Below, one piece after another: positions 1-64,000 of a stretch of 64,000 nucleotides of DNA. The DNA is from Streptacidiphilus rugosus AM-16 (GTDB taxonomy: Bacteria > Actinomycetota > Actinomycetes > Streptomycetales > Streptomycetaceae). The stretch is from assembly GCF_000744655.1 (NCBI RefSeq), contig NZ_JQMJ01000003.1, positions 434,001 through 498,000 of the forward strand, read 5' to 3'. The position numbers and the translations under genes were made by a program. The notes below the pieces were generated by a model. That model was not told where the DNA came from and searched no databases. It saw only the letters and a program-made list of their open reading frames with translations. Numbering within the stretch: position 1 is the stretch's first letter; the number at the start of each line of letters is the position of its first letter.

Positions 1-170
1 GCGATGGTGAGCTGGTCCGCGTACTCGGTCGCGAGCTCCTCCAGGATCGGGGCGACCTGGCGGCACGGGCCGCACCAGGTGGCCCAGAAGTCGACCAGGA
101 CGGGCTTCTCGCTCTTGAGGACCTCGGCGTCGAAGGTCGCGTCGGTGACGGTGATGGTGGCGCCGGCCAC
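1..170 (-). CDS. trxA: thioredoxin (3' part cut off by the window edge)
   Basis: Small cytoplasmic dithiol protein that reduces protein disulfides and is recharged by the thioredoxin reductase encoded next to it. Only the first 56 or so codons lie in the window. They contain the classical active site A-T-W-C-G-P-C-R, preceded by the beta strand PVLVDFW. The GTG start at 170 is chosen because GAGGAG lies six bases upstream, and the protein then begins [13 protein letters not shown]. It lies 86 bp downstream of trxB on the same strand, so a trxB-trxA transcript driven by the SigR-type promoter at 1296-1321 is likely. The C-terminal half is outside the window. Confidence 0.93.
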
Positions 171-256
171 GGGGGTCTCCTCGGGTTTGCAGGTGCAGGT
201 CGTGTGGTGGTGCGGGGCCCGCTGTCGGGCAGGCGGGCGGCCGTTGGGCCGGTGGG

Positions 257-1225
257 TCAGACCGCGGCGGGCTGCTGCTCGGCCTCGGCATGGGCCAGGG
301 CGGCGAGGTAGCGCTCGGCGTCCAGGGCCGCGGCACAGCCGGTGCCGGCCGCGGTGATCGCCTGACGGTAGGTGTGGTCGACGACGTCGCCCGCGCCGAA
401 GACGCCGGAGACGTTGGTGCGGGTGGACGGCGCGTCCACGCGCAGGTAGCCCTCGTCGTCCAGCTCCAGCTGGCCCTTGAAGAGCTCCGTGCGCGGGTCG
501 TGGCCGACCGCGATGAACAGACCGGTGACGGCCAGCTCACGGGTCTCGCCGGTCTCGGTGTCGTTCAGGGTCACCGAGCTGAGCTTGCCGCCCTCGCTGT
601 GGAGCTCCGCGACCTCGCTGTTCCAGGCGAAGGAGATCTTCGGGTCGTTGAAGGCCCGCTCCTGCATGGTCTTGCTGGCGCGCAGCTCGCCGCGGCGGTG
701 CACAACGGTGACGGACTTGGCGAAGCGCGACAGGAAGGTCGCCTCCTCCATGGCCGTGTCGCCGCCGCCGACGACGGCGATGTCCTGGTCGCGGAAGAAG
801 AAGCCGTCACAGGTAGCGCACCAGGAGACGCCGCGTCCGGAGAGCTCGTCCTCGTGCTCCAGACCGAGCTTGCGGTGCTGCGAGCCGGTGGTGACGATGA
901 CGGCCTTGGCGCGGTGGACCGTTCCCTCGGAGTCGGTGACCGTCTTGATGTCGCCGCTGAGGTCGACCGCGATCACGTCGTCCGGGATCAGCTCGGCGCC
1001 GAAGCGCTCGGCCTGGCTCCGCATGTTGTCCATGAGCTCCGGGCCCATGACGCCGTCGCGGAAGCCGGGGAAGTTCTCGACCTCGGTGGTGTTCATCAGG
1101 GCGCCGCCGGAGGAGACGGAGCCCTCGAAGACCAGGGGCTTCAGCGAGGCACGTGCGGTGTAGAGAGCGGCCGTGTAGCCGGCCGGGCCTGAACCGATGA
1201 TGATCACGTTACGGACGTCGCTCAC
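257..1225 (-). CDS. trxB: thioredoxin reductase (NADPH)
   Basis: Flavoprotein of 322 residues that moves electrons from NADPH through FAD and a Cys pair to thioredoxin. The N-terminal FAD fold has GSGPAGY at about residues 10-16. The redox motif C-A-T-C is near residue 136 in WCATCDG. The NADPH fold [12 protein letters not shown] follows, and the second FAD motif [10 protein letters not shown] is near the C-terminus. The length is normal for the family. The open frame runs further upstream, but GTG at 1225 has AGGAGA four bases before it and gives the expected N-terminus [12 protein letters not shown]. It is followed by trxA. The SigR-type promoter about 70 bp upstream implies induction by thiol-oxidative stress. 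Confidence 0.96.
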
Positions 1226-1295
1226 TGAATCTCCTGAATGCTTCGCACCGGGGCTGAACACTTCAACCTTTGGGCTGCCGGGTTCCACCCCCGTC

Positions 1296-1321
1296 AACGG
1301 TTCCCAAGTGTCTCGCATTCC
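1296..1321 (-). promoter_or_regulatory. SigR-type promoter of trxB-trxA
   Basis: Read on the minus strand, GGAAT (1317-1321) is followed by exactly 18 bases and then GTT (1296-1298). This is the published SigR consensus GGAAT-N18-GTT, and trxBA is a known SigR target in Streptomyces. The element sits between the anti-sigma gene stop (1329) and the trxB start (1225), leaving a 5' UTR of roughly 60 bases. Confidence 0.8.
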
Positions 1322-1328
1322 CGGCGCT

Positions 1329-2375
1329 TCACGCGCGCGGCACCGACTGCTGGAGCAGAACGACCGGAGAAGTGCAGGAGTCCTGGACGAGATACACGTC
1401 CCAGCGGTGCGCCGGATCGTCCTTGTCGGGGTAGAGCAGAGCGAAGACCTCGACACCGAGATAGCGCCCGACCCCCTGGAGCTCGGGGGGCGTGGACTGC
1501 TTCGTGGCGTTCAGGACGCAGGCGGGGGCCGTCGGTTCCGGCGCGGAGGACAGCCTGCCCGCGTCAGGATGCGTCGTCCGGCCCGAGGCCGACGGCGCCG
1601 AGGAGGCGAAGGGCGCTGCGGAACCGTTGGCAGCGGTGGCGCCGGGCCCCCCGGCCGAGTTCATCCGCAGGGTGTGGTCGCGCGCCAGCTGCTGGATCTG
1701 ACCGCTCAGGCCGGCCTGGGTGAACTCGTAGCCGGGCGCCGGGGAGGCGGCGGGGTGAACCGGCCCGGAGACGCTGCCCGCGGCGCTGCTGCTGGCGCCG
1801 CCGTCGATGTCGCCGCCACTGGAGACGGCGAGGCCGATGCCCCCGGCGGCCGCGAAGATCGCCAGTGTGGTCAGGGCCCGGCGCAGCCGTGTCCGGCCGC
1901 GCGAGCGGCCCGCCGGACGGTTGTCCGCCGGACGGCGACTGGACTTCTGCAGGCCTGCCGCGCTGCCGACCGCGTCGTCGTCCGCTGCCACGTCCGTCGC
2001 GTCCGTCGCCGTCACCGCGGGCGCCGGTGCCAGGTTGGCCGCTTCGGCTTCTGCTGCCTCGGCACCACCGGCTTCGGCACCCCCGGCGTCGGCACCCCCG
2101 GCTTCGGCAGTCTCCGCAGCGGCGGGGCGGGCGGCCTCGGCGGCCAGGACGGCGTCGAGGCGTGCGGCGACGTCCTCGGGCATCGGGCCGGGATCGGGTT
2201 CGGCGCCGAGCAGCTCGCGGAGCTCGACCAGGGCGTCGTGGACCTCGCGGCACTCCGGGCAGTCGCCCAGGTGCGCGGTCAGCTCGGCGCTCTCTTCCGC
2301 GGAGAGCAGGCCCTCGATGTGATCGGAGATGAGCTCGGCCTCGGGGTGGGCCGGGTGCACGGTGGACTCGCTCAT
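1329..2375 (-). CDS. anti-sigma factor, zinc-finger type, single membrane span
   Basis: 348-residue partner of the ECF sigma factor encoded just upstream. The N-terminal 50 residues hold a zinc-finger anti-sigma domain with [15 protein letters not shown], the usual H-x3-C-x2-C arrangement. A long Ala/Glu-rich cytosolic linker with repeated GGAEA units follows. One membrane span lies at about residues 167-187 ([20 protein letters not shown]) and an extracytoplasmic domain of about 160 residues follows. Its ATG overlaps the sigma stop as ATGA, so the two are translationally coupled and made in matched amounts. Position next to trxBA corresponds to the sigM locus of Streptomyces. The inducing signal cannot be read from the sequence. 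Confidence 0.85.
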
Positions 2376-3112
2376 GCCTTCAGCTCACCTCCTGCTGCCT
2401 GGGTCGCGGTCGCTCCTGCCGATGGGACGTGTCTCCCGGCAGGTGGGTTCCCCTGGTCCCTCGCGTGTCCTCGGGAGTCGCCGGGGTCGGGGTTCCGCCG
2501 TTCAAGATCGCTAACTGTTTCACGTGAAGCATTTAGCGATCTTGGTCCGTCGGCGCCGCGCAGATGGCTCAGATGGGACAGCAACTTCGCTCTCGCCCGT
2601 GCGCAACGGCTCTTCACCGTGCCGACCGGAACGCCGAGCACCTCGGCCGCCTCCGCGACGGGATAGCCCTGCATGTCGACCAGGACCAGCGCGGCCCGCT
2701 GTTCCTGCGGCAGCGTCGACAGCGCCTCCGACAGCTCGCGGCGCAGCTCGCCGCGCTCGACGGAGACGTCCGCGCCCTCGTCGTGGCCGGCCGCCTTCTC
2801 CAGTGCGCTCTCGTCCTCGACCAGGCGGACCCGGCGGGTCGCGGCGCGCCGGGCGCGGTCCAGGCAGGCGTTGACGACGATCCGGTGCAGCCAGGTGGTG
2901 ACCGCCGAGCGGCCCTGGAAGGTGTGGGCGGAGCGGAAGGCCGAGATCATCGCGTCCTGGACGGCGTCCGCGGCCTCCTCCCGGTCGCCGAGGGTGCGCA
3001 CGGCGACGGCCCAGAGCCGGTCCCGGTGGCGGCGGACCAGCTCGCCGAAGGCGTCGGGATCGCCCTCCAGATGGCGACGCAGCAACTCCGCGTCCTCGAC
3101 CGGCTCGGTCAC
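2372..3112 (-). CDS. ECF RNA polymerase sigma factor (SigM-position)
   Basis: 246-residue extracytoplasmic-function sigma factor. Region 2 is DAFGELVRRHRDRLWAVAVRTLGDREEAADAVQDAMISAFR, and region 4 is LPQEQRAALVLVDMQGYPVAEAAEVLGVPVGTVKSRCARARAKL. After region 4 there is an unusual 70-residue hydrophilic tail. Part of that tail (SLNASRETVSDL) is encoded by a parS-like palindrome at 2503-2544. GTG at 3112 is preferred because GGAGG precedes it by five bases; GTG at 3124 is possible. The stop overlaps the anti-sigma ATG. Upstream trxBA and downstream pseudokinase/murJ match the Streptomyces sigM neighbourhood. Confidence 0.88.
   Translation of the reverse strand: MTEPVEDAELLRRHLEGDPDAFGELVRRHRDRLWAVAVRTLGDREEAADAVQDAMISAFRSAHTFQGRSAVTTWLHRIVVNACLDRARRAATRRVRLVEDESALEKAAGHDEGADVSVERGELRRELSEALSTLPQEQRAALVLVDMQGYPVAEAAEVLGVPVGTVKSRCARARAKLLSHLSHLRGADGPRSLNASRETVSDLERRNPDPGDSRGHARDQGNPPAGRHVPSAGATATQAAGGELKA
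2503..2544. other. extended parS-type palindrome, site 1
   Basis: A 42-bp palindrome with 19 of 21 base pairs matched, centred between 2523 and 2524. Its 16-bp core (2516-2531) is TGTTTCACGTGAAGCA, one change from the ParB-binding consensus core GTTTCACGTGAAAC. Both arms carry AAGATCGCTAA and its complement. It lies inside the 3' coding part of the sigma-factor gene. parAB normally sits just to the left of trxA in Streptomyces, so a chromosome-partition site is expected here. Confidence 0.8.
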
Positions 3113-3285
3113 CCTGCCCTCCACCCCCTCGGCGTCATCGGGACGTCCGTACGAAAGTCGGGGTCAAGCCTGCCATCCCGGAGGTGTCCGCGTCAGCCCG
3201 CTGTCTCGATCAGTGGCTGTGACGAAGAGCCCAGGCAACGGGCGGCGGACCGGCCCCGACCGGTCCGCCGGGGCCCGGCCCGCTG

Positions 3286-5406
3286 TCAGCCGAAGACCTG
3301 GATCTCGGAGATGCCGCCCCGGAAGTGCCCGGCCTCCGTGGGGTCCGGCGGCAGCGAGGTGACGTGGACCAGGATGTAGCGGGTCTTCACCGGGGTGGCC
3401 AGCACACCGCTGTCCAGCGCGGTGCCGGAGAGCAGTCCGCTGTTGCTGATGCGCTGGCTGAAGCCGCCCAGGTCCGCCGGAGGGGTGGCGCCGGAGGCGT
3501 CGCCGGGCGCGGCCAGGATCTCCATGGTCTGCCCCGACGTCGGGATGGTGACCTTGACCTCGGAGACGCTCTGGACGCTGCCCAGGTCGACCAGGATGCC
3601 GCTGCCGTCCTTGCGAGGGGGCAGGTTTCCGAAGTTGGCGTAGCCCTGGTAGCTGGAGGTGGTCCAGGCGGTGGTCGGGTTGCCGTCCGCGGCCAGGCTC
3701 GCCTGGTTGCCCGCTATCGCCTCCGCCAGCGGGGAGAACTCCGTCGCCCCGGCGATCGTCAGCCGCTTGAGCGCGGGATGGCTCGCGCCGCCGTCGCCCG
3801 GGTGGTGGCCCGTGGTGCCCTGGTCGAGCTGGGTGTTGCCGGTGCTGGGGTTGGTCGGGGACATCAGCGCCTCGGCGGTGCCCCAGCTGCCCAGTCCGAT
3901 GGCGCCCAGCACGACCAGGGAGACGACCCACTTGAGTGCCTTGCCGGAGCGTCCCGGCAGGGCCGGTGGCAGCGGCCGGGCGGCAGTGGCGGTCGGTCCA
4001 CCGGGACCGCCGTGCGCGCCGCCGTGCGGGCCGGAGGCGGCCCCGGCCGACGCGGCGGGCTGCTGTCCGGCCGGACGGTGGGTCGGGTAGCTGGGCAGGA
4101 CCAGGGGCTCGGGAGCCGGCTGGCGGACCTTCGGCAGCGCCGCGACGGCCTTGGCCAGGTCCTGCGGTGTGGTGATCGGTTCCAGCTTGCCGCCCGGCTC
4201 CGCGCAGAGGGTGCGCGCGGTGAGGTCGGACAGGCCACGGTTCACACCGGCCCTGACCCGCTCGGCCGGAACGGTGCCGAGGCTGCGCGGCAGGCCCTGC
4301 AGCCCGTACCGGTCCTCCGGGTAGGGCCAGCGGTGCGTGAGGGCGGCGAAGAGCAGGGTGCCGATCGCGCGGGTGTCCTGGAGCGCGGCGTCGGCGCTGT
4401 CCTCGGGGTCGAGTCCGCGCAGCGCCGCGTTCACGGCGATGCCGTCGATCCGGTACTGGCCGCTGTCCGTGCGCAGCACGGAGGCGGGCGTGAGCCGCAG
4501 ATGGGCCAGGCCGCGCCGGTGGGCGGCGGCCAGCGCGTCGGCCAGCTGACGCACCAACTGGTAGGCGTCGTAAGCCTCCAGCGGCTCCTCGAGGAGCAGC
4601 TTGTCGAGGCCGGTCGCGTCGGGCAGCCACTCGCGGACGATGTAGACGATCCCGCCGTCCTCGACCGCGTCCAGCACCTGCACGAAGCGCGGATCGCCCA
4701 GGAGGGCGGCCTGGCGGGCGGCGGCGAGCGTCGCCTTGGCCCGCGGATGACCGGCGGAGAGCAGGTGGACGCCGACGGCTCGGCGAAGCTTCTCGTCCGT
4801 GGCGCGCCAGGAACTGAACACGCCCGCCTGGGTGATGCACTCCTCCAGCCGGTAGCGGGAGGCGATCCGGTCGCCGCTGTGGCGCTCGGGGGCGGAGGGC
4901 AGCGGGGCGGCCGCCCCTGGCGCGGCGGTCTTGTCGGCGGTCTCTTCCGGGGTCGCCGCGGCGGCGGGCGCGGTGGCGTCGCTCCCGTCGGCGGGCTCGG
5001 GCTCGGAATCTGCGGCGGCCTCCGACGCGGGGGCATCGGCCGCTTCTTCTTCTTCGGCCGGCTTGTCGTCGGTCGGCTCCACCGGGGTCGACGCGCCGGC
5101 CGGCTTCTGTTCGCGCGGCTTCTCGTCGGTCGGCTCTTCGGCCTCGCCCTCCGCCGCTTCGGCCGCCGACGCCCCTGCCGTCGGGTCCGCCGACGCCTCT
5201 GCCGCGGTGTCGCGTCGCGCTTCAGCGCGCTTCCCGAACACGGCAGTTGGTTCGTCGTCAGGAGGGGTGTCCGCGGCGGCCAGTTCGGCCGCCAGCGCTG
5301 CGGCGGACAGTGGCGCGGTCGACTCCGCCGCCCTGTCCGTCGGCTTCTCGTCCGCCCGAGGGCCGCCCGTGGTCGTCCCCACGGCCGTCTCGCTGCGCTC
5401 TGCCAC
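3286..5406 (-). CDS. membrane pseudokinase with extracytoplasmic discoidin-like domain (MurJ partner)
   Basis: 706 residues. The first 190 are an Ala/Glu/Pro-rich acidic linker. A protein-kinase fold (RIASRYRLEECITQAG to about residue 430) follows, then one membrane span (WVVSLVVLGAIGLGSWG) and a 170-residue external domain resembling an F5/8-type carbohydrate-binding module (LAADGNPTTAWTTSSYQGY, ILVDLGSVQSVSEVKVTIP). The catalytic loop reads HLRLTPASVL instead of HRDLKPxN, and the DFG position reads IDG, so it should not phosphorylate. In mycobacteria an equivalent pseudokinase and external domain are fused to MurJ (MviN) and recruit FhaA; here they are a separate gene beside murJ. GTG at 5406 has GGGGAGG ten bases upstream. 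The gene-track start at 5445 lacks such a site. Confidence 0.8.
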   Translation of the reverse strand: MAERSETAVGTTTGGPRADEKPTDRAAESTAPLSAAALAAELAAADTPPDDEPTAVFGKRAEARRDTAAEASADPTAGASAAEAAEGEAEEPTDEKPREQKPAGASTPVEPTDDKPAEEEEAADAPASEAAADSEPEPADGSDATAPAAAATPEETADKTAAPGAAAPLPSAPERHSGDRIASRYRLEECITQAGVFSSWRATDEKLRRAVGVHLLSAGHPRAKATLAAARQAALLGDPRFVQVLDAVEDGGIVYIVREWLPDATGLDKLLLEEPLEAYDAYQLVRQLADALAAAHRRGLAHLRLTPASVLRTDSGQYRIDGIAVNAALRGLDPEDSADAALQDTRAIGTLLFAALTHRWPYPEDRYGLQGLPRSLGTVPAERVRAGVNRGLSDLTARTLCAEPGGKLEPITTPQDLAKAVAALPKVRQPAPEPLVLPSYPTHRPAGQQPAASAGAASGPHGGAHGGPGGPTATAARPLPPALPGRSGKALKWVVSLVVLGAIGLGSWGTAEALMSPTNPSTGNTQLDQGTTGHHPGDGGASHPALKRLTIAGATEFSPLAEAIAGNQASLAADGNPTTAWTTSSYQGYANFGNLPPRKDGSGILVDLGSVQSVSEVKVTIPTSGQTMEILAAPGDASGATPPADLGGFSQRISNSGLLSGTALDSGVLATPVKTRYILVHVTSLPPDPTEAGHFRGGISEIQVFG

Positions 5407-5545
5407 CGTTGTCCTGCCTCCCCAAACCGCACTGCCATCGATCATGTTCCGAGCCCACGATCAATTGTGCCAACTCGCTCCCCCAGGTACGACCGTCGGA
5501 GGGGCACCTTGGTTGCTCTGGTGAGCCGAATCGTGCGGTAGGTCC

Positions 5546-7849
5546 TCAGCGTCCGATTTTCGCGCGAACCATGCCGAGAAGCGAGTTGAGCTCCTCGATG
5601 CGCATCCGCTGCGCGATCACGACGAAGAGGGCCAGCTGGGCCAGCCCGCCCACCGCGACGGCGGCGATGCCGCCGACACGGCCGTGGCCCGCCACGTCCA
5701 GCACCGCGAAGCAGAGACCCGCGCCGACCAGGGCCGGCACGATGCTCGCGCCGACGAGCTTCGTGTAGGTCTGCTTGATCCGCTGACCGTCGAGGTCGCC
5801 GATCCGGCGGCGCAGTCGCGGCACCGCCACCATCAGGCCCACCACGTAGGCGAGGCCGTAGACGAAGGCCATGCCGGTGACCGCCCACTTCGAGGGGAGC
5901 AGGCCGTAGCAGATGACCGAGAGGAGCGCCTGGCTGACGGCGACCCAGACCGTGTTGTAGAAGGGCGTCCGGGTGTCCTCGTACGCGTAGAAGCCGCGCA
6001 GCAGCACGTACTGCGCGGAGTACGGGATCAGCCCGAGCGCGAAGGCGGAGACCATGTAGCCGATCGACACGTTGTTGTAGATCAGCGCGCCGATGGCAGG
6101 ACCGAGAGCGAGGAAGGCGAAGGACGCCGGGACGATCGCCACGGCGGAGGTGCGCAGACCGTAGGAGAGGTCGTCGCGCACCGCCGTGCCGTCCTCGTCG
6201 GCCGCGGCCCGCGAGATGCGCGGCAGCACCGCGCTCATGATCGAGACGGTGATGACGGCCTGCGGCAGCTGCCAGATCAGCAGGGCGTTCTGGTAGGCGG
6301 CCAGACCCTTGCCGCTGTCGCCCGACGCGACACCGGCGGCGGTGGCGAGCTGGGTGACGACCAGGAAGCCGACCTGGTTGGCGAGCACGAAGAGGAAGGT
6401 CCACTTGGCGAGCTTGGCCGCGTGCCCGAGCCCGTGGCCGCGCCAGTCGAAGCGCGGCCGGAAGCGCAGGCCCGCGCGGCGCAGGTAGGGCAGCATCGCC
6501 AGCGACTGCACGACCAGGCCGAGCAGCGTGCCGATGCCGAGCAGCCGGATGCCCGCCGCGGGGATCGCCATGTGGCCCGGCTCGCCCATGTGGGTGCTGG
6601 TCCACGGTCCGTAGACCCAGATGAACATCGAGAAGGTGAAGATGATGACGATGTTGTTGAGGACCGGGGTCCACATCATCGGGCCGAACTTGCCGCGCGC
6701 GTTCAGGATCTGGCCCATCACCACGTGCAGACCCATGAAGAAGATCGTCGGCAGGCAGTAGCGGGCCAGGGCGACGGTCGCGTCCGCCGACTCGGGGGTC
6801 GACATCGCGGTGTTGGAGACCATCCGCACCAGCAGCGGGGCGGCCACCACGGTCACCAGGACCACGAGTCCGAGGCCGACGACGACCAGGGTCAGGAGTC
6901 TGTTGGCGTAGGCCTCGCCCTCGTCCTCGTCGTTCTTCATGCTGCGGACCAGCTGCGGCACGAACACCGCGTTCAGGGCTCCGCCGCCGACGAGGATGTA
7001 GAGCATGGTGGGCAGCGTGTTGGCCACGCTGTAGTTGTCGCCCAGCGTCGCGACGCCGATCGCGGCCGCGATGATCATCGTGCGCAGGAAGCCGGTGCCG
7101 CGCGAGACGAGGGTGCCCGCCGCCATGATCGCGCTGGAGTTGAGGATGCTCGCGACCTTGCCCTTGGGCGCGGCCGCCTCGGTCGCGGCCGAGGCGTCGG
7201 CCGAACCCGCGCCGGCCGGGTCCTCGCCGGAGCGCTGCGGCAGATCGGCCGGGACCAGCAGCGGGATGGTGCTGGTGGCCTCGGCCACCGAGTCGCCGCC
7301 GGCCTCGCCGTAGAGGCTGGGTCCGCTGTCGCGGAAGAGGAAGTCGTAGGCCGCGTCCTGCTCGTGCTGCTGCCGCGCCTGGGCCTGCTCGCGCGCCTGC
7401 TGGCGCCGTCCGGCCCCGCTGATCAGCTCGTCGACGCCGACGTACGGCTGCTCCTCGCCGCCCGGCTGCTCCGGCCAGGGGCTGTGCCCCGACTGCTGCG
7501 GCGGAAGCGGCTGGCCCTGCGGAGGCTGAGGGTGCTGAGGAGGCTGGGGGTGCTGCTGCGGGTCGTGGTAGGCCTGGCTGAAGCCCTGGGGCTGGTGTGG
7601 CTGCTGGTACGGCTGCTGCGGGTGTGGCTGCTGGTACGGCGCGTACTGCGGCTGCGGGGCGTCCACGGCCGGGCCCGTGTGGGACTGGGCCTCGAAGGGC
7701 CGGGCGTCGAAGCTCTGCTGGTCGTACGGCTGCGCCTGCCCGTAGGGGTCCGTCGCGTAGGGATCGTGCGCATAGGTCTGATCCAGGTACGGATCAGGCG
7801 CATGCCCGTCGCTGCCCTGCGGGGTCCTGCCGTCGCGCGGCGCGCTCAT
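5546..7849 (-). CDS. murJ: lipid II flippase MurJ (MviN)
   Basis: 767-residue polytopic membrane protein of the MOP superfamily that moves lipid-linked peptidoglycan precursor to the outer face. About 220 N-terminal residues are a cytosolic Gln/Pro/Tyr-rich extension (repeats such as YQQPHQPQ). The flippase core then starts at ILNSSAIMAAGTLVSRGTGFLRTMIIAAAIG and contains about 14 spans, including MLYILVGGGALNAVFVPQLV. ATG 7849 has GGAGAG before it. The pseudokinase gene follows downstream on the same strand, and the DUF6049 gene lies 108 bp upstream, also on the minus strand, so one transcript is possible. The Gln-rich extension is typical of actinomycete forms. Confidence 0.92.
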   Translation of the reverse strand: MSAPRDGRTPQGSDGHAPDPYLDQTYAHDPYATDPYGQAQPYDQQSFDARPFEAQSHTGPAVDAPQPQYAPYQQPHPQQPYQQPHQPQGFSQAYHDPQQHPQPPQHPQPPQGQPLPPQQSGHSPWPEQPGGEEQPYVGVDELISGAGRRQQAREQAQARQQHEQDAAYDFLFRDSGPSLYGEAGGDSVAEATSTIPLLVPADLPQRSGEDPAGAGSADASAATEAAAPKGKVASILNSSAIMAAGTLVSRGTGFLRTMIIAAAIGVATLGDNYSVANTLPTMLYILVGGGALNAVFVPQLVRSMKNDEDEGEAYANRLLTLVVVGLGLVVLVTVVAAPLLVRMVSNTAMSTPESADATVALARYCLPTIFFMGLHVVMGQILNARGKFGPMMWTPVLNNIVIIFTFSMFIWVYGPWTSTHMGEPGHMAIPAAGIRLLGIGTLLGLVVQSLAMLPYLRRAGLRFRPRFDWRGHGLGHAAKLAKWTFLFVLANQVGFLVVTQLATAAGVASGDSGKGLAAYQNALLIWQLPQAVITVSIMSAVLPRISRAAADEDGTAVRDDLSYGLRTSAVAIVPASFAFLALGPAIGALIYNNVSIGYMVSAFALGLIPYSAQYVLLRGFYAYEDTRTPFYNTVWVAVSQALLSVICYGLLPSKWAVTGMAFVYGLAYVVGLMVAVPRLRRRIGDLDGQRIKQTYTKLVGASIVPALVGAGLCFAVLDVAGHGRVGGIAAVAVGGLAQLALFVVIAQRMRIEELNSLLGMVRAKIGR

Positions 7850-7957
7850 GCGTCTCTCTCCGGATCGATGCGTTCCAGTGCCCGTAGCGGGATGCCAGGT
7901 TCCAGATTCCAGGTGCCAGGTGCCTACCCTCTCACCTCTCGGACGCCCTACGGCGTC

Positions 7958-10357
7958 TCACGGCTCCTGGATTTCGGGGTTCGCGGCTTCCAGCGCCGCA
8001 TTCTTCTTCCGCTTCCAGTACAGCCGCAGCCCGGCCAGCACGACCAGCAACCCGCCGCTCGCGATGACGGTGATCACCCCGGTGGAGACCGACGTGACGT
8101 TGACGTTGAACGGCAGCTCGGCGATCGGCTTGGTGGGGTCCTGGGTGCTGTACAGCGTGGCCATCATCGGGACGGTCCCGTTCGCCGTCGTGGTGACCTT
8201 GAACTTGAACGTGCTCTTGGTCCGCCCGCCCGCGATGGTGACGTCGTAGTCGACCGAGTCGACCTGCAGACGCTTCGGGCTGGAGCTGTACAGCGAGAGC
8301 CGCAGCTTGCTCACGGTCTGCTGGAGGTCGTTCTCGACCGAGACCGCGACCTGAGCCGAGGAGTTGTTGCCCGGCACGACCACGTCGGTCGCCTTGGGGA
8401 TGATGGTGACCGCGTTCTGCAGCAGCCTCATGAAGTTGTCGGCCGACTGACTGTAGGTGTCGGCGGCGGACCGCTCTCCGCGCCAGCCCGTGGAGACCGA
8501 GCGGACCATCGCCGCGCCGAAGGGCTCCCGCAGCCGGTCCGGGCGGGTCAGGATCTGCTGCAGGGTGGCCAGACCGTTCCCGATGTTGTTGACCTGGTCG
8601 AAGACCGTGCCGCTCAGCTCGCTCTGGCGCGGGCCCGCCGGGTAGCTCGACGGTACGGAGGTGTTCGCGCCGTCCGTCGCACCGGCGGCGACGACCGCGT
8701 TCAGGTCGGCGGTGGTCAGCCACTTGCCGGTCTGGGCCTCGGTCAGCGCCTTGGCCAGGGTCTGCGCGGTCGCCGTCGACATCTGCCGCGGGGCCTGGAC
8801 CACGATCGAGCGCTGCTCGTTCGGGCGCTCCTCGGTGATCTTCAGGGTCTCGGCCAGGAACTGCTGCGTCGCCGCGGTCTGCCGGGCCTGGGTGGAGAGG
8901 TCACCGGCGAAGATGTCGGACAGGGCGCCGTCCGCGACCACCGCGGTCATTCCGCCGCCGATCGGGCGGGCGGCGTTCGGCGTGAAGTTGAGATCGCCGG
9001 TGTCGGGCAGCGAGGCGCCGTTGACGATGATCTGGTTGTCACCCATCGACTTCGCGACCTTGACGATCGAGGAGTCGGTGTAGCCCTGGTAGGGCCAGGC
9101 CAGGTTGTGCGCGGCGTCGACCTGGAGCCGGTCCAGGCCGAGCGCCCCGGCGGTGAGCGGCAGCAGGGTGCTGAGCTGCTGCCTGCCGGCGGCGTTGTGG
9201 GCGAGGGAGGCGATGTCAGGATCGGCGTAGGGCAGCGAGACCACGTCCGGCTTGCCCGCCCCCAGCGTGGTCTGCAGGCTGCTGAGCCAGGCCGCGGCGG
9301 CCTTCGACCCCGTCCCGGGCTTGACGCAGTTGCAGCCGCTGTTGGCGCCCTGGCTGTCGTCGGTGGTGGCGACCTGGTAGGGCTTGGTCATCGCGTAGAC
9401 CGTGTCGATCAGGTCGGGATCGATCACCCAGGTCGGATGCAGGCCGGGGTAGGTCTGGTTGATGCCGGCCAGCTGGTTGAGCCGGCCCTCCTGGGCGAGC
9501 GAGGCGGCCAGGTCGTCGTCGGTGAAGACGGGTTCCTCGACGTGGGTCGAGGGGTCGATGTACGTCTGCGCCTGGATCTTGGGGGACTCGGTCAGCGGCC
9601 AGAGCGTGGCGACCTTGGTCGGCTTGTCGCTGGAGTTCGCGGCGTGGATCGGCAGGAAGGTCCGGGCGATGCCGAGCGCGGGCTTGCCCTGGTTGACCCG
9701 GTCCGCCGTCTGGGCGTCGATGCCCAGGGCGTAGACGCCGTCCGGCTGGGAGCCGAAGAGCTTGCTGACGGGCGCGGTGATGGTGAAGTTCGCGCTGGCG
9801 CCGACGGCCAGGGTGCCGATCTTCGCCTGGAGCGCCGAGTCGGTGAGCTCGTCGCCGTCGTCGGAAGAAGGGGTGGGCCCGGCTGCCGCCGTGTCCTCGA
9901 TCGCGGACCGGGTCCCCAGGGCCTTGCCCGTCGTGGTCAGACCGACGTGGAGCCCGTCGAGCACGGAGCGGCCGTGGTTGGTGACCGTGCCGCTCAGCGA
10001 CACCTGTCCGGTCGGGGCGGGCGCGGAGGGCGTCACTGTGTTCAGCGTCACGGCGACGGTCGCGCTCGACGCCATGGGCGCGAGGCCGGTGCTCTGGGGG
10101 GCGGTACCCACGGCGAGGGGAACCGCGTCGGGCGTCAGGTTGATCTGCGGGGCCGCCTCGGCGGCTGGAGCCAGCGTCGGACCGGCCAGCAGGACCAGGC
10201 CGGACGCGAGCGTCAGCCGCCCCCAGGCCGCCAGCCTGCCACCGCGTCGCACTCGCGCGCGAAGGGTTCCGCCGTCCGTTGCCGCCTCGCCCACGCGCCC
10301 TCGCCGTTCTTGTCGCTGTCCCCAGGGATGCTCGCCGCGCGTTGCGCGCCCTGGCAT
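7958..10357 (-). CDS. DUF6049 family secreted, membrane-anchored protein
   Basis: About 799 residues of unknown biochemical role, always found beside murJ in streptomycetes. A basic N-terminus (VRRGGRLAAWGRL) leads into a hydrophobic stretch (TLASGLVLLAGPTLAPAAEA) that looks like a signal peptide with cleavage after AEA. The long external part contains repeated beta-sandwich-like segments (VSLSGTVTNHGRSVLDGLHVGL). Near the C-terminus is one span (VITVIASGGLLVVLAGLRLYW) followed by a short basic tail (KRKKN). The signal peptide starts unusually far in (about residue 38), so the true start may be the GTG some 21 codons later. A role in cell-envelope assembly with MurJ is inference from linkage only. 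Confidence 0.8.
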   Translation of the reverse strand: MPGRATRGEHPWGQRQERRGRVGEAATDGGTLRARVRRGGRLAAWGRLTLASGLVLLAGPTLAPAAEAAPQINLTPDAVPLAVGTAPQSTGLAPMASSATVAVTLNTVTPSAPAPTGQVSLSGTVTNHGRSVLDGLHVGLTTTGKALGTRSAIEDTAAAGPTPSSDDGDELTDSALQAKIGTLAVGASANFTITAPVSKLFGSQPDGVYALGIDAQTADRVNQGKPALGIARTFLPIHAANSSDKPTKVATLWPLTESPKIQAQTYIDPSTHVEEPVFTDDDLAASLAQEGRLNQLAGINQTYPGLHPTWVIDPDLIDTVYAMTKPYQVATTDDSQGANSGCNCVKPGTGSKAAAAWLSSLQTTLGAGKPDVVSLPYADPDIASLAHNAAGRQQLSTLLPLTAGALGLDRLQVDAAHNLAWPYQGYTDSSIVKVAKSMGDNQIIVNGASLPDTGDLNFTPNAARPIGGGMTAVVADGALSDIFAGDLSTQARQTAATQQFLAETLKITEERPNEQRSIVVQAPRQMSTATAQTLAKALTEAQTGKWLTTADLNAVVAAGATDGANTSVPSSYPAGPRQSELSGTVFDQVNNIGNGLATLQQILTRPDRLREPFGAAMVRSVSTGWRGERSAADTYSQSADNFMRLLQNAVTIIPKATDVVVPGNNSSAQVAVSVENDLQQTVSKLRLSLYSSSPKRLQVDSVDYDVTIAGGRTKSTFKFKVTTTANGTVPMMATLYSTQDPTKPIAELPFNVNVTSVSTGVITVIASGGLLVVLAGLRLYWKRKKNAALEAANPEIQEP

Positions 10358-10581
10358 GGTAACGACGCCGGGTGGCCCTGTGTGCCGCTGGGCAGGCCCG
10401 GATGGGGGCGGAAGCGCAAACTTGTTCCCGTGCGCCCGGTCGGATTGTGCGGCGGCCGGGCGCCTGCTGGGTCCCGCCTGGGTATCCGCTGTGCCCCGAC
10501 CGCCGCCGCCGCGGGCGGCGACGGGCGGTGGCAGGCGTTCGAGCGGCCATAACTGTGCAGCGCCGGGGCCGTCGGGCCCCG

Positions 10582-10587
10582 TACCCT
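10582..10587 (+). promoter_or_regulatory. -10 box TACCCT for a leaderless pcnA transcript
   Basis: TACCCT lies eight bases before the GTG at 10596, so transcription is predicted to begin at or next to the start codon. No purine-rich ribosome site precedes the GTG. No convincing -35 hexamer was seen. Confidence 0.5.
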
Positions 10588-10595
10588 TGTCTGTC

Positions 10596-12128
10596 GTGTC
10601 CCACGCTATGCCGTCCGGCTTCCCCGCGCCCGAATCCGCCCCCGCCGCCTCCGTCGTTCCCTCCGCTGCCGCTGTTCCGGCCGCTGCCGACGACGCCGCG
10701 CTGAGCGAGACGCAGGCGGAGCAGGTCAGGGAGATCCTGCGCGCCTACCCGGTCGCCGTGGAGCTGGGCGAGCGGTTCCGTGAGGCCGGCTTCGCGCTGG
10801 CGCTCGTCGGCGGCTCGGTCAGGGACGCCCTGCTGGGACGGCTCGGCAACGACCTGGACTTCACCACGGACGCTCGGCCCAAGGAGATCCTCAAGCTGGT
10901 CAAGGGCTGGGGCGAGGCGATCTGGGACGTCGGCATCGCCTTCGGCACGGTCGGGGTGCGCAAGCACGACCTGCAGATCGAGATCACCACCTACCGCTCC
11001 GAGCTCTACGACAGGAACTCGCGCAAGCCCGAGGTGACCTTCGGCGACACCATCGAGGAGGACCTGGTCCGGCGTGACTTCACGGTCAACGCGATGGCGG
11101 TCGCGCTGCCCGAGGTCGTCTTCGTCGACCCGCACCGCGGTCTGGCCGACCTGGCCGAGGGCGTGCTGCGGACCCCGGGCACGCCCGAGGCCTCCTTCTC
11201 CGACGACCCGCTGCGGATGCTGCGCGCCGCACGCTTCGCCGCCCAGCTCGACTTCGAGGTGGCCCCCGAGGTCGTCACCGCGATGACGGACATGGCGGAC
11301 CGGATCGACATCGTCTCCGCCGAGCGGATCCAGGGCGAGCTCAACAAGCTGCTGCTCTCGCTGCACCCGCGCAAGGGCCTGACGCTGCTGGTCGACACGG
11401 GCCTGGCCGCCCGCGTCCTGCCCGAGCTGCCCGCGCTCAAGCTGGAGCTCGACGAGCACCACCGGCACAAGGACGTCTACGAGCACTCGCTGACGGTGCT
11501 GGAGCAGGCGATCGCCCTGGAGGCGACCGGCGAGGGCGAGGGCAGGCCGGACCTCACGCTGCGGCTGGCCGCGCTGCTGCACGACATCGGCAAGCCCCGC
11601 ACCCGGCGCTTCGAGCAGGGCGGCGGCGTCTCCTTCCACCACCACGAGCTGGTCGGCGCGAAGATGACCAAGAAGCGGCTGCGGGAGCTGAAGTACTCCA
11701 ACGAGCTGATCGCTGATGTCTCCCGGCTGGTCGAGCTGCACCTGCGCTTCCACGGCTACGGCGGCGGCGAGTGGACCGACTCGGCGGTCCGCCGCTACGT
11801 CCGCGACGCGGGCCCGCTGCTGGACCGGCTGCACAAGCTGACGCGTTCGGACTGCACCACCCGCAACAAGAAGAAGGCCGCCGCGCTCTCCCGGACCTAC
11901 GACGGCCTGGAGGAGCGGATCGCGCAGCTCAAGGGTCAGGAGGAGCTGGACGCGATCCGCCCGGACCTCAACGGCGACCAGATCATGGCGCTGCTCGGCC
12001 TCAAGCCGGGCCGTGAGGTCGGCGAGGCGTACAAGTTCCTGATGGAGCTGCGCCTGGAGCAGGGCCCGCTGGGCGAGGAGGCCGCGCAGACGGCGCTCAA
12101 GGAGTGGTGGAGCGCCCGGAACGCGTGA
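10596..12128 (+). CDS. pcnA: CCA tRNA nucleotidyltransferase
   Basis: 510 residues. Adds or repairs the 3' CCA end of tRNAs (or acts as a poly(A)-type polymerase of the same family). The N-terminal nucleotidyltransferase head has ALVGGSVRDALLGRLGNDLDFTTDA, with the G-G and D-x-D catalytic signatures. RRDFTVNAMAV and the DPLRMLRAARFAAQLDF neck follow. The C-terminal half has an HD phosphohydrolase domain (LAALLHDIGKPRTRR, HHHELVGA). GTG 10596 is preferred because of the TACCCT box; ATG 10608 is an in-frame alternative. It is divergent from the DUF6049 gene, and its last 32 bp overlap the convergent MFS gene. Confidence 0.93.
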   Translation: MSHAMPSGFPAPESAPAASVVPSAAAVPAAADDAALSETQAEQVREILRAYPVAVELGERFREAGFALALVGGSVRDALLGRLGNDLDFTTDARPKEILKLVKGWGEAIWDVGIAFGTVGVRKHDLQIEITTYRSELYDRNSRKPEVTFGDTIEEDLVRRDFTVNAMAVALPEVVFVDPHRGLADLAEGVLRTPGTPEASFSDDPLRMLRAARFAAQLDFEVAPEVVTAMTDMADRIDIVSAERIQGELNKLLLSLHPRKGLTLLVDTGLAARVLPELPALKLELDEHHRHKDVYEHSLTVLEQAIALEATGEGEGRPDLTLRLAALLHDIGKPRTRRFEQGGGVSFHHHELVGAKMTKKRLRELKYSNELIADVSRLVELHLRFHGYGGGEWTDSAVRRYVRDAGPLLDRLHKLTRSDCTTRNKKKAAALSRTYDGLEERIAQLKGQEELDAIRPDLNGDQIMALLGLKPGREVGEAYKFLMELRLEQGPLGEEAAQTALKEWWSARNA

Positions 12129-13430
12129 GCGTGGGGGCGGCGTCCCGCCAGGGGCGGTGGGCTCCGTAGGCGAGGGCGGTGGCGGCGTAGAGCGCCGCCG
12201 CCGTCAGCACGACGGGGACCGAGCGGCCGGACACCGGCAGCACCAGCGCGCAGAGCGCGGCGGCGGCCACCAGCGCGCCGTTGAACAGCACGTCGTAGAG
12301 GGCGAAGACCCGGCCGCGGTAGGCGTCGTCGACGCCGCTCTGGACCACGGTGTCGGTGCTGATCTTCGCACCCTGGGTCAGCAGGCCCAGGAAATAGGCG
12401 GCCGCCATGGTCGGCCACGGCGTGAAGAAGAGCCCGAGGGCGGCGGTCAGCACCGCGCCCAGCGCGCAGCAGAGCGTCAGCCAGCCGGGGACGGTGAGTC
12501 GGCGGCCTGCCCAGGGCGTGAGCGCGGCGGCGCTGAAGTATCCGGCGGCGGAGGCCGCGAGGGCGGTGCCCAGCCAGCGGATCCCGCCGGCCTGGTCGCT
12601 CGGCGCGACGAAGGTGTTGCGGCACAGCATCAGCAGGACGACCAGCAGCAGCCCGTAACAGAACCGGCAGACCGTGACCGCCCCGAGCGCGCGGGCAGCG
12701 GGCCGCCGCTCGCCCAGCAGGTGCCGGACGCCGTCGACCAGTCCGCGTGCGGTGTCCAGGACGGCGCTGCGGACGGAGGTCCGCGTCGCCTCGTCCAGCT
12801 CGGCCCGGTCGGGCCCGAGCGCGTCCTTGCCCAGGGTGGAGGCCGCCAGCGCTGCGGAGGCGTATCCGAGCCCGGCGAGGCAGACCAGCAGCGCGTTGCT
12901 CCACGGCCCGGCGGGCAGCCCCAGCCGGACCAGGAACGCGCCGCCGCCCCGACGGTCGCGGCGAGGGTGCCGGCGGTGGGCGCGAGCGAGTTGGCGCCGA
13001 TGAGCAGGTTGTCGGTGACGACATGCGGCAGTGCGGCGGAGAGCCCGGACAGCACGAACCGGTTGACCCCGGTCACGGCGAGCGCGGCGATGAAGAAGAC
13101 GGCGGTGGGAGCCTTCGCGGCGACGAGTGCGGCGGTTCCGAGGCAGAACACCAGCCGCAGCAGGTTGCCGCGGACCAGCACCTGCCGTCGCCGCCAGCGG
13201 TCCAGCAGCACCCCGGCGAAGGGGCCGACGACGCTGAACGGCAGCAGCAGGACCGCGAAGGCGGAGGCGATGGCGGTGGGCGTCGGCTGCCGCTCGGGCG
13301 AGAAGACGACGTAGGCGGCGAGGGCGGCCTGGAAGACTCCGTCGGAGAACTGCGACAGCAGTCGGGTGGCCAGCAGTCGACGGAAACCGCGGAGCGCGAG
13401 CAGCGCGCGGAGTGAGGGGGACGTCGACAC
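12097..13430 (-). pseudogene. MFS transporter, frameshifted
   Basis: A major-facilitator transporter of about 444 residues in two frames. The 5' frame (13430 down to about 12945) starts MSTSPSLRALLALRGFRRLL and carries the first half with the conserved loop LLDRWRRRQVLVRG; it reads correctly to TLAATVG. The 3' frame resumes at GGGAFLVRLGLPAGPWSNALL and runs to the stop at 12097 with the remaining spans. The break is in a G/C run near 12945-12955 (minus strand GGGGCGGCGGC), and one extra base would restore the frame. This is either a single-base deletion that inactivates the gene or a sequencing error in a homopolymer-like run. Start GTG 13430. Substrate unknown. The 3' end overlaps pcnA by 32 bp. 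Confidence 0.75.
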
Positions 13431-13476
13431 CGGCCAAGCGTGGCACGGCGGACCTGCGGTTGCACGTGAACGCGAG

Positions 13477-13518
13477 CAAGATCGCTAAGTGTTTCACGTG
13501 AAGCATTTAGGGATCTTG
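13477..13518. other. extended parS-type palindrome, site 2
   Basis: 42-bp palindrome centred between 13497 and 13498. Its core TGTTTCACGTGAAGCA (13490-13505) is identical to that of site 1, and the arms are AAGATCGCTAA and its near-complement TTTAGGGATCTT. It is intergenic, just upstream of the MFS gene. A further CACGTGAAC half-match lies nearby at about 13463-13471. Confidence 0.82.
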
Positions 13519-13556
13519 GTGCAGGCGAGCCAGGGGCGAGCCGGTGGCAACAGCCA

Positions 13557-13659
13557 AGGGGCGCGAGGAACTGCGCGACAAGCCACCGTGTGTGGTGACT
13601 CGCCGGACGAGCAGGGCCATCCGCAGTGGATGGTTGCTCGCGCAGTTCCTCGCGCCCCT
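13557..13659. repeat. 103-bp branched hairpin element, copy A
   Basis: Two perfectly complementary 22-bp arms (13557-13578 and 13638-13659, beginning AGGGGCGCGAGGAACTGCGC) enclose internal hairpins, one formed by CCACC/GGTGG and one by ATCCGC/GTGGAT. Copy B at 25304-25406 has the same length and the same arms. It lies 12 bp past the ino1 stop and probably ends that transcript. Repeats with this arm sequence are common downstream of Streptomyces genes. Confidence 0.85.
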
Positions 13660-13671
13660 GGGGGGTGCTGC

Positions 13672-14754
13672 TTAGCGCTCGACCTCGCCGCGGATGAACT
13701 TCTCGACGTTCTCCTTGGCCTCGTCGTCGAAGTACTGGACCGGCGGGGACTTCATGAAGTACGAGGACGCCGACAGGATCGGGCCGCCGATGCCGCGGTC
13801 CTTGGCGATCTTCGCGGCGCGGACCGCGTCGATGATGACGCCGGCCGAGTTCGGGGAGTCCCAGACCTCGAGCTTGTACTCCAGGTTCAGCGGGACGTCG
13901 CCGAACGCGCGACCCTCGAGGCGGACGTAGGCCCACTTGCGGTCGTCGAGCCACGCCACGTAGTCGGACGGGCCGATGTGGACGTTCTTCGCGCCCAGCT
14001 CGCGGTCGCGGATCTGCGAGGTGACGGCCTGCGTCTTGGAGATCTTCTTGGACTCCAGGCGCTCGCGCTCGAGCATGTTCTTGAAGTCCATGTTGCCGCC
14101 GACGTTCAGCTGCATGGTGCGCTCGAGGATGACGCCGCGGTCCTCGAACAGCTTCGCCATCACGCGGTGCGTGATGGTCGCGCCGACCTGGGACTTGATG
14201 TCGTCACCGACGATCGGCACGCCCGCCTCGGTGAACTTGTCCGCCCACTCCTTGGTGCCAGCGATGAAGACCGGGAGGGCGTTGACGAAGGCGACCTTGG
14301 CGTCGATGGCGCACTGGGCGTAGAACTTCGCCGCGGCCTCGGAACCGACGGGCAGGTAGCAGACCAGGACGTCGACCTGGCGGTCCTTGAGGACCTGGAC
14401 CACGTCGACCGGCTCGTCGGCGGACTCCTGGATGGTCTCCAGGTAGTACTTGCCCAGGCCGTCCAGCGTGTGGCCACGCTGCACCTGGACGCCGGTGGAG
14501 GGCACGTCGCAGATCTTGATGGTGTTGTTCTCGGACGCGCCGATCGCGTCGGCCAGGTCGAGACCGACCTTCTTGGCGTCCACGTCGAACGCGGCGACGA
14601 ACTCGACGTCGCGGACGTGGTAGTCACCGAACTGCACGTGCATGAGGCCCGGCACGCGGCTGTTCGGGTCGGCGTCCTTGTAGTACTCGACACCCTGCAC
14701 CAGCGAGGCGGCGCAGTTGCCGACACCCACGATGGCTACGCGAACCGAACTCAT
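13672..14754 (-). CDS. ino1: myo-inositol-1-phosphate synthase
   Basis: 360 residues. Converts glucose 6-phosphate to myo-inositol 1-phosphate with NAD, feeding mycothiol and phosphatidylinositol synthesis. NAD-binding [20 protein letters not shown] is at the N-terminus. The family signatures [20 protein letters not shown] and [21 protein letters not shown] follow. The length is typical of the short actinobacterial type. ATG 14754 is preceded by AAGGAG eight bases upstream. The 5' leader contains an 8-bp stem-loop (14778-14803), and further upstream a 13-bp palindrome and a direct repeat. The PadR gene lies immediately upstream on the same strand, which is the usual Streptomyces arrangement. 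Confidence 0.95.
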
Positions 14755-14777
14755 TCCGGTTGCTCCTTGTTGCTCGT

Positions 14778-14863
14778 GAGACTCGCGCTGCGGCACGAGT
14801 CTCTGCCTTCTCAATGCGGTACGTCTGAAATTCAGAACGTCGGAAAACCAGTGCGTCTGAAAT
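14778..14863 (-). promoter_or_regulatory. ino1 leader: stem-loop and candidate operator repeats
   Basis: Three structures lie between padR and ino1. GAGACTCG and CGAGTCTC (14778-14785, 14796-14803) form an 8-bp stem with a 10-base loop inside the presumed 5' UTR. TCTGAAATTCAGA at 14824-14836 is a perfect 13-bp palindrome. The 10-mer CGTCTGAAAT occurs twice in the same direction, at 14822-14831 and 14854-14863. The binding factor is unknown; the palindrome does not match the PadR operator upstream of padR. Confidence 0.5.
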
Positions 14864-14909
14864 AGCTGCGTCGATGCTGACTGCCGGCAGTCCCCCTGCC
14901 GCCCGCGTG

Positions 14910-15518
14910 CTACTCCTGAGCCGCGCCGCCCGGTGGACCGGGGGCGGGGCCGCGGCCGTTGCGGTTGGCGCGCTCGGTCTCGATCAGCTCGTTGAGCCAG
15001 CGGACCTCGCGCTCGACCGACTCCAGGCCGTGGCGCTGCAGTTCGAGGGTGTAGGCGTCCAAGCGCTCGCGGGTGCGGGCCAGTGAGGCGCGCATCCTCT
15101 CGAGACGCTCCTCCAGCCGGTTCCGGCGACCTTCGAGCACGCGCATACGCACGGCTCTGTCGGTCTGGCCGAAAAAGGCGAAGTGCACGCCGAAGTGTTC
15201 GTCCTCCCAGGCGTCCGGCCCGGAGTCGGCCAGCAGCTCCTCGAAGCGCTGCTTGCCTTCGCCGGTGAGCCGGTAGACGATCTTCGATCGCTTGCCGTTG
15301 AGGGCGGTGGCGGGGATGTACTCGGCGTCGGGGTTGTCCTCGACCAGGTAGCCCTGGGCGACGAGGCCCTTGAGGCAGGGGTAGAGCGTGCCGTAGGAGA
15401 AGGCACGAAACGAGCCGAGCAGCACGTTGAGCCGCTTGCGCAGCTCGTAGCCGTGCATGGGCGAGTCGTGCAGCAGGCCGAGGACGGCGAACTCCAGGAT
15501 CCCTGAGCGTCTGCTCAT
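14910..15518 (-). CDS. PadR family transcriptional regulator
   Basis: 202 residues. The N-terminal PadR winged helix is [30 protein letters not shown], with the Tyr-containing [17 protein letters not shown] segment and the wing [19 protein letters not shown]-terminal coiled-coil ([22 protein letters not shown]) serves for dimerisation. The N-terminus fits the family exactly from ATG 15518, with GAGGCGAGACAGG upstream. It is followed by ino1 on the same strand after 155 bp that contain their own candidate promoter signals. A perfect 19-bp palindrome at 15595-15613 is a strong autoregulatory operator candidate. Confidence 0.9.
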
Positions 15519-15594
15519 CTCCTGTCTCGCCTCCTTTCGTCACGCCTGCCGTCGTCCCGTCGGGTGGGACCGACACTCGAAGTATGCCACTCCG

Positions 15595-15613
15595 ATGTAT
15601 CGAGTCGATACAT
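15595..15613. promoter_or_regulatory. PadR operator: perfect 19-bp palindrome
   Basis: ATGTATCGA-G-TCGATACAT, 77 bp upstream of the padR start, with a further half-like CGAGACGATAT just beyond it. PadR regulators typically bind ATGT-N-ACAT type dyads (here ATGTATCGA/TCGATACAT). It lies between divergent padR and the penicillin-binding protein gene, so it could control both. Confidence 0.7.
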
Positions 15614-15975
15614 CGAGACGATATGACGCGACCGGAGCGAGGGCAAGAGGGGGTCCGGTGGTGGCGCTCACAGTTGTTGCTTGTGCATAAGGTGCGTGCG
15701 GGAGTTGTGCGGTGAACGCGGGAGTTTGGCCGAGCTTTCATAAGGATCTTCCGGCGCTTTGTCCCATATGGCAGCTGACGCCCGATTAGGTACCTTCCCA
15801 TGCTGCGTACTCTGTCGGCTATGCAGAAAGCCGCCGGGACGTACGGGAACCAGAGTGGTCCAGGGGGCGTCACCGTCCTCGGCGCACTCTGGTCACTTGG
15901 GCCCGCGCCTTGGGGGAACCGGACCACCGCCTTCAGGTCAGAGGGCCTGTAGACCGAGGAACAGCTGGAAGCAGG

Positions 15976-18594
15976 ATGAGCGAACACCGGCGCAAACAGT
16001 CGCAGCCGCAGAACGGTCGCCGTCCGGACGGGCCCACCTCCGTCGGACGCGGACCGGTGAGCGGTCACCCCAGCGCGGGCATGCCCCCGCGCCGCACCGC
16101 CCGCCCCCAGCCCGGCGGGCCCGGCGCGACGTCGGCCCAACCCCGGCTGACCCGCGCCGAGATGCGCCGCGCGGCCCAGGGCAAGGGCGGCGGCCGCGGC
16201 GCCGGCGGAGCCGGTGGCGGAGGCCGCGGCGGGCAGCCGCCGCAGGGCCCCAAGCCGAAGCGTTTCATCGACTACCCGCGCTGGGGCAAGTCGGGCGTTC
16301 GACGCTGGCTGCCCTCGTGGAAGCTGGTGCTGAGCGGGTTCCTGATCATGTTCGGCGGTCTGACCGCGGTGGTCGGCTACGCGTATGCGCAGGTGACGGT
16401 CCCGGACCCGAACGCGGCCTCGACCAGCCAGAGCAACATCTACTACTGGGACGACGGCAAGACCGTCATGGCGTCCACGGGTTCGGTCAACCGGCAGATC
16501 GTCCCGCTCGCCGAGGTTCCGGTCCCGGTCCAGAACGACTTCAAGGCCGCCGAGGACGAGACGTTCGACACCAACAGCGGTGTCGACCCGATGAGCATCC
16601 TGCGCGCGGTCCGGAACATGGCGACCGGTGGCAGCGTGCAGTCCGGGTCCACGATCACTCAGCAGTACGTCAAGAACGTCTATCTCAACAGCGCCCAGAC
16701 GGCCACCCGCAAGCTGAACGAGATACTGATCTCGATTCGGATCGCGAACGGCGGCCTGTCGAAGACCCAGGTGCTGACCGGCTACCTGAACACCAACTAC
16801 TACGGGCGCAACGCGTACGGCATCGAAGCTGCGGCCGAGGCCTACTACGGTGTCCACGCCTCGCAGCTGAACGTCAGCCAGGGCGCGTTCATCGCGGCCA
16901 CGGTCAACGAGCCGAGCACCATGCAGAACGTCGACACCGACTCCGCGGCGCTGACGCGCGCGACGGGTCGCTGGCAGTACGTCCTCAACCGCATGGTCGT
17001 CAACAAGTGGATGACCCAGGCCGAGCACGACGCGCTCTTCGCCAAGGGCTTCCCCAAGCCCATCAAGTGGCTCCACAACTCGCAGCTCACCGGTCAGGTC
17101 GGCTACCTCGTCGACATGGCGACCAACTACGCCGAGCAGAAGTCGGGCGGCCAGCTGACCGACGCCAAGCTCGCCCACGGCGGCTACAAGATCTACACGA
17201 CCTTCAACAAGGCCAAGGTCGAAGCGCTCGAATCCGCCGTCAACACCATGCAGGCCGCGCACATCAACACGAAGAAGCGCTCGGCCGACAACTTCGTGCA
17301 GGTCGGCGCGGCCTCGGTGAATCCCGCAACGGGTGAGATCGTGGCGGTCTACGGTGGCCCCGGCATCAACAAGGGCCACTTCGTGAACAACGCGAACACC
17401 CAGGGCGTCCCGGTCGGGTCGACGTTCAAGCCCATCGTGCTCGCCTCCGCCATCCAGAACGGCGCCGTACAGGAGCCCGGTGGACAGCCCGTCCCGATCA
17501 CACCGGACAGCAAGTACAACGCCGACCCCTGTCTGAAGATCCACAACCAGGCGGGCGTCTATCTGGAGGACAGATCCGGCACCTCGGCCTGCCCCGAGCC
17601 GGACGGGCTGCTCCACCAGGCCAACGACAGCAACACCAAGTACGGCTACCGGACGCTCCGCTACGCGATGGAGCAGTCGATCAACACGCCGTACGTGCAG
17701 CTCGGTGAGGACGTCGGCTACTCGCCCGTCCAGAAGACCGCAGAGAGCCTGGGGCTCGACAACAAGACCCTGGCCGACCAGTCGGCTGGTTTCTACATCG
17801 GCACCTCGACGCCGAACGCGGTCCGCATGGCGAACGTCTACGCGACCTTCGCGAACCAGGGGTACGAGCACGACCCCTTCTCGGTCAGGAAGGTCACCTA
17901 CGAGGACGCGGTCCAAAGCTGGCTTCCGGTGGTGAAGGGCTCGCAGGCGCTGAGCGCGGACATCGCGAACAACGTCACCAGCGTGCTGCAGGGAGTCGTC
18001 CAGAGCGGTACCGGCACCAACGCCAAGGACCTCGGGCGTCCGGCGGCCGGCAAGACCGGTACCACCGACGACTACAAGTCGGCCTGGTTCATCGGCTACA
18101 CCCCGCAGCTGGCCACCTCCGTGGTGATGTTCAAGGAAGACCCCAACCACCCGACGCTGCAGCCCATGAAGGGCGTCGGCGGTTTCCCGAAGGTCTTCGG
18201 TGCCGTCATGCCGACGGAGGTCTGGGTCGACTACATGAAGGCCGCGCTGAACGGTCAGCCGACCAAGGACTTCCCGCCGGCGCCGCAACTGCCCAAGGGC
18301 GGCAACGAGACCGGAGCGCCGACGGCGTCGCCGAGCCCGTCGACCAGCAGCTCGCCCTCCGGCTCCGCCAGCGCGTCGCCGACGAACACGCAGTCCGGCG
18401 GCCCGACCCCGTCGAGCTCGGGCAGCAGCACCTGTGACCCCATCCAGATGGCGCTCGGCAACTGCACCACCGACCCGTCCTCCTCCCCGGGCACGCCGAC
18501 GTCCTCGCCCGGACATCACCACGGAGGCGGTGGTGGGACCACGCCCACGCCGTCGACGTCGCCCGGGGCGCAGGTCGTGCCTCCAGGCGGCTGA
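15976..18594 (+). CDS. class A penicillin-binding protein (glycosyltransferase-transpeptidase)
   Basis: 872 residues. Polymerises and cross-links peptidoglycan on the outside of the membrane. A basic, Gly/Pro-rich cytosolic tail of 110 residues is followed by one span ([22 protein letters not shown]). The GT51 domain has [19 protein letters not shown] and [17 protein letters not shown]. The transpeptidase has S-x-x-K in VGSTFKPI, the S-x-N box in EQSINTPY and KTGTT. The C-terminus ends in a 110-residue Ser/Pro/Thr-rich tail with no PASTA repeats. The frame is open 66 bp further upstream, but ATG 15976 follows GGAAGCAGG and gives the usual basic N-terminus. It is divergent from padR and followed by the GT87 gene. 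Confidence 0.92.
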
Positions 18595-18689
18595 GCTGCC
18601 AGGCCAGAAGAGTGACGCGCGGCCCCGACCCGGATTGGGTGGGGGCCGCGTGCCGTACCCGTGAGAAGCCGGTCCAGTCCGGCCGCAGC

Positions 18690-18702
18690 GCGTTGTCCAC
18701 AA
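18690..18702 (+). other. single DnaA-box-like 9-mer
   Basis: TTGTCCACA at about 18694-18702, upstream of the GT87 gene, matches the Streptomyces DnaA-box form. It is a lone copy, so function is uncertain. Confidence 0.35.
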
Positions 18703-18727
18703 CCCCGGGAAAGGATCGTGCGGCAGG

Positions 18728-20314
18728 ATGAGCGGTATGACGTCGAGTGACCAGCAAGCCGGCGAGGCCGGCGACGCCCGTGAGCCCGTGGAGGCGGCGT
18801 GGGCGCCGCAGCCCCGGCTGCCGGTGCCGCCGCCGGAGGACACCGTCGTCGTGCCCGCCGACGAGGACCCGGTCGCGGCCGCGGCCAGCGAACTGATCGG
18901 CGGTCCCCCGGGGCGTCGCGCGCTGCTCGGCGTGGGCTGGTGGAACGCGGCCCGGGTGCTGGCCCTGGTCACCGTCGTCGTCTTCGCGCTCGGCATGGTG
19001 CAGAAGGCGCCGTGCTACTCCAGCGGCTGGTTCTTCGGCGCCTCGGCGCAGTACGACCACGCCTGCTACAGCGACATCCCGCACCTCTTCTCGCTGCGTG
19101 GCTTCAACCTGCCGGGGAACATCCCCTACGTCGACAGGATCCCCGGCTCCACCGACCCGAACATGCAGTACCTGGAGTACCCGGTCCTCACCGGCGTCTT
19201 CATCTGGGCCGCGGCCAAGCTCACGCCCGGGGTGGGCACCGAGGTCCACCGCGAGCAGGTCTTCTGGCTGGTCAACGCCGGCATGCTGATGATCTGCGCG
19301 GTGGTGACCGTGGTCGCGCTGTCGCGGACGCACCGCCGCCGCCCCTGGGACGCGCTGCTCTTCGCGCTCGCACCGGTGCTGGCGTTGGACAGCACCATCA
19401 ACTGGGACATGCTCGCCGTGGCCCTCGCCGCCGTCGGCATGGCGCTGTGGGCACGCCGCCACCCCGCCTGGGCCGGCGTGCTGATCGGACTGGCGACCGC
19501 CGCCAAGCTCTACCCGGTCTTCCTGCTCGGCCCGCTGCTGGTGCTCTGCCTGCGGGCCGGGCGGATGCGCGACTTCGGCCGGGCCTTCGCCGCCGCGGCG
19601 GTGGCCTGGCTGGTCGTCGACGTCCCGTTCATGGTGGCCAACTTCACCGGCTGGGCCACGTTCTACACCTTCAGTGAATCCCGGGGCATCGACTTCGGCT
19701 CGTTCTGGTTGATCCTCTCCCAGAACGGCTGGCTGGACGGGGTGGACACGACCACGGTCAACACCCTGATCACGGTCCTGCTCGGGGCCGGCTGCGTCGC
19801 CATCGGCTGGCTGGCGCTGGCCGCGCACCGCCGCCCGCGCTTCGCGCAGCTCGCCTTCCTGGTGATCGCCGTCTTCACGCTGACCAACAAGGTCTACTCG
19901 CCGCAGTACGTGCTCTGGCTGCTCCCGCTGGCGGTGCTGGCCAGGCCGCGCTGGCGGGACTTCCTGGTCTGGCAGGCGTGCGAGGTGCTCTACTTCCTCG
20001 GCGTCTGGTACTACCTGGCCTACACCTCGACCGGCAACCAGAAGGGCCTGCCGCCGGACTGGTACCACGCGGCGATCGCGGTCCACATCCTGGGGACGCT
20101 GTACCTGGTCGTGGTCGTCGTCCGGGACATCCTCTCCCCCGCGTCGGACCCGGTGCGGCGGGACGGCAGCGACGACCCGTCGGGCGGTGTGCTGGACGGC
20201 GCGGGCGACGTCTTCACCCTGACCCGCGAGAAGGTCCTGGCGGCACCGACGAGCGGGGCGGAGCTGCTGGCCGGGCCGACGAGTTACGCCGTCGGGAACG
20301 CGTCAGGGCAGTAG
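18728..20314 (+). CDS. GT87 family (DUF2029) membrane glycosyltransferase
   Basis: 528 residues, polytopic, with roughly ten membrane spans ([68 protein letters not shown]). The segments [41 protein letters not shown] and [14 protein letters not shown] are typical of polyprenyl-phosphate-mannose-dependent transferases of this family; the acidic residue in INWD fits the catalytic loop. It probably decorates a cell-wall or lipid glycan, but the substrate is not determined. ATG 18728 is used; ATG 18737 is nearly as likely because CAGGAT lies seven bases before it. It follows the penicillin-binding protein on the same strand, suggesting an envelope cluster. Confidence 0.8.
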
Positions 20315-20347
20315 CCCGGGCCGGGTCCGGGGGCGCAGCCCGCGACA

Positions 20348-20405
20348 AAACGGACCAAGATCGCGAAATGCTTCACGCGAAGCACTTGGCGATCTTGGTC
20401 CGTTT
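20348..20405. other. extended parS-like palindrome, site 3 (core altered)
   Basis: 58-bp palindrome centred between 20376 and 20377, the longest of the five. The arms AAACGGACCAAGATCGC and complement flank a core TGCTTCACGCGAAGCA in which the central CACGTG has become CACGCG. It lies between convergent genes (GT87 and alanine racemase-like), so it could also end transcripts. Because the invariant centre is changed, ParB binding is doubtful. Confidence 0.65.
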
Positions 20406-20442
20406 CTGCGTTTCTCCGGTCGCCCGCCTCAGTGCCGGTCCC

Positions 20443-21477
20443 TCAGTGCCGGTCGACGATGCGGTCGAACAGCGTCGTCGTGTGCCGCAGGGTCGCCCGC
20501 AGCTCCTCGCCCGGCGCGGGCGGCGCGACCTCGCCGGGGACCCACAGCAGCGAGACCTGCATGTGCGGCGGCTCGGCGAAACCCAGCTTGGCGCCGTTCC
20601 AGTTGAACGGCGAGGTGTTGCGGCCCAGGGTGGCCAGACCGGCCCGTGCCAGGTTCTTGGCGCGCGGGGTCAGGCCGCTCATGTTCTTGGGGGCCTCAAG
20701 ACCGACGCCGTGGGCCGTGCCGCCCGCGACGACCAGCAGGTGGCCGTCGCCCGAGACGCGGTGCTGCCGGTAGCCGAAGCGCTCCCCCTTGGCCAGGCGG
20801 TGCACCTCCATGACCGTGCCGCGGCAGTCGATGGCCTCGTGGTCGCCCAGCCAGAGCTGGGTGCCGATCCTGGCCCGGAAGCGCACCTCCGGGTACCAGC
20901 CCTGGAGCTGCTCCATCTCGGAGGAGCTGAGGTGGCTGACGAACATGGTGCGCAGCGGCAGTCCGGCCGTGCGCAGCTGGTCGACCCAGCGGGCGGTCTC
21001 GGCCAGCGGGTCGACCCCCTCGGGGCGGTCCATCGGCAGGTGGACCGCGAAGCCCTCCAGCCGCACGTCGTCGATGGCCATCCGCAGCTTGCCCAGGTCC
21101 TCGGCGGAGACCCCGTGGCGGCGCATGCTGGTCATACACTCCACGATCACCCGGCCGCCGACCAGGGCGCGGACGCCCTCCACGTTGGCGACCGTGCGGA
21201 TCACCCGGTGCGGCAGCGGGACCGGGTCCTCGCCGAGCCGGTACGGGGTCAGCACGATGACGTCGCGGCCGAAGTAGTCCTTCAGCTCGGCGGCCTCGTA
21301 GGCGGTGCCGACGGCCAGCATGTCGGCGCCCAGGCGGGTGGCCTCCTCGGCGAGCCGCGTGTTGCGGAAGCCGTATCCGTTGCCCTTGGCGACGGGGACC
21401 AGGCCGGGGAAGGCCCCCAGCACCTTGCGCTGGTGGTCCCGCCAGCGGGGGGTGTCCACGTAGAGACTGAGCGCCAT
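20443..21477 (-). CDS. alanine racemase N-terminal-domain protein (PLP enzyme)
   Basis: 344 residues with an alanine-racemase-type TIM barrel. LVPVAKGNGYGFRN near residue 30 contains the PLP Lys in the K-x-x-x-Y-G context. SHLSSSEMEQLQGWYPEVRFRARIGTQLWLG resembles the substrate-side part of the barrel, and GTAHGVGLEAPKN lies near the C-terminus. It differs from the canonical Alr length (about 370-390) and active-site region, so it is probably a paralogue and not the main alanine racemase. It precedes nothing on its own strand; femX lies upstream, 70 bp away and co-directional, so the pair may be a peptidoglycan-precursor operon. ATG 21477 has GGAAGG upstream. Confidence 0.8.
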   Translation of the reverse strand: MALSLYVDTPRWRDHQRKVLGAFPGLVPVAKGNGYGFRNTRLAEEATRLGADMLAVGTAYEAAELKDYFGRDVIVLTPYRLGEDPVPLPHRVIRTVANVEGVRALVGGRVIVECMTSMRRHGVSAEDLGKLRMAIDDVRLEGFAVHLPMDRPEGVDPLAETARWVDQLRTAGLPLRTMFVSHLSSSEMEQLQGWYPEVRFRARIGTQLWLGDHEAIDCRGTVMEVHRLAKGERFGYRQHRVSGDGHLLVVAGGTAHGVGLEAPKNMSGLTPRAKNLARAGLATLGRNTSPFNWNGAKLGFAEPPHMQVSLLWVPGEVAPPAPGEELRATLRHTTTLFDRIVDRH

Positions 21478-21547
21478 GGGGAGGGGCCTTCCAAACGGGT
21501 CGGGTGCGAGCGGAACGGGTTGACGCTGCGTCGGAGCTACTGCAGTG

Positions 21548-22666
21548 TCAGCGACGCTGCATGTACATGTCGAGAGCCTTGTGCAGCAGCTTGTTGAGCG
21601 GGAAGTCCCACTCGCCCAGGTACTCCGCCGCCTGGCCGCCGGTGCCGACCTTGAACCGGATCAGGCCGAAGAGGTGGTCCGACTCGTCCAGCGTGTCGCT
21701 GATGCCGCGCAGATCGTAGACCGTCGCCCCCAGCGCGTAGGCGTCCCGCAGCATCCGCCACTGGATCGCGTTGTTCGGCTGCACCTCGCGCTTGTGGACG
21801 GTGGAGGCGCCGTAGGAGTACCAGACGTGCTGCCCCACCGTGATCATCGTGGTGCCCGCCAGCGGGTCGCCCTCGTGGTACGCCAGGTAAAGGCGCATCC
21901 GGTTGGGGTCCTCGGCGGTCAGCGCGTTCCACTGGCGCTGGAAGTAGGAGAGCGGGCGCGGGATGAACTGGTCGCGCTCCGCGGTCTCCAGATAGAGCTG
22001 GTGGAAGACCGGAAGGTCCTCGTAGCCGCCCTGGACGATCTCGACGCCGGCCTTCTCGGCCTTCTTGATGTTGCGGCGCCAGAGCTGGTTGAAGCCCTTG
22101 AGCACGTCGTCCAGCGAACGGTTGGCCAGCGGCACCTGGTAGACGTAGCGCGGCTGCACGTCGCCGAAGCCGGCCCCGCCGTCCTCCCCCTGCTGCCAGC
22201 CCATCCGGCGCAGCCGGTCCGCGGTGTCGATGGCGCGCGGCTCGTACCAGTCCGCCTCGACGTCGCGCAGCCGTTTGGCCTGGCCGCCGGCGATGGCGTT
22301 CTTGATGGTCTCCGCCTGCCAGCGACGGATGATCACCGGCGGGCCCATCTTCACCGTGAAGGCGCCCTGGCCCTTCAGGTGGTCCAGCATCGGGCGCAGC
22401 CAGCCCTCGAGGTTCGGGTCGAACCAGTCGATGACCGGGCCCTCGGGCAGGTAGGCCAGGTAGCGCTTGACCTTGGGCAGCTGGCGGTAGAGCACCAGGC
22501 CGGCGCCGACGATCCGGCCGCCCTCGTCGAACCAGCCGATGCTCTCGTTGCGCCACTCCGCCTTGACATCGGCCCAGGAGGGCACCTGCATGTGACTCGC
22601 GGAGGGCAGGCTACGGATGAAGGCCAGGTGCTCCTCGCGGCTGATGGTCCTCAGGCGCAGGCTCAT
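21548..22666 (-). CDS. femX: FemX/FemAB peptidoglycan bridge aminoacyltransferase
   Basis: 372 residues. GNAT-like Fem transferase that uses aminoacyl-tRNA to add the first residue (Gly in streptomycetes) to the lipid II side chain. N-terminal SASHMQVPSWADVKAEWRNESIGWF, then GPVIDWFDPNLEGWLRPML, a coiled helix region NIKKAEKAGVEIVQGGYED, and C-terminal GTTMITVGQHVWYSYGASTVHKREVQPNNAIQWRML with YDLRGISDTLDESDHLFGLIRFKVGTGG, all family hallmarks. ATG 22666 is chosen because AGGAG precedes it by nine bases; an open extension to 22699 lacks a site. It lies upstream of the alanine racemase-like gene. Confidence 0.9.
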   Translation of the reverse strand: MSLRLRTISREEHLAFIRSLPSASHMQVPSWADVKAEWRNESIGWFDEGGRIVGAGLVLYRQLPKVKRYLAYLPEGPVIDWFDPNLEGWLRPMLDHLKGQGAFTVKMGPPVIIRRWQAETIKNAIAGGQAKRLRDVEADWYEPRAIDTADRLRRMGWQQGEDGGAGFGDVQPRYVYQVPLANRSLDDVLKGFNQLWRRNIKKAEKAGVEIVQGGYEDLPVFHQLYLETAERDQFIPRPLSYFQRQWNALTAEDPNRMRLYLAYHEGDPLAGTTMITVGQHVWYSYGASTVHKREVQPNNAIQWRMLRDAYALGATVYDLRGISDTLDESDHLFGLIRFKVGTGGQAAEYLGEWDFPLNKLLHKALDMYMQRR

Positions 22667-22823
22667 GTGGGGGTGCTCCTCGGGCGTGGATCGCGTCAAC
22701 TGCGCAGCCTACTGCCCTGCGGGAGCACCCCATAGAGGCGACGGGCGGGGCGTGTGGTGCGTTGCCGCGCTCCTGCTCCGCGCACCACTGCGCCGTCGCC
22801 GCCGTCGGAAGGCGGCTCCGGTC

Positions 22824-23141
22824 CTAGGTGAGCCCGCCGTGCGCCAGGCCGATGCCCAGGCCCACCGCGGCGGCACCGCCGAAAATCACGATCACGAAGC
22901 GTTCGGCCGTCGTGGCCGACTTGTACTGCGCGAATCCCGCGGTGATCACCCCGGCCAGCCCCGTCCACGACGCGAGCATGTGCAGGCCACGGAAGGCGCA
23001 GGTCACGATGGCGATCGTGCCGAGCACGGCGGTGATCGCGGTGAGCGTGTTCTCCAGGGGATGCGGCTTGCCGTCGGTGTTGAACATGGCCGCCAGCGGA
23101 TTTCTGCGGACGACCTGCTGCCGGTCGGTGGACTGAGCCAT
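22824..23141 (-). CDS. small membrane protein of unknown function (SCO3905-position)
   Basis: 105 residues. A hydrophilic N-terminus (MAQSTDRQQVVRRNPLAAMFNTDGKPHPLEN) is followed by three membrane spans (LTAITAVLGTIAIVTCAF, MLASWTGLAGVITAGFAQY, FVIVIFGGAAAVGLGIGLAHGGL). ATG 23141 has GGAGGCGG just upstream. It is divergent from rpsF and conserved in position in streptomycetes. No motif reveals a function. Confidence 0.75.
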   Translation of the reverse strand: MAQSTDRQQVVRRNPLAAMFNTDGKPHPLENTLTAITAVLGTIAIVTCAFRGLHMLASWTGLAGVITAGFAQYKSATTAERFVIVIFGGAAAVGLGIGLAHGGLT

Positions 23142-23389
23142 GGGACCGCCTCCTAGCTCCATAGGGAGGTCAGACGATTACGCACAGTAGTGTGCTCCAT
23201 ACCCGATGTGTACAGATTGCGGCGTTGTGGGGGTGGATTTCAAGCCCCCGTTCGGGTGCCTGTAGGCTGGACCGTCTGCACCGGTGTGGTTCCGTCGGGC
23301 ATTGTCTGTTCAGCGCTCCCGAGCGCTGGCTTCGCGGACATTGTCAGTGGCGGCCGATACCGTTGCCGACGTGTATTGAAGACCCTCCT

Positions 23390-23408
23390 GCCACGGAAAG
23401 ACCGTGGC
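23390..23408 (+). promoter_or_regulatory. rpsF leader stem-loop, candidate S6:S18 site
   Basis: GCCACGG-AAAGA-CCGTGGC, a perfect 7-bp stem followed directly by CGCATGAG, 30 bases before the rpsF start. rpsF leaders in many bacteria carry an S6:S18-binding hairpin with a CCG element that gives feedback control. Here a CCG is in the 3' arm, but the full consensus cannot be confirmed by eye. Confidence 0.4.
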
Positions 23409-23438
23409 CGCATGAGTCCAGAGGAGGTGGGTTCCACA

Positions 23439-23729
23439 ATGCGTCACTACGAGGTCATGGTGATCCTCGACCCTTCGGTCGAAGAGCGCGCTGTCTCCCC
23501 GCTGATCGAGAACTTCGCCAACGTCGTCCGCACCGGCGGCGGCTCGGTCGAGAAGATCGACACCTGGGGACGCCGTCGCCTGGCGTACGAGATCAAGAAG
23601 CAGTCCGAGGGCATCTACTCCGTGCTCGACATCAAGGCTGAGCCTGCTGTCGTCAAGGAGCTGGACCGTCAGCTCAACCTGAGCGAGCAGGTGCTGCGCA
23701 CCAAGGTCCTGCGCCCGGACACCCACTGA
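23439..23729 (+). CDS. rpsF: 30S ribosomal protein S6
   Basis: 96 residues, full length. [19 protein letters not shown] opens the ferredoxin-like fold, and [25 protein letters not shown] is diagnostic. It pairs with S18 on the 30S platform. ATG 23439 has GAGGAGG eleven bases upstream. First gene of rpsF-ssb-rpsR-rplI, with a 297-bp upstream region that carries a leader hairpin. Confidence 0.98.
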
Positions 23730-23832
23730 GCATCGCTTTCCGGAAGCGGCACGTTCGAACGCCGTCTCTCTGAAGCAGCCGCAGTAACCGTCACACCCGC
23801 ACCCCCGCAACGTCTTCTCCGAGAGGTCTGAC

Positions 23833-24420
23833 ATGGCAGGCGAGACCGTCATCACCCTGGTCGGCAACCTTGTCGACGACCCCGAGCTGCGGTTCACCCC
23901 GTCTGGCGCGGCCGTCGCGAAGTTCCGCATCGCGTCGACTCCCCGCACCTTCGACCGTCAGACCAACGAGTGGAAGGACGGCGAGAGCCTCTTCCTCACG
24001 TGCAACGTCTGGCGGCAGCCCGCGGAGAACGTCGCCGAGTCGCTGCAGCGCGGCATGCGCGTCATCGTGCAGGGCCGCCTGCGTCAGCGCTCGTACGAGA
24101 CCAAGGAAGGCGAGAAGCGGACCGTCTTCGAGGTCGAGGTCGACGAGGTCGGTCCGAGCCTGCGCTCGGCCACCGCGAAGGTCACCCGGGCCCAGCGCTC
24201 GGGCGGTCCCGGCGGTGGCGGCTTCGGCGGCGGGCAGCAGGGCGGCGGGTACAACGGCGGCGGTCAGCAGGGCGGCGGCGGCTGGGGCGGCAACGCCCCG
24301 CAGTCCGGTCCGGCCGACGACCCCTGGGCGTCCAGCGCCCCGGCGGGCGGCGGTCAGCAGGGCGGCGGCGGCTGGGGTGCCCCGGCCGGCGGCGGTTTCT
24401 CGGACGAGCCCCCCTTCTAG
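23833..24420 (+). CDS. ssb: single-stranded DNA-binding protein
   Basis: 195 residues. N-terminal OB fold [33 protein letters not shown], with [31 protein letters not shown] Gly/Gln-rich disordered linker of about 70 residues contains repeated GGGGWG units. The C-terminal acidic tip DEPPF recruits replication and repair proteins. It coats single-stranded DNA at the fork. Encoded between rpsF and rpsR, so this is the essential chromosomal copy (ssbA type). ATG 23833 follows GAGAGG. Confidence 0.97.
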
Positions 24421-24502
24421 AGCGCGCTCGCTCAGCGGTCGGCGCCAGGTGTTCGACACCCGGCGCTCACACAAGACTTGATCACGAACACTGGAGTACA
24501 CG

Positions 24503-24739
24503 ATGGCGAAGCCGCCCGTGCGCAAGCCTAAGAAGAAGGTTTGCGTCTTCTGCAAGGACAAGATCACCTACGTCGACTACAAGGACACGAACCTGCTTCG
24601 CAAGTTCATCTCCGACCGTGGGAAGATCCGCGCCCGCCGGGTCACCGGCAACTGCACCCAGCACCAGCGCGACGTGGCCACGGCTGTGAAGAACAGCCGC
24701 GAGGTCGCTCTGCTGCCCTACACCTCGACCGCTCGCTGA
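24503..24739 (+). CDS. rpsR: 30S ribosomal protein S18
   Basis: 78 residues, complete. [18 protein letters not shown], then [43 protein letters not shown], is the S18 signature. The Cys pair C-V-F-C, together with the later Cys and His, marks the zinc-binding (C+) form and not a zinc-free paralogue. It lies 82 bp after ssb and 19 bp before rplI. Confidence 0.98.
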
Positions 24740-24758
24740 ATAGGAGGGTGACCGAACA

Positions 24759-25205
24759 ATGAAGATCATCCTCACGAACGAGGTCTCCGGCCTCGGGAAC
24801 GCCGGCGACATCGTCGAGGTCAAGGACGGGTACGCCCGTAACTACCTGGTCCCGCGTGGCTTCGCCATCCGCTGGACCAAAGGCGGTCAGAAGGACGTGG
24901 ACGCGATCCGTCGCGCCCGCAAGATCCACGAGATCCAGACCCTGGAGCAGGCCAACGAGGTCAAGGCCAAGCTCGAGGCGCTCACCGTGAAGCTGGCCGT
25001 CCGCGCCGGCGACGCGGGTCGTCTCTTCGGCTCGGTGACCCCGGGCGACGTCGTCGAGGCCATCAAGGCCGTCGACGGCCCGCTGGTCGACAAGCGCCGC
25101 GTCGAGATCGGCTCGCCGATCAAGACCACCGGTGCCCACCAGGTCACGGTCAAGCTGCACCCCGAGGTTGCCGCTGCCATCAGCGTCAACGTCGTCGCTG
25201 CCTGA
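24759..25205 (+). CDS. rplI: 50S ribosomal protein L9
   Basis: 148 residues. The N-terminal rRNA-binding domain is [36 protein letters not shown], followed by the long connecting helix and the C-terminal domain [21 protein letters not shown] lies nine bases before ATG 24759. Last gene of the operon; the 103-bp hairpin at 25304-25406 probably ends it. Confidence 0.98.
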
Positions 25206-25303
25206 GGTCCGTAGGACCTTCCAGGGCGCGAGACTCTGCTGACATGCGCCTCCGGCGCGTGGGCGCGACCAGCGTCCGGCAGTAGGGTCCGTTGCACCTT
25301 TCG

Positions 25304-25406
25304 AGGGGCGCGAGGAACTGCGCGACAAGCCACCCCGGTGGTGAGTCGCGCAGCGAGCAGGGCCATCCGCACGCGGATGCCTGCTCGCGCAGTTCCTCGC
25401 GCCCCT
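25304..25406. repeat. 103-bp branched hairpin element, copy B
   Basis: Same length as copy A and with the same 22-bp arms (25304-25325, 25385-25406). The interior differs mainly by compensating changes: CCACCCCGGTGG and GCATCC/GGATGC hairpins are kept. It lies between the convergent ends of rplI and the MATE gene, so it can act as a terminator for both strands. Confidence 0.87.
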
Positions 25407-25446
25407 TTGTGCGCGCTCAGGCGCTCGATGCTCAGGCGCTCGACGC

Positions 25447-26754
25447 TCAGGCGCGGACCGCGCCGGTGACGAGCCAGGCGCCGGTGCGGGCGCGCAGCGC
25501 CATCGAGACCATGCGCACCAGCATGGCGAAGCCGATCGCCAGCCAGAGCGCCACCAGCCCGTGCGGGCCGAAGGCCAGCGCCACCGGCGCGTACAGCGCG
25601 AGCGTCGCCAGCATCGCCCAGGCCAGGTACGGGCCGTCGCCCGCGCCCATCAGCACCCCGTCCAGGACGAACACCACCCCGCAGAACGGCTGCATCACCC
25701 CGGCCACCACCAGTACCGGCAGCAGTTGCGACCGCACCGAGGGATCCGCGGTGAACAGGGGCAGATAGAGCGGCTGCGCCACCATCAGCAGCGCGCCCAG
25801 CACCACGCCGGTGCCCACCCCCCACTCCACCATCCGCCGCGTCGCCGCCCGCGCGCCGGCCACGTCGCCCGCGCCGAGGCAGCGACCGATGATCGCCTGG
25901 CCCGCGATGGCGATCGCGTCCAGGGCGAAGGCCAGAAAGCTCCACAGCGACATGGCGATCTGGTGCGCGGCGATCTCCACGTTCCCCAGCCGCGCCGCGA
26001 CGGCGGTCGCGATCAGCAGCACCGCGCGCAGGCTCAGCGTCCGCACCAGCAGCGGGCTGCCCGCGGTCGCGCAGGCGCGGATCCCCGGCAGGTCCGGCCG
26101 CAGGCTGGCGCCGGTGGCCCGGGCCCCGCGCAGCACCACGGCCAGGTACGCGGCGGCCATGCCCCACTGCGCGATCACCGTGCCGAGCGCGGAGCCCGCG
26201 ATGCCGAGGCCGGCGCCGTAGACGAGGGTGAGGTTGAGCAGCAGGTTGGCGCTGAAGCCGGCGATCGCCACCACGAGCGGGGTGCGGGTGTCCTGGAGGC
26301 CGCGCAGGACGCCGGTGGCCGCCAGCACGATCAGCATGGCCGGGATGCCGGCGCTGCTGATGCGCAGGTAGTCCACCGCGTAGGGCGCGGCGCTGGAGGA
26401 GGCGCCGAAGAGGCCGACCAGGGGCGGGGCGAGCGGCAGCGCGGCGGCCACGACCACCACGGATATCAGCAGCGCGAGCCAGATCCCGTCGATGCCCTGC
26501 TGCACCGCGGCCCGACGGTCGCCGGAGCCGATCCGGCGCGCGACGGCGGCGGTGGTGGCGTAGGCGAGGAAGACGAAGACGTTGACCAGCGTCGCGAGCA
26601 GCGCGGCGGCGACCCCGAGACCGGCGAGCTGGGCGGTGCCCAGGTGGCCGACGATGGCGGAGTCGGCCATCAGGAAGAGCGGCTCGGCGATGAGTGCGCC
26701 GAAAGCCGGGACGGCGAGGGCGAGGATCTCGCGGTCGTGCTGGCGCAATCGCAT
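25447..26754 (-). CDS. MATE family efflux transporter (DinF type)
   Basis: 435 residues, twelve predicted spans. REILALAVPAFGALIAEPLFLMADSAIVGHLG is the typical first helix pair, repeated in the second half as SLWSFLAFALDAIAIAGQAIIGRCLGAGD. Exports organic cations or drugs in exchange for Na+ or H+; the substrate is unknown. ATG 26754 (MRLRQHDREIL) is preferred over the 50-codon open extension, which has an unlikely composition. It is divergent from dnaB and shares its 360-bp upstream region rich in DnaA-box-like sequences. Confidence 0.88.
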   Translation of the reverse strand: MRLRQHDREILALAVPAFGALIAEPLFLMADSAIVGHLGTAQLAGLGVAAALLATLVNVFVFLAYATTAAVARRIGSGDRRAAVQQGIDGIWLALLISVVVVAAALPLAPPLVGLFGASSSAAPYAVDYLRISSAGIPAMLIVLAATGVLRGLQDTRTPLVVAIAGFSANLLLNLTLVYGAGLGIAGSALGTVIAQWGMAAAYLAVVLRGARATGASLRPDLPGIRACATAGSPLLVRTLSLRAVLLIATAVAARLGNVEIAAHQIAMSLWSFLAFALDAIAIAGQAIIGRCLGAGDVAGARAATRRMVEWGVGTGVVLGALLMVAQPLYLPLFTADPSVRSQLLPVLVVAGVMQPFCGVVFVLDGVLMGAGDGPYLAWAMLATLALYAPVALAFGPHGLVALWLAIGFAMLVRMVSMALRARTGAWLVTGAVRA

Positions 26755-26767
26755 GGTCCTACCGTAG

Positions 26768-27029
26768 TCATCCACAGGTAATGGGCGCAATGGGGCTTGG
26801 GTCATTACGTGACACTGCGCCGTGCAGCCGTGCGTGCACCGTTTGTCATGGTCCCCCGCGCCGTGCCGAAGTTTTTCCCCCGAGCTTGGCGCGGTCGCCA
26901 TCATCGCAGGTCAGCGTGGTGATCGGTAGACGACTGTGTGGTTGTCCACACCTTGTCCCCCGACTCGTGCACAGGCTGGAGCCAGTTGTCCACAGGCCTG
27001 GGGCGCTCATCCACACCCCCTGTGGATAA
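26768..27029. promoter_or_regulatory. cluster of five DnaA-box-like 9-mers upstream of dnaB
   Basis: TCATCCACA at 26768-26776, TTGTCCACA at 26942-26950, TTGTCCACA at 26986-26994, TCATCCACA at 27007-27015, and on the other strand a perfect TTATCCACA at 27021-27029. The 26942 box sits in an inverted repeat GTGTGG-TTGT-CCACAC. Four of the boxes are within 90 bp. The 360-bp stretch between the MATE gene and dnaB holds no gene. Confidence 0.6.
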
Positions 27030-27114
27030 CTGCGCTCTTCGGTGTTGGTCAATGTCCGAGCCGTGCCGTTCAATGGAGCGCTAGGCATGGGACAGGCAGC
27101 GGAAGGCGGCACCG

Positions 27115-28656
27115 ATGAGCGGGGCACCGTACGACGACGGCGGCTTCGAGGACGTCCCTCCGCCGCCGGACGACGAATGGCCCGCCCCCGGCTCTGCCTC
27201 GGGCCCCGGGGACCGTCTCCCCTTCTCCCGCAAGCGCGACGGCGGCGACCGTTCCGACCGAGGTGACCGTGGTGACCGCGACGGCGGACGCGGTGACGGC
27301 TCCGGCGGCGGCCGGTCCGCCGACGAGGCCGCGTACGAGCGCGTCCCCCCGCAGGACCTCGCCGCCGAGCAGTCCGTGCTGGGCGGCATGCTGCTCTCCA
27401 AGGACGCGATCGCGGACGTGGTCGAGGTCCTCAAGCCGGGCGACTACTACCGCCCGGCCCACGAGCTGATCTACAGCGCCATCCTCGACCTCTACGCCCG
27501 CGGCGAGCCGGCCGACCCGATCACCGTCGCCAGCGAACTGGTCAAGCGCGGCGAGATCACCCGCGTCGGCGGCCCCTCCTACCTGCACACCCTGGTCAAC
27601 TCCGTCCCCACGGCGGCCAATGCCGAGTACTACGCGGAGATCGTCCACGAGCGCGCGGTCCTGCGCCGCCTGGTCGAGGCCGGCACGCGCATCGCCGGCA
27701 TGGGCTACGCGGCGGAGGGCGACGTCGACGAGATCGTCAACCGCGCCCAGGCGGAGATCTACGCCGTCACCGAGCAGCGGACCAACGAGGACTACGCCCC
27801 GCTCTCCGACATCATGGAGGGCGCGCTCGACGAGATCGAGTCGATCGGCTCCCGCAGCGGCCAGATGTCCGGCGTCCCGACGGGCTTCGCCGACCTCGAC
27901 TCCCTGACGAACGGTCTCCACCCGGGCCAGATGATCGTCGTGGCGGCACGGCCCGCCATGGGTAAGTCGACGCTGGCTCTGGACTTCGCGCGATCCTGCT
28001 CGATCAAGCACAAGATTCCGAGCGTCTTCTTCTCCCTGGAAATGGGGCGCAACGAGATCGCGATGCGTCTGCTCTCGGCGGAGGCGCGGGTCGCACTGCA
28101 CCACATGCGCACCGGCGCGATGACCGACGAGGACTGGACCCGCCTCGCGCGGCGCATGCAGGACCTCAACGACTCCCCGCTCTACATCGACGACTCCCCG
28201 AACCTGTCGATGATGGAGATCCGGGCCAAGTGCCGCCGCCTCAAGCAGCGGAACGACCTGCGCCTGGTCGTCATCGACTACCTCCAGCTGATGCAGAACG
28301 GCGGCTCCCGCCGGGCCGAGAGCCGGCAGCAGGAGGTCTCCGAGATGTCGCGAAACCTGAAGCTGCTGGCCAAGGAGCTGGAGCTGCCGGTCATCGCGCT
28401 CTCCCAGCTGAACCGTGGTCCCGAGCAGCGGACGGACAAGCGTCCGATGGTCTCCGACCTGCGTGAGAGTGGATCGATCGAGCAGGACGCGGACATGGTC
28501 ATCCTGCTGCACCGCGAGGACGCCTACGAGAAGGAGTCCCCACGCGCGGGCGAGGCCGACCTGATCGTGGCCAAGCACCGTAACGGCCCGACGGCGACGA
28601 TCACCGTGGCGTTCCAGGGTCACTACTCACGCTTCGTGGACATGGCGCAGAGCTGA
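27115..28656 (+). CDS. dnaB: replicative DNA helicase DnaB
   Basis: 513 residues. Hexameric 5'-3' helicase that unwinds DNA ahead of the replisome. A 75-residue Asp/Gly/Arg-rich N-terminal extension (RSDRGDRGDRDGGRGDG) precedes the DnaB N-terminal helical domain (PPQDLAAEQSVLGGMLLSKDAI). The RecA-like motor has Walker A ARPAMGKSTLALDFAR, Walker B LRLVVIDYLQLM and QLNRGPEQRTDKRPMVSDLRESGSIEQDADMV. No intein interrupts it. ATG 27115 has GGAAGG eight bases upstream. DnaA-box-like sequences upstream suggest DnaA-linked control. Confidence 0.97.
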   Translation: MSGAPYDDGGFEDVPPPPDDEWPAPGSASGPGDRLPFSRKRDGGDRSDRGDRGDRDGGRGDGSGGGRSADEAAYERVPPQDLAAEQSVLGGMLLSKDAIADVVEVLKPGDYYRPAHELIYSAILDLYARGEPADPITVASELVKRGEITRVGGPSYLHTLVNSVPTAANAEYYAEIVHERAVLRRLVEAGTRIAGMGYAAEGDVDEIVNRAQAEIYAVTEQRTNEDYAPLSDIMEGALDEIESIGSRSGQMSGVPTGFADLDSLTNGLHPGQMIVVAARPAMGKSTLALDFARSCSIKHKIPSVFFSLEMGRNEIAMRLLSAEARVALHHMRTGAMTDEDWTRLARRMQDLNDSPLYIDDSPNLSMMEIRAKCRRLKQRNDLRLVVIDYLQLMQNGGSRRAESRQQEVSEMSRNLKLLAKELELPVIALSQLNRGPEQRTDKRPMVSDLRESGSIEQDADMVILLHREDAYEKESPRAGEADLIVAKHRNGPTATITVAFQGHYSRFVDMAQS

Positions 28657-28670
28657 CGCGTCCCGGCGGG

Positions 28671-28676
28671 GACAAT
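28671..28676 (+). promoter_or_regulatory. -10 box GACAAT for a leaderless transcript
   Basis: GACAAT lies six bases before the GTG at 28683 in the 26-bp gap after dnaB. This implies separate leaderless transcription of the receiver-like gene. Confidence 0.45.
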
Positions 28677-28682
28677 GCTCGG

Positions 28683-29039
28683 GTGAACGAGGACCCAGCC
28701 GCCGCGCCCCAGCCCGTCATCCTCGGCATCGACGACCTCCGGCCGCTCCCCCGGGCGACGCGGCTCGCCCGGACCAGTCGTGAGGGTGTGCGGCTGCTGG
28801 AGGAGCATCGCGACCGGTTCGTCGACGAGCTGTGGCTCGACCACGACCTCGGTGGGGACGACAGCATCATGCCGGTGGTGGCGCTGCTGGAGGAGGCCGC
28901 CTTCCACGGGCGGCCCTTCAGGATCGGGACGGTCTTCGTGCACAGCGCCAACCCCATCGGTGCCGAGACCGTCGTCCGCTCGCTCACCCGCTGGAACTAC
29001 CAGGTGCGGCGGGCGACGGCATCGTCGTCGTTACCCTGA
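28683..29039 (+). CDS. cyclic-phosphate processing receiver domain (cREC) protein
   Basis: 118 residues. A standalone receiver-like fold related to domains proposed to act on cyclic-phosphate ends. LGIDDLRPLP is the first acidic strand, ELWLDHDLGGDDSIMPVVALLEEAA carries the D-x-D-L-G core, and IGTVFVHSANPIGAETVVRSLTRWNY is the C-terminal beta-alpha. GTG 28683 follows the GACAAT box; no ribosome site. It ends four bases before the HD-domain gene, so the two could also be co-transcribed. The role in Streptomyces is not established. Confidence 0.65.
   Translation: MNEDPAAAPQPVILGIDDLRPLPRATRLARTSREGVRLLEEHRDRFVDELWLDHDLGGDDSIMPVVALLEEAAFHGRPFRIGTVFVHSANPIGAETVVRSLTRWNYQVRRATASSSLP
29032..29037 (+). 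promoter_or_regulatory. -10 box TACCCT for a leaderless HD-domain gene
   Basis: TACCCT, inside the last codons of the receiver-like gene, is six bases before GTG 29044. Same geometry as several other genes in the window. Confidence 0.5.
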
Positions 29040-29043
29040 CGCG

Positions 29044-29658
29044 GTGACAACAACGGACGTGCTCTGGATCGCGGTCGCCGACACCCGGCGGCCCACCCTG
29101 CGGCCGCTGCCCGTCGAGGTCGCGGAGTTGCTCCGGAGCGTCGACGCCCCGCCCCGGTTGGTCGCTCACCTTCGGGCCGTCCATGACGTCGCGGCGCAGC
29201 TCGTCGCGTGGGTGGGGCAGAACTCTCCGGCGCTGGTCTTCGACGCGCATGCCGTGCTCTTCGGGGCCGCGACGCACGACATCGGAAAGGCGCGCTGGAC
29301 CGAGGAGTTGTCCGGTCCCGGGTCGGCGCACGAGGAAGCCGGGCGGGAGCTCCTGACGGCCCACGGGGTGGGCGCGGACCTGGCCCGCTTCGCCGGGAGT
29401 CACGCGTCCTGGGACGCGCCCGGCGTCGGCTTCGAGGATCTGCTGGTGAGCCTCGCCGACAAGATCTGGAAGAACAAGCGCGTCGCCGACCTGGAGGACC
29501 TCGTCGTCGCCGCGCTCGCGCGGGCCGGCGGGCGGACGGTCTGGGAGGAGTTCATGAGTCTGGACGAGGCGCTGACCCGCATCGGCGACGCCGCCGAGGA
29601 GCGGTTGGCCTACCAGATGTCCCACCCGGTCGCGCGGCCGTCGCGGGAAGCCGGGTGA
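29044..29658 (+). CDS. HD domain phosphohydrolase
   Basis: 204 residues. The metal-binding HD signature is HAVLFGAATHDIGKARWTEE at about residues 76-95, and a following His is present in FAGSHASW with a later Asp in SLADKIWKNKR. Such proteins hydrolyse phosphoester or nucleotide substrates; the actual substrate is unknown. GTG 29044 is set by the TACCCT box; the same frame is open upstream but overlaps the receiver-like gene. Pairing with a cyclic-phosphate receiver domain suggests nucleotide metabolism or signalling, which is inference. It is convergent with the Eis-like gene. Confidence 0.72.
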   Translation: MTTTDVLWIAVADTRRPTLRPLPVEVAELLRSVDAPPRLVAHLRAVHDVAAQLVAWVGQNSPALVFDAHAVLFGAATHDIGKARWTEELSGPGSAHEEAGRELLTAHGVGADLARFAGSHASWDAPGVGFEDLLVSLADKIWKNKRVADLEDLVVAALARAGGRTVWEEFMSLDEALTRIGDAAEERLAYQMSHPVARPSREAG

Positions 29659-29719
29659 AGCCGGTTGATGCCGGTCAGGACCGGCACGGAGCCGCCCGCC
29701 TGGTAGCGGCACGGGGACG

Positions 29720-29781
29720 GGAACGTGCGGCTCGCGGCGCCGGTTCGGCGACTGAACCGGAGGCTGTGAACCGCACGTTCC
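29720..29781. terminator. nested inverted-repeat terminator between convergent genes
   Basis: Outer arms GGAACGTGCGG (29720-29730) and CCGCACGTTCC (29771-29781) enclose a second stem CCGGTTC (29740-29746)/GAACCGG (29754-29760). It lies between the convergent HD and Eis-like genes. No T-tract follows, as is usual in actinomycetes. Confidence 0.65.
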
Positions 29782-29791
29782 ACCGGCCGCC

Positions 29792-31030
29792 TCAGAACCA
29801 GTGCAGGCAGTGCGGGGTGCGGTCGGAGCGGAAGAGCTGGTCGGCGAGGGCGGCCGCGCCAGGGTGGTGGGCGTGGATGTGGCCGGCGCGGACGAGGGTG
29901 CTCGGGGTGGTGCCGCCGAGGTAGACGGAGCCGAGGTCGCTGACGTCGAGGGACAGGTCCGGCTCCCGGTCCGTGGGGACGCAGTCGGCCTTGCCGTCGC
30001 GGACGGTCAGCAGGTAGCGGGTGTGCTCGCCGAGGAACGGGTCGTCGACGTCGAGGACGAGCTCGCCGTCGGCGAACCAGCCGCGGGCGGTGAGCGCGCG
30101 CGGGACGTCGAGCAGGCGCACCCAGAGCCAGTCGGTGTTGCTGCTCGCCTCGGTGGCGTTGAAGTCCGCGAGCTGCCAGCGCAGCGGGTGCTCGGACGGC
30201 AGGTGCTTGAACACGACCCTGGTGGCCAGGTCGTGGCCGAGCGCGAACCGGGCCAGGGCTGTCGCGGCGGTGTCGTTGGTGGCGATGGTCTCGTCGACGG
30301 TCAGGACGCCGCCGTCGAGCGAGTAGCTCGCGTATCCGTCGGGGACGCCGTCGACGTCGCGGTGGACGGCGACGTAGCGCGGCGTCGGGGCGACCGGAAC
30401 CTGGCCCGCGCCCCTGGCCCACCAGTGGTGCGGTCGGGAGAGCGCGCCCGGCTGGGCGCGGCGGTAGCGGTCGTAGACCTCTTCCAGGATCTCACCGCAC
30501 GCGGCACGCCGGAGCACCTCGACCGAACCGGTGTCCGTGCCCGCGGCCGAGGACTCCGCGTCGGTCGTTCGGTGCGCCCGGGGGAGGGCGAAGGCGGACC
30601 GGTGGCGCTCGACGGTCAGCCGGCCGGTGTAGGTGGCAGGTCCGTAGCCGAACCTGCGGTAGATCAGGGCCTCGGAGGCCAGCAGGACGGACAGGAACTC
30701 CCCGCGGGCCCGCAGCTCGGTGAGCTGATGCCGCATCATCGCGGTGAGCAGGCCCTGGCGCCGGTGGGTGGGAAGGACGCCCACCGCGGTCACCCCGGCC
30801 GTGGGGACGAGGACCTCGCCGGGGAGGGTGAGTTCGAAGGAGTACGCGGCGGCGGTACCGACGGCCCGGCCGTCCGGGGTCACGGCCAGCAGTCCGCGGT
30901 CCATTTCGAGCGCCGACCACCACACCCCGCCGCCGTTCTCGTCCGGGGTTCCGCCGAACTGCCCGAAGGCGACATGGAGGGTGTCGACGAAGAGGTCGAG
31001 GTCCTGGTCGGTGGTGGGACGGATCTGCAT
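29792..31030 (-). CDS. Eis-like GNAT N-acetyltransferase
   Basis: 412 residues, matching the enhanced-intracellular-survival (Eis) architecture: an N-terminal GNAT fold, a second degenerate GNAT, and a C-terminal sterol-carrier-like domain. VGVLPTHRRQGLLTAMMRHQL is the acetyl-CoA V/R-x-x-R-x-x-G/A loop; FGYGPATY and DYRxxQPG-like YRRAQPGALSRPHHWW are Eis landmarks. The C-terminus is CLHWF, close to the terminal carboxylate general-base feature of the family. Probably acetylates amines such as aminoglycosides or peptides. ATG 31030 has GGAGG 11 bases upstream. It is divergent from the AfsR-type gene. Confidence 0.82.
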   Translation of the reverse strand: MQIRPTTDQDLDLFVDTLHVAFGQFGGTPDENGGGVWWSALEMDRGLLAVTPDGRAVGTAAAYSFELTLPGEVLVPTAGVTAVGVLPTHRRQGLLTAMMRHQLTELRARGEFLSVLLASEALIYRRFGYGPATYTGRLTVERHRSAFALPRAHRTTDAESSAAGTDTGSVEVLRRAACGEILEEVYDRYRRAQPGALSRPHHWWARGAGQVPVAPTPRYVAVHRDVDGVPDGYASYSLDGGVLTVDETIATNDTAATALARFALGHDLATRVVFKHLPSEHPLRWQLADFNATEASSNTDWLWVRLLDVPRALTARGWFADGELVLDVDDPFLGEHTRYLLTVRDGKADCVPTDREPDLSLDVSDLGSVYLGGTTPSTLVRAGHIHAHHPGAAALADQLFRSDRTPHCLHWF

Positions 31031-31203
31031 TGCTGCCGCTGCCTCCTCGGAATACCGACGTCACGTGTCCTGACGCCGGGCACAGTGCAGCGTGACTCCG
31101 CGCGGGAGGCAAGCGATTTATCGGGAGGGCGACATGTCGGGCCGGCCGGGGCACCGCCCGGGCGGGACGGGGACGAGGCGGGTGCCCGGCCGAGAGCCCG
31201 TGG

Positions 31204-31209
31204 CAAAAT
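31204..31209 (+). promoter_or_regulatory. -10 box CAAAAT for the leaderless AfsR-type regulator
   Basis: CAAAAT is six bases before GTG 31216, with no ribosome site in between. Confidence 0.45.
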
Positions 31210-31215
31210 CGGCGG

Positions 31216-34200
31216 GTGCAGATCGCGATGCTGGGGCCGTTGGAGGTTCGCACCGACGAGGACGGCGGCGGCCCGGTCGAGGTGCCGGGGGTGCGGCTGC
31301 GCGGACTGCTGGTGGCCCTGGCGCTCCGGGCGGGGCATGTCGTTCCCAAGGCGACACTGGTCGACTGGATCTGGGCGGAGCAGCCGCCCGTCGACGCGAC
31401 GAACGCGCTGCAGCGCCTGGTGTCCCGGCTGCGGAAGCTGCTGCCGGACGGGGTGATCGAGGGGCACACGGACGGCTACCGCCTGGCGGTGGCGCCCGAC
31501 GCCGTGGACGCGGTGCGGTTCGAACATCTCGTGGCCGGCGCCGGACAGTTCGGCTCCGCAGGACAGCTCGGCTCCGAGGGCGGGGCGGGGCGAGTGCGGT
31601 TGCTGCGCGAGGCGCTGGAGTTGTGGCGCGGCGCGGCGCTGCAGGATGTCGGCCTGCAGGACAGCGGCGCGTTCGACGCGGCGGTCGTCCGGCTGGAGGC
31701 GCTGCGGCTGACCGCGGCCGAGGAGCGGTTCGAGGCGGAGTTGGGGCTCGGGCGCGGTGCGGAGCTGGTCAGCGAGCTGGCCGATCTGGTGGCGGCGCAT
31801 CCGGTGCGCGAGCGGCTCGTCGGCGCGTTGATGCGCGCCCTGGTCGCGGCCGGTCGGGACAACGAGGCGCTGCAGGTGTTCCAGCGTGCCCGGGAGGAAC
31901 TGGCGGACACGCTGGGCGCGGACCCCTCCCCGGAGTTGTCGGCGTTGCATGTCGCGCTGCTGCGCGGCGAGTTGGGGCGGCGGTCGGAGAACCGCCGAAC
32001 CAACCTGCGGGCGGAGCTGACCACGTTCGTGGGCAAGGAAGCCGATGTCGCCGCGGTCCGCGGGCTGGTCGCCGGGCACCGGCTCACCACGCTGATCGGG
32101 CCGGGCGGTGCGGGCAAGACCAGGCTGGCCACCGAGATTGCCCGGACGCTGCTCGGCGAACTGCCGGACGGGGCCTGGTTGGTGGAGCTGGCCGCGATCG
32201 GCGCGGACGGAGACGTGGCGCAGGCGACCTTCACCGGGCTCGGCCTGCGGGACACGCTGCTCGGGGAGACGCCCCACGCGGACCTGACGGAACGGCTCGT
32301 CGCCGCGGTCCGCGAGCGCGAGGCGCTGCTGATCCTGGACAACTGCGAGCACGTCATCGAGTCCGCGGCGGTCTTCGCCCACCGGGTGCTCGGGGAGTGC
32401 CGCAGGCTGCGGATCCTGGCGACCAGCCGGGAGCCGCTCGGCATCACCGGCGAGGCGCTGTGGGTGGTCGAGCCGCTGGACCTGCCGGACAGGTACGCCG
32501 GGCCGGAGGAGATGGAGGCCTCCGCCGCCGTCCGGCTGCTGCGTGACCGTGCCGGGGCGGTGCGCCCGGATCTCGCGGTCGCCGTGGAGGGCGCGGACCC
32601 CGCGCACGCCGGTGGCGCCGGGCACGCCCCGGTGGACGCGGCCACGCTGGCGACGATGGTGCGGGTCTGCCGGGCGCTGGACGGGATGCCGCTGGCGATC
32701 GAACTGGCCGCGGCCAGGCTGCGCACCATGTCCGTCGAGCAGCTCGCGAGCCGCCTCGACGACCGGTTCCGGCTGCTGACCGGCGGCAGCCGCACCGCGC
32801 TGCCGCGCCACCGGACGCTGCGCGCGGTGGTGGACTGGAGTTGGGACCTGCTCAGCGACGCGGAGCGGCGCGCGCTGCGGCGCCTGTCGGTGTTCTCCGG
32901 CGGGGCGAGCCTGGAGGCGGCCGAGCGGGTCTGCGCCGGGGACGGGGTCGAGCCGGAGGACGTGCTGGAACTGCTCACCTCGCTGGCCGAGAAGTCGCTG
33001 CTGCGGGTGGAGCTGCCGGGCGGGGAGGGCGGCGCTGCGCGGTACCGCCTGATCGGCACCATCAGGGAGTACGCCGGGCGACGGCTGGTGGAGGCGGGGG
33101 AGTCGGAGCGGGCGCGTCTGGCGCACCTCGCCCACGTCACCGAGCTGGTGGAGACCGCGGACCCGCATCTTCGCCGCGCCGAGCAGTTGGCGTGGCTCGC
33201 GGTCCTGGACGCCGAGCACGACGACATCGGCGCCGCGCTGCGCGGTGCGCTCGCGGCGGGTGAGGCGCAGGCGGCGATGCGGCTCGCGGCGGGCGCGGGC
33301 TGGTACTGGTGGCTGGGCGGGCACCGGACCGAGGGCATGGAGCTGATCGTCGCGGCGACCGGACTGCCGGGTGAGGTGACCGACGAGGTCCGCGCGATGG
33401 TGTACGGGCTGGTCGTGCTGTTCGTCAGCGCCGGTCGGGGCGACGAGCACCAGGCGGCGGAGTGGATCCGCGAGGCACACCGGCTGAGCCGGCGCAGCGC
33501 GGGAGGTTACCCGCTGCTCGGGCTGGTGGCGGCCCTGGAGCGGCTGCTGCACGGCCCGGACGCCTTCCTGTCGGCGTTCGCGCCGCTGCTGGAGGACGAG
33601 GATCCCTGGGTGCGGGCACTGGCCCGGCTGCACATGGGCAAGATGCGGATCATGCTCGGGCAGGCGGGCGGGGAGGCGGACGCGTACCTGGAGTCGGCGC
33701 TGGCCGCGTTCCGGGCGATCGGCGAGCGGTTCGGGATCTCCTTCGCGCTGACCGAGCTGGCCGACCGTAGTGCCGTGCGCGGCGAGTTCACCGTCGCCGG
33801 CGCGCACTACGAGCAGGCGGTCGCGGTGGTCGCCGAGCTGGGCGCCACCGAGGACGTCATCCGGATGCGCGCGCAGCAGGCCAGGCTGTACTGGCTGCTG
33901 GGCGACCAGGACGCCTGCGCGTCCGCGCTCGCCGAGGCGCAGCGGTGGGCGGAGCGGGTCACCTGGCCGGACGCGCTGGCCGAGCTGGCGCTCACGCGGG
34001 CGGACCTCGCCCGGTGGAGCGGCGACGCCGTCGAGGCGCGCGCCCAGCTCGACGTCGCCACGACGCTGCTGGGCGACGAGGCGGAGCAGACGAACATCCG
34101 GGCGCTGCGGCACGACGTGCTCGGGTATCTGACGGACGACCTGGGCGAGTGCCGGGCGCACCGCGCGGCGGCCTGCGCGGCGGCGGCCGAGGCGGGCAAC

Positions 34201-34452
34201 GCGCCGCTGGTCGCGCAGGTCCTGGTCGGGGTGGCGGATCTGGCGCTGCGCGGCGACCGGCCCGAGCAGGCCGCGCGGCTGCTCGGTGCGAGCGAGGCGG
34301 TGCGCGGGCTGCGGGACCGCTCGCACCCGGACCTCGACCGGATCGAGCGGGCGGCACGGAGCCGCCTCGGCGACGCGGGGTTCGCCGAGGCGGCTCGGGA
34401 GGGGGCGGGGACCGACTGGTCCCTCCTGGTCGAGGTCACGCTCGCTTCCTGA
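31216..34452 (+). CDS. AfsR/SARP-type large regulator (wHTH-BTAD-NTPase-TPR)
   Basis: 1078 residues. OmpR-like winged helix (MQIAMLGPLEVRTDEDGGGP to GYRLAVAPDAVDAVRF), then a bacterial transcriptional activation domain (ALELWRGAALQDV, HPVRERLVGALMRALVAAGRDNEALQVFQRAREELADTLGADPSPEL). An STAND-type NTPase has Walker A GPGGAGKTRLA, Walker B LLILDNCEHV and sensor ATSREPLGI. About 350 residues of TPR-like helices follow. Proteins of this type control antibiotic or developmental genes, usually with ATP-dependent switching. Its 3' end overlaps the convergent ABC permease gene by 17 bp. No biosynthetic cluster is visible here, so the targets are unknown. Confidence 0.85.
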   Translation: MQIAMLGPLEVRTDEDGGGPVEVPGVRLRGLLVALALRAGHVVPKATLVDWIWAEQPPVDATNALQRLVSRLRKLLPDGVIEGHTDGYRLAVAPDAVDAVRFEHLVAGAGQFGSAGQLGSEGGAGRVRLLREALELWRGAALQDVGLQDSGAFDAAVVRLEALRLTAAEERFEAELGLGRGAELVSELADLVAAHPVRERLVGALMRALVAAGRDNEALQVFQRAREELADTLGADPSPELSALHVALLRGELGRRSENRRTNLRAELTTFVGKEADVAAVRGLVAGHRLTTLIGPGGAGKTRLATEIARTLLGELPDGAWLVELAAIGADGDVAQATFTGLGLRDTLLGETPHADLTERLVAAVREREALLILDNCEHVIESAAVFAHRVLGECRRLRILATSREPLGITGEALWVVEPLDLPDRYAGPEEMEASAAVRLLRDRAGAVRPDLAVAVEGADPAHAGGAGHAPVDAATLATMVRVCRALDGMPLAIELAAARLRTMSVEQLASRLDDRFRLLTGGSRTALPRHRTLRAVVDWSWDLLSDAERRALRRLSVFSGGASLEAAERVCAGDGVEPEDVLELLTSLAEKSLLRVELPGGEGGAARYRLIGTIREYAGRRLVEAGESERARLAHLAHVTELVETADPHLRRAEQLAWLAVLDAEHDDIGAALRGALAAGEAQAAMRLAAGAGWYWWLGGHRTEGMELIVAATGLPGEVTDEVRAMVYGLVVLFVSAGRGDEHQAAEWIREAHRLSRRSAGGYPLLGLVAALERLLHGPDAFLSAFAPLLEDEDPWVRALARLHMGKMRIMLGQAGGEADAYLESALAAFRAIGERFGISFALTELADRSAVRGEFTVAGAHYEQAVAVVAELGATEDVIRMRAQQARLYWLLGDQDACASALAEAQRWAERVTWPDALAELALTRADLARWSGDAVEARAQLDVATTLLGDEAEQTNIRALRHDVLGYLTDDLGECRAHRAAACAAAAEAGNAPLVAQVLVGVADLALRGDRPEQAARLLGASEAVRGLRDRSHPDLDRIERAARSRLGDAGFAEAAREGAGTDWSLLVEVTLAS

Positions 34453-35200
34453 AGGTCGACACCGCCCACACGTAGCCGAGGACGCCGAAGGCGACGCACC
34501 AGGCGACGGCGGCGATCGCGTCGCCGGTCGAGGCGTGGCCCTCCAGCAGCAGTCCGCGCAGCGTCTCGATGATCGGGGTGAACGGCTGGTACTCCGCGAA
34601 CTGCCGGATGCCGGCGCCCATGCTGTGGGCGGGCACGAACGCGCTGCTCAGGAAGGGCAGCATGATCAGCGGGACGGTGGCCATGCCCGCCGACTCCACG
34701 GTCCTGGCGGCCAGGCCCATGGCGACGGTGAGCCAGCTGACCGCGAAGCCGAGCAGCAGCAGGAGGCCGACGGCGGCGAGCCACTGGGCGGCGTCGGCGT
34801 GCGGGCGGAATCCCATCGCGAAGCCGACGCCGATGATGGCCGCGTCGGCGAGCAGTCCGCGCACCGTCGTGGAGACGACGTGTCCGGCCAGCACGGCGCC
34901 GTGGGAGACGTCCATGGCCTTGAAGCGGTTGATGACGCCCTTGGTCATGTCGCCGTTGACGGCGGCGGCGGTCGGGCCGAGTCCGTAGCTGATGGCCATG
35001 ACCAGCAGGCCGGGCACGGCGTAGTCGACGTAGCTGCCCTCGACCTTGAAGGCGCCGCCGAAGACCCAGACGAACATCAGCATGATGACGATGGGGAAGA
35101 GGACCGCCTGGAACACCGTGACGGGGTTCCTGACGGTGTGCCGGACGTTGCGGCGCAGCATGATCGCGGAGTCGCCGAGTGCGGTCGAGAGCGTGCTCAT
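34436..35200 (-). CDS. ABC-2 type transporter permease (DrrB-like)
   Basis: 254 residues with six spans (VFQAVLFPIVIMLMFVWVFGG, YAVPGLLVMAISYGLG, GLLADAAIIGVGFAMGF, WLAAVGLLLLLGFAVSWLTVAMG, VPLIMLPFLSSAFVP, AIAAVAWCVAFGVLGYVWAVS). The ABC-2 motif EYQPFTPIIETLRGLLL is near the C-terminus. Works with the ATPase encoded immediately upstream; the two overlap by four bases (ATGA), giving a 1:1 coupled pair. A daunorubicin-resistance-type exporter by similarity. The substrate is unknown. Confidence 0.88.
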   Translation of the reverse strand: MSTLSTALGDSAIMLRRNVRHTVRNPVTVFQAVLFPIVIMLMFVWVFGGAFKVEGSYVDYAVPGLLVMAISYGLGPTAAAVNGDMTKGVINRFKAMDVSHGAVLAGHVVSTTVRGLLADAAIIGVGFAMGFRPHADAAQWLAAVGLLLLLGFAVSWLTVAMGLAARTVESAGMATVPLIMLPFLSSAFVPAHSMGAGIRQFAEYQPFTPIIETLRGLLLEGHASTGDAIAAVAWCVAFGVLGYVWAVSTFRKRA

Positions 35201-36219
35201 CGTGCGATCGCCTCCGTGGTGGCGTTGTCGGTGGGGTCGTCGGTGGACGTGCCGGCGGTGGAGCTGTCCGGTCCGGCGCCGGCGGTCCTGTCGGCCGCGG
35301 TGTCGGCGTGACCGGTCAGGGCGAGGAAGACGTCGTCGAGGTCAGGGGTGTGCACCGAGAACTCCTCGGCGTTGAGCGCGTGTTCGTCGAGGCGGTCCAG
35401 CACGCCGCGCACCGACCGTGAGCCGCCGTCGCTGGGCACCCGCAGGGTGAGCTCCTGGTCGTCCCTGGTGGCCCCGGCGAGGATCCGCGCGGCCGCGTCG
35501 AGGACGGCGGGGTCGGCGAACCTGAGCCGGACGTGAGTGCCGGGGACCTGGCGCTTGAGCTCCGCGGGGGTGCCCTCGGCGACGATGCGGCCCTGGTCGA
35601 GCACCGCGATCCGGTCGGCGAGCTGGTCGGCCTCCTCGAGGTACTGGGTGGTGAGGAAGATCGTGGTGCCCTCGGCCACCAGGCCGCGGACGATCTCCCA
35701 CATGGTGCGCCTGCTGCGCGGGTCGAGGCCGGTGGTGGGCTCGTCGAGGAAGATGATCCGCGGGTCGCCGACCAGCGTCATCGCCAGGTCCAGCTTCCTG
35801 CGCATCCCGCCGGAGTAGCTGGAGGCGAGTTTGTCCGCCGAGTCGGCCAGGTCGAAGCGGTCCAGCAGCCCGGCGACGACGCGGTCGCCGGAGCGGACCC
35901 GCTTCAGGTCCGCCATCAGGCGCAGGTTCTCCCGGCCCGTCAGCAGTTCGTCCACGGCCGCGAACTGGCCGGTGACGCCGATGACCGCGCGCACCTGCCT
36001 GGTCGCGGTCACCACGTCGTGCCCGGCGACCCGCACGGTGCCGGCGTCGGCCTTCATCAGGGTCGTCGAGATGTTGACCGTGGTCGTCTTGCCCGCGCCG
36101 TTCGGGCCGAGCATGGAGAAGACCGACCCCTCAGGGACCTGGAAGCCGATGCCGTCCAGGACGACCTTGTCCCCGTACGCCTTCCGCAGTCCGGAGACCG
36201 CGATCGCTGAATTCGTCAT
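35197..36219 (-). CDS. ABC transporter ATP-binding protein (DrrA-like)
   Basis: 340 residues. Walker A GPNGAGKTTTVN, Q-loop VTGQFAAVDELLTGRENL, signature YSGGMRRKLDLAMTLVG, Walker B RIIFLDEPTTGLDPRSR and H-loop TTIFLTTQYLEEADQLADRIAVL. The DrrA-type C-terminal domain (VRLRFADPAVLDAAARIL) and an Asp/Thr-rich tail follow. Drives export together with the permease encoded after it. ATG 36219. The 158-bp gap to the divergent sigma-factor gene holds both promoters. Confidence 0.93.
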   Translation of the reverse strand: MTNSAIAVSGLRKAYGDKVVLDGIGFQVPEGSVFSMLGPNGAGKTTTVNISTTLMKADAGTVRVAGHDVVTATRQVRAVIGVTGQFAAVDELLTGRENLRLMADLKRVRSGDRVVAGLLDRFDLADSADKLASSYSGGMRRKLDLAMTLVGDPRIIFLDEPTTGLDPRSRRTMWEIVRGLVAEGTTIFLTTQYLEEADQLADRIAVLDQGRIVAEGTPAELKRQVPGTHVRLRFADPAVLDAAARILAGATRDDQELTLRVPSDGGSRSVRGVLDRLDEHALNAEEFSVHTPDLDDVFLALTGHADTAADRTAGAGPDSSTAGTSTDDPTDNATTEAIAR

Positions 36220-36365
36220 GCGTCCACGGTGCCGAGCCGCCCTGTCACCCCCCTGTCACCCTCCTGACACGGCCGCTGACACCACGCTCCGTCGCATCGC
36301 CGCCGGTCAGGAAGGCGGACCGGTGAAATCGATCAAGGTACTGCCGTGGCCGCCGGGGCAGGCCC

Positions 36366-36371
36366 TAGGGT
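36366..36371 (+). promoter_or_regulatory. -10 box TAGGGT for the leaderless SnoaL-sigma gene
   Basis: TAGGGT is six bases before GTG 36378. The GGGAGC between them is too close to serve as a ribosome site. Confidence 0.5.
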
Positions 36372-36377
36372 GGGAGC

Positions 36378-37367
36378 GTGGCTGTGACCAGGGACCGCGA
36401 CGACATAGCCGGGCAGCTCGACCCCTACCGCAGGGAGTTGACGGCCTACTGCTACCGCATGCTCGGCTCCGCCTTCGAGGCGGAGGACGCGGTGCAGGAG
36501 ACCATGGTGCGCGCCTGGTCCTGGTTCGAGGGCTTCGAGGGCCGTTCGGCGCTGCGCACCTGGCTGTACCGGATCGCCACCAACGTCTGTCTGGACATGG
36601 CCCCGGCTCCCCAGCGCCGGGCCAGGCCCATGGACCTGTCCTCCCCCGGCTCGGCCACCGCGCCGGACCTGGCGCGGCTGGAGGAGAACGTCTGGGTCGG
36701 GCCGGTCCCCGACGAGCGGGTGCTGTTCGGCGACCCGGCCGAGGTCGCGGTGGGCCGGGAGACGATCAGGCTCGCCCTGGTCTCCGCACTGCAGCGGCTG
36801 CCGGCCAGGCAGCGCGCGGTGCTGATCCTGCGTGAGGTGCTCGCCTGGTCGGCCGCCGAGACGGCCGACCTGCTGGAGACCTCCGTGGCCTCGGTGAACA
36901 GCGCGCTGCAGCGCGCGCGGGCCACCCTCGCCGACCACGGCGGCGTTCCGTCCAGCGACACCTATCTGCCGCTGGACGAGACCCAGCGGGCGCTGCTGGC
37001 CAGGTACGTCAGGGCGTTCGAGGACTTCGACATCCAGGGTCTGCAGAGCCTGCTGCACGAGGACGCGGTCCTCAACATGCCGCCGTACCAGATGTGGGTG
37101 CGGGGGGTCGTCGAGCTGGGCGCGTGGTGGCAGGGAGCGGGCTGCGGCTGCCGCGGATCGCGCCTGCTGCCGGTGGAGGCGAACGGCACCCCGGCCTTCG
37201 CGCAGTACCGTCCGGCCGAGGACGGCGACGGCTGGACGCCGTGGGGGATCACCCTCCTGGAGATCACCGACGGCAGGATCAGCGCGATGACCAACCACAT
37301 GGACACCGAGCGGCTCTTCCCACTGTGGGGACTGCCGCCGCGGCTGCCCGCCGGACACCCCGCGTAG
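36378..37367 (+). CDS. sigma-70 family factor with C-terminal SnoaL-like domain
   Basis: 329 residues. Region 2 is LTAYCYRMLGSAFEAEDAVQETMVRAWSWFEGFEGRSALRTWLYRIATNVCLD. Region 4 is ALQRLPARQRAVLILREVLAWSAAETADLLETSVASVNSALQRARATL. The last 130 residues are a SnoaL/NTF2-like domain (LLARYVRAFEDFDIQGLQSLLHEDAVLNMPPYQMWVRG, ITDGRISAMTNHMDTERLF) that in SigJ, ECF41 and ECF56 groups replaces an anti-sigma factor and tunes activity. No anti-sigma gene adjoins it, which fits. Divergent from the DrrAB-type operon. The target promoter sequence is unknown. Confidence 0.85.
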   Translation: MAVTRDRDDIAGQLDPYRRELTAYCYRMLGSAFEAEDAVQETMVRAWSWFEGFEGRSALRTWLYRIATNVCLDMAPAPQRRARPMDLSSPGSATAPDLARLEENVWVGPVPDERVLFGDPAEVAVGRETIRLALVSALQRLPARQRAVLILREVLAWSAAETADLLETSVASVNSALQRARATLADHGGVPSSDTYLPLDETQRALLARYVRAFEDFDIQGLQSLLHEDAVLNMPPYQMWVRGVVELGAWWQGAGCGCRGSRLLPVEANGTPAFAQYRPAEDGDGWTPWGITLLEITDGRISAMTNHMDTERLFPLWGLPPRLPAGHPA

Positions 37368-37502
37368 AAGATCTCGGAAATCTCCGCGCGCGGCCGATGA
37401 GTTCTCCGGGCGTGCTTCGTCCGACCCTGTGAAGCAGCCCACGACGGCAGCGCCGGCAGGCGCTCCGGCCGTCGAAGCGATCGAAGCGACAGGAGATCAC
37501 CC

Positions 37503-37715
37503 ATGACCCAGCAGGTGAAGGGCCCCGCCAGCTACTTTCCCTCGATCGAGAAGAAGTACGGCCGCCCGATCGTGGAGTGGCAGGAACTGATCCGAGGTTC
37601 CGGTCTGACGAAGCACATGGAGCTGGTGAACTGGCTCAAGGCCGAGCACGGGCTCGGCCACGGGCACGCCAACGCTCTCGTCGCCCACACCCTGGCCGAG
37701 GCGAAGGGCCGGTGA
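37503..37715 (+). CDS. DUF4287 domain protein
   Basis: 70 residues. GPASYFPSIEKKYGRPIVEWQELIRG, then KHMELVNWLKAEHGLGHGHANALVAHTLAEA, is the helix-rich DUF4287 domain, seen alone or before DUF5655. ATG 37503 follows AGGAGATCACCC. Function unknown. It is convergent with the SsgA-like gene 19 bp further on. Confidence 0.8.
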   Translation: MTQQVKGPASYFPSIEKKYGRPIVEWQELIRGSGLTKHMELVNWLKAEHGLGHGHANALVAHTLAEAKGR

Positions 37716-37734
37716 GGGTTACCGCCCACACGGC

Positions 37735-38220
37735 TCACGGTGCGCCCCGGAGCCGTGCGATGAGGTCGTCGATGTCGAGGTGCCGTCCCTCCGCGCCGTA
37801 GGGGACGACGTGTTCGGTGAGCCGGAGGAAGCCCCGGATCTCCTCCGCCTCGGCGCGCAGCAGGGCCGCGCCCGGGCCGCTGCCGAGGGTGATGGACAGC
37901 GACCCGCTGCCGGGACCCGGGCTGATCACCACGTCACCGAGACCGGAGACCCGGCGCAGTCCCGAGCGGAGCGAGGCACGGTCGAGCACCCAGGTGACCG
38001 TGGTGCTGGGGCCGGTCAGGCAGTGCAGGCGGACGGCGTAGGGGTCGGCCTGGGTGTAGGTGAGCTGGGCGGACACCGGGATCTCGCCCATGTGCCCCGC
38101 CACCAGGTGGAGCCGGATGTCCGCGCCGCAGGCGGCGGCGGTTGCCCGGTCGACGGGCGGACGCGGTGGGCGGGGCGGTTCGGGGGCCTGCGGCGGCTGG
38201 GAGGCGTGGGGCGGGTTCAA
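37735..38220 (-). CDS. SsgA-like protein (SALP)
   Basis: 161 residues. SsgA-like proteins steer septum placement and peptidoglycan remodelling in sporulating actinomycetes. Landmarks are VSAQLTYTQADPYAVRLHCLTGPSTTVTWVLDRASL, GLGDVVISP and EIRGFLRLTEHVVPYGAEGRHLDIDDLIARL. The open frame continues to 38367, but TTG 38220 is preferred: GGGAGG lies nine bases upstream and the TTG overlaps the TGA of the preceding small ORF (TTGA). The first 30 residues are Pro-rich, which is unusual for the family. It is a second family member besides SsgA at 48137. Confidence 0.7.
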   Translation of the reverse strand: MNPPHASQPPQAPEPPRPPRPPVDRATAAACGADIRLHLVAGHMGEIPVSAQLTYTQADPYAVRLHCLTGPSTTVTWVLDRASLRSGLRRVSGLGDVVISPGPGSGSLSITLGSGPGAALLRAEAEEIRGFLRLTEHVVPYGAEGRHLDIDDLIARLRGAP

Positions 38221-38453
38221 CTCTGCTGCCCTCCCGGTCCTCTGCGGTGCTTGGCGAACAGCGGGTGTCCGTCCCTCGGCGAGGGGAGGGGGCGGCCGGG
38301 GACGCGCGTCAGGCGTCGCCATTCGAGGTCGGGCTCGCCCGGGACGGAGCGACCCGTGCTGTGCCACAGCTCGGCCAGATGGGTGTAGATGGGCTCGTCA
38401 TGCCGAAACGTTTCTTCTCGCCCCGCAGAGGGCCTCAACGAGTCTGCCGTCAT
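38217..38453 (-). CDS. small protein of unknown function, coupled to the SsgA-like gene
   Basis: 78 residues from ATG 38453 (MTADSLRPSAGREETFRHDEPIYTHLAELWHSTGRSVPG...). The middle, DEPIYTHLAELWHSTGRSVPGEPDLEWRRLT, has the look of a short conserved actinomycete protein, and the tail is basic. The frame also allows a TTG start at 38486. Its TGA overlaps the TTG start of the SsgA-like gene, and that overlap is the main argument that both are translated. No known domain recognised. Confidence 0.45.
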   Translation of the reverse strand: MTADSLRPSAGREETFRHDEPIYTHLAELWHSTGRSVPGEPDLEWRRLTRVPGRPLPSPRDGHPLFAKHRRGPGGQQS

Positions 38454-38571
38454 GCTCGGTTCAACGAGGGAAACGCCGTCTGGCAACTGTCCGGGGAGAT
38501 GCGGATGGAGATTCCTGCGGACACGTAGGCGCGGGGTCGCAGCCGCGCGGGTCGCGTGTGTACGGTGCGAA

Positions 38572-38607
38572 ATACGTTCGCCCGATGGGGGCGTGCGAAC
38601 GTATCGT
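38572..38607 (+). promoter_or_regulatory. inverted repeat over a leaderless promoter (YqeY-like gene)
   Basis: ATACGTTCGC at 38572-38581 and its exact complement GCGAACGTAT at 38595-38604 are separated by 13 bases. The right arm overlaps a -10 box TATCGT (38602-38607) that lies seven bases before ATG 38615. A repressor on this 33-bp dyad would cover both -35 and -10 positions. The regulator is not identified. Confidence 0.6.
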
Positions 38608-38614
38608 CGCGGCC

Positions 38615-38995
38615 ATGTCGATCGAATCCCCGTCCGCGCCCGTCCGTCAGCAGCTCAGGGACGCCCTCACCGGGGCGATCAAGGCGCGGGACCGGGCCGC
38701 CGCGTCCGTCCTCCGGGCGACGCTCGGCGCGATCGAGAACGCGGAGGCGATCGACCCGGCCGAGGCGCAGGGCGTGGCCGGGATCGGCCGCTCGCTCGCC
38801 GTCGAGCAGATCGCGGTCGGCGTCGGGGCGGCCGAGGCGCCGCGGCGGCTGCTGACGGAGCAGGACGTACGCGGGATCGTGCGCGACGAGATCGCCGAGC
38901 GGGAGGCGGCGGCCGGCCAGTACGAGCGGGTCGCCCGGCCCGAGCAGGCCGAGCGCCTGCGGGCGGAGATCGCCGTCCTCGCCGCCTTCCTCTGA
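38615..38995 (+). CDS. GatB/YqeY domain protein
   Basis: 126 residues. VRQQLRDALTGAIKARDRAAASVLRATLGAIENAEAID is the typical YqeY opening; RRLLTEQDVRGIVRDEIAEREAAAGQYERVARPEQAERLRAEIAVLAAFL is the C-terminal helical part. YqeY shares its fold with the tRNA-binding tail of GatB, but its role is unclear. ATG 38615 lacks a ribosome site and fits a leaderless transcript from the TATCGT box. The upstream dyad suggests tight repression. Confidence 0.75.
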   Translation: MSIESPSAPVRQQLRDALTGAIKARDRAAASVLRATLGAIENAEAIDPAEAQGVAGIGRSLAVEQIAVGVGAAEAPRRLLTEQDVRGIVRDEIAEREAAAGQYERVARPEQAERLRAEIAVLAAFL

Positions 38996-39104
38996 CTCCC
39001 TCTGACGCGGGACCGCTGCGGTGACGCGGGAGCCGGAGTGAGGCGGGAGCGTGAGTGAGACAGGGCCGGGGCCCCCTCCCGGCTGCCCGGCCACGTCGAG
39101 GCCA

Positions 39105-39156
39105 CCGACCATGATCGCCAAGTGTCAGCTGTGAAGCATTCAGCGATCTTGGTCGG
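39105..39156. other. extended parS-like palindrome, site 4 (one half-site lost)
   Basis: Arms CCGACC/GGTCGG and GATCGC/GCGATC match those of the other sites, centred between 39130 and 39131. In the core the left half TTCAC is replaced by CAGCT while GTGAAGCATT is intact. It overlaps the TetR stop codon at 39140 and so encodes its last residues. Probably a decayed ParB site now kept as a terminator-like hairpin. Confidence 0.6.
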
Positions 39157-39754
39157 CGGAGGTCGCGGCGGGGAAGAGTGACCTCAGCCCGGAGGCGAAG
39201 ACCTCGGGCTCGTCCACGCCGAAGGCCGCGCGCTGGAGCAGGTAGCCCTGCAGTGCGGCGATGATCACGCGGGCGCAGGCGGCCGGGTCGGCGTCCGCCG
39301 GGAGCTCGCCGCGTCGCCGGTGGACCGAGAGGGTCTCCGCGAGCAGGTCGGCCAGGCGCAGCATGCCGTTGTGCAGGACCTTGGACAACTCCTCGTCGCG
39401 CAGGCCCTCGGCCCACACCTGGATGATCAGCCGGTTCAGTTCCGGGTCCCGCAGGGTCTCCACGGGTGCGCCCGGCAGCCCGCCGAGCAGGTCCCTCAGC
39501 GGTGGCGGATCCTGCGGGTTCAGGTAGGTGACCAGGCTCTGCGTGACGCTCGCGAGCGCCTCCGCGGCGATGGTGCTGACCAGCTCCTCCTTGCCTGAGA
39601 AGTAGCGGTAGAAGGCCCCGGGGGAGAGGCCTATCTCGGTCAGTAGTTCCTGCATCGAGGGGGCGTGGAATCCGTTCGCGGCGAAGCAGCGCCGGGCTCC
39701 GGCGAGGATCTGCTGCCGACGGGCTTCGCTGTGCTCCTTGGATACGCGTGGCAT
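39140..39754 (-). CDS. TetR family transcriptional regulator
   Basis: 204 residues. N-terminal helix-turn-helix: RRQQILAGARRCFAANGFHAPSMQELLTEIGLSPGAFYRYFSGKEEL. The C-terminal ligand domain ends FGVDEPEVFASGLRSLFPAA. ATG 39754 has TGGAG four bases upstream. It is divergent from the membrane-protein gene at 39866, and the 111-bp gap carries two copies of CGAAYGTTCCTTCT, so it most likely represses itself and that gene. The tail TSADQDR is encoded by the decayed parS-like site. Confidence 0.88.
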   Translation of the reverse strand: MPRVSKEHSEARRQQILAGARRCFAANGFHAPSMQELLTEIGLSPGAFYRYFSGKEELVSTIAAEALASVTQSLVTYLNPQDPPPLRDLLGGLPGAPVETLRDPELNRLIIQVWAEGLRDEELSKVLHNGMLRLADLLAETLSVHRRRGELPADADPAACARVIIAALQGYLLQRAAFGVDEPEVFASGLRSLFPAATSADQDR

Positions 39755-39769
39755 GGCTCCAAAATAAAG

Positions 39770-39840
39770 CGAACGTTCCTTCTTGACAACGCCCTTGCTC
39801 CGGCGCAGTCTGAGGTCATAGCAAAACGAATGTTCCTTCT
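39770..39840. promoter_or_regulatory. TetR operator pair and -35 box in the divergent gap
   Basis: CGAACGTTCCTTCT (39770-39783) and CGAATGTTCCTTCT (39827-39840) differ at one base. The first contains the palindrome GAACGTTC. A consensus -35 TTGACA lies at 39783-39788 for the rightward gene, with a weak -10 (CAGTCT) at 39806-39811. Both boxes flank this promoter, as expected for repression by the divergent TetR. Confidence 0.6.
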
Positions 39841-39865
39841 CTTTGGAGAACCGGGAGACCACCCC

Positions 39866-40900
39866 ATGAACGCTCGCCTGCGCCCCTACCTGCTGGTCGT
39901 GCTGCTGCCGCTCGTCGCCGTCGCCCTGCTCTGGGCGTTCGTCTGGCCGGCGGCCAGGACAGCTCCGCGTGAGCTGCCGCTGGGCCTGGTCGGGCCGGAC
40001 CGTGCGGTGGTCCAGGTCGAGCAGGGCCTCGAAGTCCACGCCGGGCCGCACGCCTTCGCGGTCCACCGCTACGCCGACCTCGCCGCCGCCCGAACCGCCG
40101 TCGCGGACCGGCAGGTCTACGGTGCGATCGTGCTCGCCCCCGAAGGGACGCGGATGCTCACCGCCTCGGCGGCCTCCCCCGCCGTGGCCACCCTGCTGCA
40201 GCAGGTGGCGCACCAGGCGCCCGGCGGTGCGACGGTGACCGATGTCGTCCCCCTGCCGTCCGGCGACCCGCGTGGCAGCGTCTTCGCCTCCTCGGTGCTG
40301 CCGATGGCGATCGCCGGACTGGCCCTCGGCGCGGTGACCTTCCTGTTCGGCCGCGGTGTGGGTCAGCGGCTGCTGATGCTGCTGCTCTCGGCCGCGGCGG
40401 TCGGCGCGGCGGCGGTGACGGTGAGCCAGGGCTGGCTCGGCGCGCTGGAGGGGAACGCGGCGGCGAACGCCGGAGTGGTGGCGCTGATGGTCCTCGCGGT
40501 CTCCTCGGTGGTCTGCGGCCTCGCGATCCGGCTCGGCGCCAAGGGGATCGGCCTCGGCGCCCTGGTCCTGATGCTGCTCGGCAACGCCTGGTCGGGAGTG
40601 ATGTCCGCACCGGAGCTGCTGCCCGGCTTCGCCTCCTGGGCCGGCCGTCTGCTCCCGGTCGGGGCCGGCGCGACGGCCCTGCGGGACGCCGCCTTCTTCG
40701 GCGGGCACCGGATCGGGTTCCCGCTGCTGGTCCTGGCGGCCTGGATCGTCGCCGGTCTGGGCCTGACCGCCCTCGCCGCCCGCGCAGGCACCGGCTCCGG
40801 CTCGAAGGCGGTCGCCAGTGCCGAGGACGCGTCCGTCGCGCCCCGCCGCGGTGACGAGGCGGCGGAGGCAGGGCGGGAGGGCCGGCCGGCGGTCGTCTGA
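39866..40900 (+). CDS. polytopic membrane protein, ABC-2/YhgE-like
   Basis: 344 residues. N-terminal span (YLLVVLLPLVAVALLWAFVWPAA), a 140-residue external domain (LPLGLVGPDRAVVQVEQGLEVH...), then five spans (VLPMAIAGLALGAVTFLFG, LLMLLLSAAAVGAAAVTV, GVVALMVLAVSSVVCGLAI, GLGALVLMLLGNAWSGV, FPLLVLAAWIVAGLGLTAL). The SAPELLPGFASWAGRLLPVGAGATALRDAAFFGG segment resembles the ABC-2 permease/YhgE-Pip group. Probable export or envelope function under control of the divergent TetR. A GGGAGACC ribosome site precedes ATG 39866. Confidence 0.65.
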   Translation: MNARLRPYLLVVLLPLVAVALLWAFVWPAARTAPRELPLGLVGPDRAVVQVEQGLEVHAGPHAFAVHRYADLAAARTAVADRQVYGAIVLAPEGTRMLTASAASPAVATLLQQVAHQAPGGATVTDVVPLPSGDPRGSVFASSVLPMAIAGLALGAVTFLFGRGVGQRLLMLLLSAAAVGAAAVTVSQGWLGALEGNAAANAGVVALMVLAVSSVVCGLAIRLGAKGIGLGALVLMLLGNAWSGVMSAPELLPGFASWAGRLLPVGAGATALRDAAFFGGHRIGFPLLVLAAWIVAGLGLTALAARAGTGSGSKAVASAEDASVAPRRGDEAAEAGREGRPAVV

Positions 40901-41070
40901 GTCGCCGACCTGGGCCGCTCCCCCGCACCCCGAACGACCCGCACCCGGTACGAAGCGCACCCTGCGCGACCCGCTCCCCGCACGACGGAGAGGACCGCCG
41001 GAGACCCCGGCGGTCCTCGCCGTTCGGCCGCTCACCGGCAATTCGTTTCCGCGGCTCCGTGCGCGCGGAC

Positions 41071-41076
41071 TAGCGT
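41071..41076 (+). promoter_or_regulatory. -10 box TAGCGT for a leaderless serine hydrolase gene
   Basis: TAGCGT is six bases before ATG 41083, with no ribosome site between. Confidence 0.5.
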
Positions 41077-41082
41077 CGGATC

Positions 41083-42501
41083 ATGTCGACACCGCAACTC
41101 CCCTACGCCATCGGCGACGACGACTTCACCGAGCTGCTGCCGGAGACCCGCCGCGCCCTCGCCCACCGCATCGCCGTCGCCCAGCGCGAGGGCCGGATCC
41201 CCGGGATCGTGGCCGCCGTCCTGCGCGACGGCGAGCGGCGCTGGTGGGGATCGCGCAGCATGGTCGACGGGCACGCGCCGGACCCCGACACCCAGTTCCG
41301 CATCGGCTCGATCACCAAGACCTTCGTCGCCGTGCTGGTGATGCGGCTGCGCGACGAGGGCAGGCTGAAGCTCTCCGACCGCCTCGGGCAGCACCTGCCC
41401 GCGGTGGGGCCCGCCGCCGGAGAGGTGACGATCCGCCAACTGCTGTCGCACACCTCCGGGCTGAGCAACGAGCCGCCCGGCCCCTGGTGGGAGCGGTCCG
41501 ACGGGGCGCTGCGCCCCGAGCTCGGCGACGTGCTGCAGCACCCGCCGCTGCGGCACGAGCCCGGCCGCCTCTTCCACTACTCCAACGTCGGCTTCGCGCT
41601 GCTCGGGGCGCTGGTGGAGCAGCTGCGCGGGGACGACTGGTACACCGTGCTGCACCGCGAGGTGCTGCGCACGCTCGGCATGCGGCGCACCAGCGCCCTG
41701 CCGGACGCGCCGCACGCGGGCGGCTGGGCGGTGCACCCGTGGGCGGAGGTGATCCTCACTGAGCCGCTCCAGCAGACCGGGCGAATGGCTCCGGCCGGTC
41801 AGCTCTGGTCCACGGTGCAGGACCTGACCCGGTGGGCCGCCTTCCTGGCCGCGGGCGACGAGCGGGTGCTGGCGGCGTCGAGCCTCGCCGAGATGCGGGA
41901 GTGCAACGCGTCGGGTGAGGAGCGGTACGGGCTCGGCCTCGCGCTCACCGAGGTCGGCGGGCTGGAGCTGGCCGGGCACACCGGCTCGATGCCCGGCTTC
42001 CTCGCCGCGCTCTGGGTCTGCCCGGAGGCGCGGCTCGGCGCGGTGGTGCTCAGCAACGCGACCACGGGCCCGGTGGGCGGGATCGGCACGTTGACGGCCG
42101 ATCTCCTCCGGATCGTCGCCGAGCGCGAGCCGCTGATCCCGCAGCCCTGGCGTCCGCTGGCGGACTACGACCCGCGGGTGCTCGCGCTGACCGGGCCCTG
42201 GTACTGGGGGCCGAGCGGCTACGCGCTGCGGCTGGTGGGCGCGGGCGACGAACTGGAGCTGACGCCGCTCGGAGCGGCGGGGACCAGGGAGTGCCGACTG
42301 CTGCGCGCCGAGGACGGGGAGTCGTGGATCGCCGAGGGCGGTTACTGGCACGGCGAGACGATGCGCGCGGTGCCGGACGCGCAGGGCGCGGTGGACCATC
42401 TCGACCTCGGCACCTTCGTGCTGACCCGCGAGCCCTACCCGCTCGACGGTCCGGTGCCGGGCGGGGTGGACCCGGAGGGCTGGCGCGCCGAGGATTGGTG
42501 A
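41083..42501 (+). CDS. serine hydrolase, beta-lactamase/class C PBP fold
   Basis: 472 residues, no signal peptide, so cytoplasmic. Motif 1 S-x-x-K in FRIGSITKTFVAVLVMRL, motif 2 Y-x-N in HYSNVGFALLG and motif 3 H-T-G in LAGHTGSMPGFLAAL form a complete catalytic set. A C-terminal lipocalin-like domain (ALTGPWYWGPSGYALRLVG) is typical of the esterase/peptidase members. Could be an esterase or D-aminopeptidase; the substrate is not predictable. ATG 41083 is fixed by the TAGCGT box. It is followed by the metallo-hydrolase gene on the same strand. Confidence 0.85.
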   Translation: MSTPQLPYAIGDDDFTELLPETRRALAHRIAVAQREGRIPGIVAAVLRDGERRWWGSRSMVDGHAPDPDTQFRIGSITKTFVAVLVMRLRDEGRLKLSDRLGQHLPAVGPAAGEVTIRQLLSHTSGLSNEPPGPWWERSDGALRPELGDVLQHPPLRHEPGRLFHYSNVGFALLGALVEQLRGDDWYTVLHREVLRTLGMRRTSALPDAPHAGGWAVHPWAEVILTEPLQQTGRMAPAGQLWSTVQDLTRWAAFLAAGDERVLAASSLAEMRECNASGEERYGLGLALTEVGGLELAGHTGSMPGFLAALWVCPEARLGAVVLSNATTGPVGGIGTLTADLLRIVAEREPLIPQPWRPLADYDPRVLALTGPWYWGPSGYALRLVGAGDELELTPLGAAGTRECRLLRAEDGESWIAEGGYWHGETMRAVPDAQGAVDHLDLGTFVLTREPYPLDGPVPGGVDPEGWRAEDW

Positions 42502-42590
42502 AATACCTGCTGATTCGGCGGAATTTGTCATCATGCGGGTAAAGCGGGCATCCCTCGCACGGTGTGCGACGAGCGCGAAGAGGCTGAGTG

Positions 42591-43589
42591 ATGGCGAAGG
42601 AGACCCGGGCAGGTCGCGGCAGGAAGCGCCTGGGCCGCCGGCAGGGCGACGACGCGGCGGCGGGTGCCGGGCCGGACGCGGCGGAGCAGGACGCGGCGCA
42701 GTCGGACGGCTGGGCCGGAGGACAGGACATCACCGCGGCTGCGCAGGCCGCTGGGACCGGCGCAGCCGGGGTGTCGTCGGCGGCAGCGGACGTGCGGATC
42801 ACGGTCGACGTCTTCACCGGGCCCGAGTCGGCCTTCTTCGCCACCTCCTCGCTGGTCCACGGGCCGGAGCACGCCGTGCTGGTCGACACCCAGCTCACCC
42901 GCAGCGCCGGCCGCGAACTGGCCGAGTGGGTGGCCGGCAAGGCCCGCACGCTCACCGCGATCGTGATCACACACCCGCATCCGGACCACTACTTCGGCAC
43001 GGAGGAGGTGCTCCGGCTCTTCCCCGGCACCCCCGTCTACGCCGACCCGGCGGTCATCGACGCGATCACCCGGACCGGCCTGGCCAAGGTGGTCCAGTGG
43101 CAGCAGGTCCTCGGGGACGACATCACCTCGGCGCCCATCGTCCCGGGGCCGCTGCCTGCGGACACCCTGCTCGTCGACGGCGCGGAACTGCACGTCATGG
43201 CGCTGGGTCAGGGTGACTGCGCGGCCACGTCGATCGTCCACGTCCCCGGTGCGCGGACCGTCGTCGCGGGGGACGTCGCGTTCAACGGAACGCACGTCTG
43301 GACCGCCGACACGACCAGGGAGGAGCGGGCGGACTGGCTCGCCAGCCTGGAGACGGTGCGCGGCCTCGACCCCGACCGGGTCGTCGCCGGCCATCGTGCG
43401 CCCGGCCAGGACGACGACGCGGCCCGGGTCATCGCCTTCACCGGTGACTACCTCCGCGAGTTCGACGCGCATCTCGCCGAACACCCCGGTGACGCCGACG
43501 CGCTGTTCGCGGCGGTCACCGAGACCTACGGCGAGCTGACGCTCCCGGCGATCCTGCAGATCGGCGCGCAGGAGAACACGGCGCGCTGA
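42591..43589 (+). CDS. metallo-beta-lactamase fold hydrolase
   Basis: 332 residues. About 65 low-complexity N-terminal residues, rich in Ala and Gly (RKRLGRRQGDDAAAGAGPDAA), precede the fold. The zinc motif H-x-H-x-D-H is in VITHPHPDHYFGTEEVL at about residue 126, a further Asp in TVVAGDVAFNGTHVW, and the C-terminal His in VVAGHRAP. No signal sequence was seen. The family includes thioesterases, lactonases and quinone hydrolases. GAAGAGG lies seven bases before ATG 42591; GTG 42588 is also possible. Confidence 0.82.
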   Translation: MAKETRAGRGRKRLGRRQGDDAAAGAGPDAAEQDAAQSDGWAGGQDITAAAQAAGTGAAGVSSAAADVRITVDVFTGPESAFFATSSLVHGPEHAVLVDTQLTRSAGRELAEWVAGKARTLTAIVITHPHPDHYFGTEEVLRLFPGTPVYADPAVIDAITRTGLAKVVQWQQVLGDDITSAPIVPGPLPADTLLVDGAELHVMALGQGDCAATSIVHVPGARTVVAGDVAFNGTHVWTADTTREERADWLASLETVRGLDPDRVVAGHRAPGQDDDAARVIAFTGDYLREFDAHLAEHPGDADALFAAVTETYGELTLPAILQIGAQENTAR

Positions 43590-43666
43590 GGTCGAGTGCG
43601 GGAAGGCCCTGGCGTTGACGTCGGGGTCAAGGTCTACCGTCGTTCCGAGGGGAAGGAAACGACGGT

Positions 43667-43716
43667 CGACCAAGATCGCCGAGTGCTTCACGTGAAGCAC
43701 TGAGTGATCTTGGTCG
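43667..43716. other. extended parS-type palindrome, site 5 (perfect core)
   Basis: 50-bp palindrome centred between 43691 and 43692. Its core TGCTTCACGTGAAGCA is itself a perfect palindrome and keeps the CACGTG centre. The arms CGACCAAGATC/GATCTTGGTCG match site 4. It lies between the metallo-hydrolase and merR genes. Confidence 0.78.
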
Positions 43717-43736
43717 GAGGCGGGAGGGCGAGGCCC

Positions 43737-44198
43737 ATGCGCATCGGTGAGCTGGCCCGGCGGGTCGGGACGACCACCCGGACGCTGCGCTACTACGAGA
43801 CGCGCGGTCTGCTGTCCGCGCGGCGCGGGGAGAACGGATACCGCAGCTACGACGAGGACGACGTGCGTCTGCTGCGCCAGATCCGGCTGCTGCAGGACTT
43901 CGGCTTCGAGCTGGAGGAGACCCGGCCCTTCGTCGACTGTCTGCGCGCCGGCCACCCGCACGGAGACTCCTGCCCGGCCTCGCTCGACGTCTACCGGCGC
44001 AAGCTCGCCGAGCTGGACGCCTGCATCGACCGGCTGCGCGAGGTGCGCGACCAGGTCGGCGCCCAACTCGCCCGTGCCGAGCTGGCCCGTGCCGAGCTGC
44101 GCGCGGAGGCGCGGACCGGGTCCGCCCCGCGCTGCGAACTGACGGACCCGAAGGAAGCAGGGGGAGCGATGGAAGCGATGGAAGGGGAGGCGCGCTGA
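43737..44198 (+). CDS. MerR family transcriptional regulator
   Basis: 153 residues. MRIGELARRVGTTTRTLRYYETRGLLSARRGENGYRSYDEDDVRLLRQIRLLQDFGFELEE is the canonical MerR winged helix. DCLRAGHPHGDSCPASLDVYRRKLAELDACIDRLREVRDQ has several Cys and a dimer coiled coil, so a metal or redox signal is plausible. Its TGA overlaps the thioredoxin ATG by one base (TGATG), so the pair is co-translated. GGAGGG is upstream of ATG 43737. Confidence 0.88.
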   Translation: MRIGELARRVGTTTRTLRYYETRGLLSARRGENGYRSYDEDDVRLLRQIRLLQDFGFELEETRPFVDCLRAGHPHGDSCPASLDVYRRKLAELDACIDRLREVRDQVGAQLARAELARAELRAEARTGSAPRCELTDPKEAGGAMEAMEGEAR

Positions 44199-44554
44199 TG
44201 GCGGGAACGAGTGAGTGGGTGCGCGCGGTCGGGGACGCGGACTTCGCCGCGGAGGTCCTGGCGAGCGAGCTGCCGGTCCTGGTGGAGTTCACCGCGGACT
44301 GGTGCCCGCCCTGCCGGATGATGGTTCCGGTCCTGGCCGAGCTGGCGGCCGAGCGGGCCACGGAGCTGCGCGTCGTCACGGTCGACGTCGACGTGAACCC
44401 GGAGACCCAGGCCGGCTACGGCGTGCTGTCCATGCCGACCCTGATGCTCTTCAGCAAAGGCGAGCCGATCTGGTCGGCGGTCGGCGCGCGACCCAAGCGG
44501 TGGCTGGGACAGGAGTTGACGGAAGCGCTCACCCGGGCGCGCGCGGCAGCGTAG
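44198..44554 (+). CDS. thioredoxin-like protein with WCPPC active site
   Basis: 118 residues. VLVEFTADWCPPCRMMVPVLAELA carries C-P-P-C, not the C-G-P-C of classical thioredoxin; YGVLSMPTLMLFSKGEPIWSAVGARP keeps the cis-Pro loop. The Pro change usually alters redox potential toward a reductant of specific partners. It is translationally coupled to the MerR regulator and lies upstream of the flavohemoglobin, which suggests a small redox or nitrosative-stress module. It is a second, separately regulated thioredoxin besides TrxA at the left edge. Confidence 0.88.
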   Translation: MAGTSEWVRAVGDADFAAEVLASELPVLVEFTADWCPPCRMMVPVLAELAAERATELRVVTVDVDVNPETQAGYGVLSMPTLMLFSKGEPIWSAVGARPKRWLGQELTEALTRARAAA

Positions 44555-44662
44555 CGCGTGCGCGGCGCGTGCGCCCCGTTCTTCGCCCTAATTGTCGGAT
44601 CAGCAACGCCGCCGTGCCACGCTCCTGGGAGGTACGAGTCCGACGGGAGATGAAGCTCCAAG

Positions 44663-46495
44663 GTGTCGATCGGAAGCGCTATCAATCGAAACGGTCGCCC
44701 CCGCTCGCGTGGCGCGGGCCGACGAGGCGACAACACGGTGGTCGCGCCCGAGCCGTCCGAGTCGGCGGCCGGGGACTCGGCTCGGGAGCCGGCCGACAGG
44801 AACGCCGAGGCCCTGAGCGATCCCACGGCTGACACCCCGGCCGACCTCGACCCTCCGGCCGGAGCGGCGCCCGACCGCACCAGCGGCTCCGAGGGGTCCC
44901 CCGCCGCCGCAGCGGCGGCTCCCGCGGCCCGGCCCGAGCTCGCACCGGTGATCGCCAACGCCCCGGCGCGCAACTGGGCCGCCGGGCCCGACGACGCCTG
45001 GAGCCGGGCCTGGGCCGCGCCCGCCGTCAGCACCGCCCCCGCCCCGCCGATGCCGATCGTGGCCGCGCCGCCGCCGATGCCCGCGGGCATTCCGGCCATC
45101 CCGCTGCCCCCGCCGCCGATGCCGCTCCCCGGCTCGGTCGTGGCGGTGGTTCCGCTGGCCTCGCGTCAGAAGGCCGCCATGGCTCAGCAGGCCGTCCCCC
45201 CGTCCCTGGCGCCGCAGCCCCCGGGGGCAGCCGGGACGCCGCCCTCGGCCGCCGCTCCGCCGCCGGCCGAGGTCCAGCAGGCGCCCGCGCTGCGGGCCGC
45301 GCCACGGGCGAAGGCGGACACCGGCGGCGTCGGTCCCTCGCCGCAGGACATCGTGCTGATCCGGCGCAGTCTGAGCGTGGTCGAGCCGGTCGCCGACCGC
45401 GCCACGGCGCACTTCTACGCCGTGCTCTTCCTGAAGCGCCCGGAGCTGCGCGCGCTCTTCCCCGCCGCGATGGACGTCCAGCGGGACCGGCTGTTCCGCG
45501 CACTGCTGGCGGCCGGGCGGGCCGCGGACGATCCGCCGGTGCTGGTGGAGTACCTGGAGCGGCTCGCGCGGGGCCACCGCAAGTACGGCGTCCTGGACGA
45601 GCACTACGCACCTGTCGGGGCCTCGCTGCTGGCGGCGCTGGAACGTTACTGCGGGCGGCAGTGGGACGAGGACACCGCGCGTGCCTGGACCAAGGTCTAC
45701 GCCGTGATCTCCCAGGTCATGATGGCCGCGGCCGCGCGGGACGCGCAGAGTTCGCCGGCCTGGTGGCAGGGCGAGGTGCAGTCGGTGGACCCGGTCGGCA
45801 GGGACGTGGCCGTGGTGACCCTGCGGACCGACCACCCCTATCCCTACCGCGCGGGGCAGTACGCGAGCGTCGAGGTGCCCTGGTGGCCGCGGGTGTGGCG
45901 GCACTTCTCGCTGGCCTCGGCGCCGGACCGGAGGCCGGGTGCGGACGGGCTGCTGCGCTTCCACGTGAAGGCGGTGCCCGCCGGCTGGGTCAGCAACGCC
46001 CTGGTGCACCGGGCCGCCCCCGGGGACGTGCTGCGGCTCGGTCCGGCCCAGGGTTCGATGGTGGCGGACCTGCGCGAGCAGGGGCCGCTGCTGCTGGTCG
46101 GCGGCGGCACCGGGATCGCCCCGATGCTGGCCGTGGTCGAGGAGCTGGCGCTGGCCGGCGCACGGCGGACCGTCGAGGTCTACTACGGGGCACGCCGCCC
46201 GGACGAGCTCTACGCCGAAGCCGCGCTGCGCGAGCTGGACCAGCGGCTGCCCTGGCTGTCGGTCCGCACCGCGCTCTCGGATTCCCTGCTGGCGTCCCCG
46301 CGCGGCTCGGGCGGACCCGAGCGCGGGCAGCTGCCCGAGGTGATCGGCCGCTCCGGTCCGTGGGACGGCTACTCGGCCCTGCTGAGCGGACCCAACGCGA
46401 TGGTCAGGCGGGTCCGCGGCGTCCTGCTCGACGCGGGCGTGCCGCGCGAGCGGATCGCCTCCGACCTGGAGGACGAGGCCGCGACCGCCGGCTGA
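44663..46495 (+). CDS. flavohemoglobin-like globin-FAD/NAD reductase with long N-terminal extension
   Basis: 610 residues. The first 230 are a Pro/Ala-rich, probably disordered extension (MPIVAAPPPMPAG, PLPPPPMPLPG). A globin domain follows: HFYAVLFLKRPELRALFPAAM with B10 Tyr, and proximal His in RGHRKYGVLDEHYAPVG. The ferredoxin-reductase part has the FAD motif RHFSLAS, NAD pyrophosphate motif LLLVGGGTGIAPMLAVVEEL, YYGARRPDEL and SGPNAMV. Such proteins oxidise nitric oxide to nitrate. Ordinary Hmp is about 400 residues, so the extension is unusual. GTG 44663 follows AGATGAAGCTCCAAG. Confidence 0.83.
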   Translation: MSIGSAINRNGRPRSRGAGRRGDNTVVAPEPSESAAGDSAREPADRNAEALSDPTADTPADLDPPAGAAPDRTSGSEGSPAAAAAAPAARPELAPVIANAPARNWAAGPDDAWSRAWAAPAVSTAPAPPMPIVAAPPPMPAGIPAIPLPPPPMPLPGSVVAVVPLASRQKAAMAQQAVPPSLAPQPPGAAGTPPSAAAPPPAEVQQAPALRAAPRAKADTGGVGPSPQDIVLIRRSLSVVEPVADRATAHFYAVLFLKRPELRALFPAAMDVQRDRLFRALLAAGRAADDPPVLVEYLERLARGHRKYGVLDEHYAPVGASLLAALERYCGRQWDEDTARAWTKVYAVISQVMMAAAARDAQSSPAWWQGEVQSVDPVGRDVAVVTLRTDHPYPYRAGQYASVEVPWWPRVWRHFSLASAPDRRPGADGLLRFHVKAVPAGWVSNALVHRAAPGDVLRLGPAQGSMVADLREQGPLLLVGGGTGIAPMLAVVEELALAGARRTVEVYYGARRPDELYAEAALRELDQRLPWLSVRTALSDSLLASPRGSGGPERGQLPEVIGRSGPWDGYSALLSGPNAMVRRVRGVLLDAGVPRERIASDLEDEAATAG

Positions 46496-46541
46496 CGCCC
46501 GCGAAGGCGGCCGACGCCCGAACCGCGGGAGGCGTCGTCCC

Positions 46542-47084
46542 TCACAGCCCCAGGTCGTCCGCGAGCAGGGCGGTCACGCCCTCGATGTTGGCGGCCAGAT
46601 AGGCGCGCAGGGACGGCGGCACCACGTTGACGGCGGTGACGCCCTCCCTGGTGAACGGCAGCCGGACCACCTCGTACTCGCCGTTGGGCTGCTCGACCTC
46701 GGGGCCGTGCCGCCGGGACAGGTCCATCGCGGCCAGCCGGCAGACGAAGAAGTGCTGCACCTTCACGCCGTGGGGGTGCAGTTCGGTGCCGTCCTCGTGG
46801 TGCGTGTGGGAGACGGTGTCGACGAAGGCAGGGACGATGTCGGTCGCCTTGCCGCCGAGCTCCTCCGCGAGCTCGCGGTGCAGGGCGTCGACGACCGTGG
46901 CGTCGGTGGGTTCCATCCCGCCGCCAGGGGTGATCCAGTAGGGCGGACGGCCGGGCTTGGTCCGCTTGATCATCACGAGTTCCGGTCCGTCCGGACCGGT
47001 GTCGAGCAGGATCGCCCTGGCCGTGCGTTTCACCACAGGGCGTACTGCGTGTCGCTGCGCTGCTGCCACGTGCTGTGCCACCAC
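46542..47084 (-). CDS. Nudix hydrolase
   Basis: 180 residues. The Nudix box WITPGGGMEPTDATVVDALHRELAEELGGKA has the R-E-L-x-E-E-L-G core, although the leading G-x5-E is slightly altered (GGGMEPTDATVVDAL). Hydrolyses a nucleoside diphosphate linked to another group; substrate unknown. Divergent from ssgR. In the 202-bp gap a GCCGTTTGGC hairpin with C/G-rich stem lies at 47167-47187. Confidence 0.85.
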   Translation of the reverse strand: MVAQHVAAAQRHAVRPVVKRTARAILLDTGPDGPELVMIKRTKPGRPPYWITPGGGMEPTDATVVDALHRELAEELGGKATDIVPAFVDTVSHTHHEDGTELHPHGVKVQHFFVCRLAAMDLSRRHGPEVEQPNGEYEVVRLPFTREGVTAVNVVPPSLRAYLAANIEGVTALLADDLGL

Positions 47085-47286
47085 GACAGGAGTGTGCCGC
47101 AGGTGAAGCAGGGTGAAACCCGAACAGTTCTCCCCTATGCCGAGGTTAAGAGAGGTTCAAGCTTTCACCCCCGCCGTTTGGCGGGGTCGGATCTACGCCT
47201 GGAGTGCGAGACATTACTGTGATCTGACGGGCATTATGTGGAGGAGTTGCGTCCATATGGCATATGCCCAGGGGGGAGAGAAGGCA

Positions 47287-48039
47287 ATGGAGAACGCCGC
47301 TCCGACGCTGATCGGATCGGTCCAGCGCGCCCTCCGGCTGCTCGAGGCCGTGGGGGAGCACCGCCAGGGCGCGACGGCCAAGCAGCTCGCCCGGAAGGCC
47401 GGACTCCCGCTCGCCACCACCTACCACCTGCTCCGCACGCTCACCCACGAGGGCTACCTCCGCCGGGTCGACGGCGCCTACGTCCACGGTGAGGCGGTGG
47501 GGGCGCTGGGCCGCCACCGCGAGGTGCGCGAGGGCCGGGACGCCATCAGCGGCGCCCTGGACCGGCTGCGCCAGGAACTGGGCGCGGCGACCTACTTCGC
47601 CACCTACCGCGACGGCGAGCTCGAGGTCGTCGACGTCTCGGAGGCGCCCGGCACGGTGGCCGTCGAGGAGTGGGCCGACTTCCGCGCCACCGGCAACGCG
47701 CATGCCATCGGACAGTGCCTTCTCGGCCAACTCGACCGAGAGGGCCGCCTTGACTACCTCTCCCGTCACCGTCCGCAGTCGCTGACCCGGCGCACGGTGA
47801 CCGACTCGACCACGCTGCTGCGTCGGCTGGAGGCTCGCCATCCGGGGCGTCCCGTGCTGGAGCAGCAGGAGTACCTGGCAGGTGTGGTCTGCGCCGCGGT
47901 GCCGATCATGGTCGGCGCAGCGGTCTGCACCATCGCGCTGTCACTTCCCGTCGCGCAGGCCCACCGGCTCCCGGCGACGGCGGACCGGTTGGCGACGCGT
48001 GTCGGGGCGGTCGTGGACCGCTTGTCTTTCACTATCTGA
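47287..48039 (+). CDS. ssgR: IclR-type regulator SsgR
   Basis: 250 residues. The winged helix APTLIGSVQRALRLLEAVGEHRQGATAKQLARKAGLPLATTYHLLRTLTHEGYLRR leads into an IclR effector domain (ATYFATYRDGELEVVDV, AHAIGQCLLGQLD, VVCAAVPIMVGAAVCTIALSLP). In S. coelicolor SsgR is the activator of ssgA and is encoded directly upstream of it, as here (97 bp). ATG 47287 is chosen because GGGGGGAG precedes it by eight bases; an open extension to 47257 starts with ATG too but lacks a site. Confidence 0.85.
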   Translation: MENAAPTLIGSVQRALRLLEAVGEHRQGATAKQLARKAGLPLATTYHLLRTLTHEGYLRRVDGAYVHGEAVGALGRHREVREGRDAISGALDRLRQELGAATYFATYRDGELEVVDVSEAPGTVAVEEWADFRATGNAHAIGQCLLGQLDREGRLDYLSRHRPQSLTRRTVTDSTTLLRRLEARHPGRPVLEQQEYLAGVVCAAVPIMVGAAVCTIALSLPVAQAHRLPATADRLATRVGAVVDRLSFTI

Positions 48040-48136
48040 AAACTTCGCACTTGGTGCCGACTGCGGACGAAGCGACCATGGGTGTGGACGTTCGCAGGCA
48101 GTACCGAGGTGGCGACGGGGATCGAGAGGTACCGCT

Positions 48137-48562
48137 ATGAAGATGCAGAGTCTGGTCAAGGGCCAACTGGTGATGAGCCTGCTGGTCTCCGACGACCTGG
48201 CCTTCGACACGCATGTCGAGCTCGTCTACGACCCGAGCGACCCCTTCGCCGTCAGGCTCACCTTCCACCTGCCCGGCGACCCGCCGGTGGCCTGGGTGTT
48301 CGGCCGGGAGCTGCTGCTGGACGGGATCACCCGCCCCACCGGCGAGGGCGACGTCAGAGTCGTGCCGGTGCCCGGGACCGACGAGGACTTCCACGACGTC
48401 TGCATCGAGCTCCACTCCCCCGAAGGGATGGCCGTGCTGCGCTCCCCCGCGATCCCGTTGATCTCCTTCCTGGGACGCACCGACCGTGCGCTCCCGATGG
48501 GCCAGGAGCACACGGTGGCCGATCTGGACCGGCAGCTGGAGCTGATCCTCGGGCGCGCCTGA
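48137..48562 (+). CDS. ssgA: SsgA family sporulation-specific cell division activator
   Basis: 141 residues. MSLLVSDDLAFDTHVELVYDPSDPFAVRLTFHLPGDPPVAWVFGRELLLDGITRPTGEGDVRVVP is the SsgA-family signature; PLISFLGRTDRALPMGQEHTVADLDRQLELIL ends it. SsgA activates septation during aerial-hyphal sporulation and recruits SsgB/FtsZ. ATG 48137 follows GAGAGG; a second ATG at codon 13 (MSLLVSDDL) matches the usual SsgA start better and may be the real one. The symbol is based on family plus the ssgR neighbour. Confidence 0.85.
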   Translation: MKMQSLVKGQLVMSLLVSDDLAFDTHVELVYDPSDPFAVRLTFHLPGDPPVAWVFGRELLLDGITRPTGEGDVRVVPVPGTDEDFHDVCIELHSPEGMAVLRSPAIPLISFLGRTDRALPMGQEHTVADLDRQLELILGRA

Positions 48563-48613
48563 GCGCCGCCGGCGGCCCGGCGGCCCGGCCGCCCGGGTAC
48601 CGGTCCTCGCCCG

Positions 48614-48991
48614 TCAGTCCTCGTCGCGCACGACCAGGTGCAGGGCCCAGGCGACGATGCTGATGATCAGCGAGCCGAGCAGGGCCGGCACGAAGCCGCT
48701 GACGTGGAAGTCGAGGTGCATCTTGCCCGAGGCCCAGGAGGTGAGCCAGAGCATCAGCGCGTTGATCACGAAGGTGATCAGGCCCAGCGTGAGGATGAAC
48801 AGGGGCAGCGAGAACAGCTTGACCAGCGGCTTGACGAAGAAGTTCACCACGCCGAAGACCAGGGCGACCAGCACCACGGTCAGCGCCTGGTGGCCCCAGC
48901 TGCCCTTCTGAAGAGTGATGCCGGACACGAGCAGGGCCGCCACCCAGATGGCCGCGGCGTTGATCAGGGTCTTGACGAAGAACTTCACCAT
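48614..48991 (-). CDS. phage holin family / YvlD-like membrane protein
   Basis: 125 residues, four spans (LINAAAIWVAALLVSGITL, ALTVVLVALVFGVVNFFV, FILTLGLITFVINALMLWL, LGSLIISIVAWALHLVV) with the NFFVKPLVKLFSLPLFILTLGL motif of the family annotated as 'phage holin family' in actinomycetes. It is a chromosomal integral membrane protein of unknown role, not a phage gene in this context. Convergent with ssgA. Confidence 0.8.
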   Translation of the reverse strand: MVKFFVKTLINAAAIWVAALLVSGITLQKGSWGHQALTVVLVALVFGVVNFFVKPLVKLFSLPLFILTLGLITFVINALMLWLTSWASGKMHLDFHVSGFVPALLGSLIISIVAWALHLVVRDED

Positions 48992-49117
48992 GGCGTGATC
49001 GTCGCAGCCTGTGACCGGCAGCGGTAGTCCCGAACGGTCATGTCGATGTCACAGCTTTGTGCGGGGCCCCGGGAGGACCGGTGAGGAGCCGGTCGCGCGG
49101 CTGGTTGAATGGCGCGC

Positions 49118-49435
49118 ATGAAGGTCTTCCGGATGGACGAACTCGATGCCGAGCGCGCCGCCAACGAGGGCGCCTACCTGCAGTTCCTGCGCGAGCGGAA
49201 CATGTCCGCCGGGCTCTACGCCCTGGACGCCGGGCAGCAGGACCCACAGCAGCCGCACCACGAGGACGAGTTGTACGTGGTGCTGAGCGGCCGCGCGGCG
49301 CTGACCGTGGGCGAGGAGACGAGCACGGTGGGCCGGGGCAGCGTCGTCCACGTGCCCGCGGGGGTGCCGCACCGCTTCCACCACATCAGCGAGGACCTGC
49401 GGGTCCTGGTGGTCTTCTCGCCGCCCGAGAGCTGA
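49118..49435 (+). CDS. cupin domain protein
   Basis: 105 residues. A single beta-barrel with HHEDELYVVLSGRAALTVGEE (metal motif 1, H-H-x-D-E) and VVHVPAGVPHRFHHI (motif 2, P-x-x-x-x-H). A small metal-binding protein, enzymatic role unknown. ATG 49118 is favoured because TTGAAT lies seven bases upstream in the leaderless arrangement; ATG 49109 is in frame. Confidence 0.78.
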   Translation: MKVFRMDELDAERAANEGAYLQFLRERNMSAGLYALDAGQQDPQQPHHEDELYVVLSGRAALTVGEETSTVGRGSVVHVPAGVPHRFHHISEDLRVLVVFSPPES

Positions 49436-49569
49436 ACGACCGCCCGCCACGGGCCCCTTCCCGACCCCGGGCCCCTGAGGGTGGACCCTGGTGCCCGAGC
49501 TGTCCTGATCAGGGTCTTATCCGGGTCTTCTCAGGGGCAGGAACACTTCGAGGGCCGAGTGTCCGCCCG

Positions 49570-49575
49570 TAGGAT
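49570..49575 (+). promoter_or_regulatory. -10 box TAGGAT of the DUF5326 gene
   Basis: TAGGAT lies 41 bases before ATG 49617, leaving a normal leader that includes the GGGGGAGG ribosome site. Confidence 0.45.
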
Positions 49576-49616
49576 CGAAGACGTAACCAGGACACCCGAG
49601 GGGGAGGACGGACATC

Positions 49617-49817
49617 ATGACTGAACTGTGGAAGGCACTCCCCAGTTGGGTGCGGAACATCGTGGTCCCGATCATGGCCATAGTGGTCGCATGGTGGGTG
49701 CTGTCGGCGCTCGTGGGGATCGTCTTCGGCCTGATGAGCTTCATCATCAAGGCGCTGGTGGTCGTCGGCCTGGGCGCGGTGGTCGTGATCCTGGTGAAGA
49801 AGGCATCCAAGAGCTGA
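49617..49817 (+). CDS. DUF5326 family small membrane protein
   Basis: 66 residues, two spans (IVVPIMAIVVAWWVLSALVGIVFG and FIIKALVVVGLGAVVVILV), ending KKASKS. Restricted to streptomycetes and relatives; unknown function. GGAGG lies nine bases before ATG 49617. The hairpin at 49845-49886 ends the transcript. Confidence 0.82.
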   Translation: MTELWKALPSWVRNIVVPIMAIVVAWWVLSALVGIVFGLMSFIIKALVVVGLGAVVVILVKKASKS

Positions 49818-49844
49818 CCGGGCGTCGGACGACGGCATCCGACA

Positions 49845-49886
49845 ACGGCGAAGGGCCGACCGCGAACGCGGTCGGCCCTTCGCCGT
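49845..49886. terminator. bidirectional terminator with perfect 20-bp stem
   Basis: ACGGCGAAGGGCCGACCGCG (49845-49864), two-base loop AA, and the exact complement at 49867-49886. It lies between the convergent DUF5326 and YibE/F genes. Long perfect stems without a T-tract are typical actinomycete terminators. Confidence 0.85.
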
Positions 49887-49919
49887 CAGGCGTCAGCGGC
49901 GCCGGTGACATCCGTGGCG

Positions 49920-51227
49920 TCAGCGGCGCCTTCGGTGCGAGGTCGGCGCCCGGCCCTCCGCGGACCGCGTCTCGGGTCCTCCCGCCGGCTGCGGGATCCG
50001 GCCGCCGGCCGTCCGCGGTTCGTGACCGGCGTGCGGCTCCCGGCCGTCGCGGGAGGCGACCAGCGCCGCGAGCCCCGTCGTGAGCGGCACCGAGGCGATC
50101 AGTCCGATGCTGCCGACCAGGGTGCGCACCACCTCCTCGGCGGCGATCTCGCTGGTGGCCACCTGCCAGACGCCCCGGTGCGAGAGCGAGAAGAGCAGCA
50201 TCAGCGGCAGTGCCGCGCCCGCGTAGGCCATGACGAGGGTGTTGACCGTGGAGGCGATGTGGTCCCGGCCGATCCTGATGCCCGCCCGGTAGAGGGCGCG
50301 GGCGCCCATGGTCGGGTCGGCGGCGCGCAGTTCCCAGACCGAGCTGGCCTGGGTGACGGTCACGTCGTTGAGCACGCCCAGCGAGCCGATGATGACGCCG
50401 GCCAGCAGCAGGCCCGGCAGTTGGATGCCGGGGAAGAGCGAGTGGACGAAGGCCGTCTCGTCGGAGGTGTTCCCGGTCAGCCTGGTCAGCTGGATGAACG
50501 CCTCGCCCAGGCCGCCGATCAGCGCCAGCGAGACCATCGTGCCGAGCACCGCGACGGAGGTGCGGGCCGAGAGGCCGTGGCAGAGGTAGAGCGCGAGCAA
50601 CATGATCAGCCCGCCGCCGACCACCGCGACCGCCAGCGGGTTCTCGCCGCCGAGGATCGCGGGCAGCACGAAGAAGGCGAGCACCAGGAAGCTGATCGCC
50701 ATCGCGACCAGCGCCGCCAGCCCGCGCAGGCGGCCGATCAGCACGACGGCGAGGGCGAAGACGCCCGCGAGAACCGCCATCGGCATGCTGCGGTCCGCGT
50801 CCTCGACGGTGTACTGGAGTGCGGCGGGGGCGCTCGGGGAGTAGTCCACCACCACTTTCTCGCCCGCGACGTAGACCGCGCTCTGGTCCGGCGGCAGGAT
50901 CTGCGTCACGCTGCGGCCGGCGTCCTTGCCGCTGGTCAGGTGGAGGGTGATCTCGGTGCAGGTCGTGGTGGCGCCCTGCGCGCAGGGAACGATCCGGGTC
51001 GCGGTCACCGAGCCGTTCACCGTCAGCTGGTCGAAGCCGGTGCCGGTCGGCGCGTGGGCGGGCAGCGGCGCCGGCCAGAGCCACGCCAGCCCGCACAGCA
51101 CGGCCAGCGCGAACGGCACCAGCACGGCCGCGAGCAGCACGCGCAGCCGCGCGGACGCGGGGCTGGCGGGGCCGTGGTCGTGTGTGTGTCCGTGCGACAC
51201 GTGGGGTTGGTGGTGGTGCTCTGCCAC
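49920..51227 (-). CDS. YibE/F family membrane protein
   Basis: 435 residues. A His-rich N-terminus (EHHHQPHVSHGHTHDHG), one span, an external beta domain (TATRIVPCAQGATTTCTEITLHLTSGKDAG), then about seven spans including LAVAVVGGGLIMLLALYL and GVLNDVTVTQASSVWELR, the family signature. Function unknown. GTG 51227 is chosen because TAGCGT lies eight bases upstream on this strand; the open frame from TTG 51275 lacks any site. The C-terminal 40 residues are charged and Arg-rich. The 5' side faces the TPP riboswitch of thiC. Confidence 0.8.
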   Translation of the reverse strand: MAEHHHQPHVSHGHTHDHGPASPASARLRVLLAAVLVPFALAVLCGLAWLWPAPLPAHAPTGTGFDQLTVNGSVTATRIVPCAQGATTTCTEITLHLTSGKDAGRSVTQILPPDQSAVYVAGEKVVVDYSPSAPAALQYTVEDADRSMPMAVLAGVFALAVVLIGRLRGLAALVAMAISFLVLAFFVLPAILGGENPLAVAVVGGGLIMLLALYLCHGLSARTSVAVLGTMVSLALIGGLGEAFIQLTRLTGNTSDETAFVHSLFPGIQLPGLLLAGVIIGSLGVLNDVTVTQASSVWELRAADPTMGARALYRAGIRIGRDHIASTVNTLVMAYAGAALPLMLLFSLSHRGVWQVATSEIAAEEVVRTLVGSIGLIASVPLTTGLAALVASRDGREPHAGHEPRTAGGRIPQPAGGPETRSAEGRAPTSHRRRR

Positions 51228-51235
51228 GCTGGCGA

Positions 51236-51241
51236 ACGCTA
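51236..51241 (-). promoter_or_regulatory. -10 box TAGCGT for a leaderless YibE/F gene
   Basis: TAGCGT on the minus strand, eight bases before GTG 51227. Same geometry as the pcnA box. Confidence 0.45.
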
Positions 51242-51316
51242 CCCCGGCGACCGCTCCGCGGACAGCCCTGGCCAAGTGACGTCACCGCTCGCTACGGTGT
51301 GTGCATCTCATCTGTA

Positions 51317-53242
<1,926 letters not shown>

Positions 53243-53260
53243 CGGTCGGACACAAGCCAG

Positions 53261-53302
53261 GGCCAGTGCGCGCGGTCTGGGGGGAGCGCGCGCACTGGCC
53301 CT
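53261..53302 (+). terminator. thiC terminator hairpin
   Basis: AGGGCCAGTGCGCGCG (53261-53276) pairs exactly with 53287-53302 around a 10-base G-rich loop, and is followed by TCTG. It lies between thiC and the convergent XRE/TPR gene. Confidence 0.8.
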
Positions 53303-53317
53303 TCTGCGCCGTTGGAC

Positions 53318-54676
53318 CTACGCGGCTGACAGGAACTCCCGGGTTCGCTCGTTGAAGTCAGCGACGAGCTGGTGTTGCCCGAAGGGGATCATGCGGCGCT
53401 GAAGATCTTGGACGGCCTCGATGCAGCGGGAGGACTTCACCTGCCTGGACAGGTTGAGTGTCCGGACGCCCGCCGCGTGCGCCGCTTCAAGGTCGCGCCG
53501 TTGCAGGTGCGAGGCGGCGAGCGCGGCTTGGGACATGGCTCCCCGGCGCGCCCTCTGCTGGGAGCGAGCGTGGGCAATGGAGCGGCGGGCGAACTCGGCG
53601 GCGCGGTCGTTGTCGCCGATGTCGCGGAGGGTGTTGGCGTGTTCGCCGTTCAGGTAGGCGGGGTCGATGAAGCGGGCCCACTCGGGTTCGTCGTCGGGAT
53701 TGACGCTCTCGTAGATCCGTTCTCCCTCGGCTACGGCGTGGGCGGCGGCCCGTTTGTCGCCGAGTCGTGCCAGCGCCCGGCCTTCGAGAGTCCAGAGATC
53801 CGCAAGGCAGGCGCGGGACTCGGGGTTGGTCTTGGACAGGCCGTTGCGTCCGGCTTGGGCCAGCCGGCGACCTTCCTCGGGGTGGCCGAGCAATGTGGCC
53901 TGGTCGGCCATTCCCGCGAGCACATGGGCGCCGAGCGCCGGGTTCTGGGACTCCTCGGCCAGACGAAGCGACTGGATCAGATAGCGCTGCGCGGTGCCGT
54001 GCTCGCCGTTGTCATACGCCATCCAGCCTAGGAGGTAGGTCTGTTCGGCGGCTGCCTCGCAGAGGGCACGCCGAACCTCCTCGGTGTGTGACTGTCGCAG
54101 CAAGGGGTAGACGTGCTCGTTCATGTAGGCGGCCAGCGCGAGGCGGCCGGAGCCGCCGCCCTGGAAGATGTCCATCTGCTGGAAAGCGCCGAACATGTTC
54201 TTCACGGCCGTCACGTCTTCGAGGCGGACTTGGCGGCCGGGCTCGGGCATCTGGTCGAGCGTTTGCAAGAGCCAGTCGCGAGACGGCCCGACGGCTGCGG
54301 CGATGGCGAAGGTCGATCCTGTCAGGAACTTGCGACGGTCCACGTCAGCTCTCCCAAGGTCAGTGACCGCTTCCACGGTATCTGCGTAGGACTGGCTGTA
54401 GACCAGCGCCCGGTCTGCCTCGGACTCGGACGTCAGGCCGAGATCGTAGGCGGTGACGCGGTAGCCGAAGTGGGCCGAGAACACATCTGCCAAGATCTCC
54501 GGCACAGGCCAGCGTGGCGTCTCGCCGTTGAGCCAGCGCCGGACAGTCGAGGCGTCGGCGAAGACGTGATGCTGTCCCCGGCCGGCTGCACGCGAGAGCA
54601 CACGGCGTGAGAGCTCGCTCCGTGACCAGCCGGTTCGCTTCAACCAGTCGTCTAACAACCTATTCGCTGTCGCCAT
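53318..54676 (-). CDS. XRE-type helix-turn-helix regulator with TPR-like C-terminus
   Basis: 452 residues. N-terminal DNA-binding domain ANRLLDDWLKRTGWSRSELSRRVLSRAA, then VFADASTVRRWLNGETPRWPVPEILADVF. The rest is a superhelix of TPR-like repeats (ALCEAAAEQTYLLGWMAYDNGEHGTAQRYLIQSLRLAEES, ACLADLWTLEGRALARLGDKRAAAHAVAEGERI). This type is typical of streptomycete accessory regulators encoded next to RsbW-like ATPases. Codon 8 is TTA, so translation should depend on the bldA tRNA. ATG 54676 has GAGGGTG upstream. Divergent from the ATPase gene, with a 149-bp shared promoter region. Confidence 0.8.
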   Translation of the reverse strand: MATANRLLDDWLKRTGWSRSELSRRVLSRAAGRGQHHVFADASTVRRWLNGETPRWPVPEILADVFSAHFGYRVTAYDLGLTSESEADRALVYSQSYADTVEAVTDLGRADVDRRKFLTGSTFAIAAAVGPSRDWLLQTLDQMPEPGRQVRLEDVTAVKNMFGAFQQMDIFQGGGSGRLALAAYMNEHVYPLLRQSHTEEVRRALCEAAAEQTYLLGWMAYDNGEHGTAQRYLIQSLRLAEESQNPALGAHVLAGMADQATLLGHPEEGRRLAQAGRNGLSKTNPESRACLADLWTLEGRALARLGDKRAAAHAVAEGERIYESVNPDDEPEWARFIDPAYLNGEHANTLRDIGDNDRAAEFARRSIAHARSQQRARRGAMSQAALAASHLQRRDLEAAHAAGVRTLNLSRQVKSSRCIEAVQDLQRRMIPFGQHQLVADFNERTREFLSAA

Positions 54677-54825
54677 TGCGGCACCCTCGGATCTCGATCC
54701 GGCGAACATTCAACAGGCTTCAACACCCCTGTAGACCGTACTCCCATAGCGCGCACGGGTGTTGCCTGAATGTCAACACGGGAAGCGTGGGAGCCCATCC
54801 CACTTCAAGTGGTCCGGAGGGTGTG

Positions 54826-55389
54826 ATGACGATCGAGTCCCCAGAGATCCAATCTGCCAGCACGGGGCGCGTCCGCGTCGCCCTGGCGGAGGACGACTGG
54901 ACGACGACACTCCAGCAGCGGCACTGGTATCGGTGCTGGGCCTGGCGGTCGGCGGGTTCAGAGGTCGCAGGGATCGCGCGGGGCCTCGCCGCTGAAACGC
55001 TGGCGGACTGGCGGTTGGGGCCGATGAGTGACGACGTCAAGTTATGTGTCAGTGAGCTCGTCGGCAATGCGCTGTTGCACGGACAGTCGGACCCGGCGTC
55101 GCACGACGCTTGGAGCACGCCTCTGTCGCTCGGCCTGCGCTATTTCCCAAGCACTTGCCTGATGGTTGAGGTTGGCGACTCCAGCGTGGCCCCGCCACTC
55201 TGGACCTGGCTCGACCCCGAGATTGATCCAGGAGAAGCGCTATTCGCAGACGGCCGCGGCCTGATGATCCTGCGCGAGATCGCCGACCGCGTGTGGTGGC
55301 GCTGCCATCCGGGAGCAGGCAAGACCGTGTATGCCCGTCTCGACACGCCCCGCTACTTCGAGGCGCCGGTGTGTGGTGAACATGCGTGA
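54826..55389 (+). CDS. RsbW-like ATP-binding protein (HATPase_c_2)
   Basis: 187 residues, GHKL fold. N box KLCVSELVGNALLHGQSD, G1-like ALFADGRGLMILREIADRVWW and the C-terminal GAGKTVYARLD. Small cytosolic serine-kinase/anti-sigma-like proteins of this type modulate accessory regulators. Codon 73 is TTA (55042-55044), another bldA-dependent gene. ATG 54826 overlaps the GTG at 54823 and follows GGAGG. Its stop overlaps the next small ORF by eight bases. Confidence 0.78.
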   Translation: MTIESPEIQSASTGRVRVALAEDDWTTTLQQRHWYRCWAWRSAGSEVAGIARGLAAETLADWRLGPMSDDVKLCVSELVGNALLHGQSDPASHDAWSTPLSLGLRYFPSTCLMVEVGDSSVAPPLWTWLDPEIDPGEALFADGRGLMILREIADRVWWRCHPGAGKTVYARLDTPRYFEAPVCGEHA

Positions 55390-55564
55390 AGGAGAAGAAA
55401 GCCGCACGCATGTCCAGCCGGCTAGCTACGTCTGGAGCTACCTCTTCGCTCCAGCGCACCGGCCCGGCTCAGCGATGGCACCCACGACAGGACGTGTCCC
55501 ACGGCCGGAGGACGGGCCGGACGAAGCCGACGGGATCGAAGTCGAAGAGTCCGAGGAGGGCTGA
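55382..55564 (+). CDS. small acidic protein of unknown function
   Basis: 60 residues (MREGEESRTHVQPASYVWSY... ending DEADGIEVEESEEG). A central aromatic stretch YVWSYLFAP and a strongly acidic C-terminus. Its ATG lies inside the last codons of the ATPase gene (ATGCGTGA overlap), which is typical of translational coupling. The stop is followed within three bases by the next tiny ORF. No homologous family recognised. Confidence 0.5.
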   Translation: MREGEESRTHVQPASYVWSYLFAPAHRPGSAMAPTTGRVPRPEDGPDEADGIEVEESEEG

Positions 55565-55567
55565 CGA

Positions 55568-55726
55568 GTGTTCTGGCAGCGTGATCGCGGATCGGCGGCG
55601 CAACGGGGACAGCAATTTCGTTGCGGCTACTGCCACGGGAAGCTACGACCACATCGTGCCCGGATAGAGAAGGTTCGCGGGACGGAGCAGTACGTCCACG
55701 ACTGGCATCCGAGGCGAGGCGCCTGA
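55568..55726 (+). CDS. 52-residue zinc-ribbon-like microprotein
   Basis: VFWQRDRGSAAQRGQQ, then FRCGYCHGKLRPHRARIEK, and a His-rich VHDWHPRRGA end. C-x2-C followed by several His residues could bind one zinc ion. GTG 55568 starts three bases after the preceding stop, and the TGA overlaps the next ATG as TGATG. Too short for normal gene finders. Real because of the compact overlaps on both sides, but function unknown. Confidence 0.45.
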   Translation: MFWQRDRGSAAQRGQQFRCGYCHGKLRPHRARIEKVRGTEQYVHDWHPRRGA

Positions 55727-55926
55727 TGGCTCGACCTGTTGCCTACAGGGAACGGGCCGCCGAGAGCGTAGCGGCCATGAGTCGGGGCTGCGACTCAGGC
55801 AGCGCCGCCCTCGGCGTGAAGGCAGCGGCCAGCGGCTTCCTGGGACGTCGTAGCCACGGTGATCTCCGGACAGGCGAAGTCCACCTGCGCCAAGTCCGGA
55901 CGGATCCGGCGGTTCGTCCTTGGTAG
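55726..55926 (+). CDS. small basic protein of unknown function
   Basis: 66 residues (MARPVAYRERAAESVAAMSRGCDSG...). Basic, helical, with two possible DNA- or protein-contact stretches (GFLGRRSHGDLRTGEVHLRQVR). Its ATG overlaps the stop of the zinc-ribbon-like ORF, completing a four-gene overlapping run from 54826. No family recognised. Confidence 0.4.
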   Translation: MARPVAYRERAAESVAAMSRGCDSGSAALGVKAAASGFLGRRSHGDLRTGEVHLRQVRTDPAVRPW

Positions 55927-56009
55927 GGGACGACTGACCTTCCGGATCCCGGCTCCCGGTCCCCCCTGTGCAGGTTAAAGGCCGGGAGCCACCTACAACC
56001 GAAGATCGA

Positions 56010-56052
56010 ACCGGACCACCCCTGAACCTTGGACGGACTGGGGTGGTCCGGT
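56010..56052 (+). terminator. terminator after the tiny-ORF run
   Basis: ACCGGACCACCCC (56010-56022) and its exact complement (56040-56052) around a 17-base loop. It is followed by two direct copies of GGGTGATTA (starting at about 56054 and 56083) that flank a smaller dyad with ACCCGGTACC and GGTACTCGGGT. Confidence 0.7.
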
Positions 56053-56210
56053 GGGTGATTAACCCGGTACCGATGGTACTCGGGTGATTACGCATGTTCG
56101 GCCACGACTGCTCAACTCTGAGCACCAACAGTCGGTTTGGCCTCCGGAGACTCCTCGCCTGAGTCGTGGTGCCGCACGGTCAGCACTGGCATGGGGATCG
56201 TGAGGACGGG

Positions 56211-56513
56211 ATGACCATGGAATACGGCGGGGGACAGGCCGGCAGCCAGAGGGAGTGGGAAGCACTGGAACTGGACGGTGGGCCGCTGGTGCCCGGAGTG
56301 GACTACGAAGGCGAGTGGCTGCGCGCGCGAGCAGTCGCCCAGAAGCTCAATACCTCGTTCGCCCGGCTCGGCGTCGCGCGCCGACAGATGCGGGCTCAAG
56401 CTGACTGGGCGGCGGACGGAAGCGGCTTGGTGCATATCCGCCTGGACACGCTGACGGCCCGGGAGTTAGCGCTGCTGCTGGACCTTCTGGCCGGGCTGGG
56501 TCACGCAGCTTGA
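56211..56513 (+). CDS. hypothetical protein with a TTA codon
   Basis: 100 residues (MTMEYGGGQAGSQREWEALELDGGP...). Helical C-terminal half (AVAQKLNTSFARLGVARRQMRAQADW, LTARELALLLDLLAGLG). No domain recognised. TTA at codon 86 (56466-56468). GAGGACGGG precedes ATG 56211. It ends a plus-strand section; the minus-strand gene run begins at 57245. The 440 bases from 56514 to 56954 show no supportable gene. Confidence 0.55.
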   Translation: MTMEYGGGQAGSQREWEALELDGGPLVPGVDYEGEWLRARAVAQKLNTSFARLGVARRQMRAQADWAADGSGLVHIRLDTLTARELALLLDLLAGLGHAA

Positions 56514-56954
56514 GACGCTCAGATTCGGGTGGACCCCGCGACGGCCACTTCGGAGGTTGGCAGCTGCTTTGTAAGCCTTCCCGGGGCACGTTCCGTTTGA
56601 CCAGCTATGCCCTGAGCTGGGCTCTCGTAGCGCCACGTTTCCCCGACCGCCCGCTGTTCCCCGCCGGCGGCAGGCTTCGTGTAGCTTCGCCCCGCCCCCT
56701 CACAACAGGGAGCGGCGCGTACACAAGGGAGCATGGAATTGGGCTAGCTCGGGGGTCTACGCGGCATCTGCCCATCCTGAAGTCATGAGCGGATCGTAGC
56801 CTGCACGCCCTTTGATCCGTAGCTCTTGTCGAATCGGTCATCTACGGACAACCACGTCTCAGGCACGCCGCCGCCGGGCATCCGCGGGCAGCGCTGGGCG
56901 GCTCGGTTGCGGTATCGCGCTGCTGTACAGATGAGTACCAGTCGACTCCTGCGC

Positions 56955-57245
56955 TCATTCGAGCGGAAGGGGCGTCTTCCCTGGTCGGTAGCGCCACCAT
57001 GTGCGCACTTCCACGGAAGCACCGACAGCAATCAGCCTCTCGGCCCAGTCGCGAGCTTGCTCCACACTGACCCCTTCGAGGAGGCGAATCGGCGGCCCCT
57101 CGGTGACCTTCTCCTTGGCACGCCACAGGCCGACGCCGGTGAGACCTTGGAGCACTCTCGCCGCATCCAGCGGTCGCGGGCCGGCATCCAAGAGAAGCAG
57201 ATCCTGAGGGATCTCATCGCAGATGAGTTTGAAGTACCTGGTCAC
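56955..57245 (-). CDS. ribosomal L7/L12 C-terminal-domain-like protein
   Basis: 96 residues. LDAARVLQGLTGVGLWRAKEKVTEGPPIRLLEGVSVEQARDWAERLIAVGASVEVR follows the L7/L12 CTD pattern ([21 protein letters not shown]...[27 protein letters not shown]). The ribosomal protein itself has an N-terminal dimerisation domain, which is absent here. Standalone CTD proteins occur in streptomycete accessory loci. Function unknown. GTG 57245 follows GGGGGG. Confidence 0.65.
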   Translation of the reverse strand: MTRYFKLICDEIPQDLLLLDAGPRPLDAARVLQGLTGVGLWRAKEKVTEGPPIRLLEGVSVEQARDWAERLIAVGASVEVRTWWRYRPGKTPLPLE

Positions 57246-57432
57246 TGGCCCCCCAAGGCTGCGCCATAAGCTTGGGAAGACTCTATGCCGGATGTGGACT
57301 GACGTGCGACGACGTTGACCTGCACAGTCTCAAGGGGATGACCGCCAGTTACCGCTATGTGCCACCCATTGCCTTCGTGACGGGCACGCAGCGGGCACGG
57401 TCTCTCCGCATGAGCCCCTGCTGTGAGATCCC

Positions 57433-57990
57433 CTACTCGCTCGGAAACGGGAGCATCTTGCCTGCGTTGAGGTAGGCCCCCCGATCCGCTTCCCTGTCGA
57501 AGAGGTCGGCGACGCTCCTGAAACAGCTGACGTCTGAGTGCCCCAGCCAGATGATCGGGCCTGGCGCGATGCGGCCCGTCGGGTTGGCCAGGAAGATCGC
57601 GTCGGATCCGTCTCCGCCGGCGATGGGGAACAGGTCCTCCAGGGCGTTGGCGATTCCCAGCTCATAGAACAGCGCGTCCTCGTAGTAGCCCTCGCGGATC
57701 CCGAGCGCGCGGCTGATCGTTGGACTCTCGGGCCAATCCTGCGTGCTCAGTAGGCGCAGCGAGAAGAAGTAGAAGTCGTCCATGCCGTCGGACAGCAACA
57801 GGAACTCCCGATAGTCGGGCGGCAGGTCGAACGCTGCGCGGGCCTCCAGAGCATCCACTGCTGCCACGGAGGCTGCTGGTCGGAGCCGGGGAATCGGGAT
57901 GTCCCAGCCACGCTGTTGATCAGCTCTGCGGGATTCGATCAACCTGGAGATCTGGAGGGGGAGAGGGGCATCGACTCGGCTGTCCACCAT
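57433..57990 (-). CDS. SUKH/SMI1-KNR4 family protein (immunity type)
   Basis: 185 residues. ARAAFDLPPDYREFLLLSDGMDDFYFFSLRLLS is the SUKH core, followed by AIAGGDGSDAIFLANPTGRIAPGPIIWLGHSDVSCF. SUKH proteins are mostly immunity partners of contact-dependent or secreted nuclease toxins; no toxin gene is visible here. ATG 57990. Part of a minus-strand run of small accessory genes. Confidence 0.75.
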   Translation of the reverse strand: MVDSRVDAPLPLQISRLIESRRADQQRGWDIPIPRLRPAASVAAVDALEARAAFDLPPDYREFLLLSDGMDDFYFFSLRLLSTQDWPESPTISRALGIREGYYEDALFYELGIANALEDLFPIAGGDGSDAIFLANPTGRIAPGPIIWLGHSDVSCFRSVADLFDREADRGAYLNAGKMLPFPSE

Positions 57991-58147
57991 GGCGGACAGT
58001 ATGCAGCTGTCCGGTTGCCCCTCGATGCGAACTACCGGCAGCTCGGTCGCTAAAGTCTCCTGGCCAGTTCAGTGAGCCTGCGGCGGTCGGCTGCGGCCGA
58101 CCACGAGCGCCACGGTTGCTGTACTTCCGTGCTGGCAGCACTTGCAC

Positions 58148-58351
58148 TCAGGCCCCGCGCCGGCGGAGCTCCTCATCGACTGCTTGCCGCTTCACGCGCC
58201 AGTCCCGTGCAGCCTTGGGATTCCTGCCCTTCCCCCGGGCGTCCGCCTGCCGCTGCCGCTGATCGGCGAAGTCTCGACGCTCGATGAGCTGCTCAACGGT
58301 CAGGCCGGCCAGATCGGCGGCCCAGTTGTCGTACAACTTCCAACGGCTCAT
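58148..58351 (-). CDS. small conserved hypothetical protein
   Basis: 67 residues (MSRWKLYDNWAADLAGLTVEQLIERRDF...). A helical, Arg-rich protein ending VDEELRRRGA; the WKLYDNWA opening and the R-N-P-K-A-A-R-x-W motif look like a recurrent streptomycete small protein of unknown role. ATG 58351 follows GGAG of the preceding ACTCTCCTCCC region. Confidence 0.55.
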   Translation of the reverse strand: MSRWKLYDNWAADLAGLTVEQLIERRDFADQRQRQADARGKGRNPKAARDWRVKRQAVDEELRRRGA

Positions 58352-58456
58352 GGGAGGAGAGTGCCGTGTAGAGGCCGGAGCACGCGAGGCATTTCGGCGA
58401 CGGCTTTACAGTCGGCTCCGCGAACTGGAGGGACTAGCCTCCTGGTCTGCACGGAT

Positions 58457-58591
58457 TCATCTCGCCCCTGATGCGTCCGGGGGTCTGGTCCGTGACTGGT
58501 CCGGATCTTGGCCGTCAGCGTCGATCCATTCCCGGTACGCCCTCTCGATCTCGCTCAGATACTGCCCGAGATCGAACCGAACTTCGTCCAC
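58457..58591 (-). CDS. tiny ORF in the frame of the PH gene after its TAG
   Basis: 44 residues from GTG 58591 (VDEVRFDLGQYLSEIERAYREW...). The frame is the same as that of the upstream PH-domain gene, which stops with TAG at 58637-58639; the coding-like composition resumes directly after the TAG (LTYYSDVPQPRRPRT). It could be a separate gene with an unclear start, or a tail lost by a nonsense mutation. Confidence 0.35.
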   Translation of the reverse strand: MDEVRFDLGQYLSEIERAYREWIDADGQDPDQSRTRPPDASGAR

Positions 58592-58636
58592 TGTCCGCGG
58601 GCGCCGGGGTTGCGGTACGTCGCTGTAGTACGTCAG

Positions 58637-59107
58637 CTACCGGGAAGCCTCGTGTCGCTGCGCCGCCTCGCGCCGGGCCAACTGGATGGCCTCGACACTG
58701 GCTACAAAGCTCGGCTCATCTTCGCGCATGGCCAGAACGCCGGGGAGGATCACCAACCGACCTTTCCCGAGTCCGGCATGCAGTGCGTAGCCGCTACCCC
58801 TGTCCATCGCGGCCACCTCCAGAGAAAGCACTGCCTCCCAGCGAAGGTCGCGACGGACCAGGAACCCGCGCGTGTGGATGCCTTCGTCGTCGACGATGGT
58901 GGATCCCAAGAAGCGTGCCAAGACGTAGAGCGCGATCGGGGCGGCGAGTAGCCCGGTGACGGCGCAGAGCACGAGGAAGTGCCTCCACGTGAAACCACCC
59001 TTGAAGCTGAGCAGCAGTGCAGTGCCGGCCACGACCAGAGGCATGACGGCCAATGCTTGCCAGCCACCCCGCCGGATCTGCGGCGTGCCCCGGTACCGGG
59101 TTTCCAT
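58637..59107 (-). CDS. membrane PH-like domain protein
   Basis: 156 residues. Two spans (LAVMPLVVAGTALLLSF and FLVLCAVTGLLAAPIALYVLARFL) precede a bacterial PH-like domain (STIVDDEGIHTRGFLVRRDLRWEAVLSLEVAAMDRGSGYALHAGLG, ILPGVLAMREDEPSFVASVEAIQLARR). GGAGG lies nine bases before ATG 59107. Such proteins occur in accessory and immunity-type loci; role unknown. Confidence 0.65.
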   Translation of the reverse strand: METRYRGTPQIRRGGWQALAVMPLVVAGTALLLSFKGGFTWRHFLVLCAVTGLLAAPIALYVLARFLGSTIVDDEGIHTRGFLVRRDLRWEAVLSLEVAAMDRGSGYALHAGLGKGRLVILPGVLAMREDEPSFVASVEAIQLARREAAQRHEASR

Positions 59108-59370
59108 CAGCCTCAGCCTCCACTGCCGTGGGGCCGCACGCTAGCACGCGGGCGGATCTTCGCCGATGCTCTGCCCCGTCTTGTGTTCCCGATCGAGAAG
59201 GACGCTCCTGGGGCTGTCCAGCCTGCGACAGCGGCTTTAGGAGGCTCCGTCTAGGTAACCTTAGGCTGACCTGGTGTCGCGCCACCTTCGGATATTCACG
59301 AGCGACTCCCCGCGAGTCCCTCTGGGGACCTCTCAGATACCGCCCCGTCTGGCACGGATCTGGCACGCGT

Positions 59371-59790
59371 CTAGCTCGGGTCCTCCGTGGTGGCCACGTT
59401 GTAGAAGAAGCTCACGCTGTCTTCAGGGCCGTTGTCCAGCCGCTTGAACGCCTTTCCAATCGGGTTGTAGCTGCACTTGGACGGCATCTCGACAACCATC
59501 GGCACGCCAAATACGGACGCCTCCTGCTCCGACGGCCGTCGCCAAGCCCCTCCCCCGTGACGCGTCATGACCTCCCCGATGTAGCAGCCGAAGCTAAACA
59601 TCGTCTCGGGGATGTCATCGCTCGTGGTCCCATCCTCCCGAATGCCGTCAAGGATCTCGTCCACCTGCCGGAGACTGCCCGGCGTGTAATCGAGCACGGT
59701 TCCGCTGACTCGGCCCGCCAGGGCGACTACGTCGGCCGCGAATAGCGCGGCGTTCTCCGGTTCTGCCGCGTAACTCAAGCGGAGTCGCAC
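59371..59790 (-). CDS. hypothetical protein, immunity-like
   Basis: 139 residues. VDEILDGIREDGTTSDDIPETMFSFGCYIGEVMTRHGGGAWRRPS is the best-conserved-looking part: a helical FGxYxGEVxxRHGGGxW motif shared by many small actinomycete proteins. Acidic N-terminal half. No enzyme motif. ATG or GTG start near 59790 with AGGAGGCAACG upstream. The 263 bases between this gene and the PH gene contain two direct TCTGGCACG repeats but no gene. Confidence 0.6.
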   Translation of the reverse strand: MRLRLSYAAEPENAALFAADVVALAGRVSGTVLDYTPGSLRQVDEILDGIREDGTTSDDIPETMFSFGCYIGEVMTRHGGGAWRRPSEQEASVFGVPMVVEMPSKCSYNPIGKAFKRLDNGPEDSVSFFYNVATTEDPS

Positions 59791-59861
59791 GTTGCCTCCT
59801 GGGGTCGCATACGGTGATCAGTGGGGACTGACGTTAGCTTGCGCCAGAGACAGAGCCTGAG

Positions 59862-60010
59862 TGGGGTGGTCCCTCCTCGATCGGGCAGCTTTGCCGAGCC
59901 GGGGTTCTCCCAGGGCCGCCAGGCTCACCGCGTGACCCTTGGGCTTGGCCTGGCGGCCCTGGGAGGTTCCCGGTACGCCTCCGGTGCGCGATCGAGGAGG
60001 GACCACCCCA
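59862..60010. repeat. 149-bp interrupted palindrome
   Basis: Outer arms of 22 bp (59862-59883 and 59989-60010, starting TGGGGTGGTCCCTCC) are exact complements. Inner arms of 18 bp (59907-59924 and 59948-59965, CTCCCAGGGCCGCCAGGC) are exact complements too. The unpaired segments between outer and inner arms are 23 bases on each side, so the whole is symmetric. It could fold as a long double-stemmed hairpin. It lies just left of the IS4-family insertion; no gene overlaps it. Confidence 0.85.
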
Positions 60011-60085
60011 CGACCCCCAACCCCAACCCACCACCACCGCAGCTCTCTCTGCGGAGCGTGGCCCCTCCGAGGAGGGCCGGGGTTT

Positions 60086-60098
60086 GGGGCGGAGCCCC
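60086..60098. repeat. target site duplication, left copy
   Basis: GGGGCGGAGCCCC, repeated exactly at 62182-62194 immediately outside the right terminal repeat of the IS element. Length 13 bp fits the IS4 family. The target is a GC-rich hairpin sequence. Confidence 0.8.
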
Positions 60099-60310
60099 AA
60101 TGTCGTTCTGATCAACTTCGCGGCGGGGGCTTGCCTCGTATAACAGAGGCCAAGATCCTTTCCCCGCGTACGGCCGGCTAGCCCTACGCGCACGCGGCCA
60201 GGTGTGGTCCCCGGCCTGCCTTGGGTATCACGCAGAGTTATGCCTCGGCGATGTTGCAGCGGCACGCGACGTGTAAGGATGCCCTCCTTGACCTTCGAGG
60301 AGGGCTGACA

Positions 60311-60652
60311 GTGCCGTTGCTGTTCTGGATCGGGACACCCGTCCTCGTTCTGATGTGGTCCCAGACGGCGTGCGGTGCAGCGCATCTTCGCTGGGGACGC
60401 ACTCCGACCTGGCGGATCGTGCGATGCCGATTCGAGGATCGACGCCATGTGGCCTTCTCGGCGGGACTTGCTGGCTTCATCAGCACGGGGTTCGCGACCA
60501 CTCATTCGATGCCCTGGCACGCTGACCTCGGGCAGCTGCTGCAACAGGGATCGTGGACCTGGGCAGTAGCGATGGTCACGGCAACTTCTGCATCCGCCGG
60601 CGCGACGTGGCTCGTCACACGACCGCAAGGGCAGCGCGGCCGACGAGGCTGA
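60311..60652 (+). CDS. small membrane protein, passenger of the IS element
   Basis: 113 residues from GTG 60311, with GGAGG seven bases upstream. Three hydrophobic segments (VPLLFWIGTPVLVLMW, HVAFSAGLAGFISTGFATT, WTWAVAMVTATSASAGATWLV). No recognised domain. It lies between the left terminal repeat and the transposase in the same orientation, so it moves with the element. The upstream 60117-60310 stretch holds no other gene. Confidence 0.6.
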   Translation: MPLLFWIGTPVLVLMWSQTACGAAHLRWGRTPTWRIVRCRFEDRRHVAFSAGLAGFISTGFATTHSMPWHADLGQLLQQGSWTWAVAMVTATSASAGATWLVTRPQGQRGRRG

Positions 60653-60796
60653 CCGTGGCCGCGGTGCCGAAGTGAAAGTGCCGTCACGGACAGTATCCGT
60701 CAGCGCGGCCAGCTGATTCCCCAGCAGATAGCCGCAGCGGGGAGTTCCAACTCGCCACTGACACCTCGTTTCGTCGGGTGGGGCGGGCTCGTTTGG

Positions 60797-62168
60797 GTGT
60801 GTATGGGGCATGCGTGGACAGGGCTCTCGGACCGGGTGGCGTTAGGGGAGTTGACGCAGTTCATTCCCCGGGAGCTGGTGGACGAGGCGGTTCGTGGGCG
60901 GACGCTGGATCGGTCCCGGCGGGCGGGTCCGTTGCCGATGCGGTTCGCGGTGTACTACGAGTTGGCGCTGGCGTTGTTCCCGGACCAGTCCTATGAGGAC
61001 GTGGCGGTGGATCTGACCGGTGCCGGAGCTGGCCGCTGTGGTTCCGGCGAAGTCCGCGCTGCTGGGGGCTCGCCGTCGGCTGGGTCCGGAGGCGATGCGG
61101 GCCGTGTTCGAGAGGGTGGCCGCGCCGGCTTCCTCGCCGGCGACGGTCGGCGCGTTCTGGCGGGGCCTGCGGACCTGGGCGGTGGACGGACTGCAGCTGG
61201 AAGTGCCCGACAGCACGGAGAACCGGGTGTTCTTCGGCGGCCCGACCACCCGCAACAGCGAGGGCGAGATCTTCGTGTGCGGCTACCCGCAGGCCAGGGT
61301 CGTGGTCCTGGTGGAGACCGGAACACGGGCGGTCCGTGGCGCCCGGGTCGGCACCTACCACGACGGCGAGCGCGGCCTGGCCGGGGAACTGGCCCAGTTA
61401 CTGGGACCGGGGGATCTCGTGCTGTTCGACCGGGGCTTTTCCGGCGTCGCCCTGTGGCTGGACTTCCTCGCCTCCGGGGCCGCTGTCGTCATGCGGGGCA
61501 AGTCGAACATCGCCCGAGCCCGGACGCGACCGCTTCCCGACGGCAGCTACCTCGCCGAGATGTGGGAGGACGGCCGGGTCGGGCAGGCGAACGCCGCCCA
61601 CGTCACCGTGCGGGTGATCGAGTACACCCTCGGCGGCGAGAAGATCCGCCTGTTCACCAGCCTCCTCGACGTCGAGGTCTATCCGGCCGCCGAGCTGGCG
61701 GCCCTGTACGCGGAACGCTGGCAGTGCGAGGTCGGAATCCTCCAACTGAAGGCCCTGCAGATGAAACGGGCGGCGGTCCTGCGCTCCCACCACCCCGACC
61801 AGGTCGTCCAGGAGATCTGGGCACACCTCACCCTCAACCACGCCCTCACCCGGCTGACGACGCTGATCGCCGACGCCCGCGGCCAGGACCCGGCCCGGAT
61901 CTCCTTCGTCCAAGTCCTCAAGCAAGTCCGCCGCAGCGTGATCCGCCAGCTCACCCGCACCGTCCGCGAAGCAGCCGACGCCGCCCGGGCGATAGCAGCC
62001 GACCTTCGTCGCTACCGCAATCCCAGCCGCGGCCCCCGCACCAGCGAACGCCGCGTCAAGCGCATCCGCCACCGCTTCCAAGGACGACGACCCGCCCCAC
62101 CCGGCACCCCCGTCACCACACCCACCACCCCCGCCCGCATCACCCTGCTCCCCTACCAACCCGGTTGA
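60797..62168 (+). pseudogene. IS4-family transposase, frame broken at codon 75
   Basis: DDE transposase. The 5' frame (from GTG 60797 or ATG 60803) has the IS4 N-terminal domain (LGELTQFIPRELVDEAVRGRTLDRSRRAGPLPMRFAVYYELALALFPDQSYEDVAVDLT). At 61019-61020 the reading must shift by +1 to continue as PELAAVVPAKSALLGARRRLG. The catalytic core has AVDGLQLEVPDS, LLFDRGFSGVALWL-like VLFDRGFSGV and AERWQCEVGILQLKALQM (D, D, E). A one-base deletion or sequencing error is most likely; a programmed shift is less so. TTA codons occur at 60842 and 61398, so a restored protein would need bldA. Confidence 0.8.
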
Positions 62169-62194
62169 TCAGAACGACATTGGGGCGGAGCCCC
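62164..62194. repeat. right terminal repeat and right target duplication of the IS
   Basis: Terminal repeat 62164-62181 followed directly by GGGGCGGAGCCCC (62182-62194), the second copy of the target duplication. Confidence 0.8.
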
Positions 62195-62570
62195 ATGATC
62201 TGCGGTTGGCCGGCGGACTGCTGCTGCTCCGGACCTGCGCGGTGACCTTCCTCGTGACCGTAGGCGCCGCCGCTGGCTGGCTCGACTGTTGGCGGTCCCC
62301 GCGTCCGCTCTGCGAAAAGGCTGTTGATCGCGCTCAGCGACCGCCCCTTGTGGGGGTTTGCACTGGGGTGGCTCGTCGTTGTGCGGCGGCCGCCCGCCGC
62401 CGGGCCCGGCCGAGCCTAAAAGCGGAGGCGGGCCCGAGCGGCGGGGCGGGCCGCGCCGCGCATGGCGCGGCGTGGTCGTCTTGATTCAGTAGAGAAAGTC
62501 ATCACAGCATGCTTGGCGAAGCCGGGTGTCCGGTCTCGGGTGATGCTTGACACCGCGTTCCTCGGCTTGG

Positions 62571-62894
62571 CTATTCGTCCCCGAACGCGAAGGGTTCCAC
62601 CCTCCATGGCAGCCTGGCATCGTCTCGATAGGCGGCGAAGCCGGACCGCAGTCCTGCCGTCTGCGCGATAGCGGGGTCTCTCTCGGCGATGTGGGCAAGG
62701 CAGTAGATGCCGCATGCGTCGGGGACGTTGGGGTCGTTGATTCCGTCACCCACCAGCCAGTCCCCGTCCGGGTCGTGGATCACGACCAATGCGGGCAACT
62801 CGCCGTTGGCGACGGTGCGCTGCACCACCGCCCCGAGGCTCGGCGGGAACGTGAGGCCCGTGCCAAGCATCTCCGCACCAAGTTCGTGGTCCAC
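62571..62894 (-). CDS. hypothetical protein, immunity-like
   Basis: 107 residues. GELPALVVIHDPDGDWLVGDGINDPNVPDACGIYCLAHIAERDPAI is the recognisable core, seen in small accessory proteins of streptomycetes with a VxHDxDGDWLVxDGxNDP motif. GTG 62894. It continues the minus-strand run interrupted by the IS element. The 376 bases from 62195 to 62570 hold GC-rich hairpins (for example CGCCGCGC-ATG-GCGCGGCG near 62452) but no supportable gene. Confidence 0.6.
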   Translation of the reverse strand: MDHELGAEMLGTGLTFPPSLGAVVQRTVANGELPALVVIHDPDGDWLVGDGINDPNVPDACGIYCLAHIAERDPAIAQTAGLRSGFAAYRDDARLPWRVEPFAFGDE

Positions 62895-63069
62895 GACCCG
62901 GAGTCTGTCACGGTCCGGCCTCGGCGTGAGCGCCCAAACGGAGATCGTCTAGTACTCCAGCAGGACTTTGCTATCTGACCTGACCCTATGAGGGCCGGGC
63001 CCCCTTCCGTGCTCAGCCCGGCGGTGCTTATCGTCCGGGTACACACGAGATCGGGAAGGAGGCCCGACA
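62895..63069 (+). ncRNA. IS110 left non-coding end, possible bridge-RNA region
   Basis: 175 bp without a gene just before the IS110-type transposase. It includes an imperfect hairpin GCCGGGC/GCCCGGC (about 62996-63024). IS110-group elements encode a bridge RNA in the non-coding left end that guides target and donor recognition. The element's left boundary cannot be fixed; CTAGTACTCC at about 62949 is a possible end region. Confidence 0.35.
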
Positions 63070-64000
63070 ATGTCTGTCTACGTCGGGATCGACGTGCACC
63101 GCAAGCGGTCGCAGATCGCGGTGCTGGACGAGGAGGGCGCGGTCCGGATCAACCGGAACGTGTCCAACGGGGTGGGGACGGTGCTCGGGGTGATCGGGGA
63201 CCTGCCGATCGGCACCCCGGTCGCCTTCGAGGCCGCCTACGGCTGGGGCTGGCTGGTCGAGATGCTGGAGGACTACGGCTACCAGCCGCACCTGGTCCAC
63301 CCACTGCGGTGCAAGGCGATCGCCTCCGCGAGGCTGAAGAACGACAAGGTCGATGCCGCGACGCTGGGCCGGCTGCTGCGCGCGGACCTGCTGCCGGAGG
63401 CCTGGATCGCGCCACTGGACGTGCGGCAGCAGCGGGCCCTGCTGCGGCACCGCTTCCAGCTGGTGCGGCTGCGGACGCTGCTGCGCAACCGCATCCACGC
63501 GGTGCTCGCGGACGGGGGCCATGACCGGGCCGGCGGGTTCGCCACCGCGCCGGGGCGGGCCTGGCTCGCCGCGCTCGACCTGCCGGACGCCTCCCGCCGG
63601 GTGGTGGACGACCTCCTCATGCTGATCGACGCCATTCAGGTCCCCATCGACGCCCTGGACGCGCAACTGGCCGCGCACGCCCGCGGCGACCCCCGAGTCA
63701 AGACCCTCACCGCACTGCCCGGGGTCGGCACCCTCACCGCGCTGGTCATCATCGCCGAGGTCGGCGACGTCACCCGGTTCCCCTCGGCGCGCAAGCTCGC
63801 CTCGTGGACCGGACTCACCCCGACCGTCCGCGCCTCGGATCTCACCGTCCACCACGGGCACATCTCCAAGCAGGGCGACACCTGGCTGCGCTGGATCATG
63901 TGCGAGGCCGCCCAGACCGCGAAGCGGCACCCCGACTTCGCCGACACCTACCAGGCCATCGCGGCCCGCCGCGGCAAGAAGATCGCCACCACCGCCATCG
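63070..64000 (+). CDS. IS110-family DEDD transposase (3' end beyond the window)
   Basis: At least 310 residues. Start ATG 63070 after GGGAAGGAGG. The RuvC-like N-terminal part has YVGIDVHRKRSQIAVLDEEG (first D), FEAAYGWGWLVEMLEDYGY (E) and DKVDAATLGRLLRADLLPEAW (D-x2-D). The C-terminal transposase_20 part has LTALPGVGTLTALVIIAEVGDVTRFPSARKLASWTGLTP and ISKQGDTWLRWIMCEAAQTAKRHPDFADTYQ, containing the catalytic Ser region of IS110. No frameshift visible. Transposase IS110 works with a bridge RNA. The gene runs past position 64000. Confidence 0.92.
   Translation, partial: MSVYVGIDVHRKRSQIAVLDEEGAVRINRNVSNGVGTVLGVIGDLPIGTPVAFEAAYGWGWLVEMLEDYGYQPHLVHPLRCKAIASARLKNDKVDAATLGRLLRADLLPEAWIAPLDVRQQRALLRHRFQLVRLRTLLRNRIHAVLADGGHDRAGGFATAPGRAWLAALDLPDASRRVVDDLLMLIDAIQVPIDALDAQLAAHARGDPRVKTLTALPGVGTLTALVIIAEVGDVTRFPSARKLASWTGLTPTVRASDLTVHHGHISKQGDTWLRWIMCEAAQTAKRHPDFADTYQAIAARRGKKIATTAI

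Follow-up and report, generated by a model that had tools for sequence, protein, structure and literature searches.

A divergent, oversized and probably dead IS4-type insertion in a dispersed hairpin repeat of Streptacidiphilus rugosus AM-16

The genome of the actinomycete Streptacidiphilus rugosus AM-16 (9.0 Mb in 4 contigs) contains an IS4-type element of 2085 bp. The element lies in a window of 64,000 nucleotides (the whole stretch of DNA that was analysed), which corresponds to positions 434001-498000 of the 1.15-Mb contig C3 (NZ_JQMJ01000003.1), and spans window positions 60098-62182. It has two inverted ends, a long left arm and a transposase gene in two frames, and it interrupts the terminal palindrome of a dispersed repeat (Table 1). 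About 0.9 kb beyond the element is an ORF starting MSVYVGIDVHRKRSQIAVLDEEG (63070-64000, running off the window; L122:9071-10087), which resembles an IS110-type transposase gene.

Table 1. Features of the element and its insertion site (window positions).
Feature	Position	Strand	Basis
Copy of dispersed noncoding hairpin repeat; terminal palindrome split by the element	59855..60097	+	blastn, fold, inverted repeat
Left copy of 11-bp target duplication, GGGCGGAGCCC	60087..60097	.	Sequence; boundary from CAATG ends of relatives
Left inverted end, CAATGTCGTTCTGATCAAC	60098..60116	+	End-site search with mismatches, shuffles
Long left arm leading up to the transposase; apparently noncoding	60117..60802	+	Arm length against 30 mapped relatives; no coding signal
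11-bp hairpin whose 3' arm holds GAGGAGGG, taken as a ribosome site	60281..60305	+	RNA fold of 60270-60330
ORF earlier called a membrane-protein gene, judged no gene	60311..60652	+	Shuffle, periodicity, hydropathy and homology tests
Transposase, N-terminal part (Nterm_IS4)	60803..61018	+	Pfam PF13006, 46.1 bits; alignment with relatives
Transposase, DDE part, with net one-base shift against N-terminal part; YREK present	61020..62168	+	Pfam PF01609, 42.1 bits; NCBIfam NF033592, 161.5 bits; alignment
Right inverted end	62164..62182	-	End-site search with mismatches, shuffles
Right copy of 11-bp target duplication, GGGCGGAGCCC	62183..62193	.	Sequence

The inverted ends are perfect over 19 bp, and perfect direct repeats lie one on each side of the element. 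With up to three mismatches, the 16-base core of the ends occurs twice in the window (0.16 expected), a number reached by none of 100 shuffles. Inside the element there are no further 19-mer end sites with up to five mismatches and one end-like 18-mer site with five. The element boundaries are set at CAATG, as in relatives, and the target duplication is therefore 11 bp. A preliminary description of this DNA had given perfect terminal repeats of 18 bp, a perfect 13-bp duplication and coordinates of 60099-62181; both repeats are indeed perfect, while the ends are one base longer and the coordinates were off by one base per side. The 13-bp duplication is rejected, since its outer bases are part of the target palindrome and the ends of relatives begin with CAATG. 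This 13-base palindrome, GGGGCGGAGCCCC, is not rare by itself (at up to one mismatch, 28 of 100 window shuffles have at least two) and is meaningful because it adjoins both ends of the element. As the ends and duplication are intact, the insertion is fairly recent, in agreement with the earlier account.

Target duplications in subgroup IS4 are 10-13 bp, about one helix turn (PMC2266710), a range that includes the 11 bp found here. Of the subgroup's end consensus, -AATR--------WTW---- (PMC2266710, Table 1), the ends here match AATR and two of the three WTW bases. The element is larger than the typical 1400-1650 bp of the subgroup (PMC2266710) because of its left arm.

The repeat that received the element is 243 bp long and has 64-nt hairpin arms (59861-59924 and 59948-60011) that are 83% complementary. 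Its fold has a z-score of -9.0, and none of 200 shuffles is as low. The repeat has 23 blastn matches in its own genome, some of which are one copy matched again in the opposite orientation owing to the hairpin, and it is present in 18 of 101 family genomes (own included) at E<=1e-15. A query containing the repeat matches 23 plasmid records, and the 20 listed match the repeat part only. An unoccupied copy in the same genome (C4:2402993-2403213) ends in TTTGGGGCGGAGCCCCATG without an insert; this copy (L056) alone serves as the unoccupied site, L055 having been aligned unturned. The genome holds six occurrences of GGGGCGGAGCCCC, including the two that make up the duplicated site, against four of the backward pattern; the palindrome itself is therefore not enriched.

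Besides the copy at the element, the repeat is located at C4:540053, C4:2402993 (the unoccupied copy) and C3:305624 of the same genome and at loci L048-L053. It is also present on Streptomyces plasmids, and the gene neighbourhoods of its copies differ. In the own-genome loci L112, L113, L115 and L120, ORFs within about 2.5 kb of repeat copies look, by eye, like transposases. Among the literature matches listed for dispersed Streptomyces hairpin repeats, nothing obviously corresponds to this one.

The transposase gene identifies the element, as first described, with the IS4 family. The frame 60797-61019 matches positions 2-61 of the 95 in the Nterm_IS4 profile. Profile positions 71-95 are matched in the next frame, from 61020 (20.3 bits, under the cut-off of 25). 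That frame also matches DDE_Tnp_1 and the IS4 transposase model NF033592 (cut-off 115 bits), and it contains YAERWQCEVGILQLK, which has the spacing Y-(2)-R-(3)-E-(6)-K. The first ORF opens at GTG 60797; the start given in Table 1 was picked by alignment with relatives. The gene is split by a net one-base shift where the N-terminal part meets the DDE part, the break noted in the preliminary description, and relatives have about 5 nt more at this junction (counted by hand from sequence and alignment). The YREK residues and the absence of a frameshift are hallmarks of the IS4 family (PMC2266710). Here the N-terminal and DDE parts are in different frames rather than in a single ORF; the split is read as damage to this copy, and the element is therefore filed as a descendant of the family, not as an intact member.

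The element is a single copy in its genome, and its 18-base end, at up to one mismatch, occurs in one of 394 family genomes: its own, twice. Other DNA matches in the same genome are IS4-type stretches of 64-68% identity and one 50-base match at 81%. The best plasmid-record matches of the transposase are on Streptomyces plasmids. The comparison set consists of 48 relative loci (L002, L026-L032 and 40 others), with the own-genome fragments L003 and L004, and also locus L006, outside it. Ends are mapped in 30 of these; the remaining 18 (fragments, contig edges, distant copies) have no convincing ends and are excluded from comparisons of arm length. The transposase start is extrapolated in L085, L089 and L090, and the left end of L071 is the first base of its contig. 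Several loci come from one genome (L075, L077, L078 and L094; L082 and L083; L086 and L087) and are thus not independent. A genome-contig scan with the DDE part alone found 96 stretches matching a pattern, none of them a relative. Thirteen viral-contig loci have one match each to the 18-base end (up to three mismatches), with no second inverted end in the stretch examined. A site three mismatches from the element end, CTTGTCGTTCTGATCATC (L031:1374-1391), is 16 bases from an annotated group II intron reverse transcriptase gene and may be there by chance.

A perfect 10-bp duplication is present in 23 of the 30 relatives with mapped ends, and one target site, with arms of the type CACTTnnn(10 bp)nnnAGGTG, recurs among the relatives. 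Flanks are homologous in 13 of the 23 mapped sites (L026, L027, L030, L068-L070, L073, L074, L076, L077, L087, L088 and L094). The three of these that were scanned (L068, L074, L076) are all in ISAzo13-type transposase genes, while L086 and L100 are inserted in IS5-type transposase genes. Strong target-arm specificity is described for some elements of the IS4 subgroup (PMC2266710).

The long left arm, also remarked on at the outset, distinguishes the element from these relatives. Its transposase starts about 705 bp from the left end, compared with 40-94 bp in the 30 relatives with mappable ends; the mapping script accepted arms of up to 2.6 kb, so that a long arm in relatives would have been seen. 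To judge from the seven aligned proteins (43-46% identity), however, these relatives are different elements. The arm has a G+C content of 65.5% (70.9% in the transposase) and a fold z-score of -1.9, with 1 of 20 shuffles as low. An Rfam search of 59500-62700 gave one match only, below the cut-off and outside the element. The inverted ends and the duplication enclose the arm, which is known from one element copy. It is possible, if doubtful, that the arm is not original. It would then have entered the space before the transposase at a later time, through an insertion or a rearrangement, or would be what is left of an eroded passenger gene. Its length relative to the mapped relatives, its lower G+C content and its lack of coding signal fit such an origin. 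Against this, there is no internal site within five mismatches of the 19-mer end, no repeat was found to bound an insert, and arm DNA has no match elsewhere in the same genome, in 14 genus genomes, in 101 family genomes (E <= 1e-20) or among the best 20 of the 23 plasmid records.

The frame break looks like decay, which is the simplest reading. Forty of the 48 relative loci have a tblastn match that covers the junction, and all 40 cross it in one single-frame match. This count is a fairer comparison than the seven aligned proteins, which were taken as intact ORFs and whose single frame is therefore by choice. Broken copies are common among relatives (at least 5 of 48 match in more than one frame: L087, L088, L100, L104 and L106), yet their breaks are elsewhere, and the break point of this element is not common to them. 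Having lost its frame, this copy can probably move only with help in trans. Alternatively, the transposase could be intact in the living organism and the element active, the shift being a single-base assembly error. Perfect ends and duplication are in keeping with this alternative, as is the way in which the two parts abut with a net one-base shift. It is nonetheless unlikely: a single-base error alone does not explain a junction about 5 nt shorter than in relatives, and an active element in one copy only shows no sign of spread.

A more ambitious proposal combines the arm with the target. The element would belong to an IS4-subgroup lineage with a swappable, IS231-like module that separates left end and transposase. 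This lineage would home to a dispersed actinobacterial hairpin repeat, at its terminal palindrome, and the module would act as structured or regulatory DNA or RNA and not as a protein gene. Such a lineage would be a long shot.

The preliminary description instead placed a passenger membrane-protein gene with its own ribosome site in the arm, an arrangement that would recall some IS231 elements. The extra DNA is exactly where IS231 has its own, between left end and transposase (PMC2266710), the ORF reaches 143 aa from TTG 60221 (113 aa from GTG 60311), and GAGGAGGG is 6 nt upstream of the GTG. The properties of the ORF nevertheless make a functional gene most improbable. When the arm is shuffled with dinucleotides preserved, 507 of 2000 shuffles have an ORF of at least 143 aa on one strand or the other, and 301 of 2000 have one on the plus strand. 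Asymmetry between codon positions is matched in 336 of 1000 shuffles for the 113-aa frame and 188 of 1000 for the 143-aa frame, but in none of 1000 for the transposase parts. G+C by codon position is 0.64/0.63/0.72 in the arm ORF and 0.74/0.53/0.88 in the DDE part. No 19-residue stretch of the ORF has a mean hydropathy of 1.6, the customary cut-off (maximum 1.45), and the supposed ribosome site is within the 3' arm of an 11-bp hairpin. The ORF has no match in Pfam, in NCBIfam, among plasmids at E 0.01 or among phages at E 1, and its best PHROGs E-value is 0.39. Nor does Pfam give a match for five further ORFs within the arm or for one extending from it into the transposase start. In 394 family genomes, the ORF finds its own copy and two weak matches (31% and 32% identity, E 5.6e-4 and 6.2e-4, one genome each). 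These are at about chance level for 394 genomes and are not convincing as relatives; one sits inside an 805-aa frame. By all of these sequence measures, the left arm appears to be without a passenger gene. A rare, fast-evolving gene without relatives could still have such a composition, which counts against the explanation favoured below.

Programmed frameshifting, which had been suggested as a way for the split gene to make transposase, is hardly credible. In its favour, each part is an open frame, and that of the first part continues uninterrupted through the remainder of the element (ORF 60797-62245); no stop codon would therefore stand in the way of a shift. Against it, every one of the 40 junction-covering relatives crosses in one frame, the lack of a frameshift is a hallmark of the family, and no known slippery motif is seen by eye at the junction.

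As a whole, the locus is very probably best explained as a cut-and-paste element that derives from the IS4 family and is nearest to the IS4 subgroup, with its frame lost and a noncoding arm, inserted in the palindrome of a repeat. The cut-and-paste chemistry is taken from the family. A DDE transposase, encoded by this gene before it broke or by a related element, would have made its cuts at CAATG and inserted the ends with an 11-bp stagger into the repeat's terminal palindrome, leaving the duplication. The transposase gene of this copy is out of frame by a net one base at the border between its N-terminal and DDE domains. The left arm, about 690 bp, would be noncoding DNA that the element carries ahead of its transposase. 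Perfect ends and a perfect duplication point to recent activity. This is harder to reconcile with a dead transposase, except where the gene broke after the insertion, the shift reflects a mistake in the assembly or the enzyme had another source. That the palindrome is not enriched in the genome also counts against this explanation. The element is thus a divergent, oversized IS4-type insertion in a hairpin repeat, and probably dead.

By itself, the element matters little: one divergent, probably dead IS4-type element is added, and a spurious gene call is removed. The hairpin repeat and the entry of relatives into transposase genes of other elements are better leads. In PMC2266710, extra DNA beside the left end is known, by 2008, only from IS231; if more arm-bearing copies were found, it would also be a feature of the IS4 subgroup. 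We make no claim that such an arm is unreported; later literature is covered in part only.

The closest known systems are IS4-type elements of Streptomyces plasmids and chromosomes (e.g., L026-L031 and L067-L074; IS4 subgroup by their ends), which have the same transposase domains, YREK residues and ends that begin with CAATG. Their duplication is 10 bp rather than 11 bp, both about one helix turn. They are smaller (about 1.43-1.47 kb where the 10-bp duplication is found), and their transposase starts 40-94 bp from the left end, mostly in one frame, whereas here it starts at about 705 bp and is split. IS231 and its derivatives (passenger genes, MIC231) have extra DNA between left end and transposase and an 11-bp duplication, as here. 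The consensus target of IS231A is reportedly GGG(N)5CCC, which GGGCGGAGCCC fits. In contrast, IS231 ends begin with CAT, and its extra DNA holds putative genes (PMC2266710), while no gene is supported in this arm. ISRm22 of Sinorhizobium meliloti, an IS4-family element, enters REP palindromes (PMC1525189), and insertion into such a site therefore has precedent. Like the element described here, it is found in the G+C-rich palindrome of a dispersed intergenic repeat. ISRm22 lies in REPs in 10 of 10 cases with 6-bp repeats (PMC1525189); the present element is a single copy with an 11-bp repeat, so that no target preference is claimed.
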